In this document: in pieces, positions 1-54,440 of the stretch | Position numbering within the stretch: the first letter of the stretch is position 1 | Layout of the letters: every line of letters starts with the position of its first letter | DNA from: Chloroflexi bacterium bin125 | GTDB taxonomy: Bacteria; Chloroflexota; Dehalococcoidia; Bin125 | DNA: 54,440 bases | Assembly (NCBI GenBank): GCA_002239025.1 | Contig: MPNM01000019.1 | Span: forward strand, 1 to 54,440 | Direction: 5' to 3' | Made by a program: the position numbers and the translations under genes | Notes under the pieces: model-generated | Database searches by the model: none | Told to the model about the DNA's origin: nothing | Seen by the model: only the letters and a program-made list of their open reading frames with translations

Positions 1-126
1 TTCTTCTGCCGCCTCAAGCGCTTCCATCGCATTGCCTTCCGCAGCGACAAACTGGACCAAATCTACCTCGCCGCCGTCCACCTGGTCCTCATCTACGACA
101 TGCTGCTAGCAATGTGAACAGGCCCT
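1..126 (+). mobile_element. 3' end of an IS5-type insertion sequence, cut by the window edge
   Basis: The first 117 bases are an open frame without a start. It encodes 38 residues that begin FFCRLKRFHRIAF and end at TGA 115-117. A phrase of the type FFxRLKRFRRIATRYDKLD is typical of the C-terminus of IS5-type DDE transposases. Directly after it, TGAACAGGCCCT (115-126) matches exactly, in inverted orientation, the sequence bordering the transposase fragment at the right end of the window, so it is probably the terminal inverted repeat. The catalytic part lies outside the window. The protein differs at many positions from the right-hand copy, so the two are relatives and not the same recent copy. 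Confidence 0.8.
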
Positions 127-638
127 AATAGATAGCGCACTCAATCTCTTCTAATGGCAGCAAACTCCCGGACCGAGCTCGTGATCGGGCACCCGTACAT
201 CGCGACATATTCCATTCCCTTCAGATTGACTACGATCGCGGCAGCCCTTGTTGGCTGCCGAGACGGCATCGTGACACGTATCATTCGCTATTGCAAGTCG
301 TAAGTTAACCGAAGCTGCAACAGCAATATTGCTCGTCTGCTTAACTTGAAGGGCAGAAACAATGCTCTGGAACAGACAATTTCGCATGCGGCCAATGTTG
401 CACTTGTTCAAGTTAAGTGCATTGGATTAACTTGAAGTTCAAGCAGGTTAAGTTCCAGTCGAAACTTGCGTTGACGAAACTGCTGCAGCAATCTCGCGAG
501 TCCTCTTTGAGGGAGACTAGACTCTTCATCGAACCAATTCAGCTACTTCTTGATTGGCAAGTGATCGAAGTTCTGCCAGCCAGAAACCGCGCCACTATGC
601 TAAGAGAGCAACTTACCAAGGAGACGGAGACACACCAC
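127..638. other. 512-base leader region with no supported gene
   Basis: Lies between the IS remnant and the first amine oxidase. An open frame runs upstream of the oxidase from 417 in the same phase, but its 74 extra residues do not resemble the family and are missing from the second copy, so it is treated as untranslated. An 86-codon frame on the minus strand (151-411) has no recognisable features. The stretch looks more AT-rich than its surroundings and contains the box cluster listed separately. Confidence 0.6.
302..456. promoter_or_regulatory. Cluster of TTAACTT/AAGTTAA boxes, candidate operator
   Basis: Five copies of the 7-mer core AAGTTAA or its complement occur within 155 bases: 302-309, 340-350, 407-417, 427-436 and 446-456. 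CTTAACTTGAA at 340-350 is the exact reverse complement of TTCAAGTTAAG at 407-417, and 427-436 repeats ten of those bases. The boxes lie 180-340 bases upstream of the first copper amine oxidase. Density and dyad symmetry suggest binding of a dimeric regulator or a DNA-organising protein. No promoter could be placed with confidence, and the regulator is not identified. Confidence 0.4.
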
Positions 639-2636
639 ATGGTCACCGAAACTCGACCCACCACGCCTGTTGGCGTTTCCCACCCACTTGATCCACTGAC
701 CCCCGACGAGATCTCGGCGGCTTCCCAGATTGCCTCCTCTCATGAACCTCGGGATGGCTGGCGATTTCCTCTGGTTGCTCTCGATGAGCCTTCCAAGGAC
801 TCCGTCCGCTCCTTCTCCGACGGCGACCCGATTGCTCGCCGGGCTCTGGTGGTGATGATGGACGTACAGTCCGGCGACGCTGTCGAGTGTGTAGTCGATC
901 TTGGATCGGAGTCGGTCTCCCGCTGGACTTCGCTGGATGGACATCAGCCGTTTCCGTTGGCGGAAGAGTTTGGCCGGGCGATGGAGGCGGTTCGCACCGA
1001 CTCTCGCTGGCTGGCGGCGATGAAGTCCCGCGGCTTCACCGATGAACAGATCAAGCTGATCCAGATCGACCCCTGGCCGGGCGGCAACTTCGGCACCTCC
1101 TGGGAGACCGAGCACCGCACCCTCAAGGCGATCTCCTACCTGCGCGATTCCGAGGAATCGAACGGTTACGGTCGGCCGATCGAGCATGTGATGGCCGTCG
1201 TCGACCTGGTCGAAAACCGCGTCCTCGACGTGGTCGACGAGCCCGGTCCCGCCGCGCCCGAAACGTCACTCGACTATCGCTACAACGACATCGAGCCGCG
1301 TGAAGACCTCAAGTCGCTCGACATCGTCCAGCCCGACGGCGTCTCGTTCTCGCTGGACGGACACCTCCTGTCCTGGCAGAAGTGGCAGATGCGTGTCTCG
1401 CTGCACCCGCGCGAGGGCCTTGTTCTGCATCAGATCGCCTACAACGACGACGGCGAACTGCGCCCCATCTGCTACCGCGCCTCAATGACAGAGATGGTCG
1501 TGCCCTACGGCGACGCATCGCCAACGCAGTACTTCAAGAATGCGTTCGACTCGGGTGAGGTCGGCGGCCTGGGCCGGCTGACCAATTCGCTCGAGCTGGG
1601 CTGTGACTGCCTCGGCGAGATCGTCTACCTCGACGGTCACGTAAGCAACGAGTTCGGCGGCTCGCGCACTATCAACAACGCAGTCTGCATCCACGAAGAA
1701 GATTTCGGCATCAACTGGAAGCACACCCGAATCGAAAACGACATCCCGGTCTCGGAAGTGCGTCGCACACGCAGGCTGGTCGTCTCGGCGATCGCCACCG
1801 TCGGCAACTACGACTACGGCTTCTACTGGATGTTCTACCCGGACGGCTCCTGGGAACAGGAGGTCAAGGCGACCGGCATCGTACAGACGATCGCCGCCGA
1901 CCCGGACGACCCGCAGATCACGCGCCACATGATCGCCCCCGGTCTGGCCGCGCCGATTCACCAGCACTTCCTCTGTTTCCGCATGGACATGGAAGTCGAC
2001 GGCGGAACCAACACGGTCTACGAAGTCGACACCATGCCGCTGCCCGCGGGTCCGGAGAATCCGTACCACAACGCGTTCACGGCGGCAGCCAAGCCGCTGA
2101 TCAACGAGTCGGACGGCGAGCGCGTGGCCAATTCGGCCTCGGCGCGTCACTGGCGGATCGCAAACACCAACAAGGTGAACCACGTCGGCCACGCGCCGGC
2201 TTACCTGCTGGTTCCCGGCGAGACGGTCTCGATGATGGCCGGACCTGAGGCCGCTGTACACGGACGAGCCGGCTTCACGCAGAAGGTGCTATGGGTCACG
2301 CCCTACGACGAATCGCAGATGTACGCGGCCGGCGACTACCCGAATCAGAGCGAGCCCGGACAGGGCATTCCTGCCTGGGTCGAGGCCGACCGCGAGATCG
2401 CCGATGAAGACCTCGTGCTCTGGTACACGGTCGGCATGAACCACATCGTCGTTCCCGAGGACTGGCCGGTCGCTCCGGTGCATCGCAGCGGATTCAAGCT
2501 CCGACCGTCCGGCTTCTTCGACCACAACCCGGCGCTCGACCTGCCGGAAGCAGACCACTGCGCGCACGACATGGATCACGACGGCCACGACCACAGCAAC
2601 CACACCAACCACGCCGGTCACAACGGCCACAGCTAG
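639..2636 (+). CDS. Copper amine oxidase (topaquinone enzyme), first of a tandem pair
   Basis: A 665-residue primary-amine oxidase that converts amine, O2 and water to aldehyde, ammonia and H2O2. The topaquinone motif NYDY is present, with the modified Tyr at 391. The expected catalytic base is Asp304 in FDSGE. Copper ligands are His441 and His443 (HQH) and His602 (MNHI). The length fits the bacterial Arthrobacter-type family, and no signal peptide is seen, so it should be cytoplasmic. The start is set at ATG 639, preceded by GGAGA, because the second copy starts with the same MVTET. The last about 30 residues are rich in His and Asp, unusual for the family and possibly metal-binding. The next oxidase gene follows after 21 bases, so the two are probably co-transcribed. 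The substrate cannot be read from the sequence. Confidence 0.95.
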   Translation: MVTETRPTTPVGVSHPLDPLTPDEISAASQIASSHEPRDGWRFPLVALDEPSKDSVRSFSDGDPIARRALVVMMDVQSGDAVECVVDLGSESVSRWTSLDGHQPFPLAEEFGRAMEAVRTDSRWLAAMKSRGFTDEQIKLIQIDPWPGGNFGTSWETEHRTLKAISYLRDSEESNGYGRPIEHVMAVVDLVENRVLDVVDEPGPAAPETSLDYRYNDIEPREDLKSLDIVQPDGVSFSLDGHLLSWQKWQMRVSLHPREGLVLHQIAYNDDGELRPICYRASMTEMVVPYGDASPTQYFKNAFDSGEVGGLGRLTNSLELGCDCLGEIVYLDGHVSNEFGGSRTINNAVCIHEEDFGINWKHTRIENDIPVSEVRRTRRLVVSAIATVGNYDYGFYWMFYPDGSWEQEVKATGIVQTIAADPDDPQITRHMIAPGLAAPIHQHFLCFRMDMEVDGGTNTVYEVDTMPLPAGPENPYHNAFTAAAKPLINESDGERVANSASARHWRIANTNKVNHVGHAPAYLLVPGETVSMMAGPEAAVHGRAGFTQKVLWVTPYDESQMYAAGDYPNQSEPGQGIPAWVEADREIADEDLVLWYTVGMNHIVVPEDWPVAPVHRSGFKLRPSGFFDHNPALDLPEADHCAHDMDHDGHDHSNHTNHAGHNGHS

Positions 2637-2657
2637 GGACCACACCCGGGAGCGCCT

Positions 2658-4616
2658 GTGGTCACCGAGACGTCTATCGAGGTTCATCCGCTCGACCCAT
2701 TGTCGGCGGATGAACTGATTCGAGCATCGTCAATCGCGAGCGAGCACTTTGGCTCGCCCGACTCGTTACGTTTCCTCATGGTGGCCGCGCTTGAACCGCC
2801 CAAGGGCTCGGTCAATCCGCCGCGCTCTGCCGAGATGGTCTGCATCGACACGTCATCCGGGTTGACAACCGAAGTCGTCGTCGATCTCGACACCGGGCGT
2901 GTGACCTCGGTCGCCGAGCGACCCGACGCTCAGCCTCCCGCCCTGTTCGACGAGTACGACCGGGCCGAAGCAGCAATCCGCTCCGACGAGGGCTGGCGTT
3001 CAGCCATGGTCGGCCGCGGCTTGAACGAAGTCCAGATCGACCTGTCATTCATCCACCTCTGGCCGACCGGCAACTTCGGCTCCGAGTGGGAGACCAAGCA
3101 CCGAATACTCAAAGGCATCGTCTACCTGCGCGATCAACCGGACGACAACGCCTACGGACGTCCGGTCGAGGGGCTGATTGCCATCGTCGATCTCGTCGAC
3201 AACCGAGTCTTGGAAGTCGTGGACGAACCCTCGCCTCCGCCTCCGACCTCGTCACTGCGATTCGACCATGACCACAGCGGACCGGCACGCGACGACCTGA
3301 AGCAGCTCGACATCGTGCAATCTGAAGGTCCTTCCTTCAATCTGCAAGGACACCTATTGACCTGGCAGAAGTGGCAAATGCGAGTCTCCCTGCATCCTCG
3401 CGAGGGTCTGGTCTTGCACCAGATCGGCTACGAAGATGGCGGCCAGGTTAGGCCAATCTGCTATCGCGCTTCGCTGGCCGAGATGGTCGTCCCGTACGGT
3501 GACGCCTCAGTCGGGCACTACTTCAAGAACGCCTTCGATTCGGGCGAATGCGGCATCGGCCGACTGGTCAACTCACTCGAGCTCGGTTGTGATTGCCTCG
3601 GCGAGATCGCCTACATGGACGGCGTCGTGACGGATGAGCGAGGCGGCGCACGCACGATCAAGAATGCGATCTGCATTCACGAAGAGGATGCCGGACTGCT
3701 CTGGAAGCACACCTACCGGCATTCGGACGACCGCGGCATGCAATCCTGGTCGCGCCGCTCGAGGCGGTTGGTGGTTTCCACCATCGCCACGGTCGACAAC
3801 TACGATTACGGCTTCTACTGGTACTTCTACCAGGACGGCTCATGGGAACACGAGGTCAAAGCGACCGGCATCATCCAGACCATGGCAATCGAGGATGACG
3901 ACCCGCAAATCACACGCCACAGGATCGCGCCGCAGCTCGCAGGGATGCATCATCAGCATTTCCTCAGCTTCCGGCTCGACATGGATGTCGATGGTGGCCC
4001 GAACACGGTCTACGAAGTCGACACCATCCCGCTGCCATTGGGGCCGAAGAATCCCTTCTACAACACCTTCACAGCGCAGGCCACCCCAATCACGGAGGAA
4101 TCGCAAAGCGGACGAGTCGTGGATTCAACCTCGGCGCGGCACTGGCGGATCGCGAATGACGATCGCAACAACCCGATCGGAGAGTCGCCGGCATATGTGC
4201 TGACGCCGGGCGCGACAGTCTCGATGATGGCCGATGAGAAGTCACTCATTGCGCAGCGGGCAGCATTTGCACGGAAGCAGCTCTGGGTGACGGCCTACGA
4301 GCCATCCGAGCGCTATCCGGCTGGCGACTATCCAGCCCAGAGCGAGCCAGGACAAGGGATGCCGAGTTGGACTTCGGCCAATCGGCCTTTGAGGCAGGCT
4401 GACCTTGTTCTCTGGTACACGGTGGGGATGAATCACATCGTGAGACCCGAGGATTGGCCGGTCATGCCCGTCCAGCGGGCAGGATTCAGCATGAAGCCAT
4501 GGGGGTTCTTTGACCGCAACCCAGGGTTGGATGTGCCCCAATCCGACCATTGCGAACACGACCACGGACATGGATCACGAAACCATGCGCATCAGTCCTC
4601 AAACGGTCATGCGTAA
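2658..4616 (+). CDS. Copper amine oxidase (topaquinone enzyme), second of a tandem pair
   Basis: A 652-residue paralogue of the preceding gene, aligned along its whole length. It keeps the topaquinone Tyr382 in NYDY, the catalytic Asp294 in FDSGE, and copper ligands His432, His434 and His593. It starts with GTG at 2658, and its first residues (MVTET) equal those of copy one. The C-terminal tail is again His-rich but differs in sequence, so the tail is kept as a property and not as an exact sequence. No signal peptide is seen. A tandem duplication with both active sites intact suggests two substrate ranges or increased dosage. The ammonia and H2O2 produced would need handling, but no catalase is present in the window. 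Confidence 0.95.
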   Translation: MVTETSIEVHPLDPLSADELIRASSIASEHFGSPDSLRFLMVAALEPPKGSVNPPRSAEMVCIDTSSGLTTEVVVDLDTGRVTSVAERPDAQPPALFDEYDRAEAAIRSDEGWRSAMVGRGLNEVQIDLSFIHLWPTGNFGSEWETKHRILKGIVYLRDQPDDNAYGRPVEGLIAIVDLVDNRVLEVVDEPSPPPPTSSLRFDHDHSGPARDDLKQLDIVQSEGPSFNLQGHLLTWQKWQMRVSLHPREGLVLHQIGYEDGGQVRPICYRASLAEMVVPYGDASVGHYFKNAFDSGECGIGRLVNSLELGCDCLGEIAYMDGVVTDERGGARTIKNAICIHEEDAGLLWKHTYRHSDDRGMQSWSRRSRRLVVSTIATVDNYDYGFYWYFYQDGSWEHEVKATGIIQTMAIEDDDPQITRHRIAPQLAGMHHQHFLSFRLDMDVDGGPNTVYEVDTIPLPLGPKNPFYNTFTAQATPITEESQSGRVVDSTSARHWRIANDDRNNPIGESPAYVLTPGATVSMMADEKSLIAQRAAFARKQLWVTAYEPSERYPAGDYPAQSEPGQGMPSWTSANRPLRQADLVLWYTVGMNHIVRPEDWPVMPVQRAGFSMKPWGFFDRNPGLDVPQSDHCEHDHGHGSRNHAHQSSNGHA

Positions 4617-4628
4617 GTCCGCCCACTC

Positions 4629-4771
4629 TCTCCCCCCCTTGCGGGGGGAGATGTCACGGAGTGACAGAGGGGGCGGCCTCCAACCTGATCACGGGTGCGA
4701 CAAGGGAACCCCCCACTGCCCCCGGGTCGAGCCCGGGGCAGGCTTTCGGCATCTCCCCCGCAAGGGGGGAG
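4629..4771. repeat. Paired-arm palindromic repeat, family A, copy 1
   Basis: Two inverted arms bound this element. The left arm is a hairpin CTCCCCCC-cttgc-GGGGGGAG (4630-4650), followed by the small hairpin TGTCAC-gga-GTGACA (4652-4666) and a G-run. The right arm has a C-run and ends in CATCTCCCCCGCAAGGGGGGAG. A third GC hairpin around the GGGTCGAGCCC core lies inside the right half. Similar elements occur at 35564-35700, 38757-38885 and, in part, 54054-54125. This copy fills most of the gap between the second amine oxidase and the aminotransferase. Confidence 0.8.
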
Positions 4772-4892
4772 AAGGAGAAGAGTTCAGAGACTTCCTACGC
4801 GGAGAGAAGTCGCGAGCAGCGACATCGAACAGGAAATCGGGCATAGTGGATGTAGTGGCCTCTGGCGGGGTGCCTGATTGTGAGGGTCGTGG

Positions 4893-6164
4893 ATGGTTAC
4901 GAGTACACCAATCATGAGCGGTCTCGACGCATTTGAAGAACTGGAATCCGAAGTCCGGTCATACGTGCGGGCTTGGCCGGCCGTCTGGTCGCGTGCGCAC
5001 GGATCGTCGATCTGGGACGAAGACGGTCGGGAGTACATCGACTTCTTCAGCGGCGCCGGCGGTCTGAACTACGGTCACAATCCCGACGAAATGATCGCAG
5101 CGCTCACCCACTACCTACAGTCGCAAGGCATCATCCACTCGCTGGACATGGCGACGTCGGCCAAGCGAGATTTCCTTCAGCGATTTGACGAGGTCATCTT
5201 GCGACCGCGGAGCATGTCCTACAAGGTCATGTTTCCTGGCCCAACCGGCACCAATGCGGTTGAAGCATCGCTCAAGCTGGCTCGCAAGGTCACCGGCCGC
5301 CGCGACATCGTGTCATTCACCAACGCCTTCCACGGGATGACGTTGGGCTCGCTGGCGCTGAGTGGAAACGTCGTAAAGCGCGAGTCTGCCGGCATTCCCC
5401 TCACACATCAGATCACCGCCCCCTTCGACGGCGAGTACGGCCCCGACATGGACACCGTGTTGATGCTCGACGAGATGCTGGCCGACGCCGGAGTATCTGT
5501 GGCGGCCGTGATCGTTGAAACAGTCCAGGGCGAGGGCGGCTTGTACTCCGCTAGCGTTGGCTGGCTGCAGAGACTGGCAGAGTGCTGCAAGCGCCATGAC
5601 GTGCTTTTGATCGTCGACGACATCCAGGCAGGTTGTGGTCGCACCGGCACGTTCTTCTCCTTCGAGCCGGCCGGCATTCATCCCGATATCGTCTGCCTGT
5701 CCAAGTCGATCTCGGGCAGCGGTCTGCCAATGGCGTTGACCTTGATTCGCCCTGACCTGGATATCTGGTCGCCAGGCGAACACAACGGAACCTTCCGAGG
5801 TAACAACGCAGCGTTCGTCACCGCGACCGAGGCATTGAAATGGTGGAACGATGACGCTCTCTCGCATGAAGTGCAGCGCAAGTCGGAATTAGTCCGTCGA
5901 GAGTTGGAGTCAATCGCCGCTGAACATGAATCGTTGCGCGCGACCGTTCGGGGACGGGGATTCTTGCAGGGTCTGCATACACCTGTCGACGGATTGGCAT
6001 CGAAGATCTGCAGCGAGGCGTTCGAGCGCGGGCTGCTGATGGAGACCTCGGGAGGCGCTGCGTCCGACGTGGTCAAGCTGATGCCTCCGCTGACCATTGA
6101 AGACAAAGAGCTTGAGCGCGGCCTGTCAATCTTGCGAGCCAGCGTCGAGGCGAGCGCGCCTTAG
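4893..6164 (+). CDS. Class III PLP aminotransferase, EctB-like (diaminobutyrate-2-oxoglutarate transaminase family)
   Basis: A 423-residue enzyme. The stretches FPGPTGTNAVEA, IVETVQGEGGL, DDIQAGCGRTGTFF and PGEHNGTFRGNN are close to diaminobutyrate-2-oxoglutarate transaminase (EctB). The PLP lysine is expected at Lys271 in LSKSISG. EctB makes L-2,4-diaminobutyrate for ectoine synthesis, but no ectA or ectC lies nearby, so the role here is open; use in diamine or amino-acid breakdown next to the amine oxidases is possible. Start ATG 4893 has GAGGG just upstream; ATG 4914 is an alternative. The gene ends convergently with the amidase gene and overlaps its stop by 4 bases. The family call is firm and the exact substrate is uncertain. 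Confidence 0.85.
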   Translation: MVTSTPIMSGLDAFEELESEVRSYVRAWPAVWSRAHGSSIWDEDGREYIDFFSGAGGLNYGHNPDEMIAALTHYLQSQGIIHSLDMATSAKRDFLQRFDEVILRPRSMSYKVMFPGPTGTNAVEASLKLARKVTGRRDIVSFTNAFHGMTLGSLALSGNVVKRESAGIPLTHQITAPFDGEYGPDMDTVLMLDEMLADAGVSVAAVIVETVQGEGGLYSASVGWLQRLAECCKRHDVLLIVDDIQAGCGRTGTFFSFEPAGIHPDIVCLSKSISGSGLPMALTLIRPDLDIWSPGEHNGTFRGNNAAFVTATEALKWWNDDALSHEVQRKSELVRRELESIAAEHESLRATVRGRGFLQGLHTPVDGLASKICSEAFERGLLMETSGGAASDVVKLMPPLTIEDKELERGLSILRASVEASAP

Positions 6165-8422
6165 GTGGGATTGAGCGTCAGGCTGCCCTCGCTGTTGGCC
6201 TCGATGTCGTCCCACTCGATGTAGAGCGGGAAGTACTCCATGTCGAGCCACTTGTGGATGTGGTCGCTGTAGTGCGAGCTGTCGGGCCGACCTGAGTTGC
6301 CCGGCGGCAAGACGATGCGCGCGCCGTTGAGCGCCGACAGATCGAAGATCTGCCGGTAACTCACGCCGTGGTCGGCCGGCTGGTTGATCAGGCCGGTCGC
6401 GTTGTTCGGCGTGTTGCCGTCACCACCCTTGGGGAAATCGCCGACGTTGAATCGCGCAGCGCGCTCCGGATCGCGTCCCAGGTTGTGCCGCCAGGTAACC
6501 GGGTGGGCAGTTCCGAATTGCCACTGGCTGCGGTCTGCGCCGTGTCGCTCGGTAAGCACGTCGGCAGCGGTGGTCAGCGCGTCACTGATCACGTCACCCC
6601 AGGACTTGCCCGCCGGAAGAGTAAGGGAGCTGTTGCCCTTCATCTGCTCGTGCAGAATCCGCATCTCTTCGTATGAACTCTGTGCAATCCGCGCAGGAGC
6701 ATTGAAGTAGGGACGCACGGTCTTGGCGATGAGCTGCTCGCAGAACTCGTAGTAGACGAGCGCTGGAGCGGAGTCGATCGCCATGTGACCGTCCCAGCCT
6801 GACAGCAGCGCCTGCATTTCTTCGGCCGCGCCGCCTTCGACGCTGGCTTGCGCCACACGACTTGCCACGAAGCGGGCGTGCAGGCTGGTCTGGTCGGACT
6901 GCACCTCGGGCATGTCCTCGGGCGCCCAGTTGTCGCGACCCTGCAAGAGTTCCCGCAACCTGTCGGCTCGATACGGCGTCTGGCTGAAAGTGAGGTAATA
7001 GGGATAGTCGTCGGTCGTCGTGCGGTTGTTCGCGGTGATGATCACGCCGGTCTCGGGATTGAGGTCCTGGGGCAACTCGTCGACCGGCACATCGCCGTCC
7101 CACTCATGCGTGCCGTCCCAGCCGTTGACCGGCGTCAGTTTCGCAGCGCGAATCGGGACGCGACCGGTGTACTGGTAGCCAATGTCGCCTTGCTGATCGG
7201 CGAAACAGAAATTGCCCGAGATTGAGTCATAGCAACGGAAACCCTGACGCGCGTCGTGAATGTTGTTTGCCGTGAAGATGGTCAACATGCCGTCGAAATC
7301 GTGGCAGGGATCGGTCAGGCTGAACCGAGCGCTCAACACCTCGTCATCCGTCTCCGGATCGCCGTGAACGACAGGTCCGTGGCGCGTGGACCAGACGGTT
7401 TGCGTGACGGACTCCTCGCCCCGTATCTCAATCACTTCATCGCGTCGCTCAAGCGCTTCCGTGCCGTCCAACCAGGCTGCCTCGGGTCCGGAGCCGTTGC
7501 GCGAGACGCGTTCGCGATACACATCCCAGCGGTCTCCCTGAGCGTGCGTCATGGTCCAGGCGATCTCGGTGTTATGTCCGTAGTAGACCGGACCTGGATA
7601 GCCGGGACTGCATGGTCCGGCAACCGTGAACTCGGGACACTGCATATGCATCACGTACCACTGCGGCGGCACGCTGAACGCGAGATGCGGATCACCAACC
7701 ACGAGCGGTTTGCCGCTAGCCGTGTGTTTACCGTCGATCACCCAGCAATTCGATCCGTCCAGACCTCCACGTCGCGTGCCCGGCTCGGCTTCCGAATCGG
7801 CGAGCGCACCTGCAAACGCGTGAGCCCCGTTGGTCCACGACGCGCCCGCCGGAGCGATCAGTGCGGCGTCGGCCGGCACGTCTGGAATCAGCGCCTGCAA
7901 AGCGTCGACGCCCAGTCGCGAAGCGACTTCGCCGTTGCCAATCTTGGTCGCCCAGTGGACGTTTGCTGAGACCATCTTGAGAATCGCCAGCGAGTCGACT
8001 GGCGACCAGGACTGCATCTCGTGGTCCAGCAGACCGAATTCGACCGGCGCCGGCCCGGCTTCAATTGCCGCGTTGATTCCATCTGCGTAGGCCTGGAGGA
8101 TCATCCGCGCGTCATCGGACTGTTCTTCCCATTCGCGAGCGGCGTCACGCCCGAAACCGAGCGTGCGATTCATCTTGTCGATGCGCAACAGTCCCTTGTT
8201 CAGCAATGACGCGGCCTGTCCGTGGGCCATGTGTCGATAGAGCTCAAGCTGCCATCCGCGATCCTGCCCCAGGCAGAATCCCTGGGCGAAGAATGCGTCA
8301 TGCACCGACTGCGCTTCGGCATGTGGGACACCCCAGCGATCCCGAATGATCCGAACGGGCGACTCCAGCCCGTCAGCCTTGAGTTCACCGTCTATCTGAG
8401 AAAGAATTGCCTGATCGGTCAT
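6161..8422 (-). CDS. Penicillin acylase family amidase (Ntn hydrolase)
   Basis: A 753-residue precursor of the S45 peptidase/penicillin-amidase family, which cleaves amide bonds of N-acyl compounds (beta-lactams, acyl-homoserine lactones, acyl amino acids). The self-cleavage site is Gly223-Ser224 in DGSNCWV; Ser224 becomes the N-terminal nucleophile of the beta chain. It is followed by the family block ASGKPLVVGDPHL. Residues 1-223 give the alpha chain and spacer. No signal peptide is visible, although many characterised relatives are exported, so this one may act in the cytoplasm. It is convergent with the aminotransferase gene. An amidase releasing amines would fit with the amine oxidases next door, but this is inference. 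Confidence 0.93.
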   Translation of the reverse strand: MTDQAILSQIDGELKADGLESPVRIIRDRWGVPHAEAQSVHDAFFAQGFCLGQDRGWQLELYRHMAHGQAASLLNKGLLRIDKMNRTLGFGRDAAREWEEQSDDARMILQAYADGINAAIEAGPAPVEFGLLDHEMQSWSPVDSLAILKMVSANVHWATKIGNGEVASRLGVDALQALIPDVPADAALIAPAGASWTNGAHAFAGALADSEAEPGTRRGGLDGSNCWVIDGKHTASGKPLVVGDPHLAFSVPPQWYVMHMQCPEFTVAGPCSPGYPGPVYYGHNTEIAWTMTHAQGDRWDVYRERVSRNGSGPEAAWLDGTEALERRDEVIEIRGEESVTQTVWSTRHGPVVHGDPETDDEVLSARFSLTDPCHDFDGMLTIFTANNIHDARQGFRCYDSISGNFCFADQQGDIGYQYTGRVPIRAAKLTPVNGWDGTHEWDGDVPVDELPQDLNPETGVIITANNRTTTDDYPYYLTFSQTPYRADRLRELLQGRDNWAPEDMPEVQSDQTSLHARFVASRVAQASVEGGAAEEMQALLSGWDGHMAIDSAPALVYYEFCEQLIAKTVRPYFNAPARIAQSSYEEMRILHEQMKGNSSLTLPAGKSWGDVISDALTTAADVLTERHGADRSQWQFGTAHPVTWRHNLGRDPERAARFNVGDFPKGGDGNTPNNATGLINQPADHGVSYRQIFDLSALNGARIVLPPGNSGRPDSSHYSDHIHKWLDMEYFPLYIEWDDIEANSEGSLTLNPT

Positions 8423-8614
8423 CGTCAGTGCTCCGATGTTCTGATTCGGTAGTCGCTAGGCATGGTAGTCGGCGGCTCTCGGGAGACCCTGGCGGTTCAC
8501 AACCGCCAGCTCAGCAGGCGTCCGCCAGATTCGAGTCAACCATTATGTAAGATCTCAATCGACGTTATGATCGCCTTCAAATGGAAACCATTGAGGTTTG
8601 AGATAGGAGTCAAC

Positions 8615-9880
8615 GTGAAAACTGTGGGCAAGTCGCACTTGGTCACGTTGGTCATCGGCCTGGTTCTCGGCGCTATCACGCTGGGAGTCGTGCAGGCCGC
8701 GATCAGCGTGACTAGCGAAGTTCGGATCGGAGCCAGGCACGTAGAAGACGGCCGCGTTGAAGTCGGTCTCAGACAGTTGAACAACGATGGGGAGTGGGTC
8801 GACCTCGATATTCCGGCCAACCGCTTCCTGGCCGTAGACGCAGAGGTCGGGCAGTGGCGGTTCAGCAGTCCAATCGAAGTCACGGGGACGATTGAAGAGC
8901 AGCCCGTCGTGGTGATCCCGCCGAGACGACCAGTGATGTGTGTCCTTGGTCACGCACTCCCGCAGGAGGACCGCTTCTGGCAGTGGACGCTGTCTTCAGC
9001 GAATGTGGCTGGGTACCAGTATGGCGTCGACATCCTCCTGTATGGAGGTCGCGACAGCGGCGAGCATGCCAACAACATTCGCGACTGCATCTCGAATGAA
9101 CCAATCACCATTGCGACCTCATTGCCCTACGCCGAGGACCTGGAAGAGGCGCTCGCCGAGGCACAGGCTGCAGGTATCCAGGTCGTGAGTTTCAACTCCG
9201 GCGCAGAGGACGCCGACAGCGTTGGATCGCTCATCCACATTGGGCTCGACGACTTCGCAGGCGGAAGCAAGGCTGGCGACGAGTTCGACGAGGCCGGAGT
9301 CACCGGCGCCCTGATCTGTGTCATTCACGAAGAAGACAACATCGGGCTGCATGACCGTTGCGACGGCGTCGAACAGAGTTACGACGGTGGCGAAGTTGAG
9401 CGGATTTCGGTCGACTTGGCAACTGCGACCGAACTTGGTGAGAGCCACGGTGAGCACACCAGCCCTCAGCACCTACAGGCGCTAATCACAGAGCGCATCG
9501 CAGAGGGCGATGTCGGTGGCATCTTGACCCTCAACCACGATAGTGCGCTTGCCGCCATTTCAGCGATCGAAGAGTCCGAGGCTGAGATTGCAGTCGCCAG
9601 CTTCGGCTTCAGCGACGACCTCGCAGACGCGGTGCGCGATGGCGAGCTACTGTTCATCGTCTGGGACCACCCGGTCGTCCAGGGCTACCTGGCCGTCTCG
9701 GCAATGGCGATGGCCTACACACTTGAGCTAAGCCAGCTCAATGCCGCTGTCTTCCTCAATGGAGCCAAAATCCTGATCGAGCCGACCCTGGCCGACCAGG
9801 AGCGCGCGGCGGAGCTCAAGTCGATGTTCGCCGGTCCGCCGCCCAGTCCGCAGGGCCAGTCCCAGGACTCGGAGGAGTAG
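8615..9880 (+). CDS. Membrane-anchored periplasmic-binding-protein-like (sugar type) protein
   Basis: The open frame begins at 8462, but GTG 8615 is chosen because AGGAG lies 5 bases ahead and the product (421 aa) then starts with a signal or anchor helix (residues about 8-30). A beta-rich module follows, with the pattern ARHVEDGRVEVGLRQ and ending near WRFSSPI, then a type-I periplasmic-binding fold of the ribose/rhizopine kind (from about residue 105). The C-terminus is Pro/Gln rich. There is no lipobox Cys. No transporter permease or ATPase genes adjoin, so it may be a sensor or an orphan binding protein. A strong terminator follows it. Domain calls are by eye; the ligand is unknown. Confidence 0.7.
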   Translation: MKTVGKSHLVTLVIGLVLGAITLGVVQAAISVTSEVRIGARHVEDGRVEVGLRQLNNDGEWVDLDIPANRFLAVDAEVGQWRFSSPIEVTGTIEEQPVVVIPPRRPVMCVLGHALPQEDRFWQWTLSSANVAGYQYGVDILLYGGRDSGEHANNIRDCISNEPITIATSLPYAEDLEEALAEAQAAGIQVVSFNSGAEDADSVGSLIHIGLDDFAGGSKAGDEFDEAGVTGALICVIHEEDNIGLHDRCDGVEQSYDGGEVERISVDLATATELGESHGEHTSPQHLQALITERIAEGDVGGILTLNHDSALAAISAIEESEAEIAVASFGFSDDLADAVRDGELLFIVWDHPVVQGYLAVSAMAMAYTLELSQLNAAVFLNGAKILIEPTLADQERAAELKSMFAGPPPSPQGQSQDSEE

Positions 9881-9911
9881 CGAACACAAACGCGCATCTG
9901 GCGCACATGCG

Positions 9912-9950
9912 AGCGCGGCTGATCAGGTTGATCAGCCGCGCTTTGCTGTT
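9912..9950 (+). terminator. Rho-independent terminator
   Basis: A perfect 14-bp stem, AGCGCGGCTGATCA (9912-9925) pairing with 9929-9942 across a 3-base loop, followed by TTGCTGTT. It lies 31 bases after the binding-protein stop and separates that gene from the reductase downstream. Confidence 0.85.
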
Positions 9951-10001
9951 CAGACTATTGACGATTCAGAGCAAATCCAGCGCAGGACCAGGGGCCTCAA
10001 C

Positions 10002-11000
10002 ATGCGATACATCATCTACGGCGCAGGTGGCATCGGCGGAGGCATCGGAGCGCTACTGACGCGAAGCGGCCGAGAAGTCGTGATGATCGCGCGGGGCGAA
10101 CACCTCTCGGCCATGCGCGAACGAGGACTGCTGGTCCGGCAGCCTGGGCGCACCGAGACGGTTGAGGTCGCGACGGCGTCGCACCCGAGCGAAATCGACT
10201 TCCGTGATGACGACGTCGTCTTGATGACCATGAAGGGCCAGGACACCTCGAACGCCCTTGACGATCTGGAGCGTTGCGCCGGCCCCGAGATTCCCATCAT
10301 TTGCGGACAGAACGGCGTTGGAAATGAGCGCACGGCAGCGCGAAGATTCTTGAACGTCTACGGCATGCTGGTCGTGATGCCGGCGACGTTCCTGATCGCC
10401 GGCGAAGTCGCGCTGTTTGGCGAGCCGAAACCGGGACTGCTCGACAGCGGCCGATTCCCTCATGGGATCGACCCGACCATCACACAGGTCTGCGCCGACC
10501 TGTCGGCGGCGAGCTTCAACGCCCAGCCCGATGAGAAAATCATGAGGCTCAAGTACGGCAAACTGCTCGACAATCTGGGCAACGCCGTGGGAGCGCTCTG
10601 CGGCGAAACAGCGTTGCGGTCCGCGAGCGATGATGTGCGAGCGTTTATTCGTCGGATGCGAGATGAAGCGGTCGCGTGCTACGAGGCTGCCGGAATCGAC
10701 TACGCCTCTCGGTCTGAGATCGGTGAGCGTCGGGCTGCGACGTTCAGCGCTGGCGAGATTCCCGGCGTCGAACGGGGCGGCAGCTCGACCTGGCAATCCT
10801 TCCGTCGCGGGCTATCCGGCATCGAGACTGATTGGCTCAACGGCGAGATCGTGTTGATCGGACTCGAACATGGTGTGCCGACGCCGGCCAACCGAGCCCT
10901 GCAACTGATGGCCAAGCGCACACACCGAGCGGGCCTGCGAGACGGCGCAGTGCCAATCGAGGACATCGTGGCGCTCGAACACGCGCTCAAGTCTTCGTAG
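10002..11000 (+). CDS. Ketopantoate reductase family protein (ApbA/PanE-like)
   Basis: A 332-residue NADP-dependent reductase. The N-terminal Rossmann motif is GAGGIGGGIG (residues 7-16). QNGVGNE (103-109) is the conserved family block, and the KYGKLLDN segment (184-191) holds the lysine expected at the active site of the helical C-terminal domain. PanE reduces 2-dehydropantoate to pantoate for coenzyme A, but many homologues outside pan operons act on other 2-oxo acids, and no pan gene is near. Start ATG 10002 has AGGGG about 8 bases upstream. The gene is convergent with the deacylase gene, whose stop is 8 bases away. Confidence 0.85.
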   Translation: MRYIIYGAGGIGGGIGALLTRSGREVVMIARGEHLSAMRERGLLVRQPGRTETVEVATASHPSEIDFRDDDVVLMTMKGQDTSNALDDLERCAGPEIPIICGQNGVGNERTAARRFLNVYGMLVVMPATFLIAGEVALFGEPKPGLLDSGRFPHGIDPTITQVCADLSAASFNAQPDEKIMRLKYGKLLDNLGNAVGALCGETALRSASDDVRAFIRRMRDEAVACYEAAGIDYASRSEIGERRAATFSAGEIPGVERGGSSTWQSFRRGLSGIETDWLNGEIVLIGLEHGVPTPANRALQLMAKRTHRAGLRDGAVPIEDIVALEHALKSS

Positions 11001-11008
11001 ACGGCGGC

Positions 11009-11524
11009 TCACCCGCTAGTCGTAGGTGGCGGCTCGCCCGCCAGGCCCTCGACGACCCGAGCATTCGGGATTCTTCCTAGGTCATCGGCCTTGATCCCGA
11101 CTTTCAGTGAGCGACTGCCGCCGCCCAGCCACATCACGTCCCCGCCGGTGATTCGCGAGTCGATCAGGATGGGAATCTCGTCGGGAAGGTCGAACGGCGT
11201 CACCCCGCCGGACATCATGCCCGTTACCGCTTCCGTCTCTTCCAAGGACGCGAACGAGCACTTGCGCACGCCCATTTCCTTGCGCACTGTGCGATTCACA
11301 TCCAACCTCGTGTTCGCCAACACGAGGCAAGCGGCATACGTCTTCGGCTCCTTCTTGGAGGCCACGAGAATCGTATTGACCGACGCCTCTGGCGCGATTC
11401 CAAAGACCTCACAAAACACCGCGGTGTCCGCCTGATCCGGTCGGCAGACGATGCTCTCATAGGCAATCTCGCAATCGGCGAGAAACTGGCGAACGCGGGC
11501 CTCGATTTGCGCGGGTTCGATCAT
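11009..11524 (-). CDS. YbaK/aminoacyl-tRNA deacylase domain protein
   Basis: A 171-residue single-domain protein of the YbaK/ProX/EbsC family, relatives of the prolyl-tRNA synthetase editing domain that hydrolyse mischarged tRNAs. The central segment LVLANTRLDVNRTVRKEMG with the later GGVTPFDLP and GGGSRSLKV fits the family. Start ATG 11524 is chosen over a non-ATG codon 30 bases earlier because CGGAG lies 7 bases upstream. It is divergent from the peptide-binding protein gene, with 117 bases between them. Which mischarged tRNA it clears cannot be told from the sequence. Confidence 0.82.
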   Translation of the reverse strand: MIEPAQIEARVRQFLADCEIAYESIVCRPDQADTAVFCEVFGIAPEASVNTILVASKKEPKTYAACLVLANTRLDVNRTVRKEMGVRKCSFASLEETEAVTGMMSGGVTPFDLPDEIPILIDSRITGGDVMWLGGGSRSLKVGIKADDLGRIPNARVVEGLAGEPPPTTSG

Positions 11525-11641
11525 TCGGCAACTCCGGGACACTTTGAACGGCAAAGCGCTATATTACGTGGAATCGAATGACAGGGGCTGCGGAAGCCTT
11601 CCCGCTGGCGTCCCAGCATTCAGCGCACAGAGGAGCGAACA

Positions 11642-13606
11642 ATGGCAGAACGCAATTACTGGAAACGGATGCAACGCAAGCGACTGAGTCGCCGGTCGCT
11701 GATGACGGCTTCGGCGCGAGCGGGCGTCGGCGCTGCGGGTCTGGCGCTGGTTGGTTGTGGTGACGACGATGATGATGGTCAGCAGGCCGCCGCACAGGCG
11801 CAGCCCCAGCCGCAACCCGAACAGGCAGAGGCCCAGCAGCAGGCGCAGCAGACCGCTACGCAGCAGGCGGCTACTCAGCAAGAAGCTGCCGACGAGCAGG
11901 CCGTCGCCCTGCTTCCCGGCCAGTTGACCGCCGAAGAAGAGGCAATGTCACTCACCGCCGAGGAAGAGTGGCGGCTGCGCTACCACTGGTCCAAGCTGCA
12001 AAACCTGCCCGGTCAGGCCGACGGACCGAAACACGGCGGCACCTGGCGGCTCGCTCACGCAGCACCGGCGAACTGGAACGTGCTGGGACCCAACGCCAGC
12101 CTCATGGCCGCCTTCGCACCCATGTTCTATAGCCAGCTCGTCGTCTTCCCGATGGACGACTACGCCAACGCTCACTACTACCTGAACGAGGGCGACCTGG
12201 CAGCCGGCTGGGAAGTGCCCGAACCGACCACGGTCGTGTTCCAGCTTCAAGACGGCATCACCTGGCAGGACAAGCCGCCGGTCAACGGTCGCGCGATGAC
12301 CGCCGAAGACGTGAAGATTGCATATGACGCGCTGCGCGAGGATGGCCGTGTTCAAGCGTCCTCATACACCGCCGTCAACACGATCGACCACGACAACGCC
12401 AGCAACACCGTCCGCTTCAACCTGGACGAGCCCGCGGCGTACCTGCTGAACAACATGATGAACCCGTTCCACACCGTCGTGGCGCCGGAGTTCGTCGAGG
12501 AACCGAGCTTGCTGGACTTGGCCGAGAACACCGTCGGCACGGGTCCCTTCCAGCTCGACAGCGCGACCACCGGTTCCGAATGGCGCGGTAGCAAGCACCC
12601 TGAGTACCACAAGCTCGACCCGCGCACCGGGCTCCAGCTTCCCTACATCGACAACATTCACGGCCTCGATTTCGTCGGCCAGCGTGAATCCGAGTGGGCC
12701 GCCTGGGAAACCGGCGAAACCGACTGGATTCGCCTGCAGGACATTACCGAGTACGAGCGTGCGATTGAGCAGCACCCCGAGATGGTTGTCCAGGTCACCG
12801 CGCCGCCGCCCGGCTGGCAGCCGCACATGACCTTCAAGGACCTGACCGCCGAGCCGTTCAACGACCCGCGCGTTCGCCAGGCGCTGTCGCTTGGTATGGA
12901 CCGCGACGAGCAGGCTGCGGGCGTCTACTACGGCCTCGCCGCCGGCGGCTACGGTCAGAACTGGACCTTCTTCAAGGACGACAAGTCGCCGTGGGGCTTC
13001 CGCGAGTGGCCCTGGACTTTCGAAGAGCTGGGAGACTTCCACGTCTTCAACGCCGCCGAGGGCAAGCGATTGCTCGATGCGGCCGGTTACAACGAGGACA
13101 ACCCACTCACCTTCGACGCGGCCTTCCACACGGTCCCGGGCTTCTACCTCGACCACTTCCTGCTGGTCGTCGACCAGTGGAACCGCAACCTGGGCGCCAA
13201 CGTCACCCACGAGCAGATCGAGTGGGAATCCTGGCTGGCCCTCCTCTTCACCAAGGAGTACAGCGGCACCCTGTTCACCTGGCTCGTTGGCAGTGAGATG
13301 GACGCCGATGGCTTGGCGTATGGCCGGATGCACTCCGAGAGCCCAGGCAACATCTACGGCATCAACGACCCCGACGTCGACCAGTGGGCTGTCGAACAGC
13401 GCCAGGAACTCGATGTCGAGAAGCGCTCCGAGATTCTCGAGAAGATCCGCGTTCGCGAGCTCGAGAACATGTGGCGCATCTTCTGCGTCAACCCGTACCG
13501 CATGGCTGCGCGTCGTGAGTACCTGTTCGGTCAGATGGACACGTACAACGCGTGGAACCCGGGCTGGGGCGCCACCAACACCGAGAGAATCTGGAAGAAC
13601 CTGTAG
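11642..13606 (+). CDS. Peptide/nickel ABC transporter substrate-binding lipoprotein (SBP family 5), Tat-type signal
   Basis: A 654-residue extracytoplasmic solute-binding protein. The N-terminus has SRRSLM (residues 16-21), resembling a twin-arginine motif, then a hydrophobic stretch and a lipobox LVGC with Cys39. This predicts a folded, Tat-exported lipoprotein. A run of five Asp and a Gln/Ala-rich linker (about 46-90) precede the binding domain, which shows family-5 signatures such as NGRAMTAEDVKIAYD and FNDPRVRQALSLGMDR. AGGAG 6 bases before ATG supports the start. Two permease genes follow after a hairpin; the ATPases are not here. The substrate is unassigned (oligopeptide-type). Confidence 0.9.
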   Translation: MAERNYWKRMQRKRLSRRSLMTASARAGVGAAGLALVGCGDDDDDGQQAAAQAQPQPQPEQAEAQQQAQQTATQQAATQQEAADEQAVALLPGQLTAEEEAMSLTAEEEWRLRYHWSKLQNLPGQADGPKHGGTWRLAHAAPANWNVLGPNASLMAAFAPMFYSQLVVFPMDDYANAHYYLNEGDLAAGWEVPEPTTVVFQLQDGITWQDKPPVNGRAMTAEDVKIAYDALREDGRVQASSYTAVNTIDHDNASNTVRFNLDEPAAYLLNNMMNPFHTVVAPEFVEEPSLLDLAENTVGTGPFQLDSATTGSEWRGSKHPEYHKLDPRTGLQLPYIDNIHGLDFVGQRESEWAAWETGETDWIRLQDITEYERAIEQHPEMVVQVTAPPPGWQPHMTFKDLTAEPFNDPRVRQALSLGMDRDEQAAGVYYGLAAGGYGQNWTFFKDDKSPWGFREWPWTFEELGDFHVFNAAEGKRLLDAAGYNEDNPLTFDAAFHTVPGFYLDHFLLVVDQWNRNLGANVTHEQIEWESWLALLFTKEYSGTLFTWLVGSEMDADGLAYGRMHSESPGNIYGINDPDVDQWAVEQRQELDVEKRSEILEKIRVRELENMWRIFCVNPYRMAARREYLFGQMDTYNAWNPGWGATNTERIWKNL

Positions 13607-13620
13607 TTCCAGAACATCAG

Positions 13621-13647
13621 CCTGCTCAGAGACCTTATCTGAGCAGG
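13621..13647 (+). terminator. Intercistronic hairpin between binding-protein and permease genes
   Basis: A perfect 10-bp stem, CCTGCTCAGA (13621-13630) with TCTGAGCAGG (13638-13647), and a 7-base loop. No clear T-run follows. Its place after a highly expressed binding-protein gene suggests partial termination or mRNA-end protection that keeps permease levels lower. Confidence 0.7.
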
Positions 13648-13681
13648 CGTCTCTCTGAGTGGCGAAGCTGCGGAGGATGCG

Positions 13682-14644
13682 ATGACCGGCTATATCATCC
13701 GCCGGATTATCGGAGCGATGGTTGTGCTCCTCATGTTGTCGTTCATCGTGTTCATGCTCGTGAATGCGGTGCCCGGGAACACGCTCACGCGATTGCTCAA
13801 TCAGAGTCCGCAAGGCGCCAACTTGACGCCTGCCCAGATTGAGCAGTACGAGATTGATCTTGGCCTGGACAAGCCGGTGCTCGAACGCTACGGCGAGTGG
13901 CTCTGGAACGCCTTCAACGGAGACCTGGGCAAGTCGTTTGCTACCAGCTTGCCCGTTTGGGGAGAGATTCAGGATCGGCTTCCCAGGAGTGTTCAGCTCG
14001 TTGTCATGGCGACGCTGATTTCCTCATTGATCGCGATTCCGATTGGAGTGTTCTCTGCCATTCGGCAGGGAGGGATTGGCGACTATGTCTCTCGGGTGTT
14101 TGCCATCCTGGGCCTCGCCGTACCCAATTTCTTCTTGGCGGTCCTGGTCGTAACGTTCGGCGCTGCCTGGCTTGGAGTGTCGCTATCCACGATAGATCCG
14201 CCGTACATCTGGGACGGAGTGGGTAGGAATCTGGAAGGTCTGATCGCTCCTGCGTTGGTCCTGTCGGCGTCCCTGATGGCCACCGTGATGAGGATGCAGC
14301 GGTCAACCGTACTCGAAGTCGTCAACGAAGACTACGTGCGAACGGCCCGCGCCAAGGGCCTGGCCGAGCGCGCGATTATCTTGCGTCACGTGATTCGCAA
14401 CTCTCTGATTCCCGTGATCACCATCTTCGCCAATCAGTTCGCCTTCCTGATCAGCGGTGCCGTCATCGTCGAGTTCATCTTCCGCATCGACGGCATCGGC
14501 GCGCTGGCAGTCCGAGCGATTCGGCAGGTCGACTTCACACTCGTCCTGGGCATCTCACTCGTCGTTGGCTTCGGCGTCGTCTTCATCAACATCCTCGTGG
14601 ACCTGAGCTATGCCTGGCTCGATCCACGAATTCGGTACTCGTAG
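13682..14644 (+). CDS. ABC transporter permease, DppB/OppB type
   Basis: A 320-residue integral membrane protein. It has an N-terminal helix beginning GYIIRRIIGAMVV, a short extracytoplasmic domain and a C-terminal permease core of about five helices. The EAA loop for ATPase contact reads NEDYVRTARAKGL (about residues 216-228), and the C-terminus DPRIRYS is typical of OppB proteins. GGAGG lies 5 bases before the ATG. It forms a heterodimeric channel with the product of the next gene, fed by the binding protein upstream. The two ATPases needed for transport must be encoded elsewhere. Confidence 0.93.
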   Translation: MTGYIIRRIIGAMVVLLMLSFIVFMLVNAVPGNTLTRLLNQSPQGANLTPAQIEQYEIDLGLDKPVLERYGEWLWNAFNGDLGKSFATSLPVWGEIQDRLPRSVQLVVMATLISSLIAIPIGVFSAIRQGGIGDYVSRVFAILGLAVPNFFLAVLVVTFGAAWLGVSLSTIDPPYIWDGVGRNLEGLIAPALVLSASLMATVMRMQRSTVLEVVNEDYVRTARAKGLAERAIILRHVIRNSLIPVITIFANQFAFLISGAVIVEFIFRIDGIGALAVRAIRQVDFTLVLGISLVVGFGVVFINILVDLSYAWLDPRIRYS

Positions 14645-14662
14645 GGAGGAGGGAACGCTCAC

Positions 14663-15628
14663 ATGTCAAGCATTAGCGAAACTGCCGACACTACCGAAAC
14701 CACCCTCAACCTACATCTGCCCGACACGCGGCCGTGGTGGCAGGTCTGGGCCCGTCACGCCCGCAACAAGCCGCTGGGCGCAATCGGCGCAGTCTTCATT
14801 CTGATCCTGGTAGTAGCCGCCGTCTTCGGTCAGGACATTAGCATCGGCGGATCTACGATCGTTCCCGGCTTCTCGCCCTATCCGGCCAGCGAAACCGACA
14901 TCATTAACAAGCTGGCCGCGCCATCCTGGCCCGGACACATCGCCGGAACAGACTCGCTCGGTCGCGACCTGTTCAGTCGCATCATCTTCGGAGCCCGTCC
15001 GGCAATCGTGATCGGCATCGTCGCGACGGGCTTGGGGATTCTCGGTGGGATGGTGATCGGCATGACTTCGGCTTATGCCGGGGGAGTGACCGACCTCCTC
15101 TTGCAGCGCATCTCTGACGCCTTCCAGGCGCTGCCTCCGCTCCTGCTGATGATGACCCTGGTCACGGTGTTGACTCCGAGTATGACTACGGTGATTCTCG
15201 TGATCGTGATTTTCTTGATACCCGGGACTCAGCGTGTCGTGCGCGGCACTGTGTTCTCGACGCTGGAGAACACGTACATCGAGGCGGCCAGAACGATTGG
15301 CGCGGGACCGTTCAGGATTATCACCTTCCACATCTTGCCCAACATCATGGCTCCGATTCTGGTTATCGCCTCGGTGACGATCGGAGGGACGATTCTCGCT
15401 GAGGCTGCGCTGTCCTTCCTGGGCCTGGGCGCAAACTCAGCTCAGAATCCGACCTGGGGATTCATCCTCTTTGAGGCGACCCAGCGCGGCAATCTCGACC
15501 GCTGGCCATGGCTCGCGATTACGCCGGGCGCCGCAATCACGTTGATTGTGCTGGCCTTCAACCTCCTCGGCGACGCGCTCCGCGATGTCCTTGATCCGCG
15601 ACTTCGGGGAACCGGAGCGGGAGCCTGA
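14663..15628 (+). CDS. ABC transporter permease, DppC/OppC type
   Basis: A 321-residue integral membrane protein. Its N-terminal cytoplasmic segment is followed by the first helix (about 38-56), an extracytoplasmic stretch and the family signature GTDSLGRDLFSRI at the start of the permease core. The EAA motif is EAARTIGAG. The C-terminus FNLLGDALRDVLDPRLRG is standard for OppC. GGAGGAGGG lies upstream of the ATG. It is the partner of the preceding permease and the last gene of the cassette. Its extracytoplasmic loop has ordinary length, in contrast to the OppC-type protein at 28204-29370. Confidence 0.93.
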   Translation: MSSISETADTTETTLNLHLPDTRPWWQVWARHARNKPLGAIGAVFILILVVAAVFGQDISIGGSTIVPGFSPYPASETDIINKLAAPSWPGHIAGTDSLGRDLFSRIIFGARPAIVIGIVATGLGILGGMVIGMTSAYAGGVTDLLLQRISDAFQALPPLLLMMTLVTVLTPSMTTVILVIVIFLIPGTQRVVRGTVFSTLENTYIEAARTIGAGPFRIITFHILPNIMAPILVIASVTIGGTILAEAALSFLGLGANSAQNPTWGFILFEATQRGNLDRWPWLAITPGAAITLIVLAFNLLGDALRDVLDPRLRGTGAGA

Positions 15629-15636
15629 TTTCTTCG

Positions 15637-15665
15637 GGAACCTTTTGCGACCTGCCGTCGTCTTA
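15637..15665 (+). promoter_or_regulatory. ECF-sigma-type promoter
   Basis: GGAACC (15637-15642), a 16-base spacer and CGTCTTA (15659-15665) match the general pattern of extracytoplasmic-function sigma promoters (GGAAC, N16, GTC/CGTC). It begins 8 bases after the permease stop and is followed by the hairpin series and terminator. The hairpin CCGTCGTC-tta-GATGACGG (15655-15673, one G-T pair) overlaps the -10 region. No ECF sigma gene is in the window. Confidence 0.5.
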
Positions 15666-15671
15666 GATGAC

Positions 15672-15818
15672 GGAGGGTCAGTGAGGTCAGACGGTAGAAA
15701 CTGTCACCCCGCCCGCCCGCCGATGTCCGCATGTGAGACATCGGTTGTCTCTCCGACTGGCCACCCTCCAGTTGCCTGTGTCGCGCCCCCGCCCAACCCG
15801 GCGGGGGCGCTTCCTTTT
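15672..15818 (+). ncRNA. Candidate structured small RNA
   Basis: Between the ECF-like promoter and a strong terminator lie hairpins in series: GACGGT-agaa-ACTGTC (15690-15705, one wobble pair), CCGATGTC/GACATCGG (15720-15744) and ACTGG/CCAGT (15756-15772), then the terminator stem 15783-15810. The frames here show no protein-like composition. A transcript of about 145 nt is predicted. It does not look like tmRNA, RNase P or SRP RNA. A 3' UTR of the permease operon is the main alternative. Confidence 0.4.
15783..15818 (+). terminator. Rho-independent terminator
   Basis: An 11-bp perfect GC stem, GCGCCCCCGCC (15783-15793) with GGCGGGGGCGC (15800-15810), a 6-base loop, then TTCCTTTT. It ends either the permease operon or the candidate small RNA. 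Confidence 0.85.
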
Positions 15819-15867
15819 GCCCTGCAATCCCTGTCAACCGGCCGGTGTTCGCACAAATCCCCTCTGG

Positions 15868-15986
15868 TCCCCTCTCCCTTTGGGAGAGGGTTAGGGTGAG
15901 GGCCGGCACGTGGCAGGCGTGCGACTAAACGCCAGACAGTGGTACTCGGGCACCTTCACCCCGGCCCTCTCCCAAAGGGAGAGGGA
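15868..15986. repeat. Paired-arm palindromic repeat, family B
   Basis: Two inverted hairpin arms: CCCTCTCCC-ttt-GGGAGAGGG (15870-15890), followed by TTAGGGTGAGGGCCGG, and, about 70 bases on, CCTTCACCCCGGCC leading into CCCTCTCCC-aaa-GGGAGAGGG (15965-15985). The arms are near reverse complements over about 35 bases, giving a MITE- or REP-like element. It fills the end of the 401-base gap between the convergent permease and HdrB-like genes. Apart from the promoter, hairpins and this repeat, nothing else is seen in 15629-16029. Confidence 0.75.
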
Positions 15987-16029
15987 GTCACTTCCACTTC
16001 AACAGGGGAGGCTCAAGAGCGAACTCGAC

Positions 16030-16908
16030 TTACACGCCGAGCTTGTTGAGCAGGTTTCGCGTATCCACGACGTGCCGCGTCAGACCCAGCTTCTCAGGGT
16101 CGATGCCCATCGCCAGTCCCATTAGCTGCGGGACGTGCAGGATTGGCAGGTTGAGGCTGCGGTCAATGACCTTTGCGGCGTCCGGTTGCTGAGCGTCGAG
16201 GTTGAGGTGGCAGAGCGGGCACGGCGTGACGAGAGCATCCGCACCCTTCGACTGCGCCTCATCCAGGTGCGAGCCGGCCATGGTCAGCGAGTTCTTCTTG
16301 TTTGTGGTCAGGATCGGGAATCCGCAACACTTGGTCATGCCATCGTAGGTGACGGTCGTCGCGCCGAGGATGTCAATCAACTGCTCCAGGCTGTCACGGC
16401 GGGTGGGATGCGCATCGAAGTCAAGCGTGCGCTCCGGTCGGACGATGTAGCAGCCGTAGAACGGACCGAGATTAAGTTCTTCCAGCGGTCGCTTGATCAT
16501 CGAGTTGATCTTGTCGATCCCAACATCCTCAAGCAGGATCCAAAGGAGGTGTCGCGGGTCGGCGGAGCCTCGGTACTCGATGCCCTCCGGCGCGAGGTGA
16601 TGGTTAATGCGGATGCGGTAGTCGACATCGCGCAGTTTCTCAGCCGCGAGGCGGTGAACGCCGACGCAGGTGGAGCAGATGTCCATCAGCGGCAGATCCA
16701 TCTGCTCGGACATCGCCATGGTGCGGGCGTTAAGCACGTCCTGCAGGTACGGCTCACCGTCAGAGATGATGCCGGCGCCGGTGCAGGCGGCGGCTTCCAA
16801 CTCGACCAGGTCCATGCCGAGATGCTCGGCGACGGCCAGCGTCGAGGTGTACAGCTCGGGGGCTGCTCCGCGCGCTACACAGCCGGGCCAGAATGCGTAC
16901 TTGCTCAT
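16030..16908 (-). CDS. HdrB-like CCG-domain subunit of succinate dehydrogenase/fumarate reductase (SdhE-like)
   Basis: A 292-residue protein with two cysteine-rich CCG-type modules, as in heterodisulfide reductase subunit B and the third subunit of class-E succinate:quinone reductases. Module two is complete: Cys153, Cys194-Cys195 (CCGFP), Cys230 and Cys233. Module one has Cys10, Cys42, Cys78 and Cys81, but the second Cys of its CC pair is Thr43, so it is degenerate. It lacks obvious transmembrane helices, so it would be a peripheral subunit linking SdhB to the quinone pool. It is the last gene of sdhA-sdhB-hdrB, 57 bases after sdhB. GGGGAG lies 11 bases before the ATG. Confidence 0.88.
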   Translation of the reverse strand: MSKYAFWPGCVARGAAPELYTSTLAVAEHLGMDLVELEAAACTGAGIISDGEPYLQDVLNARTMAMSEQMDLPLMDICSTCVGVHRLAAEKLRDVDYRIRINHHLAPEGIEYRGSADPRHLLWILLEDVGIDKINSMIKRPLEELNLGPFYGCYIVRPERTLDFDAHPTRRDSLEQLIDILGATTVTYDGMTKCCGFPILTTNKKNSLTMAGSHLDEAQSKGADALVTPCPLCHLNLDAQQPDAAKVIDRSLNLPILHVPQLMGLAMGIDPEKLGLTRHVVDTRNLLNKLGV

Positions 16909-16965
16909 GATGTTCGATACTCCCCGCTCTTCGGTCCCGTGCTGCGATTGCTGACTTCGTGAGGC

Positions 16966-18021
16966 CTAGTGTCCGCCGATGGCGGTCTCGAACTCTGCGC
17001 CGAAGGCATCGGCGTCGACATCGTGGTGATGCTTCTCGGACTCGACCTCGTCGAAGATCCGCTGAATCTGCTCTCGACCCTCAGCGCTTGCGCCATGTCG
17101 CTGGGCGATCGTGAGCAGCTTGCGCGACTTGAGCAGTCGAATCGCACCCGGCGTGTAGTCCATCATCTCCTTGTGCGCGGAGATCTGGCCGGTCAGCAGT
17201 CGGCCGATACCGACAGACTGGACCGGAAGCATCATCTCGTCGAGACGACCGCGCTTGCGCACGCCTCCGGCGAATCCCTTGTGGTGCCGGGCGCCATGAT
17301 TGTTCGTGTGGCCGGCCTCGATCGCAAGAGTGCGCAGCTCCATGATCGCGTCCATGGGCAGCACGTCCTTGGGACACGCCTGAACGCACATGTAGCAGCG
17401 GGTGCAATCCCAGATGCCGCCTTGCGTTTCCGAGAGGTACTCAAGCCGTTCCTCGCGCTTGGAGTCACGGCTGTCCATGACAAAGCGGTAAGCCTTGGCA
17501 AGTGCGGCCGGACCGAGGAAGTTCTCATCGACGGCAGCAACGGTGCAGTCTGAGTAGCAAGCGCCACAGTGAATGCAGGTCGAGGCGTGCGACCAGTGGT
17601 CAAACTCCTCGACCTTCTGGCGGTATTCCTTCTCGGGTGGTTCCTGATCTTCGTACGGCTCAAGCCAGGTCTCGGCGCGCTCGAACTGCTGCAAGAACTT
17701 CGTCACGTCTACAACGAGGTCCTTGACCACGTTCTGATTGCCCATCGGTCCGATGCGGACCGGGTCTCCGCGCTCGACAGCCGCGTCCACTTGCGTCTGG
17801 CAGGTCAGCATCGACTGACCATTGACCTTCATCGCGCATGAGCCGCAAATCGCGTGGCGGCAGGACATACGGAACGACAGCGTCCCGTCCTGCTCCCACT
17901 TGATCTGGTTAAGGGAGTCGAGCAGCGTCTGGCCGGGCTGAACGTCGACATCGAACGACTCCTCGTAGGATTCATCCGTGTCGGGGTTGTAGCGCTGAAT
18001 GATGAATTCTTGCTGTGCCAT
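16966..18021 (-). CDS. sdhB: Succinate dehydrogenase/fumarate reductase iron-sulfur subunit
   Basis: A 351-residue subunit passing electrons from the flavoprotein to the quinone side. The 2Fe-2S ligands are Cys54, Cys59, Cys62 and Cys74. The 4Fe-4S set is Cys149, Cys152, Cys155 and Cys159. The third site reads CTRCYMCVQACP with Cys206, Cys209, Cys212 and Cys216. The usual enzyme has three Cys there for a 3Fe-4S centre, so four Cys predict a second 4Fe-4S cluster, as in class-E enzymes. A C-terminal extension of about 100 residues, ending in a His/Asp-rich tail, exceeds the usual 230-260 residue length. The gene lies 63 bases after sdhA. Confidence 0.93.
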   Translation of the reverse strand: MAQQEFIIQRYNPDTDESYEESFDVDVQPGQTLLDSLNQIKWEQDGTLSFRMSCRHAICGSCAMKVNGQSMLTCQTQVDAAVERGDPVRIGPMGNQNVVKDLVVDVTKFLQQFERAETWLEPYEDQEPPEKEYRQKVEEFDHWSHASTCIHCGACYSDCTVAAVDENFLGPAALAKAYRFVMDSRDSKREERLEYLSETQGGIWDCTRCYMCVQACPKDVLPMDAIMELRTLAIEAGHTNNHGARHHKGFAGGVRKRGRLDEMMLPVQSVGIGRLLTGQISAHKEMMDYTPGAIRLLKSRKLLTIAQRHGASAEGREQIQRIFDEVESEKHHHDVDADAFGAEFETAIGGH

Positions 18022-18084
18022 GGGTCGCGCCTGTTCGTTCTTGTTCGGCGGGTTCCGACTTGTTCGAGTTTGTACGGATTTGTG

Positions 18085-19824
18085 CTAGTAGGTGCGTTCC
18101 TGGAGCGGGAACGGTTCGCGGAACTTGGGCTCCATATTGACATCGCAGTATGTCAGGGTTGGCCCATCCTCGCCGTCCTGCGGACGGTAAGCGAGGGTGT
18201 GTTTGAACCAGTTCTCGTCGTCGCGGGAGTCAAAGTCGCGCCTGGCGTGGCCGCCACGTGACTCCTGCCGTGCGATTGCGCCGGTCACAATGACCTCGGA
18301 GTACTCCAGCATGTGACCAAGCTCGATCGCGTCGAGCAAGTCGGTATTGAACGTCGAGCCGTGGTCGTCGATCGCGATGTGCTTGAATCGCTCCTGGTAC
18401 TCCTTGACCTCGGACAAACACTCGCGCAGCTCTGCGTCGTCGCGGAAGACGCCGCACTTGTCCATCATCGTGTCGCGCAGCTCGGCGCGAATCTTGCCGA
18501 CCTTCTGCGAGCCCTCGGCACGGAGGAACTTGTCGACTTCGCCCACTGCGTTGGCCATGTCGCCCTCGTCGATGCTGGTCGGTTCGAGGTCATGGACGAC
18601 ATCAAGAATGCCGCGACCCGAGCGTCGGCCAAAGACGACTGCTTCGAGCAGCGAGTTCGTACCCAGTCGGTTGGCGCCATGGACGGAGACGCAGGATGCC
18701 TCGCCGGCGGCAAAGAATCCGGTGATCTCGGGCGCGCCGGGCTGATCCTTGATCCGCACCTGCCCATTGATGTCGCAGGGTATGCCACCCATCGAGTAAT
18801 GCGCAGTCGGCTGAATCGGGACAGGCGCCTCGAGCGGGTCGATACCAGCAAAGTCCCGTGCCAGATGAAGCACCGACGGCAGGGCGTAACGGATGCGCTC
18901 CTCTCCGATCGGCCGCAGGTCCATAAACACGGAGTCGCGCAAATCGGTCACGCCACGACCGGCTTCAATCTCGGACTGTTCAGCGCGGGCGACGATGTCG
19001 CGTGGTGCAAGCTCCATCCGTCCTGGCGCGTAGTTCTCCATAAAGCGGAAGCCATCCGAGTTGACAATGTGCGCGCCCTCGCCGCGTGCCGCCTCGGAAA
19101 GCAAGATGCCCGAGCCCTGCAGGCCGGTCGGGTGGAACTGGACGAATTCCATGTCCTCCAGAGGAATACCAGCGCGGTAGGCCATCACGACGCCGTCGCC
19201 GGTCGAGGCAAATGCGTTAGTGGTCACGCGGAACGCGCGACCATATCCACCGGTGCCGAACATGACAGCCTTGGCCGAGATGGCCTCAATCTGTCCTGAG
19301 AGAATGTCGTAGGCGACCAGGCCCTGGCAGACGTTGTCCTTGACGACGAGGTCAAGCGCGTACCACTCGGAGTAGACCTTGACCCCGCGTCGCAGGAGTT
19401 GTTCGAACAGCACAGTCAGGACGGCGTGCCCGGTGCGGTCGGCGGCGTAACAGGCGCGCGGCGCCGTGTGGCCGCCGAAGCGGCGCTGGGCGACACGGCC
19501 TTCGTCGTCGCGCGAGAACGCGCAGCCCATGTGCTCAAGCTCGAATATGTTCTCAGGGCCTTCACGAGTCAAGACTTCGGCGGCGTCCTGGTCGACGAGA
19601 TAGTCGCCACCCTTGACAGTGTCGAACATGTGCAGGTCCCACGAGTCCTCTGCCGAGTTGCCCAACGAGGCAGCGATGCCGCCTTGCGCCGCGCCCGAAT
19701 GTGAGCGCAAGGGATGCACCTTGGAGAGAATCGCCACGTCCAGGGTTGGATCGTTAGAGACCTCCAGGGCGGCGCGCATTCCCGCCAGTCCTGAGCCGAC
19801 AATCAGTACGTCATGCTGCAACAT
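18085..19824 (-). CDS. sdhA: Succinate dehydrogenase/fumarate reductase flavoprotein subunit
   Basis: A 579-residue catalytic subunit interconverting succinate and fumarate. The N-terminal FAD motif is [11 protein letters not shown]. His42 in SHSGAAQGG is the expected site of covalent [17 protein letters not shown] and [12 protein letters not shown] are conserved active-site and flavin-binding blocks. The open frame extends 21 codons further, but ATG 19824 is chosen because AGGGAG stands in front and the product then begins directly at the FAD strand. It is first of three genes with sdhB and the HdrB-like subunit; no cytochrome b anchor gene adjoins. The direction in vivo (oxidation or reduction) cannot be decided. 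Confidence 0.96.
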
Positions 19825-19929
19825 CGTGCTGTCTCCCTGAATTGCGATCTCGTCGCATTCACGCCTCAGTTTCTCACCAATCGGCATTGGGCGGTAGTCG
19901 CTTTGATAGCAACTACACAGCGCCGAATC

Positions 19930-20523
19930 CTACTGCTGACCGCGATAGTGACGGACGATCTTGCGTCCCAGCGGACCGACCGCCTCAAGCGCCAGAAACT
20001 GGATCATGATGACCGACTTCGCGTCGATGATCTCGCCAGATTCTACGAGTTCAATCGCGTCGCCGAGCGGCATCCACTCGACGATCAGCTCTTCGTCCTC
20101 GTCGGCCTCAAGCGGCGACTCCACACAGTCGCGGGCGACGAATCCATGCAGGAACTCGTTGGCAAATCCGGGGGCGACGAAAAAGCCGCGGGCGAAGTCA
20201 AGGCGCGCAGGATCGAGACCGACTTCCTCGCGCAGCTCGCGGCGCGCGGTTTCCGCAGGTTCTTCACCCGGGTCGACCCGGCCAGCGGGAAGTTCGAGCA
20301 GTGCGCGGCCGGTGGCATGTCGCCATTGACGAACGAACGCGATCAGTCCGTCGTCACGCAGGGCGAGGATGACAACGGCGTCCGGGTGCTCCACGACCTC
20401 ACGGCGCGCCTTGCGGCCGTCGGCCATTTCGACATCGTCGACGCGGACCTTGATTCTGGAGCCTTCAAACACCTGCTGTGATTTGAGCACCGTCTCGGTG
20501 AGCGCGTCGACTCCTTCGCTCAT
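19930..20523 (-). CDS. NUDIX hydrolase, ADP-ribose pyrophosphatase type
   Basis: A 197-residue protein. The Nudix box is complete at residues 81-103 (G81, E87, R95, E96, E99, E100, G102) and binds the divalent metal for pyrophosphate hydrolysis. The preceding QWRHATGRALLELPAG is characteristic of ADP-ribose pyrophosphatases, which recycle ADP-ribose and related nucleotide sugars. The start overlaps the stop of the upstream acetyltransferase gene by 4 bases (ATGA), so translation is probably coupled. It closes the recN-acetyltransferase-NUDIX set; sdhA follows after 105 bases. Confidence 0.9.
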   Translation of the reverse strand: MSEGVDALTETVLKSQQVFEGSRIKVRVDDVEMADGRKARREVVEHPDAVVILALRDDGLIAFVRQWRHATGRALLELPAGRVDPGEEPAETARRELREEVGLDPARLDFARGFFVAPGFANEFLHGFVARDCVESPLEADEDEELIVEWMPLGDAIELVESGEIIDAKSVIMIQFLALEAVGPLGRKIVRHYRGQQ

Positions 20524-21113
20524 GCGTTAAGTCGCTCACGCAGGTCAATGGTGACGGCGATCTCATCGCAGGCGTTGTACTTGGGACAGCGAAAACACTC
20601 GTTCCAGACTTTGCGTGGAAATGCCGAGACGCCTGAGATACGGAATCCCAGTCGCTCAAAGAAGGCGGGCGTCGTGGTCAGAGCGAATACGGTCTTAAGA
20701 CCCATGTCGACGGCCTCATCCAGGCACGCGTCCACAATGATGCGCCCAAGCCCGCGACCCTGCGTCCCCGGATCGACGACGAGCGACTTGATTTCCGCCA
20801 GGTCTTTCCACTCGACATGCAGTGCCCCAGCGGCGAGCAGTCGTCGTTTGCCGGGATCTCGCACTACGACGAAGTCGCGGATGGTTTCGTAGATTTCGCC
20901 CTCAGTACGGGGAAGCACGTCTCCGGTGGTCTCGAACCAGTACTGGATCAACCGATGAATCTCTGGAGCGTCACCGACGTTGGCTGCTTCTGCAAACAGT
21001 GGCGCCTCGACGGCCACACTGAGGTCTGCGGAGATGTCCTGAAGCGCGTGAACTTCGGAGGCTCGTTGCCGGACGGTCGCGGCGGGAGTCGGGCCGAGTG
21101 CTTCGGATGTCAT
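20520..21113 (-). CDS. GNAT N-acetyltransferase, short ArgA-like
   Basis: A 197-residue acetyltransferase. The acetyl-CoA loop is QGRGLG (118-123), and the family end FPRKVWNECFRCPKYNACDE, with Cys173, Cys176 and Cys182, is typical of stand-alone N-acetylglutamate synthases (ArgA-type GNAT). Such enzymes acetylate glutamate in arginine synthesis. The first 40 residues are non-conserved; the start is kept because its ATG overlaps the recN stop by 4 bases. No other arginine gene is nearby, so the assignment rests on the sequence alone. Another small-molecule acetyltransferase role is possible. Confidence 0.78.
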   Translation of the reverse strand: MTSEALGPTPAATVRQRASEVHALQDISADLSVAVEAPLFAEAANVGDAPEIHRLIQYWFETTGDVLPRTEGEIYETIRDFVVVRDPGKRRLLAAGALHVEWKDLAEIKSLVVDPGTQGRGLGRIIVDACLDEAVDMGLKTVFALTTTPAFFERLGFRISGVSAFPRKVWNECFRCPKYNACDEIAVTIDLRERLNA

Positions 21114-22825
21114 GACGCGACCGCCGCGTGCAGAAGGTCGGAGGCGCTGGCGCGGTTGGCCTCGCTCAGTCCGCCGAGCATCTCGGCTAGTTCGACGACG
21201 CGCTCGTCACTCGACAACTGGCGAACATCGACGCTCGTACGCGATGCATCGGCGGACTTGCTCACCGTGATGTGATCAGAAGCTCGAGCCGCGACCTGGG
21301 GTAGATGTGTAATGCAGATCACCTGTCGATGCTCTCCCAGGCGAGCCAATCGCTCGCCGATCATGCCTCCGCTGCGGCCACCGAGGCCGACATCGACCTC
21401 GTCGAAGACCATCAACGGTACTACGTCACTTTCGCCCAAGACGGCCTTGATTGCCAATGTCAGGCGCGCAGTCTCGCCCCCTGAGGCTACGCGCTGTATC
21501 GGGCGCAGTGGAGCATCGGGATTGAACGCGACGAGCAGATTGATCTGATCGATACCGGTCTGGTCAAAGGCAACCGAATCCTCACCGATTTGAAGCAATC
21601 GAGCGCTCGCCGAGGATAAGACCGGCTCAAACTGAAGCTCAAGCCGAGCGTGAGGTAGACGCAATGCTTCGCATTCCGCGAGCACCGATTCTGCAAGTCG
21701 TTTCGCTGCGGAACGACGCTGCTGGCTGAGTTCACTCGCAGCGTCGGCAATCGATGCAGCTAGCTGCTCCGCTTCCTGGGCCAATGATTCGCTGTCGGCC
21801 GATTCCTGCTCCAACCGCTCCGCCTCGGATTGCGCTTCTTCCCCGTAGGTGATGATTTCAGCGATCGTGTCGCCCCAACGACGCTTCATGTCGGCGATCT
21901 GGGCGATGCGCGATTCCACTTCGTCTAATCGTTCCGGATCGAGTTCGACTTGCTCTGCATATGCGCGCAAGGAGCGCACGGCTTCGGCCACCTGTTCGGC
22001 AGCAGCCTCAATCGAGAGCGCGATTGGCTCCGCCGATGCGTCAATCTCCGCAATGCGGCGAAGGGCGCTGAGCGCCTCGCCCAGCGAGTCTGATTCCAGC
22101 GCTTCTTGCGCGGACGCCGCGTCGGCGGCTAGCGTTTGCGCGTTGACGAGTCGGCGATGCAGGTTCTGGAGTTGTTCGTCCTCACCCACTTGCAGCGATG
22201 CGGCTGCAATCTCGGAGGCTTCGTGGCGCAGCAGCGCGATCCGCCGAACTCGTTCACGTTCGTTAGTGGACTGGTCTGCAAGCTGGCGATCAAGCGTACT
22301 GAGCCGCCGGACCATGGCCGAGATCGCGTCGCGCTGATGATCGACGCCGGCAAAACGATCCAGCAGGAGCAGTTGTTCCCTGGGCCGGAGCAACGACAGG
22401 TGTTCCCGCTGACCATGGATGTCGGCAAGGATCGGCGCCAGTGATCGCAGGACACCGACAGTCGCCGCGCAATCGTTCATGCGCAGGCGGCCACCGAGGC
22501 GAGTTGATCCACCCATCGGTCGGTTGACGTTGCGCCGGATGATGAGTTCGCCGTCGAAGGGAACGTCGGCATCGGAGAGGATTCGCGCGACCGGGCCGTA
22601 AGCATCGCTGTCGGCCAGATCGAAGATTGCTTCAACTTCGGCGGTGTCGGCGCCGGAGCGGATCATCTCAATGTCGGTGGGCGCCCCGAGCGCGAAGGCC
22701 AGGGCCTGGATCAGGACACTCTTGCCAGCGCCTGTCTCCCCCGTGATCACCGTGAATCCATGTCCAAGGTTAAGGTCGACGCGGTCAGCCAACGCGAAGT
22801 CACGCAGATGCAGGCCGATCAACAC
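21110..22825 (-). CDS. recN: DNA repair protein RecN (SMC-like ATPase)
   Basis: A 571-residue SMC-type ATPase acting at double-strand breaks. Walker A is GETGAGKS (29-36), followed by long coiled-coil arms (about 150-370). The C-terminal half has RVASGGETARL (ABC signature) and MVFDEVDVGLGGRSGG (Walker B region). The frame opens ten codons earlier with TTG, but GTG 22825 is chosen because AAGGAG lies 7 bases upstream and the product starts at the first beta-strand. The downstream acetyltransferase start overlaps its stop (ATGA). It follows nadK after 88 bases, the common nadK-recN order. Confidence 0.95.
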   Translation of the reverse strand: MLIGLHLRDFALADRVDLNLGHGFTVITGETGAGKSVLIQALAFALGAPTDIEMIRSGADTAEVEAIFDLADSDAYGPVARILSDADVPFDGELIIRRNVNRPMGGSTRLGGRLRMNDCAATVGVLRSLAPILADIHGQREHLSLLRPREQLLLLDRFAGVDHQRDAISAMVRRLSTLDRQLADQSTNERERVRRIALLRHEASEIAAASLQVGEDEQLQNLHRRLVNAQTLAADAASAQEALESDSLGEALSALRRIAEIDASAEPIALSIEAAAEQVAEAVRSLRAYAEQVELDPERLDEVESRIAQIADMKRRWGDTIAEIITYGEEAQSEAERLEQESADSESLAQEAEQLAASIADAASELSQQRRSAAKRLAESVLAECEALRLPHARLELQFEPVLSSASARLLQIGEDSVAFDQTGIDQINLLVAFNPDAPLRPIQRVASGGETARLTLAIKAVLGESDVVPLMVFDEVDVGLGGRSGGMIGERLARLGEHRQVICITHLPQVAARASDHITVSKSADASRTSVDVRQLSSDERVVELAEMLGGLSEANRASASDLLHAAVAS

Positions 22826-22913
22826 CGTCGGTCTCCTTCGGTCGCTGCGCACCAAAGCGCATTTTGGATCACATGTTCATCTTAACGGAATCGGGGCTGT
22901 CTTCAGTCGAGAA

Positions 22914-23822
22914 CTATGAGGGGTCGGCCGTCTTTGCGTCAAACGCTTCAACTCCGGTTCGAGAGACGGCCTCCAGCCGTCGCTCGTCCAACCACGCCAG
23001 CCGTCTGCCCAGTTGTGCAAAGAACGAACGTTCACCGAAGCGGACTAACTGCGCTAGCGATTCGCTCCGCTGCACCTGCACGCCGCCGCCGGGCTTGAGC
23101 GGATATGGTCGCTGGCCGTCGACGGAGAGCGATCCCGGATGTTCGCGCCCCAGGCGCAACTCAATCACCGCGTCGGCAGGCAGCACGACGGGAGCGGCCT
23201 GGGCCAGGTGCGGCGCGACCGGCGTCATCACGACGCTGCGTGCCTGCGGATGCAGGATTGGACCACCAGCGGAGAGCGAGTAACCAGTACTGCCTGTCGC
23301 CGAGGCGACAACCACCGCGTCGGCGCGGACTACGCCGACCAGGTCGTCGCCAACCCAGACTGCAATGTAGGCCGGTTGTCCAAGACTGCCACGTCCGATC
23401 ATGACGTCGTTGAGCGCGGGCAGCACCTCCGGCACGTCACCCTCGACGCCGATCGGTCGAGCCTCAAGCATGGTGCGGCTCTCAACCACGAAATCGCCAC
23501 GCAGCAGGTCGGGGATACGCTCGTCTACCTGTTCAGGCAGCAGCTCGGTGAGAAAGGCCTGGCGGCCCAGGTCAACCCCGAGAATCAGGCAGTCATGGCC
23601 GACCGTCGCGCGGGCGGCGCGGAGAATAGTTCCGTCGCCACCGAGACAGATCAGCAGGTCGGTCTCGTGAAGGCGCTCGGTCGATCGCTCCGGCTCCCAG
23701 GGAGCAGAGATCCAGACCTCGCGACCGAGGCGTTGCAGCGTTGTTGCAACATCGTCCGCCATCTCCCGCGCCTCGTCGAGGCGTGGGTGATAGTAGATGC
23801 CGACGCATTGAATCTTGGTCAC
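22914..23822 (-). CDS. nadK: NAD kinase
   Basis: A 302-residue kinase making NADP from NAD with ATP or polyphosphate. GGDGT (61-65) is the catalytic motif with Asp63; the later NDVMIGRG and ATGSTGYSLSAGGP are the conserved NAD-binding blocks. GTG 23822 is chosen as the start because it overlaps the stop of tlyA as GTGA; the frame runs eight codons further up without any supporting site. The order tlyA-nadK-recN is widespread in bacteria and supports all three calls. Confidence 0.95.
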   Translation of the reverse strand: MTKIQCVGIYYHPRLDEAREMADDVATTLQRLGREVWISAPWEPERSTERLHETDLLICLGGDGTILRAARATVGHDCLILGVDLGRQAFLTELLPEQVDERIPDLLRGDFVVESRTMLEARPIGVEGDVPEVLPALNDVMIGRGSLGQPAYIAVWVGDDLVGVVRADAVVVASATGSTGYSLSAGGPILHPQARSVVMTPVAPHLAQAAPVVLPADAVIELRLGREHPGSLSVDGQRPYPLKPGGGVQVQRSESLAQLVRFGERSFFAQLGRRLAWLDERRLEAVSRTGVEAFDAKTADPS

Positions 23823-24570
23823 GGTGTACGCAGCCAGACGAACCACTCGTGATTACCAGCCGGACCAGTCAGCGGCGACTTGAGCACCCCGCCAACACGC
23901 CAGCCCTGCTCGATAGCCCAGGTGACTACGCTGCTGACCGCTCGTCCTTGAGCCAGTCGATCCTTGACGACGCCACGCTCGTCAACATCATCAGGCGCAG
24001 CTTCAAACTGTGGTTTGACAAGCGCAATCACGTCCGAGCCCCGATCAACGACGCTCGCGACGCAAGGCAGCACCTGCTGTAAGCCGATGAATGAGACATC
24101 GATGGTGGTCAAAGTCGGAATCTGTGGGAGCGCTGGAATCTCGCAGACGTGCGTGCGCTCCAGCGAGGTCACACGGCTGTCATGCCTGAGTTCATCGGCT
24201 AGCTGGCCGTACCCGACATCTACTGCAAACACGTGAGCAACTCCGTGGTGCAGCAGCAGGTCCGTGAAACCGCCGGTCGACGCTCCGACATCCATGCAGA
24301 TCAGGTCGCGCGGTTCAATCGGCCAGACGTCGAGCGCTGCGACCAGCTTCTCTCCGCCGCGCGACACATAGCGCCGCGTCTCTTTGACTGTGAGATCCGT
24401 GTCTGTACCTATCTGCTGACCGGGCTGCGTGTATCGCTGGCTCGCGTCGTGGACACGCCCGGCCATGATCAGCGCTCGAGCAGTATGCAGATCCGGAGCA
24501 GCGCCTCGTTGGACCAGGAGATCGTCAACCCGCGCTCGGCGGGTTCCCTCCTCCGCTGAGGCGCGGGACA

Positions 24571-24571
<1 letters not shown>
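23819..24571 (-). CDS. tlyA: TlyA-family rRNA methyltransferase/hemolysin-like protein
   Basis: A 250-residue protein with an N-terminal S4 RNA-binding domain (about 12-70) and a C-terminal FtsJ-like methyltransferase domain. DVGASTGGFTDLLL is the SAM-binding motif. TlyA 2'-O-methylates cytidines in 16S and sometimes 23S rRNA. The frame is open 45 codons further upstream into clpX, but ATG 24571 overlaps the clpX stop as TAATG and gives the normal N-terminus. Its stop overlaps the nadK start. Coupling to clpX is unusual but clear from the overlap. Confidence 0.93.
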
Positions 24572-25902
<1,331 letters not shown>

Positions 25903-25990
25903 GAGCTGATGCCTCCCTGCTGCGCCTCAACGCCCCGGTGTTGGAGAGCTATTGACATGTCGCGTCGAGCGGGGTCCGCCCGTTCAGATG

Positions 25991-26635
25991 CTACGCGCCT
26001 GCGGCTGCCGCTGCATCTCCTCCGGCCTCGCTGGCGAGGACGGAATCGACCAGGCCGTACTCCATCGCCTGCTCGGCGTCGAGGTAGAAGTCACGGTCGG
26101 TGTCGGCGGCGATCCGGTCGAGCGGCTGGCCGGTGTGCCTGGCCAGAATCTCGCGGATCGTCTCGTTGTTTCGCAGGATTTCGCGAGCGGCGATTTCTAT
26201 GTCGGACGCCTGTCCGCGAGCACCGCCAAGCGCCTGGTGCATGTGAATCGTGGCGTGTGGCAGGGCAAAGCGCTTGCCAGGCGCACCTGCGGAGAGCAGG
26301 ACGGTGCCCATCGAGGCCGACATGCCAACGCAGATCGTCGAAACATCCGCCTTGATTAGCTGCATCGTGTCGTAGATCGCCAGACCAGCGGTGATCACGC
26401 CACCGGGCGAGTTGACGTAGAGCTGGATGTCGCGGTCGGGGTCTTCACGGTCGAGGTACAGAAGCTGCGCAACGATCACGTTCGCAATCTGGTCGTCGAT
26501 CGGCGTGCCGAGGAAGATGATGCGCTCGCGCAGGAGTAGCGAGTAGATGTCGTAAGCGCGCTCGCCGCGGTTGGTCGTCTCGACCACCATCGGGATGATG
26601 TCGCTGGGGCGGGTCAGGGTATTGCTCAGGGTCAT
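25991..26635 (-). CDS. clpP: ClpP, ATP-dependent protease proteolytic subunit
   Basis: A 214-residue serine protease forming the barrel of ClpXP. The catalytic triad is Ser106 (GMSASMG), His133 (HMHQALGG) and Asp182 (DTDRDF). AAGGAGGG lies just ahead of the ATG. The C-terminal tail is Ala-rich. It stands in the common tig-clpP-clpX order; 110 bases separate it from tig and 88 from clpX. A strong ribosome site fits high expression. Confidence 0.97.
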
Positions 26636-26745
26636 GAAACCCTCCTTCGCGGGTTAAGTGTAATCACGATTCGTAAACGTGCGATTGCGCAGCGCACATC
26701 TTTGACTGGAACAGCGGACAGAAGCCACTTGCATATCGGGGGCGG

Positions 26746-28128
26746 TTATTCGTCCGAGTCTGCCGAGTCTTCAGCGTTCTCGGGAGTCTCCCCCTCGTCG
26801 TTCTCGATCGAGTCCTCGGCATCATCCGTTACGTCGTCCGTTACGCCCGCCTCGTGGTTGGCCAGAGCGATCTGTTGCAGACGCTCAATCGTACGTTCGC
26901 GGATGAGCCGCGCCTGCACATTTGCGCGGATGCCCTCGTCCTCCAGCATCTGGGCGGTCTGCTCCGAATCCTGGGTCGGCATGGAGGTCAGCATCTGCTG
27001 CAGATCGGCGGTGATCTCCTCATCCAGGACCTGGATATCTTCCGCCTCTGCGACATGCTGTAGGACGAGCGTGTTGATCACGCGCTCGCTGGCTTGCGTG
27101 CGGAAACTGGCCAACAGTTGATCGACCTGCTCGCTGCTGTCGCGCAGGAATGTGGCCGGATCCTGCCCCATCTGGCGAGCGAAGTCCTGCCGCATGTGCT
27201 CGATCTCGTGCTCGACCAACGCGGGCGGATACTCAAGCGTGGCCCGCTCGACCACGGCCTGCATGACCGCCTGGCTGAACTGCTCGTCTACCTGACGGTC
27301 GGTCTGCTCTCGCAGGCTCGAATCCATGCGTTCGCGCAGATCGGCGATCGTCTCGAACTCTTCCGAGACCTCCATCGCAAAGTCGTCGTCCGGTTCGGGA
27401 AGTTCCTCCGACTTCACATCATGGATGGTGACCGTGAAGCTGACGGTCTTGCCCGCGACTTCCTCGTCGTCCCAATCCTCGTCGACATCGATCGGGATCT
27501 CATGCTCTTCCCCGACAGCGACGCCGACGAGTTTCTCGCTGAGCCCCGGTACGCCAATGACCGCGCCTTCGCGCAGGTGGAACTCTGCGCCCGGCTGGTC
27601 AAGAATCTGTTCGCCGTCGACCTCCGCGCGGACATCAGCCGTGACGCGGTCGTTCAGTTCAGGAGTTCGATCGACAGGCTCGAGCACGGCGTGCTGGCGA
27701 CGAAGTTCGAGCAGTTGCTCTTCGAGCATCTCCTCGGAGTACTCGCTCTCCGGCTTGGCCACAGCGATCTCGCGGTACTCGCCCAGCTCGACGACCGGAG
27801 CCAGCGGCACTGTTGCCGTGAAGGTGACCGGTTCCCGACCCGTGATCTCGACGCTTGGCTGCGCGACCGGATCGAGTTCCTCTTGCTCCAGCGCCTTGGT
27901 CAGCGCCTGTGGAATCAGGCGCTCAGCGGCTTCTTCGAAGACGACGTCAGCGCCCAGTGCGCTTTCGACGACTCGTCGCGGCGCTTTGCCCTGGCGGAAG
28001 CCGGGAATGCGGAATCGTTGGGATAGGCGGCGGGCGGCCTGGTCGAGAGACTTCTTGACCTGCGCGTCCTCAAGCTCGATTTCGAGCAGCATCTGCGCCT
28101 CGGGGATGCGTTCAGCAGTAACTTTCAT
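26746..28128 (-). CDS. tig: Trigger factor, ribosome-associated chaperone
   Basis: A 460-residue chaperone and peptidyl-prolyl isomerase. The N-terminal ribosome-binding domain has the signature GFRQGKAP (near residues 43-50), followed by an FKBP-type domain (about 160-245) and the helical C-terminal arms. The last 30 residues are almost only Asp, Glu, Ser and Asn, an acidic tail not normal for trigger factor. No strong ribosome site is visible before ATG 28128. It is first in the run tig-clpP-clpX-tlyA-nadK. Confidence 0.96.
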   Translation of the reverse strand: MKVTAERIPEAQMLLEIELEDAQVKKSLDQAARRLSQRFRIPGFRQGKAPRRVVESALGADVVFEEAAERLIPQALTKALEQEELDPVAQPSVEITGREPVTFTATVPLAPVVELGEYREIAVAKPESEYSEEMLEEQLLELRRQHAVLEPVDRTPELNDRVTADVRAEVDGEQILDQPGAEFHLREGAVIGVPGLSEKLVGVAVGEEHEIPIDVDEDWDDEEVAGKTVSFTVTIHDVKSEELPEPDDDFAMEVSEEFETIADLRERMDSSLREQTDRQVDEQFSQAVMQAVVERATLEYPPALVEHEIEHMRQDFARQMGQDPATFLRDSSEQVDQLLASFRTQASERVINTLVLQHVAEAEDIQVLDEEITADLQQMLTSMPTQDSEQTAQMLEDEGIRANVQARLIRERTIERLQQIALANHEAGVTDDVTDDAEDSIENDEGETPENAEDSADSDE

Positions 28129-28203
28129 CGGACATCTTTCGTAACCCGACCATCGCGGGCATAGCTGCGGCTGAGCATATCAGCGACACGCACAAACACA
28201 GGT

Positions 28204-29370
28204 CTACCGCCCGCGAGGATTCAGCACATCATTGATCGCATCGCCAAGCAGGTTGAAGGCAAGCATCAGCACCAGCAGAAAGACGAAGGGCACAGCCATG
28301 AGCCATGGATAGAGCAGCAGCGATGTCCGTCCGCCTGCATTCTCCACCATGATTCCGAAGGAGGGCGTCGGCGGAGTAATGCCGATGCCGAGCCAGGTCA
28401 AGACGACCTCGGCCCCAGCAATTTCACCCAGCGACGCACTGAAGCCGACGATGAACCAAGGCAGGATGCCAGGGAAAAGATGGCGGATAAGGACGCGCGG
28501 TGTTCGCGCTCCGAGGGTCTCGGCAGCCAGGATGTAGTCGGATTCTCGGAGCGCCAACACTTGCGCTCGATAGAACCTTGCCGACCCTGCCCAGCCGACC
28601 AACGAGGTAGCAAACACGATCAACACGTAGTCGTCAACTCCCTGTGCAATCAGCCACCCCTGGCCAGTGAAGTCTTCAATCGCCCGAAACCAGTCCTCCC
28701 ACTGATCACGAAACACCGCAACAATCACAATCAGGAACAAGAGGCCGGGCATCGCCAGCATGACATCGGCGATGCGCATGATGATCTGGTCAACCAGACC
28801 ACCCCGATATCCGGCGAGCAGACCAAGCCCCAGACCGAGGAACAGATTCCCGAACAGCACTGAGATTACGCTGATGATCAGTGTGGTGCGCAGTGCGAAC
28901 ATGGCTCTGGCGAAGCCGTCGCGCCCATTACGGTCGGTACCGAACCAGTGACGCGACGACGGCCCTTGCAACGTCTCGTCACCGCTCAGGACAAGTTCCG
29001 TCCGTGCCGGTAACACCGTTTCAGGCGTTAGCGGGCCGAACTCGTCGACTACTTCGGGATTCAGCTCGGAGATTGTGGCAATCTGGACATCGAGCCTCTG
29101 CGTAAACGCACCTAGAGTCTCCGGCGTGCCGTCGACTTCCCGAATCGAGCGTCGCTGGCTCAGGTTGGAGGCAGTCGGATCCTGCAGTCCGATGTCGACA
29201 CCGAACGCATCCAGCAAGGTGTACGCGCCCGCGCCGTACAGAACGATGATGACGGCGATGCAGACGACTGCGATCTTCTTGCGCAGTATCGCCCGTAGCC
29301 CACGCTTCCATGGCGATTCAGACTTATCGGGCATCGCCCACTGCGGCTGAGCATCTGCTCGTACGGTCAT
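28204..29370 (-). CDS. ABC transporter permease, DppC/OppC type, with LysM-like insertion
   Basis: A 388-residue integral membrane protein, some 70 residues longer than its relative at 14663-15628. After the first helix (about 32-55) comes an extracytoplasmic stretch containing ETLGAFTQRLDVQIATISEL, then NPE, a Thr/Pro-rich spacer and VLPARTELVLS (residues about 80-129). This has the spacing of a LysM module: G/E-T-L, a helix, a V-x-I, LNP, then P-x-x-L-x-L. The family signature GTDRNGRDGF and permease core follow; the EAA motif is LAAETLGART. The start overlaps the upstream permease stop (ATGA). It is the third gene of the binding-protein/OppB/OppC cassette; no ATPases are present. Confidence 0.92.
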   Translation of the reverse strand: MTVRADAQPQWAMPDKSESPWKRGLRAILRKKIAVVCIAVIIVLYGAGAYTLLDAFGVDIGLQDPTASNLSQRRSIREVDGTPETLGAFTQRLDVQIATISELNPEVVDEFGPLTPETVLPARTELVLSGDETLQGPSSRHWFGTDRNGRDGFARAMFALRTTLIISVISVLFGNLFLGLGLGLLAGYRGGLVDQIIMRIADVMLAMPGLLFLIVIVAVFRDQWEDWFRAIEDFTGQGWLIAQGVDDYVLIVFATSLVGWAGSARFYRAQVLALRESDYILAAETLGARTPRVLIRHLFPGILPWFIVGFSASLGEIAGAEVVLTWLGIGITPPTPSFGIMVENAGGRTSLLLYPWLMAVPFVFLLVLMLAFNLLGDAINDVLNPRGR

Positions 29371-30353
29371 GAGAACCGCGCCGTAAATCGGATACGTGGA
29401 TCGATGAAGATGTAGAGCACATCGATCAGCGCGTTCACAACGATGAACAGTGTCGCTGTGAGCAAGGTGAAGCCAAGAATCACATTAAAGTCGCGCTGTG
29501 TGATCGACTGGAACATGAACGCACCCACGCCTGGAACGCCATAAGCAGTCTCAATGATGATTGAACCGCCAATAATGCCAACGATCGAAAGGCCGAATAC
29601 GGTCGACAGGGGCAGCATCGCATTGCGCAAGACGTGGCCGTAGAGAATTCTCCGCTCGGTCAAACCCTTGGCTCGGGCGGTGCGAACGTAGTCGTCGTCC
29701 ATTGTGGATAGCGCGCTGATGCGGACGAAGCGGGCCATGCCGCCAACCGAGGGCAGTGTCAAGGCGAGCACGGGAATGATGTATGACGCCGGGTCGGCGG
29801 GTGTCCATACATTCGGCACGTTGAATCCGACGAAATTGAACACACTGCCCAGCCAGTTAACCATCAACGCGGCTACGAACACGATCAAGATCGGCGACGG
29901 GATTGAGTCGAAGACTTTGAGGAATGCGATCAGAGCGGGATCCTGCCAGCGTCCGCGGTGGACTGCGGCATAGACGCCCAGGGGGATACCTAGACCGAAC
30001 ACCAGCGCCATCACTATCAAATTGATCTGTGCCGATACCCAAATGCGCTCACCGAGCAGTTCCTGTACCGAGCGCACGGGCGAACGATAATAGTACGACG
30101 GTCCCAGGTCGCCGCGGGACACGACGCCCCAGACGTAGCGGCTGAAGCGCTGGACGTAGTTGCCTTCGAGTCCGAACTCTTCTCGGATCTGTTGCGCACG
30201 CTCGGGTTCGATGTCCCGCGCACCGGCAATGATCTTGACTGGATCACCAGGAGCCGCGTGCGTCAGCGCATATGTGAGCGCCATGACCGCGAATACGAGA
30301 ATAGGCACCAGGAGCAATCGCCGAATGAGGAGCGGAATTGCGCCTGATGCCAT
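29367..30353 (-). CDS. ABC transporter permease, DppB/OppB type
   Basis: A membrane permease of about 328 residues with an N-terminal helix, an extracytoplasmic domain containing the usual PGDPVKIIAG and a five-helix core. The EAA loop reads DDYVRTARAKGL, and the C-terminus is DPRIRFTARFS. ATG 30353 is used because a GGTGGGG run stands upstream; a GTG twelve bases earlier (30365) is an alternative. It overlaps the OppC-type gene by 4 bases and lies about 50 bases after the binding-protein gene. It forms the channel with the OppC-type protein. Confidence 0.92.
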   Translation of the reverse strand: MASGAIPLLIRRLLLVPILVFAVMALTYALTHAAPGDPVKIIAGARDIEPERAQQIREEFGLEGNYVQRFSRYVWGVVSRGDLGPSYYYRSPVRSVQELLGERIWVSAQINLIVMALVFGLGIPLGVYAAVHRGRWQDPALIAFLKVFDSIPSPILIVFVAALMVNWLGSVFNFVGFNVPNVWTPADPASYIIPVLALTLPSVGGMARFVRISALSTMDDDYVRTARAKGLTERRILYGHVLRNAMLPLSTVFGLSIVGIIGGSIIIETAYGVPGVGAFMFQSITQRDFNVILGFTLLTATLFIVVNALIDVLYIFIDPRIRFTARFS

Positions 30354-30402
30354 GATTCGCCCCACCTACACCGTGTGTGGGCGTCGAGGACCGGTGTTGG
30401 AC

Positions 30403-32244
30403 CTATTCCTCGATGCTGACGAAGCGGAGGTGGGGAATCACCATTCGCGTCGGCTCGTAGTTCTTCACGTAGGGCTTGACCAGCTCGTGCGCGACTGAGT
30501 AGTACAGCGGAATCCAGACGGCCTCTTCGACTAACTGGCGGTCAACCTGTTGGTAGAGGTTGGTGCGCAGCTCGTGATCAAGCGAATAGCGCGCCTCTTC
30601 CAACAAGGCATCAATTGCTTCGTCGTCGAGCTGGACATCGTTACCTAGCGAAGCGCTGTAGAACTTGTAGTCGAGCACGTTGTGCGGGTCGGGATAGTCG
30701 AGACTCCAACCGAGCGAGAAGAAGCCGTACAGGCCACGGTCGATGTCGGAGATGAAGCTGGCGAACTCGACCTGCTGGATTTCGACTTCCAACCCCAGGT
30801 GCTGCCGCCACATGTCCTGGATTGCTTCGATGCTCGGTCCCGGCGTGGCGCCGGCTCCTGAGATCGTGAGCCGGATCTCATCGAGCAACGGGCTGCCCGC
30901 GTAACGCGACGCTGCCAAGTATTCCTGCGCCAACTCCGGATCAAAGACCAGCCCTGGGTACTCGTCGTCGTGAGCGGCGAGACCAGGCGGAACGATCTGT
31001 CGCGCCTGGATCAGCAGGTCGGCCTGGACTTCCTGCGTGATCGTCGTCTTGTCGATCGAGTGAGCAAGCGCCAGGCGGACATTGACGTCGTCGAATGGCG
31101 GTGTCGCCACATTGAAGGCGAGGTAGAAGATCGAGAGCTCGGAGCGTGTCACATATTGGGAGTTCAATTCAGATGCCGGGTCGCGGACGCGCTCGATGTC
31201 GTTGATGCCGACGAAGGCCTGATCAAGCTCATCGTTCTCAAACTGTTCGACTGATCCACCGGCGAATCGGACGGACACCTTCTCAACCTGGGCCGGTTCG
31301 AGGTGGTAGTCGTCGAATCGCTCAAGCGTCAGTCCCTCGCCAAGCTGCCATTCGGTCAGGCGGAAGGGGCCGCTGCCGTTGGGATTGAGCGCCCAGCGCT
31401 CAGGGTCAGCCTCGACCTGGTCGCGATCGAGAACGTACGCGGTTGGGTAGGTCATCTTGTAGAGGAAGACCGGCGTCGACTGCAGAATGGTGATGTCGAG
31501 CGTGACTTCGTCGATGACCTGGATGCCGACCACCTCGTCTGCACGGCCGCGCACGTATTCCGCCGCTCCGACGATGTCGCCCAGGAAGTCGGGCGCGGTC
31601 GGCGAAAGGGTCTCGGGATGCAGGTTGCGTTCGAGGCTCCATTTGAAGTCCTCAGCCGTGATCCGCTTGCCATCGTGGAACGTGGCGTTCTCACGAATCG
31701 TGAAGCGGTAGGTCACCGTGCCGTCGTCATTGATCGTCGGACCAGGGACGGACTCGGCCAAATCTGCGGCGATCCTCAGGTCTCGATCGAGAACCAGCAG
31801 TCCACCGAAGATCTCAACAGCAATGACCGCGGAACTCACGTCGGTGATTTGCGCCGGGTCCAGGTTGATCGGCTCAGCCCGGGCGACGCGGAACTCGCCG
31901 CTCTCGCGGGGAGCTGAGGGAGGGTCGGTCTGATCGTCTGCTTGAGCCTGGGCGGCCTCTCGTTGCTGCTGCTGTTGTTGCTGCTGTTGTTGCTGCTGGA
32001 TCGTTGCCTGGCGTTCTTCTCTGCTGTCGCCTTGCTGCTGATCCTGCTCGGATTGCGTGCGTTCGGATCGCGTATCTGCCTGTGGTTGATCCTGTTGCTG
32101 TGACGACTGGTCGTCTCCGCTGCAGGCCGCCAGGACCAGCGCGACTCCTAACAGGGAGGCTGCAAGCAACGACTTCAGCCGCGCTCTGGAAAGAAATGCC
32201 AATTTCACACGTCCCAGCGCTCGCTCAAGTTGATCAACTGACAC
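30403..32244 (-). CDS. Peptide ABC transporter substrate-binding lipoprotein with poly-Gln linker
   Basis: A 613-residue family-5 solute-binding protein. The signal peptide ends at lipobox LAAC with Cys41, so it should be a Sec-type lipoprotein, unlike the Tat-type paralogue at 11642. A linker of about 70 residues, rich in Gln, Asp and Ser, includes an unbroken run of 12 Gln. The binding domain then shows ITAEDFKWSLERN and NVRLALAHSIDKTTI, family hallmarks. The start is GTG 32244 with AGAGGG 8 bases ahead; a GTG at residue 13 is an alternative. The permeases follow. Substrate unknown. Confidence 0.9.
   Translation of the reverse strand: MSVDQLERALGRVKLAFLSRARLKSLLAASLLGVALVLAACSGDDQSSQQQDQPQADTRSERTQSEQDQQQGDSREERQATIQQQQQQQQQQQQREAAQAQADDQTDPPSAPRESGEFRVARAEPINLDPAQITDVSSAVIAVEIFGGLLVLDRDLRIAADLAESVPGPTINDDGTVTYRFTIRENATFHDGKRITAEDFKWSLERNLHPETLSPTAPDFLGDIVGAAEYVRGRADEVVGIQVIDEVTLDITILQSTPVFLYKMTYPTAYVLDRDQVEADPERWALNPNGSGPFRLTEWQLGEGLTLERFDDYHLEPAQVEKVSVRFAGGSVEQFENDELDQAFVGINDIERVRDPASELNSQYVTRSELSIFYLAFNVATPPFDDVNVRLALAHSIDKTTITQEVQADLLIQARQIVPPGLAAHDDEYPGLVFDPELAQEYLAASRYAGSPLLDEIRLTISGAGATPGPSIEAIQDMWRQHLGLEVEIQQVEFASFISDIDRGLYGFFSLGWSLDYPDPHNVLDYKFYSASLGNDVQLDDEAIDALLEEARYSLDHELRTNLYQQVDRQLVEEAVWIPLYYSVAHELVKPYVKNYEPTRMVIPHLRFVSIEE
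31963..31998 (-). repeat. CAG/CAA trinucleotide tract encoding 12 Gln
   Basis: 36 bases of CAG and CAA codons within the lipoprotein linker. The two codons are mixed, which lowers but does not remove slippage; length changes would stay in frame. Confidence 0.9.
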
Positions 32245-32309
32245 GTCAGCGACCCTCTACTTCCGTTTGCTACCCGGAACGCCCAACCCCTTGTATGTAT
32301 CGAAGATTA

Positions 32310-34112
32310 TCACTGAACCACGGGCTCGACGGCCTGTGTGACACTCAAATGGAGTTCGTCCAACTGCTCGTCCGTAATCGACATGGGCGCGCCGGTCATC
32401 GGATCCGATGCAGACATGGTCTTGGGGAACGCAATCACTTCGCGGATGTTTTCGGTGCCGGCGAGCAACATGGCGACCCGGTCGATGCCGAATGCAAATC
32501 CCCCGTGCGGCGGTGCGCCGTACTCAAATGCGTTGAGCATGTGACCGAATCGCTGCTGAGCCTCCTCGGCCTCGACGCCCAACAGTTCGAATACCTGCAT
32601 CTGCAGTTCGCGCTCGTGGATCCGGATCGAGCCTGAGCCGAGCTCGAACCCGTTGCAAATGGTGTCATATGCCCGGGCTCGGACTTGTCCTGGCTCGCTG
32701 TCGAGCAGGTGCGCATCCTCAGATTGTGGGGCGGTAAACGGATGATGCAGTGCATTCCAACGCTGACCGTCTTCGTCCCACTCGACGAGCGGGAAGTCGG
32801 TCACAAAGCCGAAGTTGAGCACGGAATCGTCAACCAGTTCCAGTTGCCGGGCTAGCTCGCGGCGTATGCCATCGAGAACGGTGGACACCATTCCTGACTC
32901 GCCTGCTGCCAGCAATACAAGGTCGCCCGCCGACGCGCCGCAGCGCTCGCCGATCTTGCGGGCGTCCTCGATGCCCAGGTGCCGCAGCACGGGCGAGCGG
33001 ACGTCATCTTCGGTCGCCGACGCGGGATCGGCACTGAACTGCAACGAGACCAGGCCCGGCGCGCCCATCGTCTTGGCCAGGTTGGTAAAGGCATCAACCT
33101 CGCGCCTCGACAGCGACGCACCGCCAGGCATGACGATGCCGCGAACCCGACCGCCGTTGGCGATGGTCGAGGAAAACACGCCGAATCCGGAGCTCGCGGC
33201 GATGTCGGAGCAATCGGACAGTTCCAGGCCATAGCGCAGGTCAGGCTTGTCCGACCCGTAGCGTTCCATCGCTTCATGCCAGGTCAGGCGTGGGAATGGT
33301 CGAGGCACGGTCAAGTCGGGCCGCAATGCGGCTGCAAGACCGGCGAACAGTTCTTCCAGCAAGCCGAGGATGTCCTCTTCTTCGCAGAACGACCACTCCA
33401 GATCGAGCTGTACGAATTCCGGTTGTCGGTCGGCGCGAAGGTCCTCGTCACGGAAGCAGCGGGCGATCTGGAAGTAGCGCTCGACGCCAGCGACCATCAG
33501 CAGTTGCTTGAACTGCTGGGGGGCCTGCGGCAGGGCATAGAACGCGCCCGGAGTCAGACGGCTGGGCACGACGTAGTCGCGAGCGCCTTCCGGCGTCGCC
33601 GCAACAAGAATGGGCGTCTCGACCTCGAGAAACTCTTGCTCGGTCATGAAGTCGCGGATGAACTGGTTGAGTCGGTGGCGCAGTTCAAGGGCGGAAATCA
33701 TCGACGGGCGGCGCAGATCGATGTAGCGATACTGCATCCGCACCAATTCGTTGACATCCTCATCTTCGGCGATGGCGAACGGTGGCGTCTTGGCGGCGTT
33801 CAGTATCTCGACGGATGTGGCGACGACTTCAATGTCCCCGGTCGGGATGTTTGGGTTGCGTGTGGCCTCGGAGCGCTCGATGACGTTGCCTTCGATGCGC
33901 AGCACGAACTCGCCGCGCACGGTGTTGGCGATTTCGTAAGCATCGGGATTGTCGTCGGGCCTGATCACGACCTGCACAAGTCCGTCTCGGTCTCGGAGAT
34001 CGATGAAAATCAGTTGCCCGTGATCGCGCCGCCGATGGACCCAGCCGGCCAGTGTGACCGACTCGCCTGCGTGCGCCGCTCTCAACGTCCCGCAACCATG
34101 TGTCTTGAGCAC
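32310..34112 (-). CDS. aspS: Aspartyl-tRNA synthetase
   Basis: A 600-residue class II synthetase charging tRNA-Asp. It has an N-terminal OB-fold anticodon domain (about 1-105, with AGWVHRRRDHG), catalytic motif 2 around FRDEDLRADRQPEF, the bacterial GAD insertion (about 290-420) and motif 3 GFAFGIDRVAML. The frame opens at TTG 34124, but GTG 34112 gives the usual MLKTHGCGTLR start and has GGAGG 5 bases ahead. It is divergent from hemW. Whether it is discriminating or also charges tRNA-Asn cannot be decided from the sequence alone. Confidence 0.96.
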   Translation of the reverse strand: MLKTHGCGTLRAAHAGESVTLAGWVHRRRDHGQLIFIDLRDRDGLVQVVIRPDDNPDAYEIANTVRGEFVLRIEGNVIERSEATRNPNIPTGDIEVVATSVEILNAAKTPPFAIAEDEDVNELVRMQYRYIDLRRPSMISALELRHRLNQFIRDFMTEQEFLEVETPILVAATPEGARDYVVPSRLTPGAFYALPQAPQQFKQLLMVAGVERYFQIARCFRDEDLRADRQPEFVQLDLEWSFCEEEDILGLLEELFAGLAAALRPDLTVPRPFPRLTWHEAMERYGSDKPDLRYGLELSDCSDIAASSGFGVFSSTIANGGRVRGIVMPGGASLSRREVDAFTNLAKTMGAPGLVSLQFSADPASATEDDVRSPVLRHLGIEDARKIGERCGASAGDLVLLAAGESGMVSTVLDGIRRELARQLELVDDSVLNFGFVTDFPLVEWDEDGQRWNALHHPFTAPQSEDAHLLDSEPGQVRARAYDTICNGFELGSGSIRIHERELQMQVFELLGVEAEEAQQRFGHMLNAFEYGAPPHGGFAFGIDRVAMLLAGTENIREVIAFPKTMSASDPMTGAPMSITDEQLDELHLSVTQAVEPVVQ

Positions 34113-34229
34113 CGAATCCTCCAACTGTTCACACTGCTCGCCGGGTCTGCTCCGCTGATCGAGTGTGTCAGCAACTGTCTACGCAGGCAATCAGTTCCGA
34201 CACTTGCCCTGCGCCTGCAGTGAGACACA

Positions 34230-34241
34230 TACACTCGAACA
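34230..34241 (+). promoter_or_regulatory. -10-like element placed for a leaderless hemW transcript
   Basis: TACACT (34230-34235) ends 6 bases before the GTG of hemW, and no ribosome site precedes the start. This spacing would place the transcript start at or next to the start codon. No good -35 is seen. Confidence 0.3.
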
Positions 34242-35423
34242 GTGACACACGCTCCAATCGGCCTGTACATCCATGTTCCGTTCTGCACCGTCAAATGTTC
34301 GTACTGCGACTTCAACTCATTCGCCGGCATCGACAACCTACAGGGGGAGTGGCTGACCGCCGCCCTGACCGAACTGTCATTGTGGTCACCGCGTCTACAG
34401 GGACGTGCGGTCTCGACGGTGTTCGTCGGAGGCGGGACCCCGAGCCTCTTGCCCGGCGAATCTGTGCAGCAACTGCTTGATGCGATTCGCGATCAAGTCA
34501 CGCTCACGTCCGACGCTGAGATCACGTTGGAGGCAAATCCGGAGAGCGTTGAATCAAGTCGTCTGAACTCTTACCGAGAGTCCGGCGTCAACCGGATCTC
34601 GATGGGCGTGCAGTCTCTGGATTCATCCGAGTTGGTCTTCCTTGATCGCATTCACAGCGCCGAGCGAGCCGAGCAGGCCTTCGCCGAGATTCGCGATGCC
34701 GGATTCAACAACGTCAATCTCGACTTGATCTACGGTCTACCGGGTCAGTCGCTGGAAACCTGGCAATCGACCCTGAGGCAGGTATTGAGCTGGAGCGGAG
34801 ATGGACCAGATCACATCTCTTGCTACGCCCTCACCGTTGAGGAAGGCACACCGCTCGCCGCCAGGGTCGCATCAGGACGAGTAGTGGAGGCCGACCCTGA
34901 TCATGTGGCCGAGATCGCCGACTGGACGGCGGCGCTTCTGGCTTCTGCAGGCTATGAGCAATACGAGACCAGCAACTACGCACGCAACGACTTGGCCTGC
35001 CAACACAACTTGATCTACTGGCGCAACCAGGAATACGCCGCAATCGGTCCCGGAGCGCACGGATATGTTGACGGCGTGCGATATCACGTGGTCCGCAGTC
35101 CCAGGGTTTACATCGACCGGCTATGTGGCCAATCCCTTCCTTCAAGAGCACCTGAGGGATTGCCGTCGCCGGCGATCGCTGGCGCGGAACGTGTCGATGC
35201 CCGCGAGGACATCATCGACACATTGACCTCGGGACTGCGATTGGTTGAAGGCGTCGATGAGTCGTCGTTGCCTGAGACCTACACGGAGTTCCGTCCGACC
35301 CTCGATTGGGCGGTGGAACAAGGACTCGCCGAGCGTACTGGGGGTCGACTGAGGTTGACGAAGCGAGGGCATGCGGTCGCGAATGAAGTGTTTGTACGGC
35401 TGCTTGATCCGGTGTTGGGGTAG
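34242..35423 (+). CDS. hemW: Radical SAM protein HemW (HemN-like)
   Basis: A 393-residue radical SAM protein. The cluster motif is Cys15-x3-Cys19-x2-Cys22 followed by Asp-Phe (CSYCDF), the HemW pattern; true coproporphyrinogen oxidases (HemN) have a fourth Cys two residues later. HemW is thought to carry heme to target proteins. Downstream blocks FVGGGTPSLL, EANPES and DLIYGLPGQSLETW match the family, and the HemN C-terminal domain is present. GTG 34242 is the start. Divergent from aspS. Confidence 0.92.
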   Translation: MTHAPIGLYIHVPFCTVKCSYCDFNSFAGIDNLQGEWLTAALTELSLWSPRLQGRAVSTVFVGGGTPSLLPGESVQQLLDAIRDQVTLTSDAEITLEANPESVESSRLNSYRESGVNRISMGVQSLDSSELVFLDRIHSAERAEQAFAEIRDAGFNNVNLDLIYGLPGQSLETWQSTLRQVLSWSGDGPDHISCYALTVEEGTPLAARVASGRVVEADPDHVAEIADWTAALLASAGYEQYETSNYARNDLACQHNLIYWRNQEYAAIGPGAHGYVDGVRYHVVRSPRVYIDRLCGQSLPSRAPEGLPSPAIAGAERVDAREDIIDTLTSGLRLVEGVDESSLPETYTEFRPTLDWAVEQGLAERTGGRLRLTKRGHAVANEVFVRLLDPVLG

Positions 35424-35790
35424 GCATTCACTGCGTTCCGGCGCTTCACTCTACGTGGGAACGCTGTCTCGAACAGACTGATGGTGGCGTGACAGCAACT
35501 CTCTGCGTTGGGAGGAACCCCCTCAGCCTTCGGCAGATCCCCCTGCGAGAGACCGATGCATAACTCCCCTTCTCCCCCCTTGCGGGGGAGATGCCGAAGG
35601 CAGAGGGGGAGTCCCTGCCTGTTGGCCCTATCTGCTCGTTGCCAGCCGACCCCCCCCTCTGTCACGCTGTGACATCTCCCCCCGCAAGGGGGGGAGAGGG
35701 ATCGGAAAGACCCGGCAGGTCACATACGAGCAGGGCTCCAGTCGTAGAAGTAGCAGCATGGACTCAACACGCGTAAGCCTGTCTGGCGCC
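35424..35790. repeat. Intergenic gap holding paired-arm repeat family A, copy 2, plus a half copy
   Basis: The 367-base gap between convergent hemW and the quinone oxidoreductase contains a full family-A element at about 35564-35700. The left arm is CTCCCCCC-ttgc-GGGGGAG followed by ATGCCGAAGGCAGAGGGGG; the right arm has CCCCCCTCTGTCACGCTGTG and CATCTCCCCCCGCAAGGGGGG. A separate half arm of the same type lies just before it (about 35513-35548). No gene or clear T-tailed terminator is seen in the rest. Confidence 0.8.
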
Positions 35791-36798
35791 CTAAACCTCA
35801 ACCAACTCCTCGATGTCGATGCAATCCAGCAAGATTTTCCCGAAGTTCTTGTTCTCGGCCATGTATTGGTGTGCTTCGGCCGCTTTGCTCAGTGGGAAGA
35901 CGGAATCGATGACCGGCTTCATGTCTCCGTTAACGATGGCCGGTTCCAGATGCCGCTGGAAGTCTCGGGTGATCTCGGCTCTGTCGATCAGCGGACGTGA
36001 GCGCATCACAGTTCCCATGACTCGAAGACGCTTCTGCATCAACATTCCCAGATTGGTCTCGGCGTTCGCTCCGCCCATCAGACCGACCAGGACCAGGCGG
36101 CCAGCCATCGCCAGGGATTGCAAGTTCGAGTTCCAGTAATCCCGACCGATCACGTCAAGAATGACATTGACGCCCTGCCCATTCGTCTCCTCCCGGATCA
36201 CTTCGGCAAAGTCTTGCTCCCGATAGTTGATCGTCCGGTCGGCGCCCAGTTCTCGGGCTCGCTCGCACTTTTCGTCAGAGCCGGCGGTAGTCCATACTTC
36301 TGCGCCGATCAATCGACCGATCTGGATCGCAGCGATGCCAACGCCGCTGCCTCCGGCATGCACAAGCAGGCGCTCGCCCGGCAGCGTCTGCCCGAGCGTG
36401 CGTACTGCGGTGTTTGCCGTAAAGAACACTTCTGGAATCGAGGCGGCTTCGTGATAGGTGAACTCGTCGGGAATCGCCATGGTCAGCGACTCGTGCATGG
36501 TCGCCAGCTCGGCGTATCCGCCGCCGCCTGAGAGTCCGTAGACGCGATCGCCGACTGAGAATCCACGTACCCGTGAGCCGGTCTCGACAACTTCGCCGGA
36601 CAGTTCAAGACCAAGGATCTCCGACGCGCCGTGCTGGGCGGGATAGTTGCCCATCCGCTGCATCATGTCGGCGCGATTCAAGGCCGTCGCGTGAACGCGG
36701 ATCAGTACTTCTTCGTCGCTAGGTTGAGGGTCAGGGACCTCATCCAGGCGCAGAGAGTCTGCCGTTTTGCCAGGTGGATCGACAACTATTGCCTTCAT
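35791..36798 (-). CDS. NAD(P)H:quinone oxidoreductase, PIG3-type zinc-free MDR
   Basis: A 335-residue medium-chain reductase. Its N-terminus MKAIVVDPPG and the block NRADMMQRMGNYP are typical of the PIG3/TP53I3 group of quinone oxidoreductases. The Rossmann motif is HAGGSGVGIAA. Zinc-ligand cysteines are absent, as expected for this group. ATG 36798 is chosen over a codon seven residues earlier because GGAGGA lies 8 bases ahead. Divergent from selB with 62 bases between. Likely reduces quinones or enones with NADPH. Confidence 0.9.
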   Translation of the reverse strand: MKAIVVDPPGKTADSLRLDEVPDPQPSDEEVLIRVHATALNRADMMQRMGNYPAQHGASEILGLELSGEVVETGSRVRGFSVGDRVYGLSGGGGYAELATMHESLTMAIPDEFTYHEAASIPEVFFTANTAVRTLGQTLPGERLLVHAGGSGVGIAAIQIGRLIGAEVWTTAGSDEKCERARELGADRTINYREQDFAEVIREETNGQGVNVILDVIGRDYWNSNLQSLAMAGRLVLVGLMGGANAETNLGMLMQKRLRVMGTVMRSRPLIDRAEITRDFQRHLEPAIVNGDMKPVIDSVFPLSKAAEAHQYMAENKNFGKILLDCIDIEELVEV

Positions 36799-36860
36799 CG
36801 CACATATCCTCCAACACAACTGGTTGCGCAGATTGGTGAGTCAAGGGTCAGGGTAATCGC

Positions 36861-38729
36861 GTGTATGTAGTCGGTACCGCCGGACACGTCGATCACGGCA
36901 AGAGCGCGCTCGTGCAGGCGTTGTCGGGTATCGATCCGGACCGCTGGGCCGAGGAAAAAGCACGCGGACTGACCATCGACCTCGGCTTCGCCTGGTGCGA
37001 ACTGCCCTCTGGCCGCGCGGTCAGCATCGTTGATGTCCCCGGACACGAGCGGTTCATCAAGAACATGCTGGCCGGAGTCGGGGGGATCAACCTGGCGCTG
37101 TTGGTCATTGCCGCAGACGAAGGTGTGATGCCCCAGACTCGCGAGCACCTGGACATCCTCGACTTGCTCGACATCGATCTGGGACTCGTTGCCCTGACCA
37201 AGACCGATCTGGTCGACGAGGAGTGGCTGGCCCTGGTAGAGGAGGAGATCATTGAGTTGCTCGCGGACACCGCTCTGAGTGGATCGCAGATTGCGCCGGT
37301 CTCTGCGCTCACCGGCGACGGCGTGGACGACTTGCGCTCGAAGATCGATGCGATGCTTGCCGATCTGCCGCCGATTCCAAATCAAGGCCGACCGCGCATG
37401 CCGATCGATCGGTCGTTCACGATTTCTGGCTTCGGGACCGTCGTGACCGGCACGCTGCTCGACGGTGAGCTCTCGGTGGGCGATGCGGTTGTGGTTGAAC
37501 CAGGTCGACGCGAGTGTCGCGTCCGAGGCTTGCAGTCACATGAAGAGTCGCTGGAGACGGCGCCGCCCGGTGCTCGCACGGCGGTCAATCTGAGCGGCGT
37601 CTCGGCAGGCGAGGTTGAGCGCGGCATGGTGCTCTCGACTCCCGGCTGGCTAGAACCGACCGTTGCTGTTGATGTCCGACTACGCGCCGTCGCCCGAGCG
37701 GCCAAGGCGCTGCCCCACAACTCGACGCGGACGCTGCACGTTGGCGCCGATGAGGTGCAGGCCCGCGTGCGACTACTCGAAGGGGACGCGCTCGCGCCGG
37801 GATCATCGACGTGGGCGCAGCTTCGGCTCGAGCGACCGATTGCTGCCGCTCGAGGTGATCACTTCGTCCTGCGCTCGGCAGATTCGACTGTCGCCGGAGG
37901 GCGGATCGTCGATACGAGACCACGTCGGCATCATCGCAACGACGCATCGACACTTGAGGCCTTGCAACGACTGCTCGATGGTTCGCCCGACGACACGCTA
38001 CTGACGGTGCTGCAGCGGATGGAGCCTGCGCGCTGGGATGAGCTGGTCGCGCGGAGCGAGTTGTCGCCGGAGGAGGCGCTGGCCGCGATCGAGCGTCAGA
38101 TCGATGATGATGCCGTGGTGGTGCTCGATGAAGGCGGACTGTCTGACTCGGCGGTACTGATTTCAGACCATGGAATGGGAGCGTTGCTGGCGCGAGCCGA
38201 GGGCGCAGTAACTGATTATGTCAACTCTTTTCCGCTTCGGGCGGGATTGCCCCGAGAAGATCTGCGCACCCGAGTAAAACTGCCGCAGCGCGCCTTCTCA
38301 TTTCTGCAGCAGGCACTAGTCGATTCGGGGCGGCTGATTCTGAACGACGCTTCGTTTGATCTCCCCAGTCGACAGGTGGCGCTCTCTGACGCACAGCAGT
38401 CGCAGGTTGACGCGTTGCTGCTCCGACTCGAACAGCAAGGGACACGCCCTGAAACCGACCCAAACCTCGACGGCGATTTACTCGAGTATCTGGAAGCCAG
38501 GCATTTGATCATGAGGCTCAAGGGCGGTGTCAATCTCGACCGGACGGTGTACGACAAAATGGTCGCCGAGACCCGAGCACTGCTTGAGGCGCAGGAGCGA
38601 GCCACGCTGGCCGATGTACGAGATCGCCTCAAGACCAGCCGCAAGATCGCGCAGGCCTTCTTGGAGCACCTCGACACTAACCGGATCACTCGTCGAGTCG
38701 GCGATGCTCGAGTGCTGCGCAAGGGCTAG
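36861..38729 (+). CDS. selB: Selenocysteine-specific elongation factor SelB
   Basis: A 622-residue GTPase bringing Sec-tRNA to UGA codons marked by a SECIS element. GHVDHGKS (8-15), DVPGHERF and TKTD are the G1, G3 and G4 motifs; the effector segment KARGLTIDLGF, with Leu where EF-Tu has an Ile, is the SelB form. EF-Tu-like domains II and III follow, then winged-helix repeats (about 400-622) for SECIS RNA. The start is GTG 36861; no strong ribosome site is seen. selA, selC and selD are not in the window, and no in-frame UGA gene was recognised here. Confidence 0.94.
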   Translation: MYVVGTAGHVDHGKSALVQALSGIDPDRWAEEKARGLTIDLGFAWCELPSGRAVSIVDVPGHERFIKNMLAGVGGINLALLVIAADEGVMPQTREHLDILDLLDIDLGLVALTKTDLVDEEWLALVEEEIIELLADTALSGSQIAPVSALTGDGVDDLRSKIDAMLADLPPIPNQGRPRMPIDRSFTISGFGTVVTGTLLDGELSVGDAVVVEPGRRECRVRGLQSHEESLETAPPGARTAVNLSGVSAGEVERGMVLSTPGWLEPTVAVDVRLRAVARAAKALPHNSTRTLHVGADEVQARVRLLEGDALAPGSSTWAQLRLERPIAAARGDHFVLRSADSTVAGGRIVDTRPRRHHRNDASTLEALQRLLDGSPDDTLLTVLQRMEPARWDELVARSELSPEEALAAIERQIDDDAVVVLDEGGLSDSAVLISDHGMGALLARAEGAVTDYVNSFPLRAGLPREDLRTRVKLPQRAFSFLQQALVDSGRLILNDASFDLPSRQVALSDAQQSQVDALLLRLEQQGTRPETDPNLDGDLLEYLEARHLIMRLKGGVNLDRTVYDKMVAETRALLEAQERATLADVRDRLKTSRKIAQAFLEHLDTNRITRRVGDARVLRKG

Positions 38730-38756
38730 AGACTCCGCACAGCAACTGATTCATGA

Positions 38757-38885
38757 CTCCCCTTCTCCCCCCTTTGCGGGGGAGATGCCCAAGGCAGAGG
38801 GAGGTGCTCGTCGCGAGGCTTATCTGGTCAGCGGCGGCCGGACCCCCACTGTCACTCCGTGACATCTCTCCCGCAAGGGGGAAAC
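38757..38885. repeat. Paired-arm palindromic repeat, family A, copy 3
   Basis: The left arm is CTCCCCCC-tttgc-GGGGGAG then ATGCCCAAGGCAGAGGGAGG. The right arm is CCCCCACTGTCACTCCGTGA then CATCTCTCCCGCAAGGGGG. It occupies most of the 181-base gap between the convergent selB and secF genes. Confidence 0.8.
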
Positions 38886-38910
38886 AGGGAACGGAGGCGA
38901 GCGAGCGTTG

Positions 38911-40113
38911 TTAGGCCTGTCGCTCGACCCGCCGGACCACGCGACGCTCTCCGCGCATTCGCAGCAGCTTCGGCAGCGTGCCGTCTTGCCAGAGGAAGAC
39001 GATCTGGCTCGCGACCGCGATTGACGAATACGTACCCGCCACGGTCCCGATGAAGAGCACGATCACGAACGGCCGGATGGTCACGCCACCGATCAGCAAC
39101 AACGCGAGCAAGGCCAGCACCACCGTGATTGACGTATTCAGCGATCGGCCCAGGGATTGAGTGATGGCGGAGTTGACGACGCGGCGGAAGTCCTCGCGCG
39201 GATCGAGCAACAAGTTCTCGCGGATTCGGTCGAACACGACGATGGTGTCGTTGACGCTGTATCCAATGATCGCCAGAAGCGCCGTGATGAACATGGCGTT
39301 GACTTCAAGGTCGGCGAAGCGTCCACCGATCGCGAACACGCCGGCGACGATGGTGACATCGTGCATCAACGCGACAATCGCCGCGGCGCCGTAGAGCATC
39401 GGATTGGGCAAGCGACGGAACGCCAGCGAGATGTAGATCAGAATCGCGACCGCAGCCACGGCGAGTGCGACGCCGGCATCGCGGGCGATCTCGACCGAGA
39501 GCGTTCCCGACACGGACGAGCTTTGCAGGACGACGATGGGTCCGACTTCGCTGCGCAACGATTCGTTGATTCGCTGGCGCAGACCCTCGAGATCACCGTC
39601 CGACGGTTGCTCGACGCGCAGGCGGAATGCGGAATCCGCGGTCGCCTGGATCCTGGCGCCTCCGAGACCAACGGTCTCGAGCGCGGACCTGACTTCATCC
39701 TGCGAGACATTACCAGGGAACCAGAACTCGCTTCGGACTGCGGATTCTTCTACTTCCAGATCGAGGCTGACACTGGCCGGTAGCTCCGTGCCAATCGTGT
39801 TTCCGATCAAATCAGCGACCGCGAACCCGTCATCCAACGACGGCGGACTTAGTGTCGCGCTGACTACGAACGAACCATCCTCGCCCTCGATGACATTGAT
39901 GGTTGCGCTCTCCGGAGCACCCTCGATACCGTTAACCGCTTCGGTCACGGCATCGAGGTCGGTGTCGCCGAGGAACCGCACTTCGGTTTCCAGTCCGCCG
40001 GCGAAGTCAAGTCCAGCCTCGAATTGCCAGAGTGCCAGGCCGATCAGCGACGGGATGATCAGCAACAGCGAGATCACGGCGTAGATGCGGCGGCGTCCAA
40101 CGAAATCAATCAT
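38911..40113 (-). CDS. secF: Protein-export membrane protein SecF
   Basis: A 400-residue subunit of the SecDF complex, which uses the proton gradient to pull proteins through SecYEG. It has one N-terminal helix, GLDFAGG motif (34-40), an extracytoplasmic P1 domain and five C-terminal helices with the RND-type core (GYSVNDTIVVFDRIREN, then NTSITV). ATG 40113 overlaps the secD stop (ATGA); 27 further codons upstream lie within secD and are rejected. The C-terminus is Arg-rich. No insertion like that in SecD is seen. Confidence 0.95.
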   Translation of the reverse strand: MIDFVGRRRIYAVISLLLIIPSLIGLALWQFEAGLDFAGGLETEVRFLGDTDLDAVTEAVNGIEGAPESATINVIEGEDGSFVVSATLSPPSLDDGFAVADLIGNTIGTELPASVSLDLEVEESAVRSEFWFPGNVSQDEVRSALETVGLGGARIQATADSAFRLRVEQPSDGDLEGLRQRINESLRSEVGPIVVLQSSSVSGTLSVEIARDAGVALAVAAVAILIYISLAFRRLPNPMLYGAAAIVALMHDVTIVAGVFAIGGRFADLEVNAMFITALLAIIGYSVNDTIVVFDRIRENLLLDPREDFRRVVNSAITQSLGRSLNTSITVVLALLALLLIGGVTIRPFVIVLFIGTVAGTYSSIAVASQIVFLWQDGTLPKLLRMRGERRVVRRVERQA

Positions 40114-41837
40114 GTGGTCGCCCCTCCGCCGCCGCTGCCTCGCGGCCGGATGGTCATCTGTCGCACGCCGAATGGTCGCAGGCCGCGCACCCAACCGGTG
40201 CTAGCGGCGATAGTCATGAAGTTGCGAGTCACGAAGATCACTGTGACAAAACTGAAGCCCGTGCCGACCAGCAGCGCCAGCGCGAACGACTTGATCAGAT
40301 TCTGGTTCAAGGCATCGGCGAACAGCCAGAGGATGGCAACGGTGATGATCGTGGAGACGTTGCCGTCGCGAATCGCCGGCCAGGCGCGAGCCCAGGCGGT
40401 CTCGACCGCACCGGTCAGACTGCGCCCGAGACGCAGCTCTTCCTTGAGCCGCTCGAAGATCAACACGTTGCCGTCAACAGCGAACCCAATCGACAACACC
40501 AGGCCGGCGACTCCGGCGAGGGTCAGTGTGATCGGCACGAGCTTGAACGTCGCCATGACACCGGCCGCATAGACGATCAGCGCCAAGGCGGCCACGACTC
40601 CAGGGACGCGATAGTAGATCATCATGAAGACCACGATGGCCAGGAAGGCAACCACGCCGGCTTGCACCGTGTCGATCACCGAGTCTTCGCCCAGCGTTGC
40701 GGCGACTTCGGTGCTCTGCAGGACGCGCAGGTTGATCGGCAAGGCGCCGGCTCGGAGCTGTCGTCGCAGAGTGAGCGCATCCTCCTCTGACAGGCCATTG
40801 ATGATGCCGCTGTCGGAAATGACTGCATTGACCGACGGGCTGGAGATCAGCCGGCCATCGACGAAGATGCCCAGCAGTCCGCGGCTCTCGAACAGCCGCC
40901 GCGTGATCTGCTCCATGAGCCGCGCGCCTTCGTCATCGAATTCGAAGGTCAATGCCGGCGAACCGCCCTGGTCGATCGTTCTGGAAATCGAGTTGGCAAT
41001 CAGGTGCCGTCCGGTGAGTTGCACCGTCTCACCTTCGGCGTTGATTCCCACGGCGGGTAGCCAGCGCAAGCCCTCACCGACGATCACATCTTCGTCCGGT
41101 GGTGCGATGAAGAATGGGTCGGCGCGACGAATAAAGCGGGCGTCATTGAGCGGGAGCGTCGTATCCCAGACATCGTCGATGGCGGCGCCTATCTGCAGCC
41201 TGTCCAGTTGTCGCGGCGGCTGTGGCTGCGCCTGATCGATGGAGCGGAATTCCAACAACGCCGTCGAACCAACGAGGTCCGAGGCTTCATCGGCGTCGAC
41301 ACCGGGAATCTGCGCATTGATCCGGTCCGTGCCGACGACCGTGACTTCCGCCTCAGAGACGCCAAAGCCGTTGACGCGCTCTTCGATCACGCGCTGTGAC
41401 TCAGCCACTGCTTCCTCGAGCGACGCGTCGTCGACATCGAGCGGCAACACGATCTCGGAAATGTTGTCAGGCAGCGGTAGATCGTAGGATTCCGCGTCGA
41501 GATCGGCGAGGCGTGGGTTCAGGTCGAGGAGCACTTCCAGCTCGACGCCTTCGCGCTCGAGAAACTGGTTGAGTGACTCTCCACGTCGAACGGGCGCGGC
41601 CTCGCCGGCGACTTCCAGCGTGATCGACACGCCGCCGGCCAGGTCGAGACCGAGCCGGAACTCGTCGCGTGTCCAGTCGCCGACGCTGACGCCACCGCCC
41701 TCGGGCCAGGGGATGAAGCTGGGCAGATAGCGATCTGGATTGCCCGGCCAGGATGCCGCAACGGCGAAGGCAGTCAGGATGATGATCAGCGCGAAGACAT
41801 AGACATCGCGGAATTTGAAGCGTCTGATGAAATCCAT
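40110..41837 (-). CDS. secD: Protein-export membrane protein SecD with LysM-like insertion in the P1 domain
   Basis: A 575-residue partner of SecF. It has an N-terminal helix (about 13-30), LGLDLAGG (62-69), a large extracytoplasmic P1 region and a C-terminal six-helix RND core with SIGFAVDGNVLIFERLKEEL. Between LGLDLAGG and the conserved ERVNGFGVSE there is an extra module at about residues 84-133: RRGESLNQFLEREGVELEVL, then LDLNPRL, a spacer and LPLPDN. Its spacing matches LysM (GDTLxxIAxxxGVxxxxLLxLNP...LxxGxxLxIP). LysM is not a usual part of SecD. Overlaps secF by 4 bases. The ribosome site is weak. A Gly-rich C-terminal tail is present. Confidence 0.95.
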   Translation of the reverse strand: MDFIRRFKFRDVYVFALIIILTAFAVAASWPGNPDRYLPSFIPWPEGGGVSVGDWTRDEFRLGLDLAGGVSITLEVAGEAAPVRRGESLNQFLEREGVELEVLLDLNPRLADLDAESYDLPLPDNISEIVLPLDVDDASLEEAVAESQRVIEERVNGFGVSEAEVTVVGTDRINAQIPGVDADEASDLVGSTALLEFRSIDQAQPQPPRQLDRLQIGAAIDDVWDTTLPLNDARFIRRADPFFIAPPDEDVIVGEGLRWLPAVGINAEGETVQLTGRHLIANSISRTIDQGGSPALTFEFDDEGARLMEQITRRLFESRGLLGIFVDGRLISSPSVNAVISDSGIINGLSEEDALTLRRQLRAGALPINLRVLQSTEVAATLGEDSVIDTVQAGVVAFLAIVVFMMIYYRVPGVVAALALIVYAAGVMATFKLVPITLTLAGVAGLVLSIGFAVDGNVLIFERLKEELRLGRSLTGAVETAWARAWPAIRDGNVSTIITVAILWLFADALNQNLIKSFALALLVGTGFSFVTVIFVTRNFMTIAASTGWVRGLRPFGVRQMTIRPRGSGGGGATT

Positions 41838-42072
41838 CGCCTGAAAGGCCGCCCATCAACCGCTGCTGCCCGTCGCCATCTGAGCGCGGAGCTTTTCTGA
41901 TCGCTTAGCGAACTGTATCCCGCTTATGTCGGTTCAGCATAGGTATCAGGGTCGTTGTAATCAGCCAACCAGTGTCCGTGGAGGCCAACAGAGCGGATCG
42001 GGTAGCTCAAAGGCCACTTATGGAGATTCCCCCGTCGGAGCTCGGGAATGACGCGAGGGATTGGGGGCGGAG

Positions 42073-42399
42073 TTACCGAGGCTCCTGATCGGCAACATCT
42101 TCTGGATCGTCGTCATCCTCATCAGGCTCCGGGCGATCAATCCGCTCCGCAACCGCTCCCGTCCTTGCCCGCACGACAACGTTCTCCGAGAGCCTGAGCA
42201 ACACGACCATTGGCCCGTCCTCCGGCGTCTCCACGCCCTCAACCTCTGCGATCAGACCGCCTCGCGTCAGGACTGTGTCTCCGACACGCAGCTCATTGAG
42301 GTCCCGCTGACGCTTGCGCTCTTCTGAGCGGGTCGGACGGATGAAAAACAGATAGAACAACGCCACCACGAGCAGCGTGATCAGAATGACTTCGGTCAT
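42073..42399 (-). CDS. yajC: Preprotein translocase subunit YajC
   Basis: A 108-residue small membrane protein of the SecDF-YajC complex. It has one N-terminal helix (about 4-19), then FFIRPTRSEERKRQRDL and the conserved VGDTVLTRGGLIAEV. The last 25 residues are mainly Asp, Glu and Pro, an acidic tail longer than usual. It is co-directional with secD, 235 bases upstream of it; the gap shows no gene, so they may be separate transcripts. It follows the nucleotidyltransferase gene by 32 bases. Confidence 0.92.
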   Translation of the reverse strand: MTEVILITLLVVALFYLFFIRPTRSEERKRQRDLNELRVGDTVLTRGGLIAEVEGVETPEDGPMVVLLRLSENVVVRARTGAVAERIDRPEPDEDDDDPEDVADQEPR

Positions 42400-42431
42400 T
42401 TCATCGTTCTCCTGTTGGCTCCTCGTGATTC

Positions 42432-43889
42432 CTAGTTGCTGACCGTCAGGCTGAGTTGCTCGGCCAGTCTGCGAGCCATCAAACGAGCTTCTTCTGCGTC
42501 GACGATCTCACCAACTGCAGCGGCCTCGTCAATCTTTGCACGGATTAGCCCTACCAGTGGTCCCGGCTCAAGACCAGTCGCCGCCATGATCGCGTTGCCG
42601 TCAAGGATTCGACCCGTCTTGTTAGGCCGCCGCGGCTGCCAGGCAATGATTCGTGCGACATGAGCGGCGTATGCACCCCAACGGGGCAGCAAGACGTCAG
42701 CGCCGGCGGTCGCCAGCGAGTCTGCGAGGAACAGCCAGCACAACGGAACTGCAGCCTGGCCCAGCGCCAGGTGGAATCGATGTAGCGCACGCTCGGTGGG
42801 CGGCTTGCCCGGCGAGTTGACCTGACCGGGACGCAGGTGTTGTTCAATCAGGATCTGAACCTGTTCGACAGTCCTGGTCGGCACGCGCAATGCGCGCAAC
42901 CGACTCTGCGCCATTTCCGCCCCAAGCTCCGAATGACCAAAGAAGTGGGTCGACCCATCGGTATCCACGGTCCGAGACTGTGGTTTGCCAATGTCGTGCA
43001 GAAGCGTGGCCAAACGCAACGGCAGTTTCCACTCGTCGAGTCGACCTACGACTTCCGGAACTCGGAACAGAGGATCCAACTCAGCCCTCATCGCGGACGC
43101 TCTCTTGGCTCGCATCGAGGGTGGCCCTGTTGGGGCTGTCAATCTCGTCAGCCAACGGACCGCGTCGAGCTGATGCCAGAACACGTCACGACGATGAACA
43201 GGCCGCTGACTCACGGCGCGGCACAGCCCTAGTTCAGGAACGATGGCGTCCAATAGTCCACTCTGCTCCAGGCGTCGCAGGGCCCAGGGCAATCGGTCGC
43301 TGACAAGAATTCGTTGCAATTCATCCCACTGCCGCTCCGCCGCCGACCTGGAAATCAGGGCCGAGTCGCGCCGCATGGCCAATCGAAGCTCAGGATCGGG
43401 TCTCCAGTCGCGTTCCGCTTCCAGGCGGACCGCGCGAAGCATGCGCAGGGGATCTTCGCGCAACGCATCATCCATCACAAGTCGCAGCCGTCGTTCCTCG
43501 ACGTCAACGCGCCCACCAAACGGATCGATCAGGTGAGCGGAAATCTCACCACGCTGAAACTGGGCCAGCGGGACAGCCATCGCATTGACCGTGAAATCTC
43601 GACGACGCAGATCGCGGTCGAGATCATCTTCGTGAAGATCCCAGACATCAATCTGTCCTTCCTCCAGCGGGATGCGCCAGATGTCGAAATGAGCGCTGAT
43701 CTTCGCTGCAGGAGCGTTGAGCTGTTCGGCTGCGCGCTGAGCCCAGCTGCCAGCGTTCGCAACTGCGATATCGATGTCGAATCGCTGGCTCTTGTCTCCG
43801 GCCAACGCGTCGCGAACCGCGCCTCCGACCACCCACGCACCATCCGCGTCCAACCCGGACAGCGGCGACGACGAGTCATTCGTCGTCAT
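42432..43889 (-). CDS. CCA tRNA nucleotidyltransferase/poly(A) polymerase family protein with HD domain
   Basis: A 485-residue class II nucleotidyltransferase. GGAVRDALAG and FDIDIAV supply the active-site motif, and RRRDFTVNAMAV is the next conserved block. A helical RNA-binding region follows. The HD domain reads LLHDIGKP, as in bacterial CCA enzymes that also act as phosphatases. It adds or repairs the 3' CCA of tRNA or adds A-tails; the sequence cannot fully separate the two. ATG 43889 is chosen because GAGGA lies just upstream; it overlaps def by 14 bases. Confidence 0.9.
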   Translation of the reverse strand: MTTNDSSSPLSGLDADGAWVVGGAVRDALAGDKSQRFDIDIAVANAGSWAQRAAEQLNAPAAKISAHFDIWRIPLEEGQIDVWDLHEDDLDRDLRRRDFTVNAMAVPLAQFQRGEISAHLIDPFGGRVDVEERRLRLVMDDALREDPLRMLRAVRLEAERDWRPDPELRLAMRRDSALISRSAAERQWDELQRILVSDRLPWALRRLEQSGLLDAIVPELGLCRAVSQRPVHRRDVFWHQLDAVRWLTRLTAPTGPPSMRAKRASAMRAELDPLFRVPEVVGRLDEWKLPLRLATLLHDIGKPQSRTVDTDGSTHFFGHSELGAEMAQSRLRALRVPTRTVEQVQILIEQHLRPGQVNSPGKPPTERALHRFHLALGQAAVPLCWLFLADSLATAGADVLLPRWGAYAAHVARIIAWQPRRPNKTGRILDGNAIMAATGLEPGPLVGLIRAKIDEAAAVGEIVDAEEARLMARRLAEQLSLTVSN

Positions 43890-44412
43890 CAATTTCCTCT
43901 TCGTCGTCAACGTCCTCTTGGTCATCCTCAATCATCTCGTCCAGCGTCCAGAGCTCGTCGATTGACTGCACATGGTCGATGTAGACACGACCGTTGACAT
44001 GGTCGATCTCATGCTCCAGACACTGCGCCAGGAGATCATCCTCAGCGCGGACACGAATTTCCCGACCGGAGATGTCCTGCGCCTTTGCCAGGACCCGCGT
44101 GGATCTTGTCACTCGTCCGCGATAGCCGGGCACACTGAGACAGCCTTCGATCAACTCCCGCTCGCCGCTACGTTTGACCACCTCGGGATTGACCATCACA
44201 AAAGGCCGTTCGCCAGGCATACCGACCACGATGACGCGCAGTCCGATGCCAATTTGCGGCGCGGCGATACCGACGCCGTGCGCGGCGTTCATCGAGTCGA
44301 TCATGTCGGCCACCAACGACCGCAACGATGCGTCGAAGTTGCGCACCCGCTTGGCCGGCGTGCGCAGCACAGCGGCGTCGCGAGGAAGCGTCGTGATCGG
44401 ATGAACGGCCAT
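43876..44412 (-). CDS. def: Peptide deformylase with acidic tail
   Basis: A 178-residue metalloenzyme removing the formyl group from nascent proteins. The three family motifs are present: GVGIAAPQIG (46-55), EGCLSVPG with metal ligand Cys91, and HEIDH with His134, Glu135 and His138. ATG 44412 is preferred to a TTG three codons earlier. The C-terminal stretch of about 18 residues is nearly all Asp and Glu, which is uncommon. It overlaps the nucleotidyltransferase gene and starts 15 bases after purE. Confidence 0.95.
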   Translation of the reverse strand: MAVHPITTLPRDAAVLRTPAKRVRNFDASLRSLVADMIDSMNAAHGVGIAAPQIGIGLRVIVVGMPGERPFVMVNPEVVKRSGERELIEGCLSVPGYRGRVTRSTRVLAKAQDISGREIRVRAEDDLLAQCLEHEIDHVNGRVYIDHVQSIDELWTLDEMIEDDQEDVDDEEEIDDDE

Positions 44413-44427
44413 CGGACTCAATCCGGC

Positions 44428-44925
44428 TCAATCGAGCGTGGGGTGCGGTTGGCTCAGTTGCTCTTCGGCGCGGCTCTGGCGGTCGCGATCGACGGCAGCC
44501 GCAATTTCGCGGTCCGAGAGAGCGAGAATCCGCCCTGCGAGCAGGGCCGCATTGACGGCTCCGGTCCGGCCGATTGCGACCGTCGCCACAGGCACGCCGC
44601 GCGGCATCTGGGCCATCGACAGCAAGGAGTCGAGGCCGTCGGTGGCCCAACCCTTGACGGGTACACCGATCACCGGGATCGGCGTCTTGGCCGCAACCGC
44701 GCCCGGCAGCGCTGCCGCGCCGCCAGCGGCGGCGATAATCACCTTGATCCCGCGACCCTGAGCTTCGGCTGCATATTCAGCGGTTTCGTCGGGTGTGCGG
44801 TGCGCCGAGAGCACACGTGCTTCCCACGAGATACCCAGCGACTCCAGGGTCGAAGCGGTGTTCTTGATCGTGTCCCAGTCCGAATGCGAACCCATCATCA
44901 CACCGACCAGCGGTCCGTCCGTCAT
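44428..44925 (-). CDS. purE: N5-carboxyaminoimidazole ribonucleotide mutase PurE
   Basis: A 165-residue purine-synthesis enzyme. MGSHSDW (residues 11-17), SAHRTPDE and AAGGAAALPGAVAAKT are the class I PurE signatures. The frame is open 36 codons further up, across the divergent promoter region with leuS; ATG 44925 is chosen because AGGAA lies ahead and the product then matches the family start. purK is not adjacent. It is first in a set with def and the nucleotidyltransferase. Confidence 0.95.
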   Translation of the reverse strand: MTDGPLVGVMMGSHSDWDTIKNTASTLESLGISWEARVLSAHRTPDETAEYAAEAQGRGIKVIIAAAGGAAALPGAVAAKTPIPVIGVPVKGWATDGLDSLLSMAQMPRGVPVATVAIGRTGAVNAALLAGRILALSDREIAAAVDRDRQSRAEEQLSQPHPTLD

Positions 44926-44995
44926 ATGGCAAATTTCCTGTTCTCGGGTGCGTACTTGCCTACGTTTGTTGGTCAAATCACAAGATACCGCTGTG

Positions 44996-45007
44996 TAATC
45001 TGTGGCT
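44996..45007 (+). promoter_or_regulatory. -10-like element placed for a leaderless leuS transcript
   Basis: TAATCT (44996-45001), with TG two bases upstream, ends 6 bases before ATG 45008. No ribosome site is present before this ATG, so transcription could begin at the start codon. Confidence 0.35.
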
Positions 45008-47470
<2,463 letters not shown>

Positions 47471-47524
47471 CGACTTACACCGCTGCTTCTCGAGCCCAGA
47501 TACACTGAGCCCGAGGAGTCGGCG

Positions 47525-47800
47525 ATGCCGTTGCAAACCATCCGAGCCCGCTATGCAAACGGAGTGCTCACTCCGTTGGAGCCGCTTGACCTGTCAGAGG
47601 GCTGCGAGGTCACCGTTGATGTGGCGGTTGACAGCGACTCTGGCAGCACGGGTACGCCCGCACATGATGGCAAGCCCCAGCTCCTCGAGATCATCGATGA
47701 AGTTGCTCGCGAGTTTCCGAACGCCTTCGCCGACATGCCACACGACGGGGCGAAACACTACAAGCATTATCTGTACGGGCATCCGAGGGACGAGGACTGA
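47525..47800 (+). CDS. DUF104-type antitoxin of a PIN toxin-antitoxin pair
   Basis: A 91-residue protein. Its start, with the pattern IRARYANGVLTPLEPLDLSEG, is that of the AF2212/DUF104 small beta proteins that act as antitoxins to PIN nucleases. The C-terminal half is acidic and variable, probably the toxin-binding part. GAGGAG lies 6 bases before ATG. Its stop overlaps the next start as TGATG. Such antitoxins normally repress their own operon; no operator could be picked out. Confidence 0.85.
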   Translation: MPLQTIRARYANGVLTPLEPLDLSEGCEVTVDVAVDSDSGSTGTPAHDGKPQLLEIIDEVAREFPNAFADMPHDGAKHYKHYLYGHPRDED

Positions 47801-48231
47801 TGCCCACCGCGTTCGCGGACGCTGGCTTCTGGATCGCGCTGCTCGACGATGAGGATCCCCTCAATGCCCGTGCGACAGAATTGACCGTTCGGCAGCCTCC
47901 GCTGAGCATCGTGACATCAGAGATGGTCCTGGTCGAAGTCTTCAATCACTTCAGCCGGTCGGGAGCGCAAGGCCGATTGGCGGTCAACAGCTTTGTCGAG
48001 AAGCTCATCGCGGCCGATGAGGTTGAGGTCGTGCAGCAATCGTCAGAGCAATTCCGGATGGCGGCCAAACGCTACGCAGACCGACCGGACCAACGCTGGA
48101 GTCTAACTGACTGCGCCAGCTTCCTCTTCATGGAAACGCAGGGCATCGAACAGGCTCTCGCCTACGACCGCGACTTCATCCAAGCCGGCTTCAACGCTCT
48201 CCTCCGAGACGAATCGGACTCCGGCCAATAG
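47800..48231 (+). CDS. PIN-domain ribonuclease toxin (VapC-like)
   Basis: A 143-residue PIN nuclease. The acidic metal-binding residues are visible: Asp7 (FADAGFW), Glu46 (LVEVFNHF), Asp104 (SLTDCASF) and the Asp123/125 region (AYDRDF). These proteins cleave RNA, often tRNA, when freed from their antitoxin. It overlaps the antitoxin stop by one base, so the two are translated together. The pair stands between leuS and scpA, with scpA only 4 bases after its stop, so the toxin gene and scpA may share a transcript. Confidence 0.9.
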   Translation: MPTAFADAGFWIALLDDEDPLNARATELTVRQPPLSIVTSEMVLVEVFNHFSRSGAQGRLAVNSFVEKLIAADEVEVVQQSSEQFRMAAKRYADRPDQRWSLTDCASFLFMETQGIEQALAYDRDFIQAGFNALLRDESDSGQ

Positions 48232-48235
48232 TCGT

Positions 48236-49039
48236 ATGGTCCAACTCCATCTCCCCGCCTACGAGGGCCCGCTCGATCTCCTGCTTGAACTGATCGAGTC
48301 GCACAAGCTCGATATCTCTGAACTTTCCCTGGCCCAGATCGCAGACCAGTACCTCGCCCAGGTTGCCGCGATGTCACCTCCCGACGGCGAACTCAGTTCA
48401 GAGCAGGCCGATGCGCTGGCCGCGTTCATCAGCATTGGGGGCAGGTTGGTGCTGCTCAAGGCTCGGCAACTGTTGCCGCCGAGCCAGGAGGCGCTCGAAG
48501 ATGACGAGTCCGCCGACGACGCGCGCGAGCTGGTCGAGATGGCGCAGGCATACAAGCGCTATCGCGATGGCATTGCCCAACTCGGTGAACGCGATCGCGA
48601 ACGACTACGGTCCTTCACGCCGATCGCGCCCCCACAACTTGAACAGATTCTTCCGGTTGGCATGTCCGACAGTCTCACGCTGGAAACGTTGGCGCGCATC
48701 GCGCAGGAAGTCCTCGATCGGGCGGCAGAACGACAGGCGCAGGAAGATGAGGCTCACGACGCCGCCATCGAACGGCAACGCATCACCGTCCGCGAGCGAG
48801 CTGCCGACCTTCGCGCGCGGCTGTTCAGTAGTCACACGGTCTCGTTCCGTGCCTGGATCTCGACAGCGCAGTCAAGACTGGAGCTGATTGTCTCGTTCAT
48901 GGCCGTCCTCGAGTTACACAAGTCGCTGGCAATCGAGTTTGAACAGCAAGAAGACTTCTCGGACATCCTGATCACCGAGCTGCCCGATGCGCCAGACTCG
49001 GCCTGGGCGGCGGCAGAGGCTACCTCATTGGACGAATGA
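48236..49039 (+). CDS. scpA: Segregation and condensation protein ScpA
   Basis: A 267-residue kleisin that bridges SMC heads in chromosome condensation. The N-terminus YEGPLDLLLELIESHKLDIS is the ScpA hallmark; the helical middle and the winged-helix C-terminus (from about 190) fit. scpB usually follows scpA, but here ribF follows, so scpB must be elsewhere. The start is 4 bases after the PIN gene stop; no separate ribosome site is clear, which suggests coupling. Confidence 0.94.
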   Translation: MVQLHLPAYEGPLDLLLELIESHKLDISELSLAQIADQYLAQVAAMSPPDGELSSEQADALAAFISIGGRLVLLKARQLLPPSQEALEDDESADDARELVEMAQAYKRYRDGIAQLGERDRERLRSFTPIAPPQLEQILPVGMSDSLTLETLARIAQEVLDRAAERQAQEDEAHDAAIERQRITVRERAADLRARLFSSHTVSFRAWISTAQSRLELIVSFMAVLELHKSLAIEFEQQEDFSDILITELPDAPDSAWAAAEATSLDE

Positions 49040-49119
49040 GCCAGTGAACACTTGACCTGCTGGTACGCTGAGCTTCCAGTTAAGAGCGACCGAGAAGGGC
49101 CGAACAAGGTGGTGATCGG

Positions 49120-50076
49120 GTGGTGACTGAGCTCGCACGCTGGGAACTGCGCCGAGCCGCGCTGGGGAGGCCGACCGCTGTCACGATCGGCGTCTTCGAC
49201 GGCGTCCACCTCGGGCATCAGACCGTGCTCAAGCATGTGGTCGAAAGCGCCAACAGCCACGGTCTGGCCTCGGCGGCGATCACCTTCCATCCACATCCGC
49301 GGCAAGTGCTGCGCCCCGACCTGACGACCGAATACGTGACCTCGCTGGAGGATCGCCTGTCACTGATCATGCGCACAGGACTGGATGGCGTTGCCACCGT
49401 TTCATTCACTTCAGAATTCGCATTGACCGACGCAGGCGACTTCGTGCGCATGTTGGTCGAAGAGTTCAATCTCGCCCGGCTGATCATTGGCGAGGATTTC
49501 GCGCTCGGTCGCCAGCGTGGCGGCGATCCCGAGACGCTGGCCGCACTAGGCCAAGAACTTGGCTACGAGGTCGAAGTCATCGAGCTGTTGACCAACGACG
49601 CGACGACCAAGGTCTCTTCCACCGAGGTTCGCAATGCGCTTGGCGACGGCGATGTCACGCTCGTGAGCGAGTTGCTCGGGCGGCGCTTTGCCTTGCATGG
49701 ACCGGTGGTGGTGGGATTCGAACGAGGCCGGTCTATCGGCTTTGCCACCGCCAATGTCGCAATCGGCAACGACCGCGCAATTCCGGCACCGGGCGTCTAC
49801 GCGACCATCGCGCATCTCGAGTCGGGACCAATGCCGTCGGTCACCAACATCGGCATGCGACCGACCTTCGACGACGGTGGCGGACTCTCGATTGAGTGCC
49901 ACATCATCGACTTCGACAAAGACATCTACGGAACCGACCTGCGTGTCGAGTTCGTCCAGCGCTTGCGTGGCGAGCGCAAGTTCGACGGCATCGATGCGCT
50001 GGTCGAACAGATCGGCAAAGACCGCGACACCGCTCGCGAGCTACTGGCCAGCATGTCTATCGGAACAGAGCAATGA
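49120..50076 (+). CDS. ribF: Bifunctional riboflavin kinase/FMN adenylyltransferase
   Basis: A 318-residue enzyme making FMN and FAD. The N-terminal adenylyltransferase half has GVFDGVHLGHQ (24-34) and TFHPHPRQVL; the C-terminal kinase half has GRSIGFATANV and PAPGVYAT. Two GTG codons stand in tandem at 49120 and 49123; the first is taken. Its stop overlaps the tyrS start (ATGA). The flavin need of the SDH, LLM and other flavoproteins nearby is consistent but not a specific link. Confidence 0.95.
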   Translation: MVTELARWELRRAALGRPTAVTIGVFDGVHLGHQTVLKHVVESANSHGLASAAITFHPHPRQVLRPDLTTEYVTSLEDRLSLIMRTGLDGVATVSFTSEFALTDAGDFVRMLVEEFNLARLIIGEDFALGRQRGGDPETLAALGQELGYEVEVIELLTNDATTKVSSTEVRNALGDGDVTLVSELLGRRFALHGPVVVGFERGRSIGFATANVAIGNDRAIPAPGVYATIAHLESGPMPSVTNIGMRPTFDDGGGLSIECHIIDFDKDIYGTDLRVEFVQRLRGERKFDGIDALVEQIGKDRDTARELLASMSIGTEQ

Positions 50077-51335
50077 GCGACCAAATCCCCACTGAAATCG
50101 CCGCAGAAGTCGAGCGTCAACACGCGTTGATCATGCGCGGCACGGCCTATGGCGACGAAGGCACGCGACGGGTGATGGATCGCGAGCTACGCCAACGTCT
50201 GACCGAGTCATTGATGGAGAAACGACCGCTGCGCGTCTACCTCGGCGTCGACCCAACTTCGCCGGATCTGCACATCGGTCACTGCGTGACCCTGCGCAAG
50301 CTGGCGCTGTTTCAGCAACTGGGACACCAATCGATCCTGCTGATCGGCGACTTCACAGGACTCGTCGGCGATCCCTCGGACAAGGACTCGCTCAGGCCTA
50401 TGCAAGCGGCAGAGATCCTCAACCGCAACGCCGCAACGTATCGGGAGCAGGCCTACAAGCTGCTCGACCCTGAGCGCACCGAAGTCCGTCGCAACAGCGA
50501 GTGGCTAGGCGAGATGTCGTTCGGCGATGTTGTCCACCTCGCCTCGAACTTCACGGTCCAGCAGTTCACCGGCCGTGACACGTTCAAGAATCGGATCGAC
50601 GGCGGCCAACCTGTCTATGTCCACGAGTTCATGTACGGCTTGATGCAGGGCTATGACGCCGTCGCGCTTAAGGCCGACATCCAGCTCGGTGGCACCGACC
50701 AGACATTCAACATCATGTGCGGTCGCACGCTGCAGGAGCGCCAGGAGCAACACGCGCAGATCGCCGTGCTCACGCCAATCCTCGTCGGCACCGACGGCAA
50801 GCAGCGCATGTCCAAAAGCACCGGCAACTACATCGGCATCGACGAACCGGCCAACAGCCAGTACGGCAAAGCGATGTCAATCCCCGACGATGTGATCGTG
50901 CGCTTCTTCGACTACGGCACAAACCTCGCCGACGACGAGGTCGACCAGATCGAAGCCGGTCTCAAGTCGGGCGCGCTCAAACCCATGGACGCAAAACGCC
51001 ACCTCGCACGAGCCATCGTCTCAGAATGGCACGGAGAAGAAGAGGCGATCGCAGCCGAAGAGCGTTGGACCCGGACGTTCTCGCAGCGCAGCGTCCCCGA
51101 AGACATCCCGGAGGCCGCTATCGACTTCGCCGGCGCCGACCAACTCGAAGTCTCGCTGCCGATCTTCCTCCACGAAATCGGCGCTGCAGCAAGTCGCGCG
51201 GAGGCAAAGCGACTTGTCACCCAAGGAGCTGTCCGTATCGACGACGAAGTAGTCAAAGAACAGGCAGTTGAGATTCGCAGCGGTGCGGTGCTGCGAGTCG
51301 GCCGTCGCAAGTGGTACCGGATTGTCGCTTCCTAG
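50073..51335 (+). CDS. tyrS: Tyrosyl-tRNA synthetase
   Basis: A 420-residue class I synthetase. HIGH is at 67-70 (LHIGHC), the KMSKS form is RMSKS, and GTDQTFNIMCGR lies in the core. An S4 RNA-binding domain closes the protein (about 355-420). It belongs to the longer bacterial TyrRS type. ATG 50073 overlaps the ribF stop; the open frame upstream within ribF is not coding. A gene order of ribF next to tyrS is not common but is clear here. Confidence 0.96.
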   Translation: MSDQIPTEIAAEVERQHALIMRGTAYGDEGTRRVMDRELRQRLTESLMEKRPLRVYLGVDPTSPDLHIGHCVTLRKLALFQQLGHQSILLIGDFTGLVGDPSDKDSLRPMQAAEILNRNAATYREQAYKLLDPERTEVRRNSEWLGEMSFGDVVHLASNFTVQQFTGRDTFKNRIDGGQPVYVHEFMYGLMQGYDAVALKADIQLGGTDQTFNIMCGRTLQERQEQHAQIAVLTPILVGTDGKQRMSKSTGNYIGIDEPANSQYGKAMSIPDDVIVRFFDYGTNLADDEVDQIEAGLKSGALKPMDAKRHLARAIVSEWHGEEEAIAAEERWTRTFSQRSVPEDIPEAAIDFAGADQLEVSLPIFLHEIGAAASRAEAKRLVTQGAVRIDDEVVKEQAVEIRSGAVLRVGRRKWYRIVAS

Positions 51336-51386
51336 CCGGCGACAGTAGGGCTCCTGTAAGGGCGGCCCTTATGGACGCCCGCCGAG

Positions 51387-51398
51387 TATCCTGAACGC
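51387..51398 (+). promoter_or_regulatory. -10-like element placed for a leaderless transcript
   Basis: TATCCT (51387-51392) ends 6 bases before the ATG of the retropepsin-like gene, and there is no ribosome site. This is the same spacing as before hemW and leuS. Confidence 0.35.
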
Positions 51399-51755
51399 AT
51401 GGGGACCTTTAGGTACACCGTCGAGATTTCGGACTTGGACCGACGGCACACTGAGACCATCGACGCCTTTGTTGATACGGGGGCTGCCTTCACGGCGTTG
51501 CCAGCCAGTTTCCTGCAATCGCTTGGGGTTCGCCCGATCGGTCAGCGCCGCCTTCTGCTTGCAGATGGCACTCAGGTCGACATGGACTACGGTCGCGCTT
51601 GGGCCACGATCGACGGTGAAAGCGAAATCACGATCGTCGTCTTTGGTCAGGACAACGGTCCAGCGTTGCTAGGTGCGTACACGCTTGAAGGTCTCTCACT
51701 CGCAGTGGATCCGGTCGGACATCGCCTAATCTCGACGGCCATGATTATGTACTAG
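51399..51755 (+). CDS. Retropepsin-like clan AA aspartic protease domain protein
   Basis: A 118-residue single-domain protein. DTG at 26-28 (FVDTGAAFTALP) is the catalytic aspartate motif. The later ALLGAYTLEGLSLAVDP is the hydrophobic-hydrophobic-Gly element that completes the fold in retropepsin relatives. Such proteins act as homodimers. No signal or membrane segment is seen. It sits alone between tyrS and the metallo-hydrolase; function and substrate are unknown. The fold call is confident; actual protease activity is not shown. Confidence 0.8.
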   Translation: MGTFRYTVEISDLDRRHTETIDAFVDTGAAFTALPASFLQSLGVRPIGQRRLLLADGTQVDMDYGRAWATIDGESEITIVVFGQDNGPALLGAYTLEGLSLAVDPVGHRLISTAMIMY

Positions 51756-51769
51756 GCGGTTCGACCGTT

Positions 51770-51796
51770 AGCCTCCGACCACAACCATCGGAGGCT
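51770..51796 (+). promoter_or_regulatory. Hairpin that encloses the ribosome site of the next gene
   Basis: A perfect 9-bp stem, AGCCTCCGA (51770-51778) with TCGGAGGCT (51788-51796), and a 9-base loop. The GGAGG ribosome site (51790-51794) of the gene starting at 51802 is inside the stem, so folding would hide it. It could also help end the upstream transcript. Confidence 0.5.
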
Positions 51797-51801
51797 TCCA
51801 A

Positions 51802-52722
51802 ATGACCGTCACCCTAGATTGGCTCGGCTGCGCGACTTTCAGACTTCAGGTCGATGACACCGTGATCATGCTCGACGCGTACATCGACCGCGTCCCTTCT
51901 GCTCCTGACGTCGGACTCACTGCTGCCGACATCTCCCGCGCCGACGCAGTCCTCGTCGGACATTCACACTTCGACCACATCGCCGGTGCTGAGGTCATCG
52001 CCGCCAATACCGGCGCTCCCGTGATTGGCTCCAATGAGTCGGCGCGTGTCCTGATTGAGGCCGGCATCTCCGAGGACCTACTGCTCCGCTCCCAGGGCGG
52101 GGAGCGCCACCGCATCTCGAAAGACATCACCATCGAGGTGTTCCCCAGCCTGCATTCGTGCATCTGGACGCAGGGTTCGTGGGATCCGGGCAAAGTCGTC
52201 CTCGGCCAATACGGACTGACTGAGGAGGAGCGCTGGGGCAATCGACGCACGATCGACATCGGCGGTTCGCTCGGCGAGCGCTCGCAAGACCTTGGCGATG
52301 AGGTCCAGGCCCAGATGGTCGATCACGTCGCCACCTGCCTCGGCTCCAACGACACCGGCGGCGCGCTGGCCTACCTGATCGACACGCCCTACGGCTCGAT
52401 CTTCTATCACGACACCTCGGGCTGCTGGACCGGCGTGGTGCAGAACATGCGACCAGACGTCGCAATCGTCGCCATGGCCGGGCGGCCCAACATCGACGGC
52501 GAACCGATCCAGGGATCGCTGGCCCAGTTCGTCGGACGCATGTCTGACATGCTGCGAGCGCCGAGAATCGTGCTCGGCCATCACGACGACTGGATGCCGC
52601 CGATGACGCACGACATGACCGGCCCTGATTCCCTCGCACCAGTCAAGAACGAGCTTAACCACGTCGCGCCCCGCTCTGAGCTGCTCGACATTCCGCTCGG
52701 CGGACGGATCGGGCTCTACTGA
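51802..52722 (+). CDS. Metallo-beta-lactamase-fold hydrolase
   Basis: A 306-residue protein. The zinc motif HSHFDH has His54, His56, Asp58 and His59; later His residues in PSLHSC and LGHHDDW supply further ligands. It starts with LDWLGCATFRL, like the UlaG/UPF0173 group of metal-dependent hydrolases. No signal peptide is seen. Its ribosome site lies in a hairpin (51770-51796). The stop overlaps the next gene's ATG as TGATG, so it works with or is co-made with the LLM oxidoreductase. Substrate unknown. Confidence 0.87.
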   Translation: MTVTLDWLGCATFRLQVDDTVIMLDAYIDRVPSAPDVGLTAADISRADAVLVGHSHFDHIAGAEVIAANTGAPVIGSNESARVLIEAGISEDLLLRSQGGERHRISKDITIEVFPSLHSCIWTQGSWDPGKVVLGQYGLTEEERWGNRRTIDIGGSLGERSQDLGDEVQAQMVDHVATCLGSNDTGGALAYLIDTPYGSIFYHDTSGCWTGVVQNMRPDVAIVAMAGRPNIDGEPIQGSLAQFVGRMSDMLRAPRIVLGHHDDWMPPMTHDMTGPDSLAPVKNELNHVAPRSELLDIPLGGRIGLY

Positions 52723-53741
52723 TGGCCACCAGAACTCCCAAATTCGGTCTGATCTACGACTTCCGCAATCCGCCCCAATGGCGCAAGCCCTGGGCCGAGT
52801 TCTACGACGAGATCCTGGACGAAATCGTCTACGCCGAGGAGCTGGGCTACGACCACATCTGGATCACCGAGCACCACTTCATCGACGACGGATACACGCC
52901 ATCCGTGCTGCCCATCGCTGCAGCAATCGCGCGTCTGACCAAACGAGTCAGAATCGGCACCTGGGTCCTGCTGCTGCCCTTGCACAACGCGATCCGTGTC
53001 GCCGAGGATGCCGCCACCGTGGACATCCTTTCCAACGGACGCCTCGATGTCGGCGTCGGGCTCGGCTACAAGATCGAGGAGTTCGAGGCCTTCGGCGTCA
53101 ACCGCCGACATCGCGCGAGCATCATGGACGAATCGCTCGAGATCATCACTCGCACGATGGCCGGCGAATCGGTCACGCTCGACGGTCGACATTACCAGGT
53201 CAAGGACGTGAAGATCACCCCGCCGCCGATCCAGCAGCCGTTCCCGCTCTGGGTCGGCGCGCGCTCCGAGGCTGCCGCCCGCCGCGCGGCCCGATTCAAG
53301 GCCAACCTGATGATCGTCGCCGACCGCCCGGTCTACGAGGCCTGGGCCAACGCGCTACGCGAGCAGGGCGACGATCCGTCCGAGTTTGAAGTGCTGCTCT
53401 CCGCCGGTGGCTACGTCTCCGACAATCCCGAAGCGCTCTGGGAAGAGCTGAAACCGCACCAGCGCTACCTCCGCGACACCTACGGCAAGTGGTACAGCGA
53501 CGCCTCCGACCTCGGCGAGCAGGACCCGCTCGGTCAGTTCCTCAACGACACCGACGAGGATCTACGCGCGCGCTTCGTCGCCGGCACCCCGGACGATGTC
53601 GCGGCGGCCATCGAGCGCACCCTGGATTGGATCCCCGCCGATCACATCATCACCTCACCGGTGCCACCGGGCGCATCACGTGAGTTGGCGAGGCGCAGCA
53701 TCGAGCTGTTTGCTCAAGAGGTGATGCCCAGATTTCGCTAG
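52722..53741 (+). CDS. LLM-class flavin-dependent oxidoreductase
   Basis: A 339-residue luciferase-like monooxygenase or F420/FMN-dependent oxidoreductase. The N-terminus has YAEELGYDHIWITEHHF, and the core has ILSNGRLDVGVGLG and PFPLWVGARSEAAARRAARF, all family hallmarks. ATG 52722 overlaps the upstream stop. A ferredoxin gene follows after 58 bases and could pass electrons, but LLM enzymes normally use free reduced flavin or F420, so the link is inference. These enzymes oxidise varied organic substrates; the target is unknown. Confidence 0.9.
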   Translation: MATRTPKFGLIYDFRNPPQWRKPWAEFYDEILDEIVYAEELGYDHIWITEHHFIDDGYTPSVLPIAAAIARLTKRVRIGTWVLLLPLHNAIRVAEDAATVDILSNGRLDVGVGLGYKIEEFEAFGVNRRHRASIMDESLEIITRTMAGESVTLDGRHYQVKDVKITPPPIQQPFPLWVGARSEAAARRAARFKANLMIVADRPVYEAWANALREQGDDPSEFEVLLSAGGYVSDNPEALWEELKPHQRYLRDTYGKWYSDASDLGEQDPLGQFLNDTDEDLRARFVAGTPDDVAAAIERTLDWIPADHIITSPVPPGASRELARRSIELFAQEVMPRFR

Positions 53742-53799
53742 CGGGGGTCGGTAGAATGTGCCAAACTCAATCGACGCGACCATTCATGGGGAGGCCAAG

Positions 53800-53991
53800 A
53801 TGAAAGTCAAGATCGACACCAGCCTCTGCGAGGGCCACGCCAAGTGCATGGAAGCCACCGAGGTCGTATTCGAAGTCCGAGACGACGATCTCTCCCACGT
53901 CCTCGTGGATGAGGTCCCCGCCGAAGAAGAAGCAAACGTCGCCAGAGCCGTCAGAACCTGCCCAAGAGCGGCAATCTCCATCGAGGACTAG
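53800..53991 (+). CDS. 3Fe-4S ferredoxin, P450-partner type
   Basis: A 63-residue ferredoxin. Cys10, Cys16 (CEGHAKC) and Cys54 (CPRAAI) are the three ligands; His13 stands where a 4Fe-4S protein would have Cys, so a 3Fe-4S cluster is predicted. Such ferredoxins usually serve cytochromes P450, none of which is in the window. ATG 53800 has GGGGAGG 6 bases ahead; an earlier ATG at 53758 is less likely. TAGAAT at 53751-53756 could be a -10 element. Confidence 0.9.
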   Translation: MKVKIDTSLCEGHAKCMEATEVVFEVRDDDLSHVLVDEVPAEEEANVARAVRTCPRAAISIED

Positions 53992-54315
53992 CGCCCACCA
54001 TCCGCCTCCACACCTCTCCCTCACGTGCGGGAATGGACGCCGATGATCTTCCCATCTCCCCCCATGCGGGGGGAGATACCGAAAGCCTTCCTTCGTCTTG
54101 AACTGGGAGGGAGGTCCCCCCAGCCTGCCAACGACAAACTGGAAGTCACCCAAGCCCCTACGCAGGAGACCTACACCAAAATCGCCCACCAGCCGGTTCT
54201 GGCCCCTCTCCCTCTGGAGATTGGCGCATAACTCAGCTTTCCGTCCCCGCGCCCAAGCGGGGACTCAATTCAGTCGGGCAGCACATCCACAGATCGGTAC
54301 CTGTTGACCAGATCT
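53992..54315. repeat. 324-base gap with a partial paired-arm repeat, family A
   Basis: No gene is supported here. At about 54054-54125 lies one arm of family A: CTCCCCCC-atgc-GGGGGGAG, then ATACCGAAAGCC, and a GGTCCCCCCAGCCTGCC piece that resembles the other half but lacks its final hairpin. The copy may be truncated, possibly linked to the IS insertion about 200 bases to the right. Confidence 0.6.
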
Positions 54316-54440
54316 AGGGCCTGTTCACATCGATGGCAGCAGATCGTAGATCAGCGCCAGGTAGATTCCGCTGAGGAAGATCACGTCGAGTTTGTCATAG
54401 CGGGTGGCGATTCGTCGGAAGCGCTTGAGCCGTCCGAAGA
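54316..54440 (-). mobile_element. 3' end of an IS5-type insertion sequence, cut by the window edge
   Basis: On the minus strand, 37 codons open to the window edge end at TGA (54325-54327). The protein reads FGRLKRFRRIATRYDKLD and then a hydrophobic tail, the normal C-terminus of an IS5-type transposase. AGGGCCTGTTCA (54316-54327) is the exact inverted counterpart of the left-edge TGAACAGGCCCT. It differs from the left fragment at many residues. Confidence 0.82.

What the first reader, a model, noticed from the sequence alone, without database searches (positions are those of the whole stretch)
15637..15818. ECF-sigma-like promoter followed by serial hairpins and a strong terminator: candidate stress small RNA
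GGAACC-N16-CGTCTTA is followed by three hairpins and an 11-bp GC terminator stem with a T-rich tail, all in a gap without a protein-like frame. The layout promoter, structured RNA, terminator is complete on one strand and would give an RNA of about 145 nt outside known families I can recognise.
Basis: partly seen in the sequence, partly recalled or inferred. Interest (0 to 1): 0.6.

Follow-up and report, generated by a model that had tools for sequence, protein, structure and literature searches.

The report
Envelope-stress small RNA in Chloroflexota bacteria
The stretch is very probably the gene of a previously undescribed small regulatory RNA, kept in one family of Chloroflexota bacteria and switched on by the same stress-type sigma factor that controls its own membrane-bound inhibitor and a set of cell-surface proteins.

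Summary
GGAACC-N16-CGTCT sits at 15637-15663, followed by a structured RNA (15672 to about 15816) and an 11-bp GC terminator stem. A covariance model finds the RNA once per genome in 19 of 20 genomes of its family (all 5 genera) and in none of 373 other genomes of the class; in the twentieth the contig ends inside the RNA. The promoter was not in the model, yet all 20 loci carry GGAAC(C/T)-N16-CGT 35-37 nt before the RNA. The RNA folds as a rod: an invariant GGAGGG/CCCTCC closing helix, a re-sequenced second helix, an apical hairpin, and a nearly invariant single-stranded loop GTCACCCCGCCCGCC. 21 of 40 pairs show two-sided changes. The genome has one ECF sigma factor, whose anti-sigma gene carries the same promoter (14/14 in the genus, 5/5 outside). 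Other sites precede secreted and lipoprotein envelope genes. Hfq was not found. Best reading: the non-coding arm of an envelope-type ECF response, probably base-pairing through its C-rich loop, like FoxI/FoxJ or GsrN. Transcription, inducing signal and targets remain untested. It matches no Rfam family.

The parts
15637..15642 (+). -35 element GGAACC of ECF-type promoter
   Evidence: GGAAC invariant in 15/15 genus genomes and 5/5 sister-genus loci
15659..15665 (+). -10 element CGTCTTA (CGTY in homologues), exactly 16 nt after GGAACC
   Evidence: same spacing upstream of the anti-sigma gene in 19/19 ECF loci
15672..15816 (+). small RNA gene, about 145 nt; predicted start 15670-15673
   Evidence: CM hits R1-R3 in 19/20 family genomes; start inferred from apparently leaderless mRNAs with ATG 7-8 nt after CGTCT
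15672..15678 (+). 5' strand of the closing helix, GGAGGG(T)
15763..15769 (+). 3' strand of the closing helix, (A)CCCTCC
15685..15697 (+). 5' strand of helix 2 (GGTCAG.CGG.AG); quite different sequence but still paired in sister genera
15751..15762 (+). 3' strand of helix 2 (CTCCGACTGGCC)
15703..15717 (+). nearly invariant C-rich loop GTCACCCCGCCCGCC, single-stranded in the rod fold: candidate seed or protein site
   Evidence: conserved across 5 genera
15719..15745 (+). apical hairpin GCCGATGTCC...GACATCGG; 8 of 10 pairs show two-sided changes
15783..15818 (+). intrinsic terminator: 11-bp GC stem and T-rich tail; 7 of 10 modelled pairs show two-sided changes
14663..15628 (+). upstream neighbour: OppC/DppC-type ABC permease (synteny marker in the genus and G017 only)
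16030..16908 (-). convergent neighbour: SdhE/HdrB-like subunit at the 3' end of an sdhA-sdhB-sdhE set (synteny marker in most genera)

Best explanation
The locus encodes a free-standing small RNA of about 145 nt, transcribed from its own ECF-sigma promoter and ended by its own hairpin terminator. The lineage's conserved ECF sigma factor, held by a membrane anti-sigma factor with a zf-HC2/RseA_N-like cytoplasmic domain, is the likely activator. Release of the sigma factor would turn on the anti-sigma gene (feedback), a set of secreted and lipoprotein envelope proteins, and this RNA. The RNA forms a rod that protects its 5' end (GGAGGG paired with CCCTCC) and displays a nearly invariant C-rich loop, GUCACCCCGCCCGCC. 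Most likely that loop base-pairs with G-rich stretches in mRNA leaders, without Hfq, to down-regulate envelope or transport genes. Shown here: conservation, structure, promoter, and the promoter shared with the ECF locus. Inferred: transcription, envelope signal, base-pairing mode and targets.
For: Single syntenic copy in 14/15 genus genomes, the fifteenth cut by a contig end. Model R3 hits all 5 genera of the family and 0 of 373 other class genomes. GGAAC(C/T)-N16-CGT lies 35-37 nt before GGAGGG in 20/20 loci, including loci found by models that lacked the promoter. Structure: 96.7% of cells paired, 21/40 pairs changed on both sides, covariation score 0.290 against 0.104 +/- 0.010 in shuffles and at most 0.077 when slid. 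One ECF-type gene among three sigma-70 region 2 genes. GGAACY-N16-CGTCT before the anti-sigma gene in 14/14 genus genomes and GGAACT-N16-CGTC in 5/5 sister-genus orthologues, absent at that place in the more distant ECFs checked. Anti-sigma: zf-HC2 E=4e-7, RseA_N E=1e-4. Same promoter before secreted beta-propeller proteins (7 genomes), VWA lipoproteins (5 genomes), MreB and VanW-like proteins (2 genomes each). No Hfq hit, while the control rings in 5 genomes.
Against: No expression data. The -10 is CGTT, not CGTC, in four sister-genus sRNA loci (G015, G016, G018, G019) although their anti-sigma promoters keep CGTC, and those genomes have several ECF paralogues. Genome-wide, GGAAC-N17-CGTCT is not enriched over its reversed control (24 against 65, both strands), so single sites prove little without conservation. 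Loop complementarity to 751 roughly called start regions is not significantly above permuted loops (71 against 57 +/- 18). The covariance alignment was fitted to the structure, so its counts lean that way. In part of the genus a local hairpin competes with helix 2 and pairs some loop bases.
Confidence: 0.72

Rival explanations
1. The RNA is made from the ECF promoter but acts by binding a protein (an RNA-binding protein, or RNA polymerase in a 6S-like way) through the conserved internal loop, rather than by base pairing with mRNAs.
For: The loop is nearly invariant over about 15 nt and lies between two helices; no significant target enrichment was found; Hfq was not found.
Against: C-rich exposed loops are a recurrent seed type in ECF-dependent sRNAs (GsrN, PMC5869019; FoxI/FoxJ, PMC11005410). 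The RNA without its terminator is only about 100 nt, and there is no Rfam 6S match.
Confidence: 0.2
2. The activator is a different sigma factor or a different ECF paralogue, so the RNA is not part of the regulon of the C51-type ECF.
For: CGTT instead of CGTC in four sister-genus sRNA promoters, in genomes with several ECFs.
Against: G000 holds only one ECF-type gene, and the promoter of its anti-sigma gene is the same with identical spacing.
Confidence: 0.12
3. The gap encodes a small protein or a dual-function RNA.
For: A 117-aa frame is open across the gap in G000, and GGAGGG resembles a Shine-Dalgarno site.
Against: 1-nt gaps in loops of close relatives break the frame; changes are compensatory by pairing; GGAGGG is paired.
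Confidence: 0.02
4. It is only the terminator or 3' UTR of the upstream permease operon, with a chance promoter match.
For: It lies directly after the permease gene on the same strand.
Against: In G015, G016 and G019 the upstream gene differs but RNA and promoter are kept; promoter boxes are conserved while the spacer is not.
Confidence: 0.02

Closest known systems
FoxI and FoxJ, sigma-E-dependent sRNAs of Fusobacterium nucleatum (PMC11005410)
   Same: ECF/sigma-E promoter, non-coding arm of an envelope-type response, cytosine-stretch seed, bacterium that lacks common RNA chaperones.
   Different: No sequence relation was tested; here the C-rich loop sits inside a two-helix rod; targets unknown.
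GsrN, sigma-EcfG-dependent sRNA of Caulobacter (PMC5869019)
   Same: ECF-controlled stress sRNA with a C-rich loop that is its most conserved part; BLAST-level homologues limited to one family.
   Different: GsrN is stabilised by Hfq and belongs to the general stress response; here Hfq was not found and the ECF is paired with a zf-HC2/RseA_N-like anti-sigma factor.
MicA and RybB, sigma-E-dependent sRNAs of enterobacteria (PMC1804206)
   Same: Non-coding arm of a sigma-E/RseA-type system.
   Different: Hfq-dependent, different structure, target outer-membrane protein mRNAs (established knowledge).
Rfam Atu_C7 (RF02501), Rhizobiales sRNA
   Same: Weak full-length match of the window sequence, 22.7 bits.
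   Different: Gathering score is 45; no match in four homologues tested; judged chance.

Membership tests
ECF/sigma-E-dependent small RNA (functional class) | own promoter of the ECF type at fixed distance from the RNA | tested here: met
   20/20 loci
ECF/sigma-E-dependent small RNA (functional class) | shares the promoter with the ECF/anti-sigma locus of the same genome | tested here: met
   14/14 genus and 5/5 sister-genus ECF orthologues; the sRNA -10 is CGTT in four sister genomes
ECF/sigma-E-dependent small RNA (functional class) | non-coding, conserved secondary structure | tested here: met
ECF/sigma-E-dependent small RNA (functional class) | transcript made under ECF control | not testable with these tools
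   no expression data
ECF/sigma-E-dependent small RNA (functional class) | acts by base pairing with mRNAs | tested here: inconclusive
   71 of 751 start regions at or below -20 kcal/mol against 57 +/- 18 for permuted loops
Hfq-dependent sRNA | Hfq encoded in the genome | tested here: not met
   no PF17209 hit in a 97%-complete genome
Rfam Atu_C7 (RF02501) | score at or above the gathering cut-off; homologues match too | tested here: not met
   22.7 against 45 bits; no match in homologues
riboswitch or mRNA leader | same-strand gene directly downstream | tested here: not met
   downstream gene is convergent (16030-16908 -), also in most sister genera
6S RNA | match to Rfam 6S families | tested here: not met
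   no match at gathering score

The most novel reading that the evidence does not exclude
A previously undescribed RNA family that is the non-coding arm of an ECF/RseA-like envelope response in Hfq-less Chloroflexota, using a nearly invariant 15-nt loop presented by a rod either as a chaperone-free seed or as the site of an unknown RNA-binding protein, in a lineage where several co-regulated mRNAs look leaderless.
Probability: 0.35. Interest if true: 0.7.

Novelty: new member of a known kind. Interest (0 to 1): 0.55.

Why it matters
My literature searches found no ECF-dependent small RNA described in Chloroflexota (open-access papers only). If transcribed, it would extend the sigma-E plus sRNA design to a further, distant phylum, in an uncultured lineage without a detectable Hfq. 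It also gives a usable covariance model, a promoter consensus and a first regulon for an otherwise uncharacterised ECF system, so metatranscriptomes can test it directly.

Tried and rejected
Atu_C7 membership: weak score, absent in homologues. Coding gap: frame broken by 1-nt indels. Third hairpin GACTGG/CCAGTT: not conserved. Genome-wide promoter count as evidence: not enriched over the control, so only conserved sites were used. The second GGAACCTTT-N13-CGTCT site in G000 (C30:65473) lies inside a long ORF and is probably chance. Target search with the loop in 0.85 Mb of G000: no significant enrichment; the glmS leader (GGCGGGGTAGAC; partly kept in G001 as GGTGGGGCAGAC) is only a lead. Pseudoknot between the linker and the loop: possible in G000 and G017, not consistent elsewhere by eye. 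The first alignment of relatives, A1, mixed strands and was discarded.

Full report
What is in the sequence. The window has GGAACC at 15637-15642, a 16-nt spacer and CGTCTTA at 15659-15665. The combined pattern GGAACC-N16-CGTCT occurs once in 54 kb; 0.05 is expected. An 11-pair GC stem at 15783-15810 is followed by TTCCTTTTG. The RNA 15672-15818 is much more stable than shuffles, z = -5.1. No Rfam family reaches its cut-off anywhere in the window. The gap lies between an OppC/DppC-type permease (14663-15628, +) and a convergent SdhE/HdrB-like gene (16030-16908, -), so the RNA is no leader of a same-strand gene.

Homologues. A DNA search found the same gap in all 14 other genomes of the genus (68-84% identical) and in one sister genus. 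In the genus the RNA is nearly invariant from GGAGGG to the terminator, while single-base indels in loops break the reading frame. A covariance model from 13 sequences (R1) finds one copy in 14 of 15 genus genomes; the fifteenth, G002, ends inside the RNA. R1 also finds the diverged syntenic copy in G017 (E = 7e-5). R2, with that copy added, finds G015, G018 and G019. R3 finds G016 as well, hence all five genera of the family, and none of 373 other genomes of the class. The named records are Chloroflexota/Dehalococcoidia MAGs; I recall several of the isolate prefixes as sponge metagenomes, which was not tested.

Structure. In an alignment of 17 sequences from four genera (A6), 96.7% of pair cells are standard, 21 of 40 pairs have two-sided changes (54 cells), and the covariation score is 0.290 against 0.104 +/- 0.010 in shuffles and at most 0.077 for slid structures. 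The genus-plus-G017 alignment already gave 9 such pairs. The fold is a rod. GGAGGG pairs with CCCTCC and hardly varies. Helix 2 is GGTCAG.CGG/CCG.CTGGCC in the window but CAAGTCGCA/TGCGACTTG in G015 and GACCGA/TCGGTC in G018 and G019. An apical hairpin follows. Between helix 2 and that hairpin lies GTCACCCCGCCCGCC, mostly unpaired in the sister-genus folds; GTCACCCCGCCCGC is kept in all but G016, which has GTTCCCCCCGCCCGCC. In part of the genus a local hairpin GACGGT/ACTGTC competes with helix 2 in single-sequence folding. Caveat: the alignment was made with the model, so counts lean towards the structure; the slid control and the single-sequence folds of the sister-genus RNAs guard against that.

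Promoter and sigma factor. The distance from GGAAC to GGAGGG is 35 nt in 18 of 20 loci, 36 and 37 in the other two, and the spacer is 16 nt in all; the GGAAC and CGT boxes are invariant in the genus while much of the spacer varies. The models did not include the promoter, so the five sister-genus cases are independent. G000 has three genes with sigma-70 region 2: two RpoD-like and one ECF. The ECF is followed by a gene with zf-HC2, RseA_N similarity and an apparent membrane segment (the segment is my reading of the sequence). Between the two genes lies GGAACC-N16-CGTCTAAATT; the equivalent is present in 14 of 14 genus genomes with the ECF and as GGAACT-N16-CGTC in 5 of 5 sister-genus orthologues, but not at that place in the more distant ECFs examined. 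In four sister-genus genomes the sRNA -10 is CGTT instead of CGTC, a real weakness of the assignment there.

Regulon. Of the GGAACC-N16-CGTCT sites in the genus, recurrent ones stand before orthologous genes: secreted PF09826 beta-propeller proteins in 7 genomes, VWA lipoproteins in 5, a 489-aa lipoprotein (two copies in G000, one relative in G011), MreB in 2 and a VanW-like protein in 2. Several have ATG only 7-8 nt after CGTCT, which suggests leaderless mRNAs and, by the same distance, an RNA start at 15671-15672. The gene set is of the cell envelope, which supports 'envelope' but does not show the signal.

Mechanism. Hfq was not found. C-rich exposed loops act as seeds in GsrN (PMC5869019) and FoxI/FoxJ (PMC11005410), the latter in a bacterium without the common chaperones. 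A target test in 0.85 Mb of G000 was inconclusive: 71 of 751 start regions at or below -20 kcal/mol, against 57 +/- 18 for permuted loops and 49 on the antisense strand. The glmS leader is a lead only. I therefore rate the gene and its ECF-type promoter very likely (about 0.93), control by the C51-type ECF likely (about 0.8) and base pairing by the loop somewhat more likely than not (about 0.55).

Novelty. It is a new RNA family of a known kind. The Chloroflexi-1 motif is listed from Chloroflexus aggregans as RF01698 (PMC2864571) and did not match. My literature searches found no ECF-dependent sRNA described in Chloroflexota, within the limits of an open-access library.

Noticed in passing
15870-15985: Inverted repeat of 33-nt arms (CCCTCTCCCTTTGGGAGAGGGTTAGGGTGAGGG) just behind the terminator, REP/BIME-like; a similar piece sits in the same gap in G003 and G001 but not in most relatives.
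   Followed up: partly
L119:5150-5390: A contig filed as a Gammaproteobacteria MAG (JAPOYW010000174.1) carries this genus's permease end, promoter and RNA (R3 126 bits): probably a mis-binned contig. It has an extra stretch of about 20 nt in the linker after GGAGGG while the helices are kept.
   Followed up: yes
L184, L186, L187, L189, about 35-40 nt upstream of the -35: TTATGTC is kept upstream of the promoter in four sister-genus loci; G015 and G019 also share CGAACATTGCACG: possible extra regulator site.
   Followed up: no
L135, L136, L138, L150, L155, L166, L169, L173, L180: Several predicted ECF-controlled genes have ATG 7-8 nt after CGTCT, suggesting leaderless mRNAs.
   Followed up: partly
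G000:C12:151091-152947 (-): glmS-like gene with GGCGGGGTAGAC upstream of the start, close to the complement of the sRNA loop; weaker version in G001.
   Followed up: partly
L088: In G011 the terminator reads as a run of C, possibly an assembly error.
   Followed up: no
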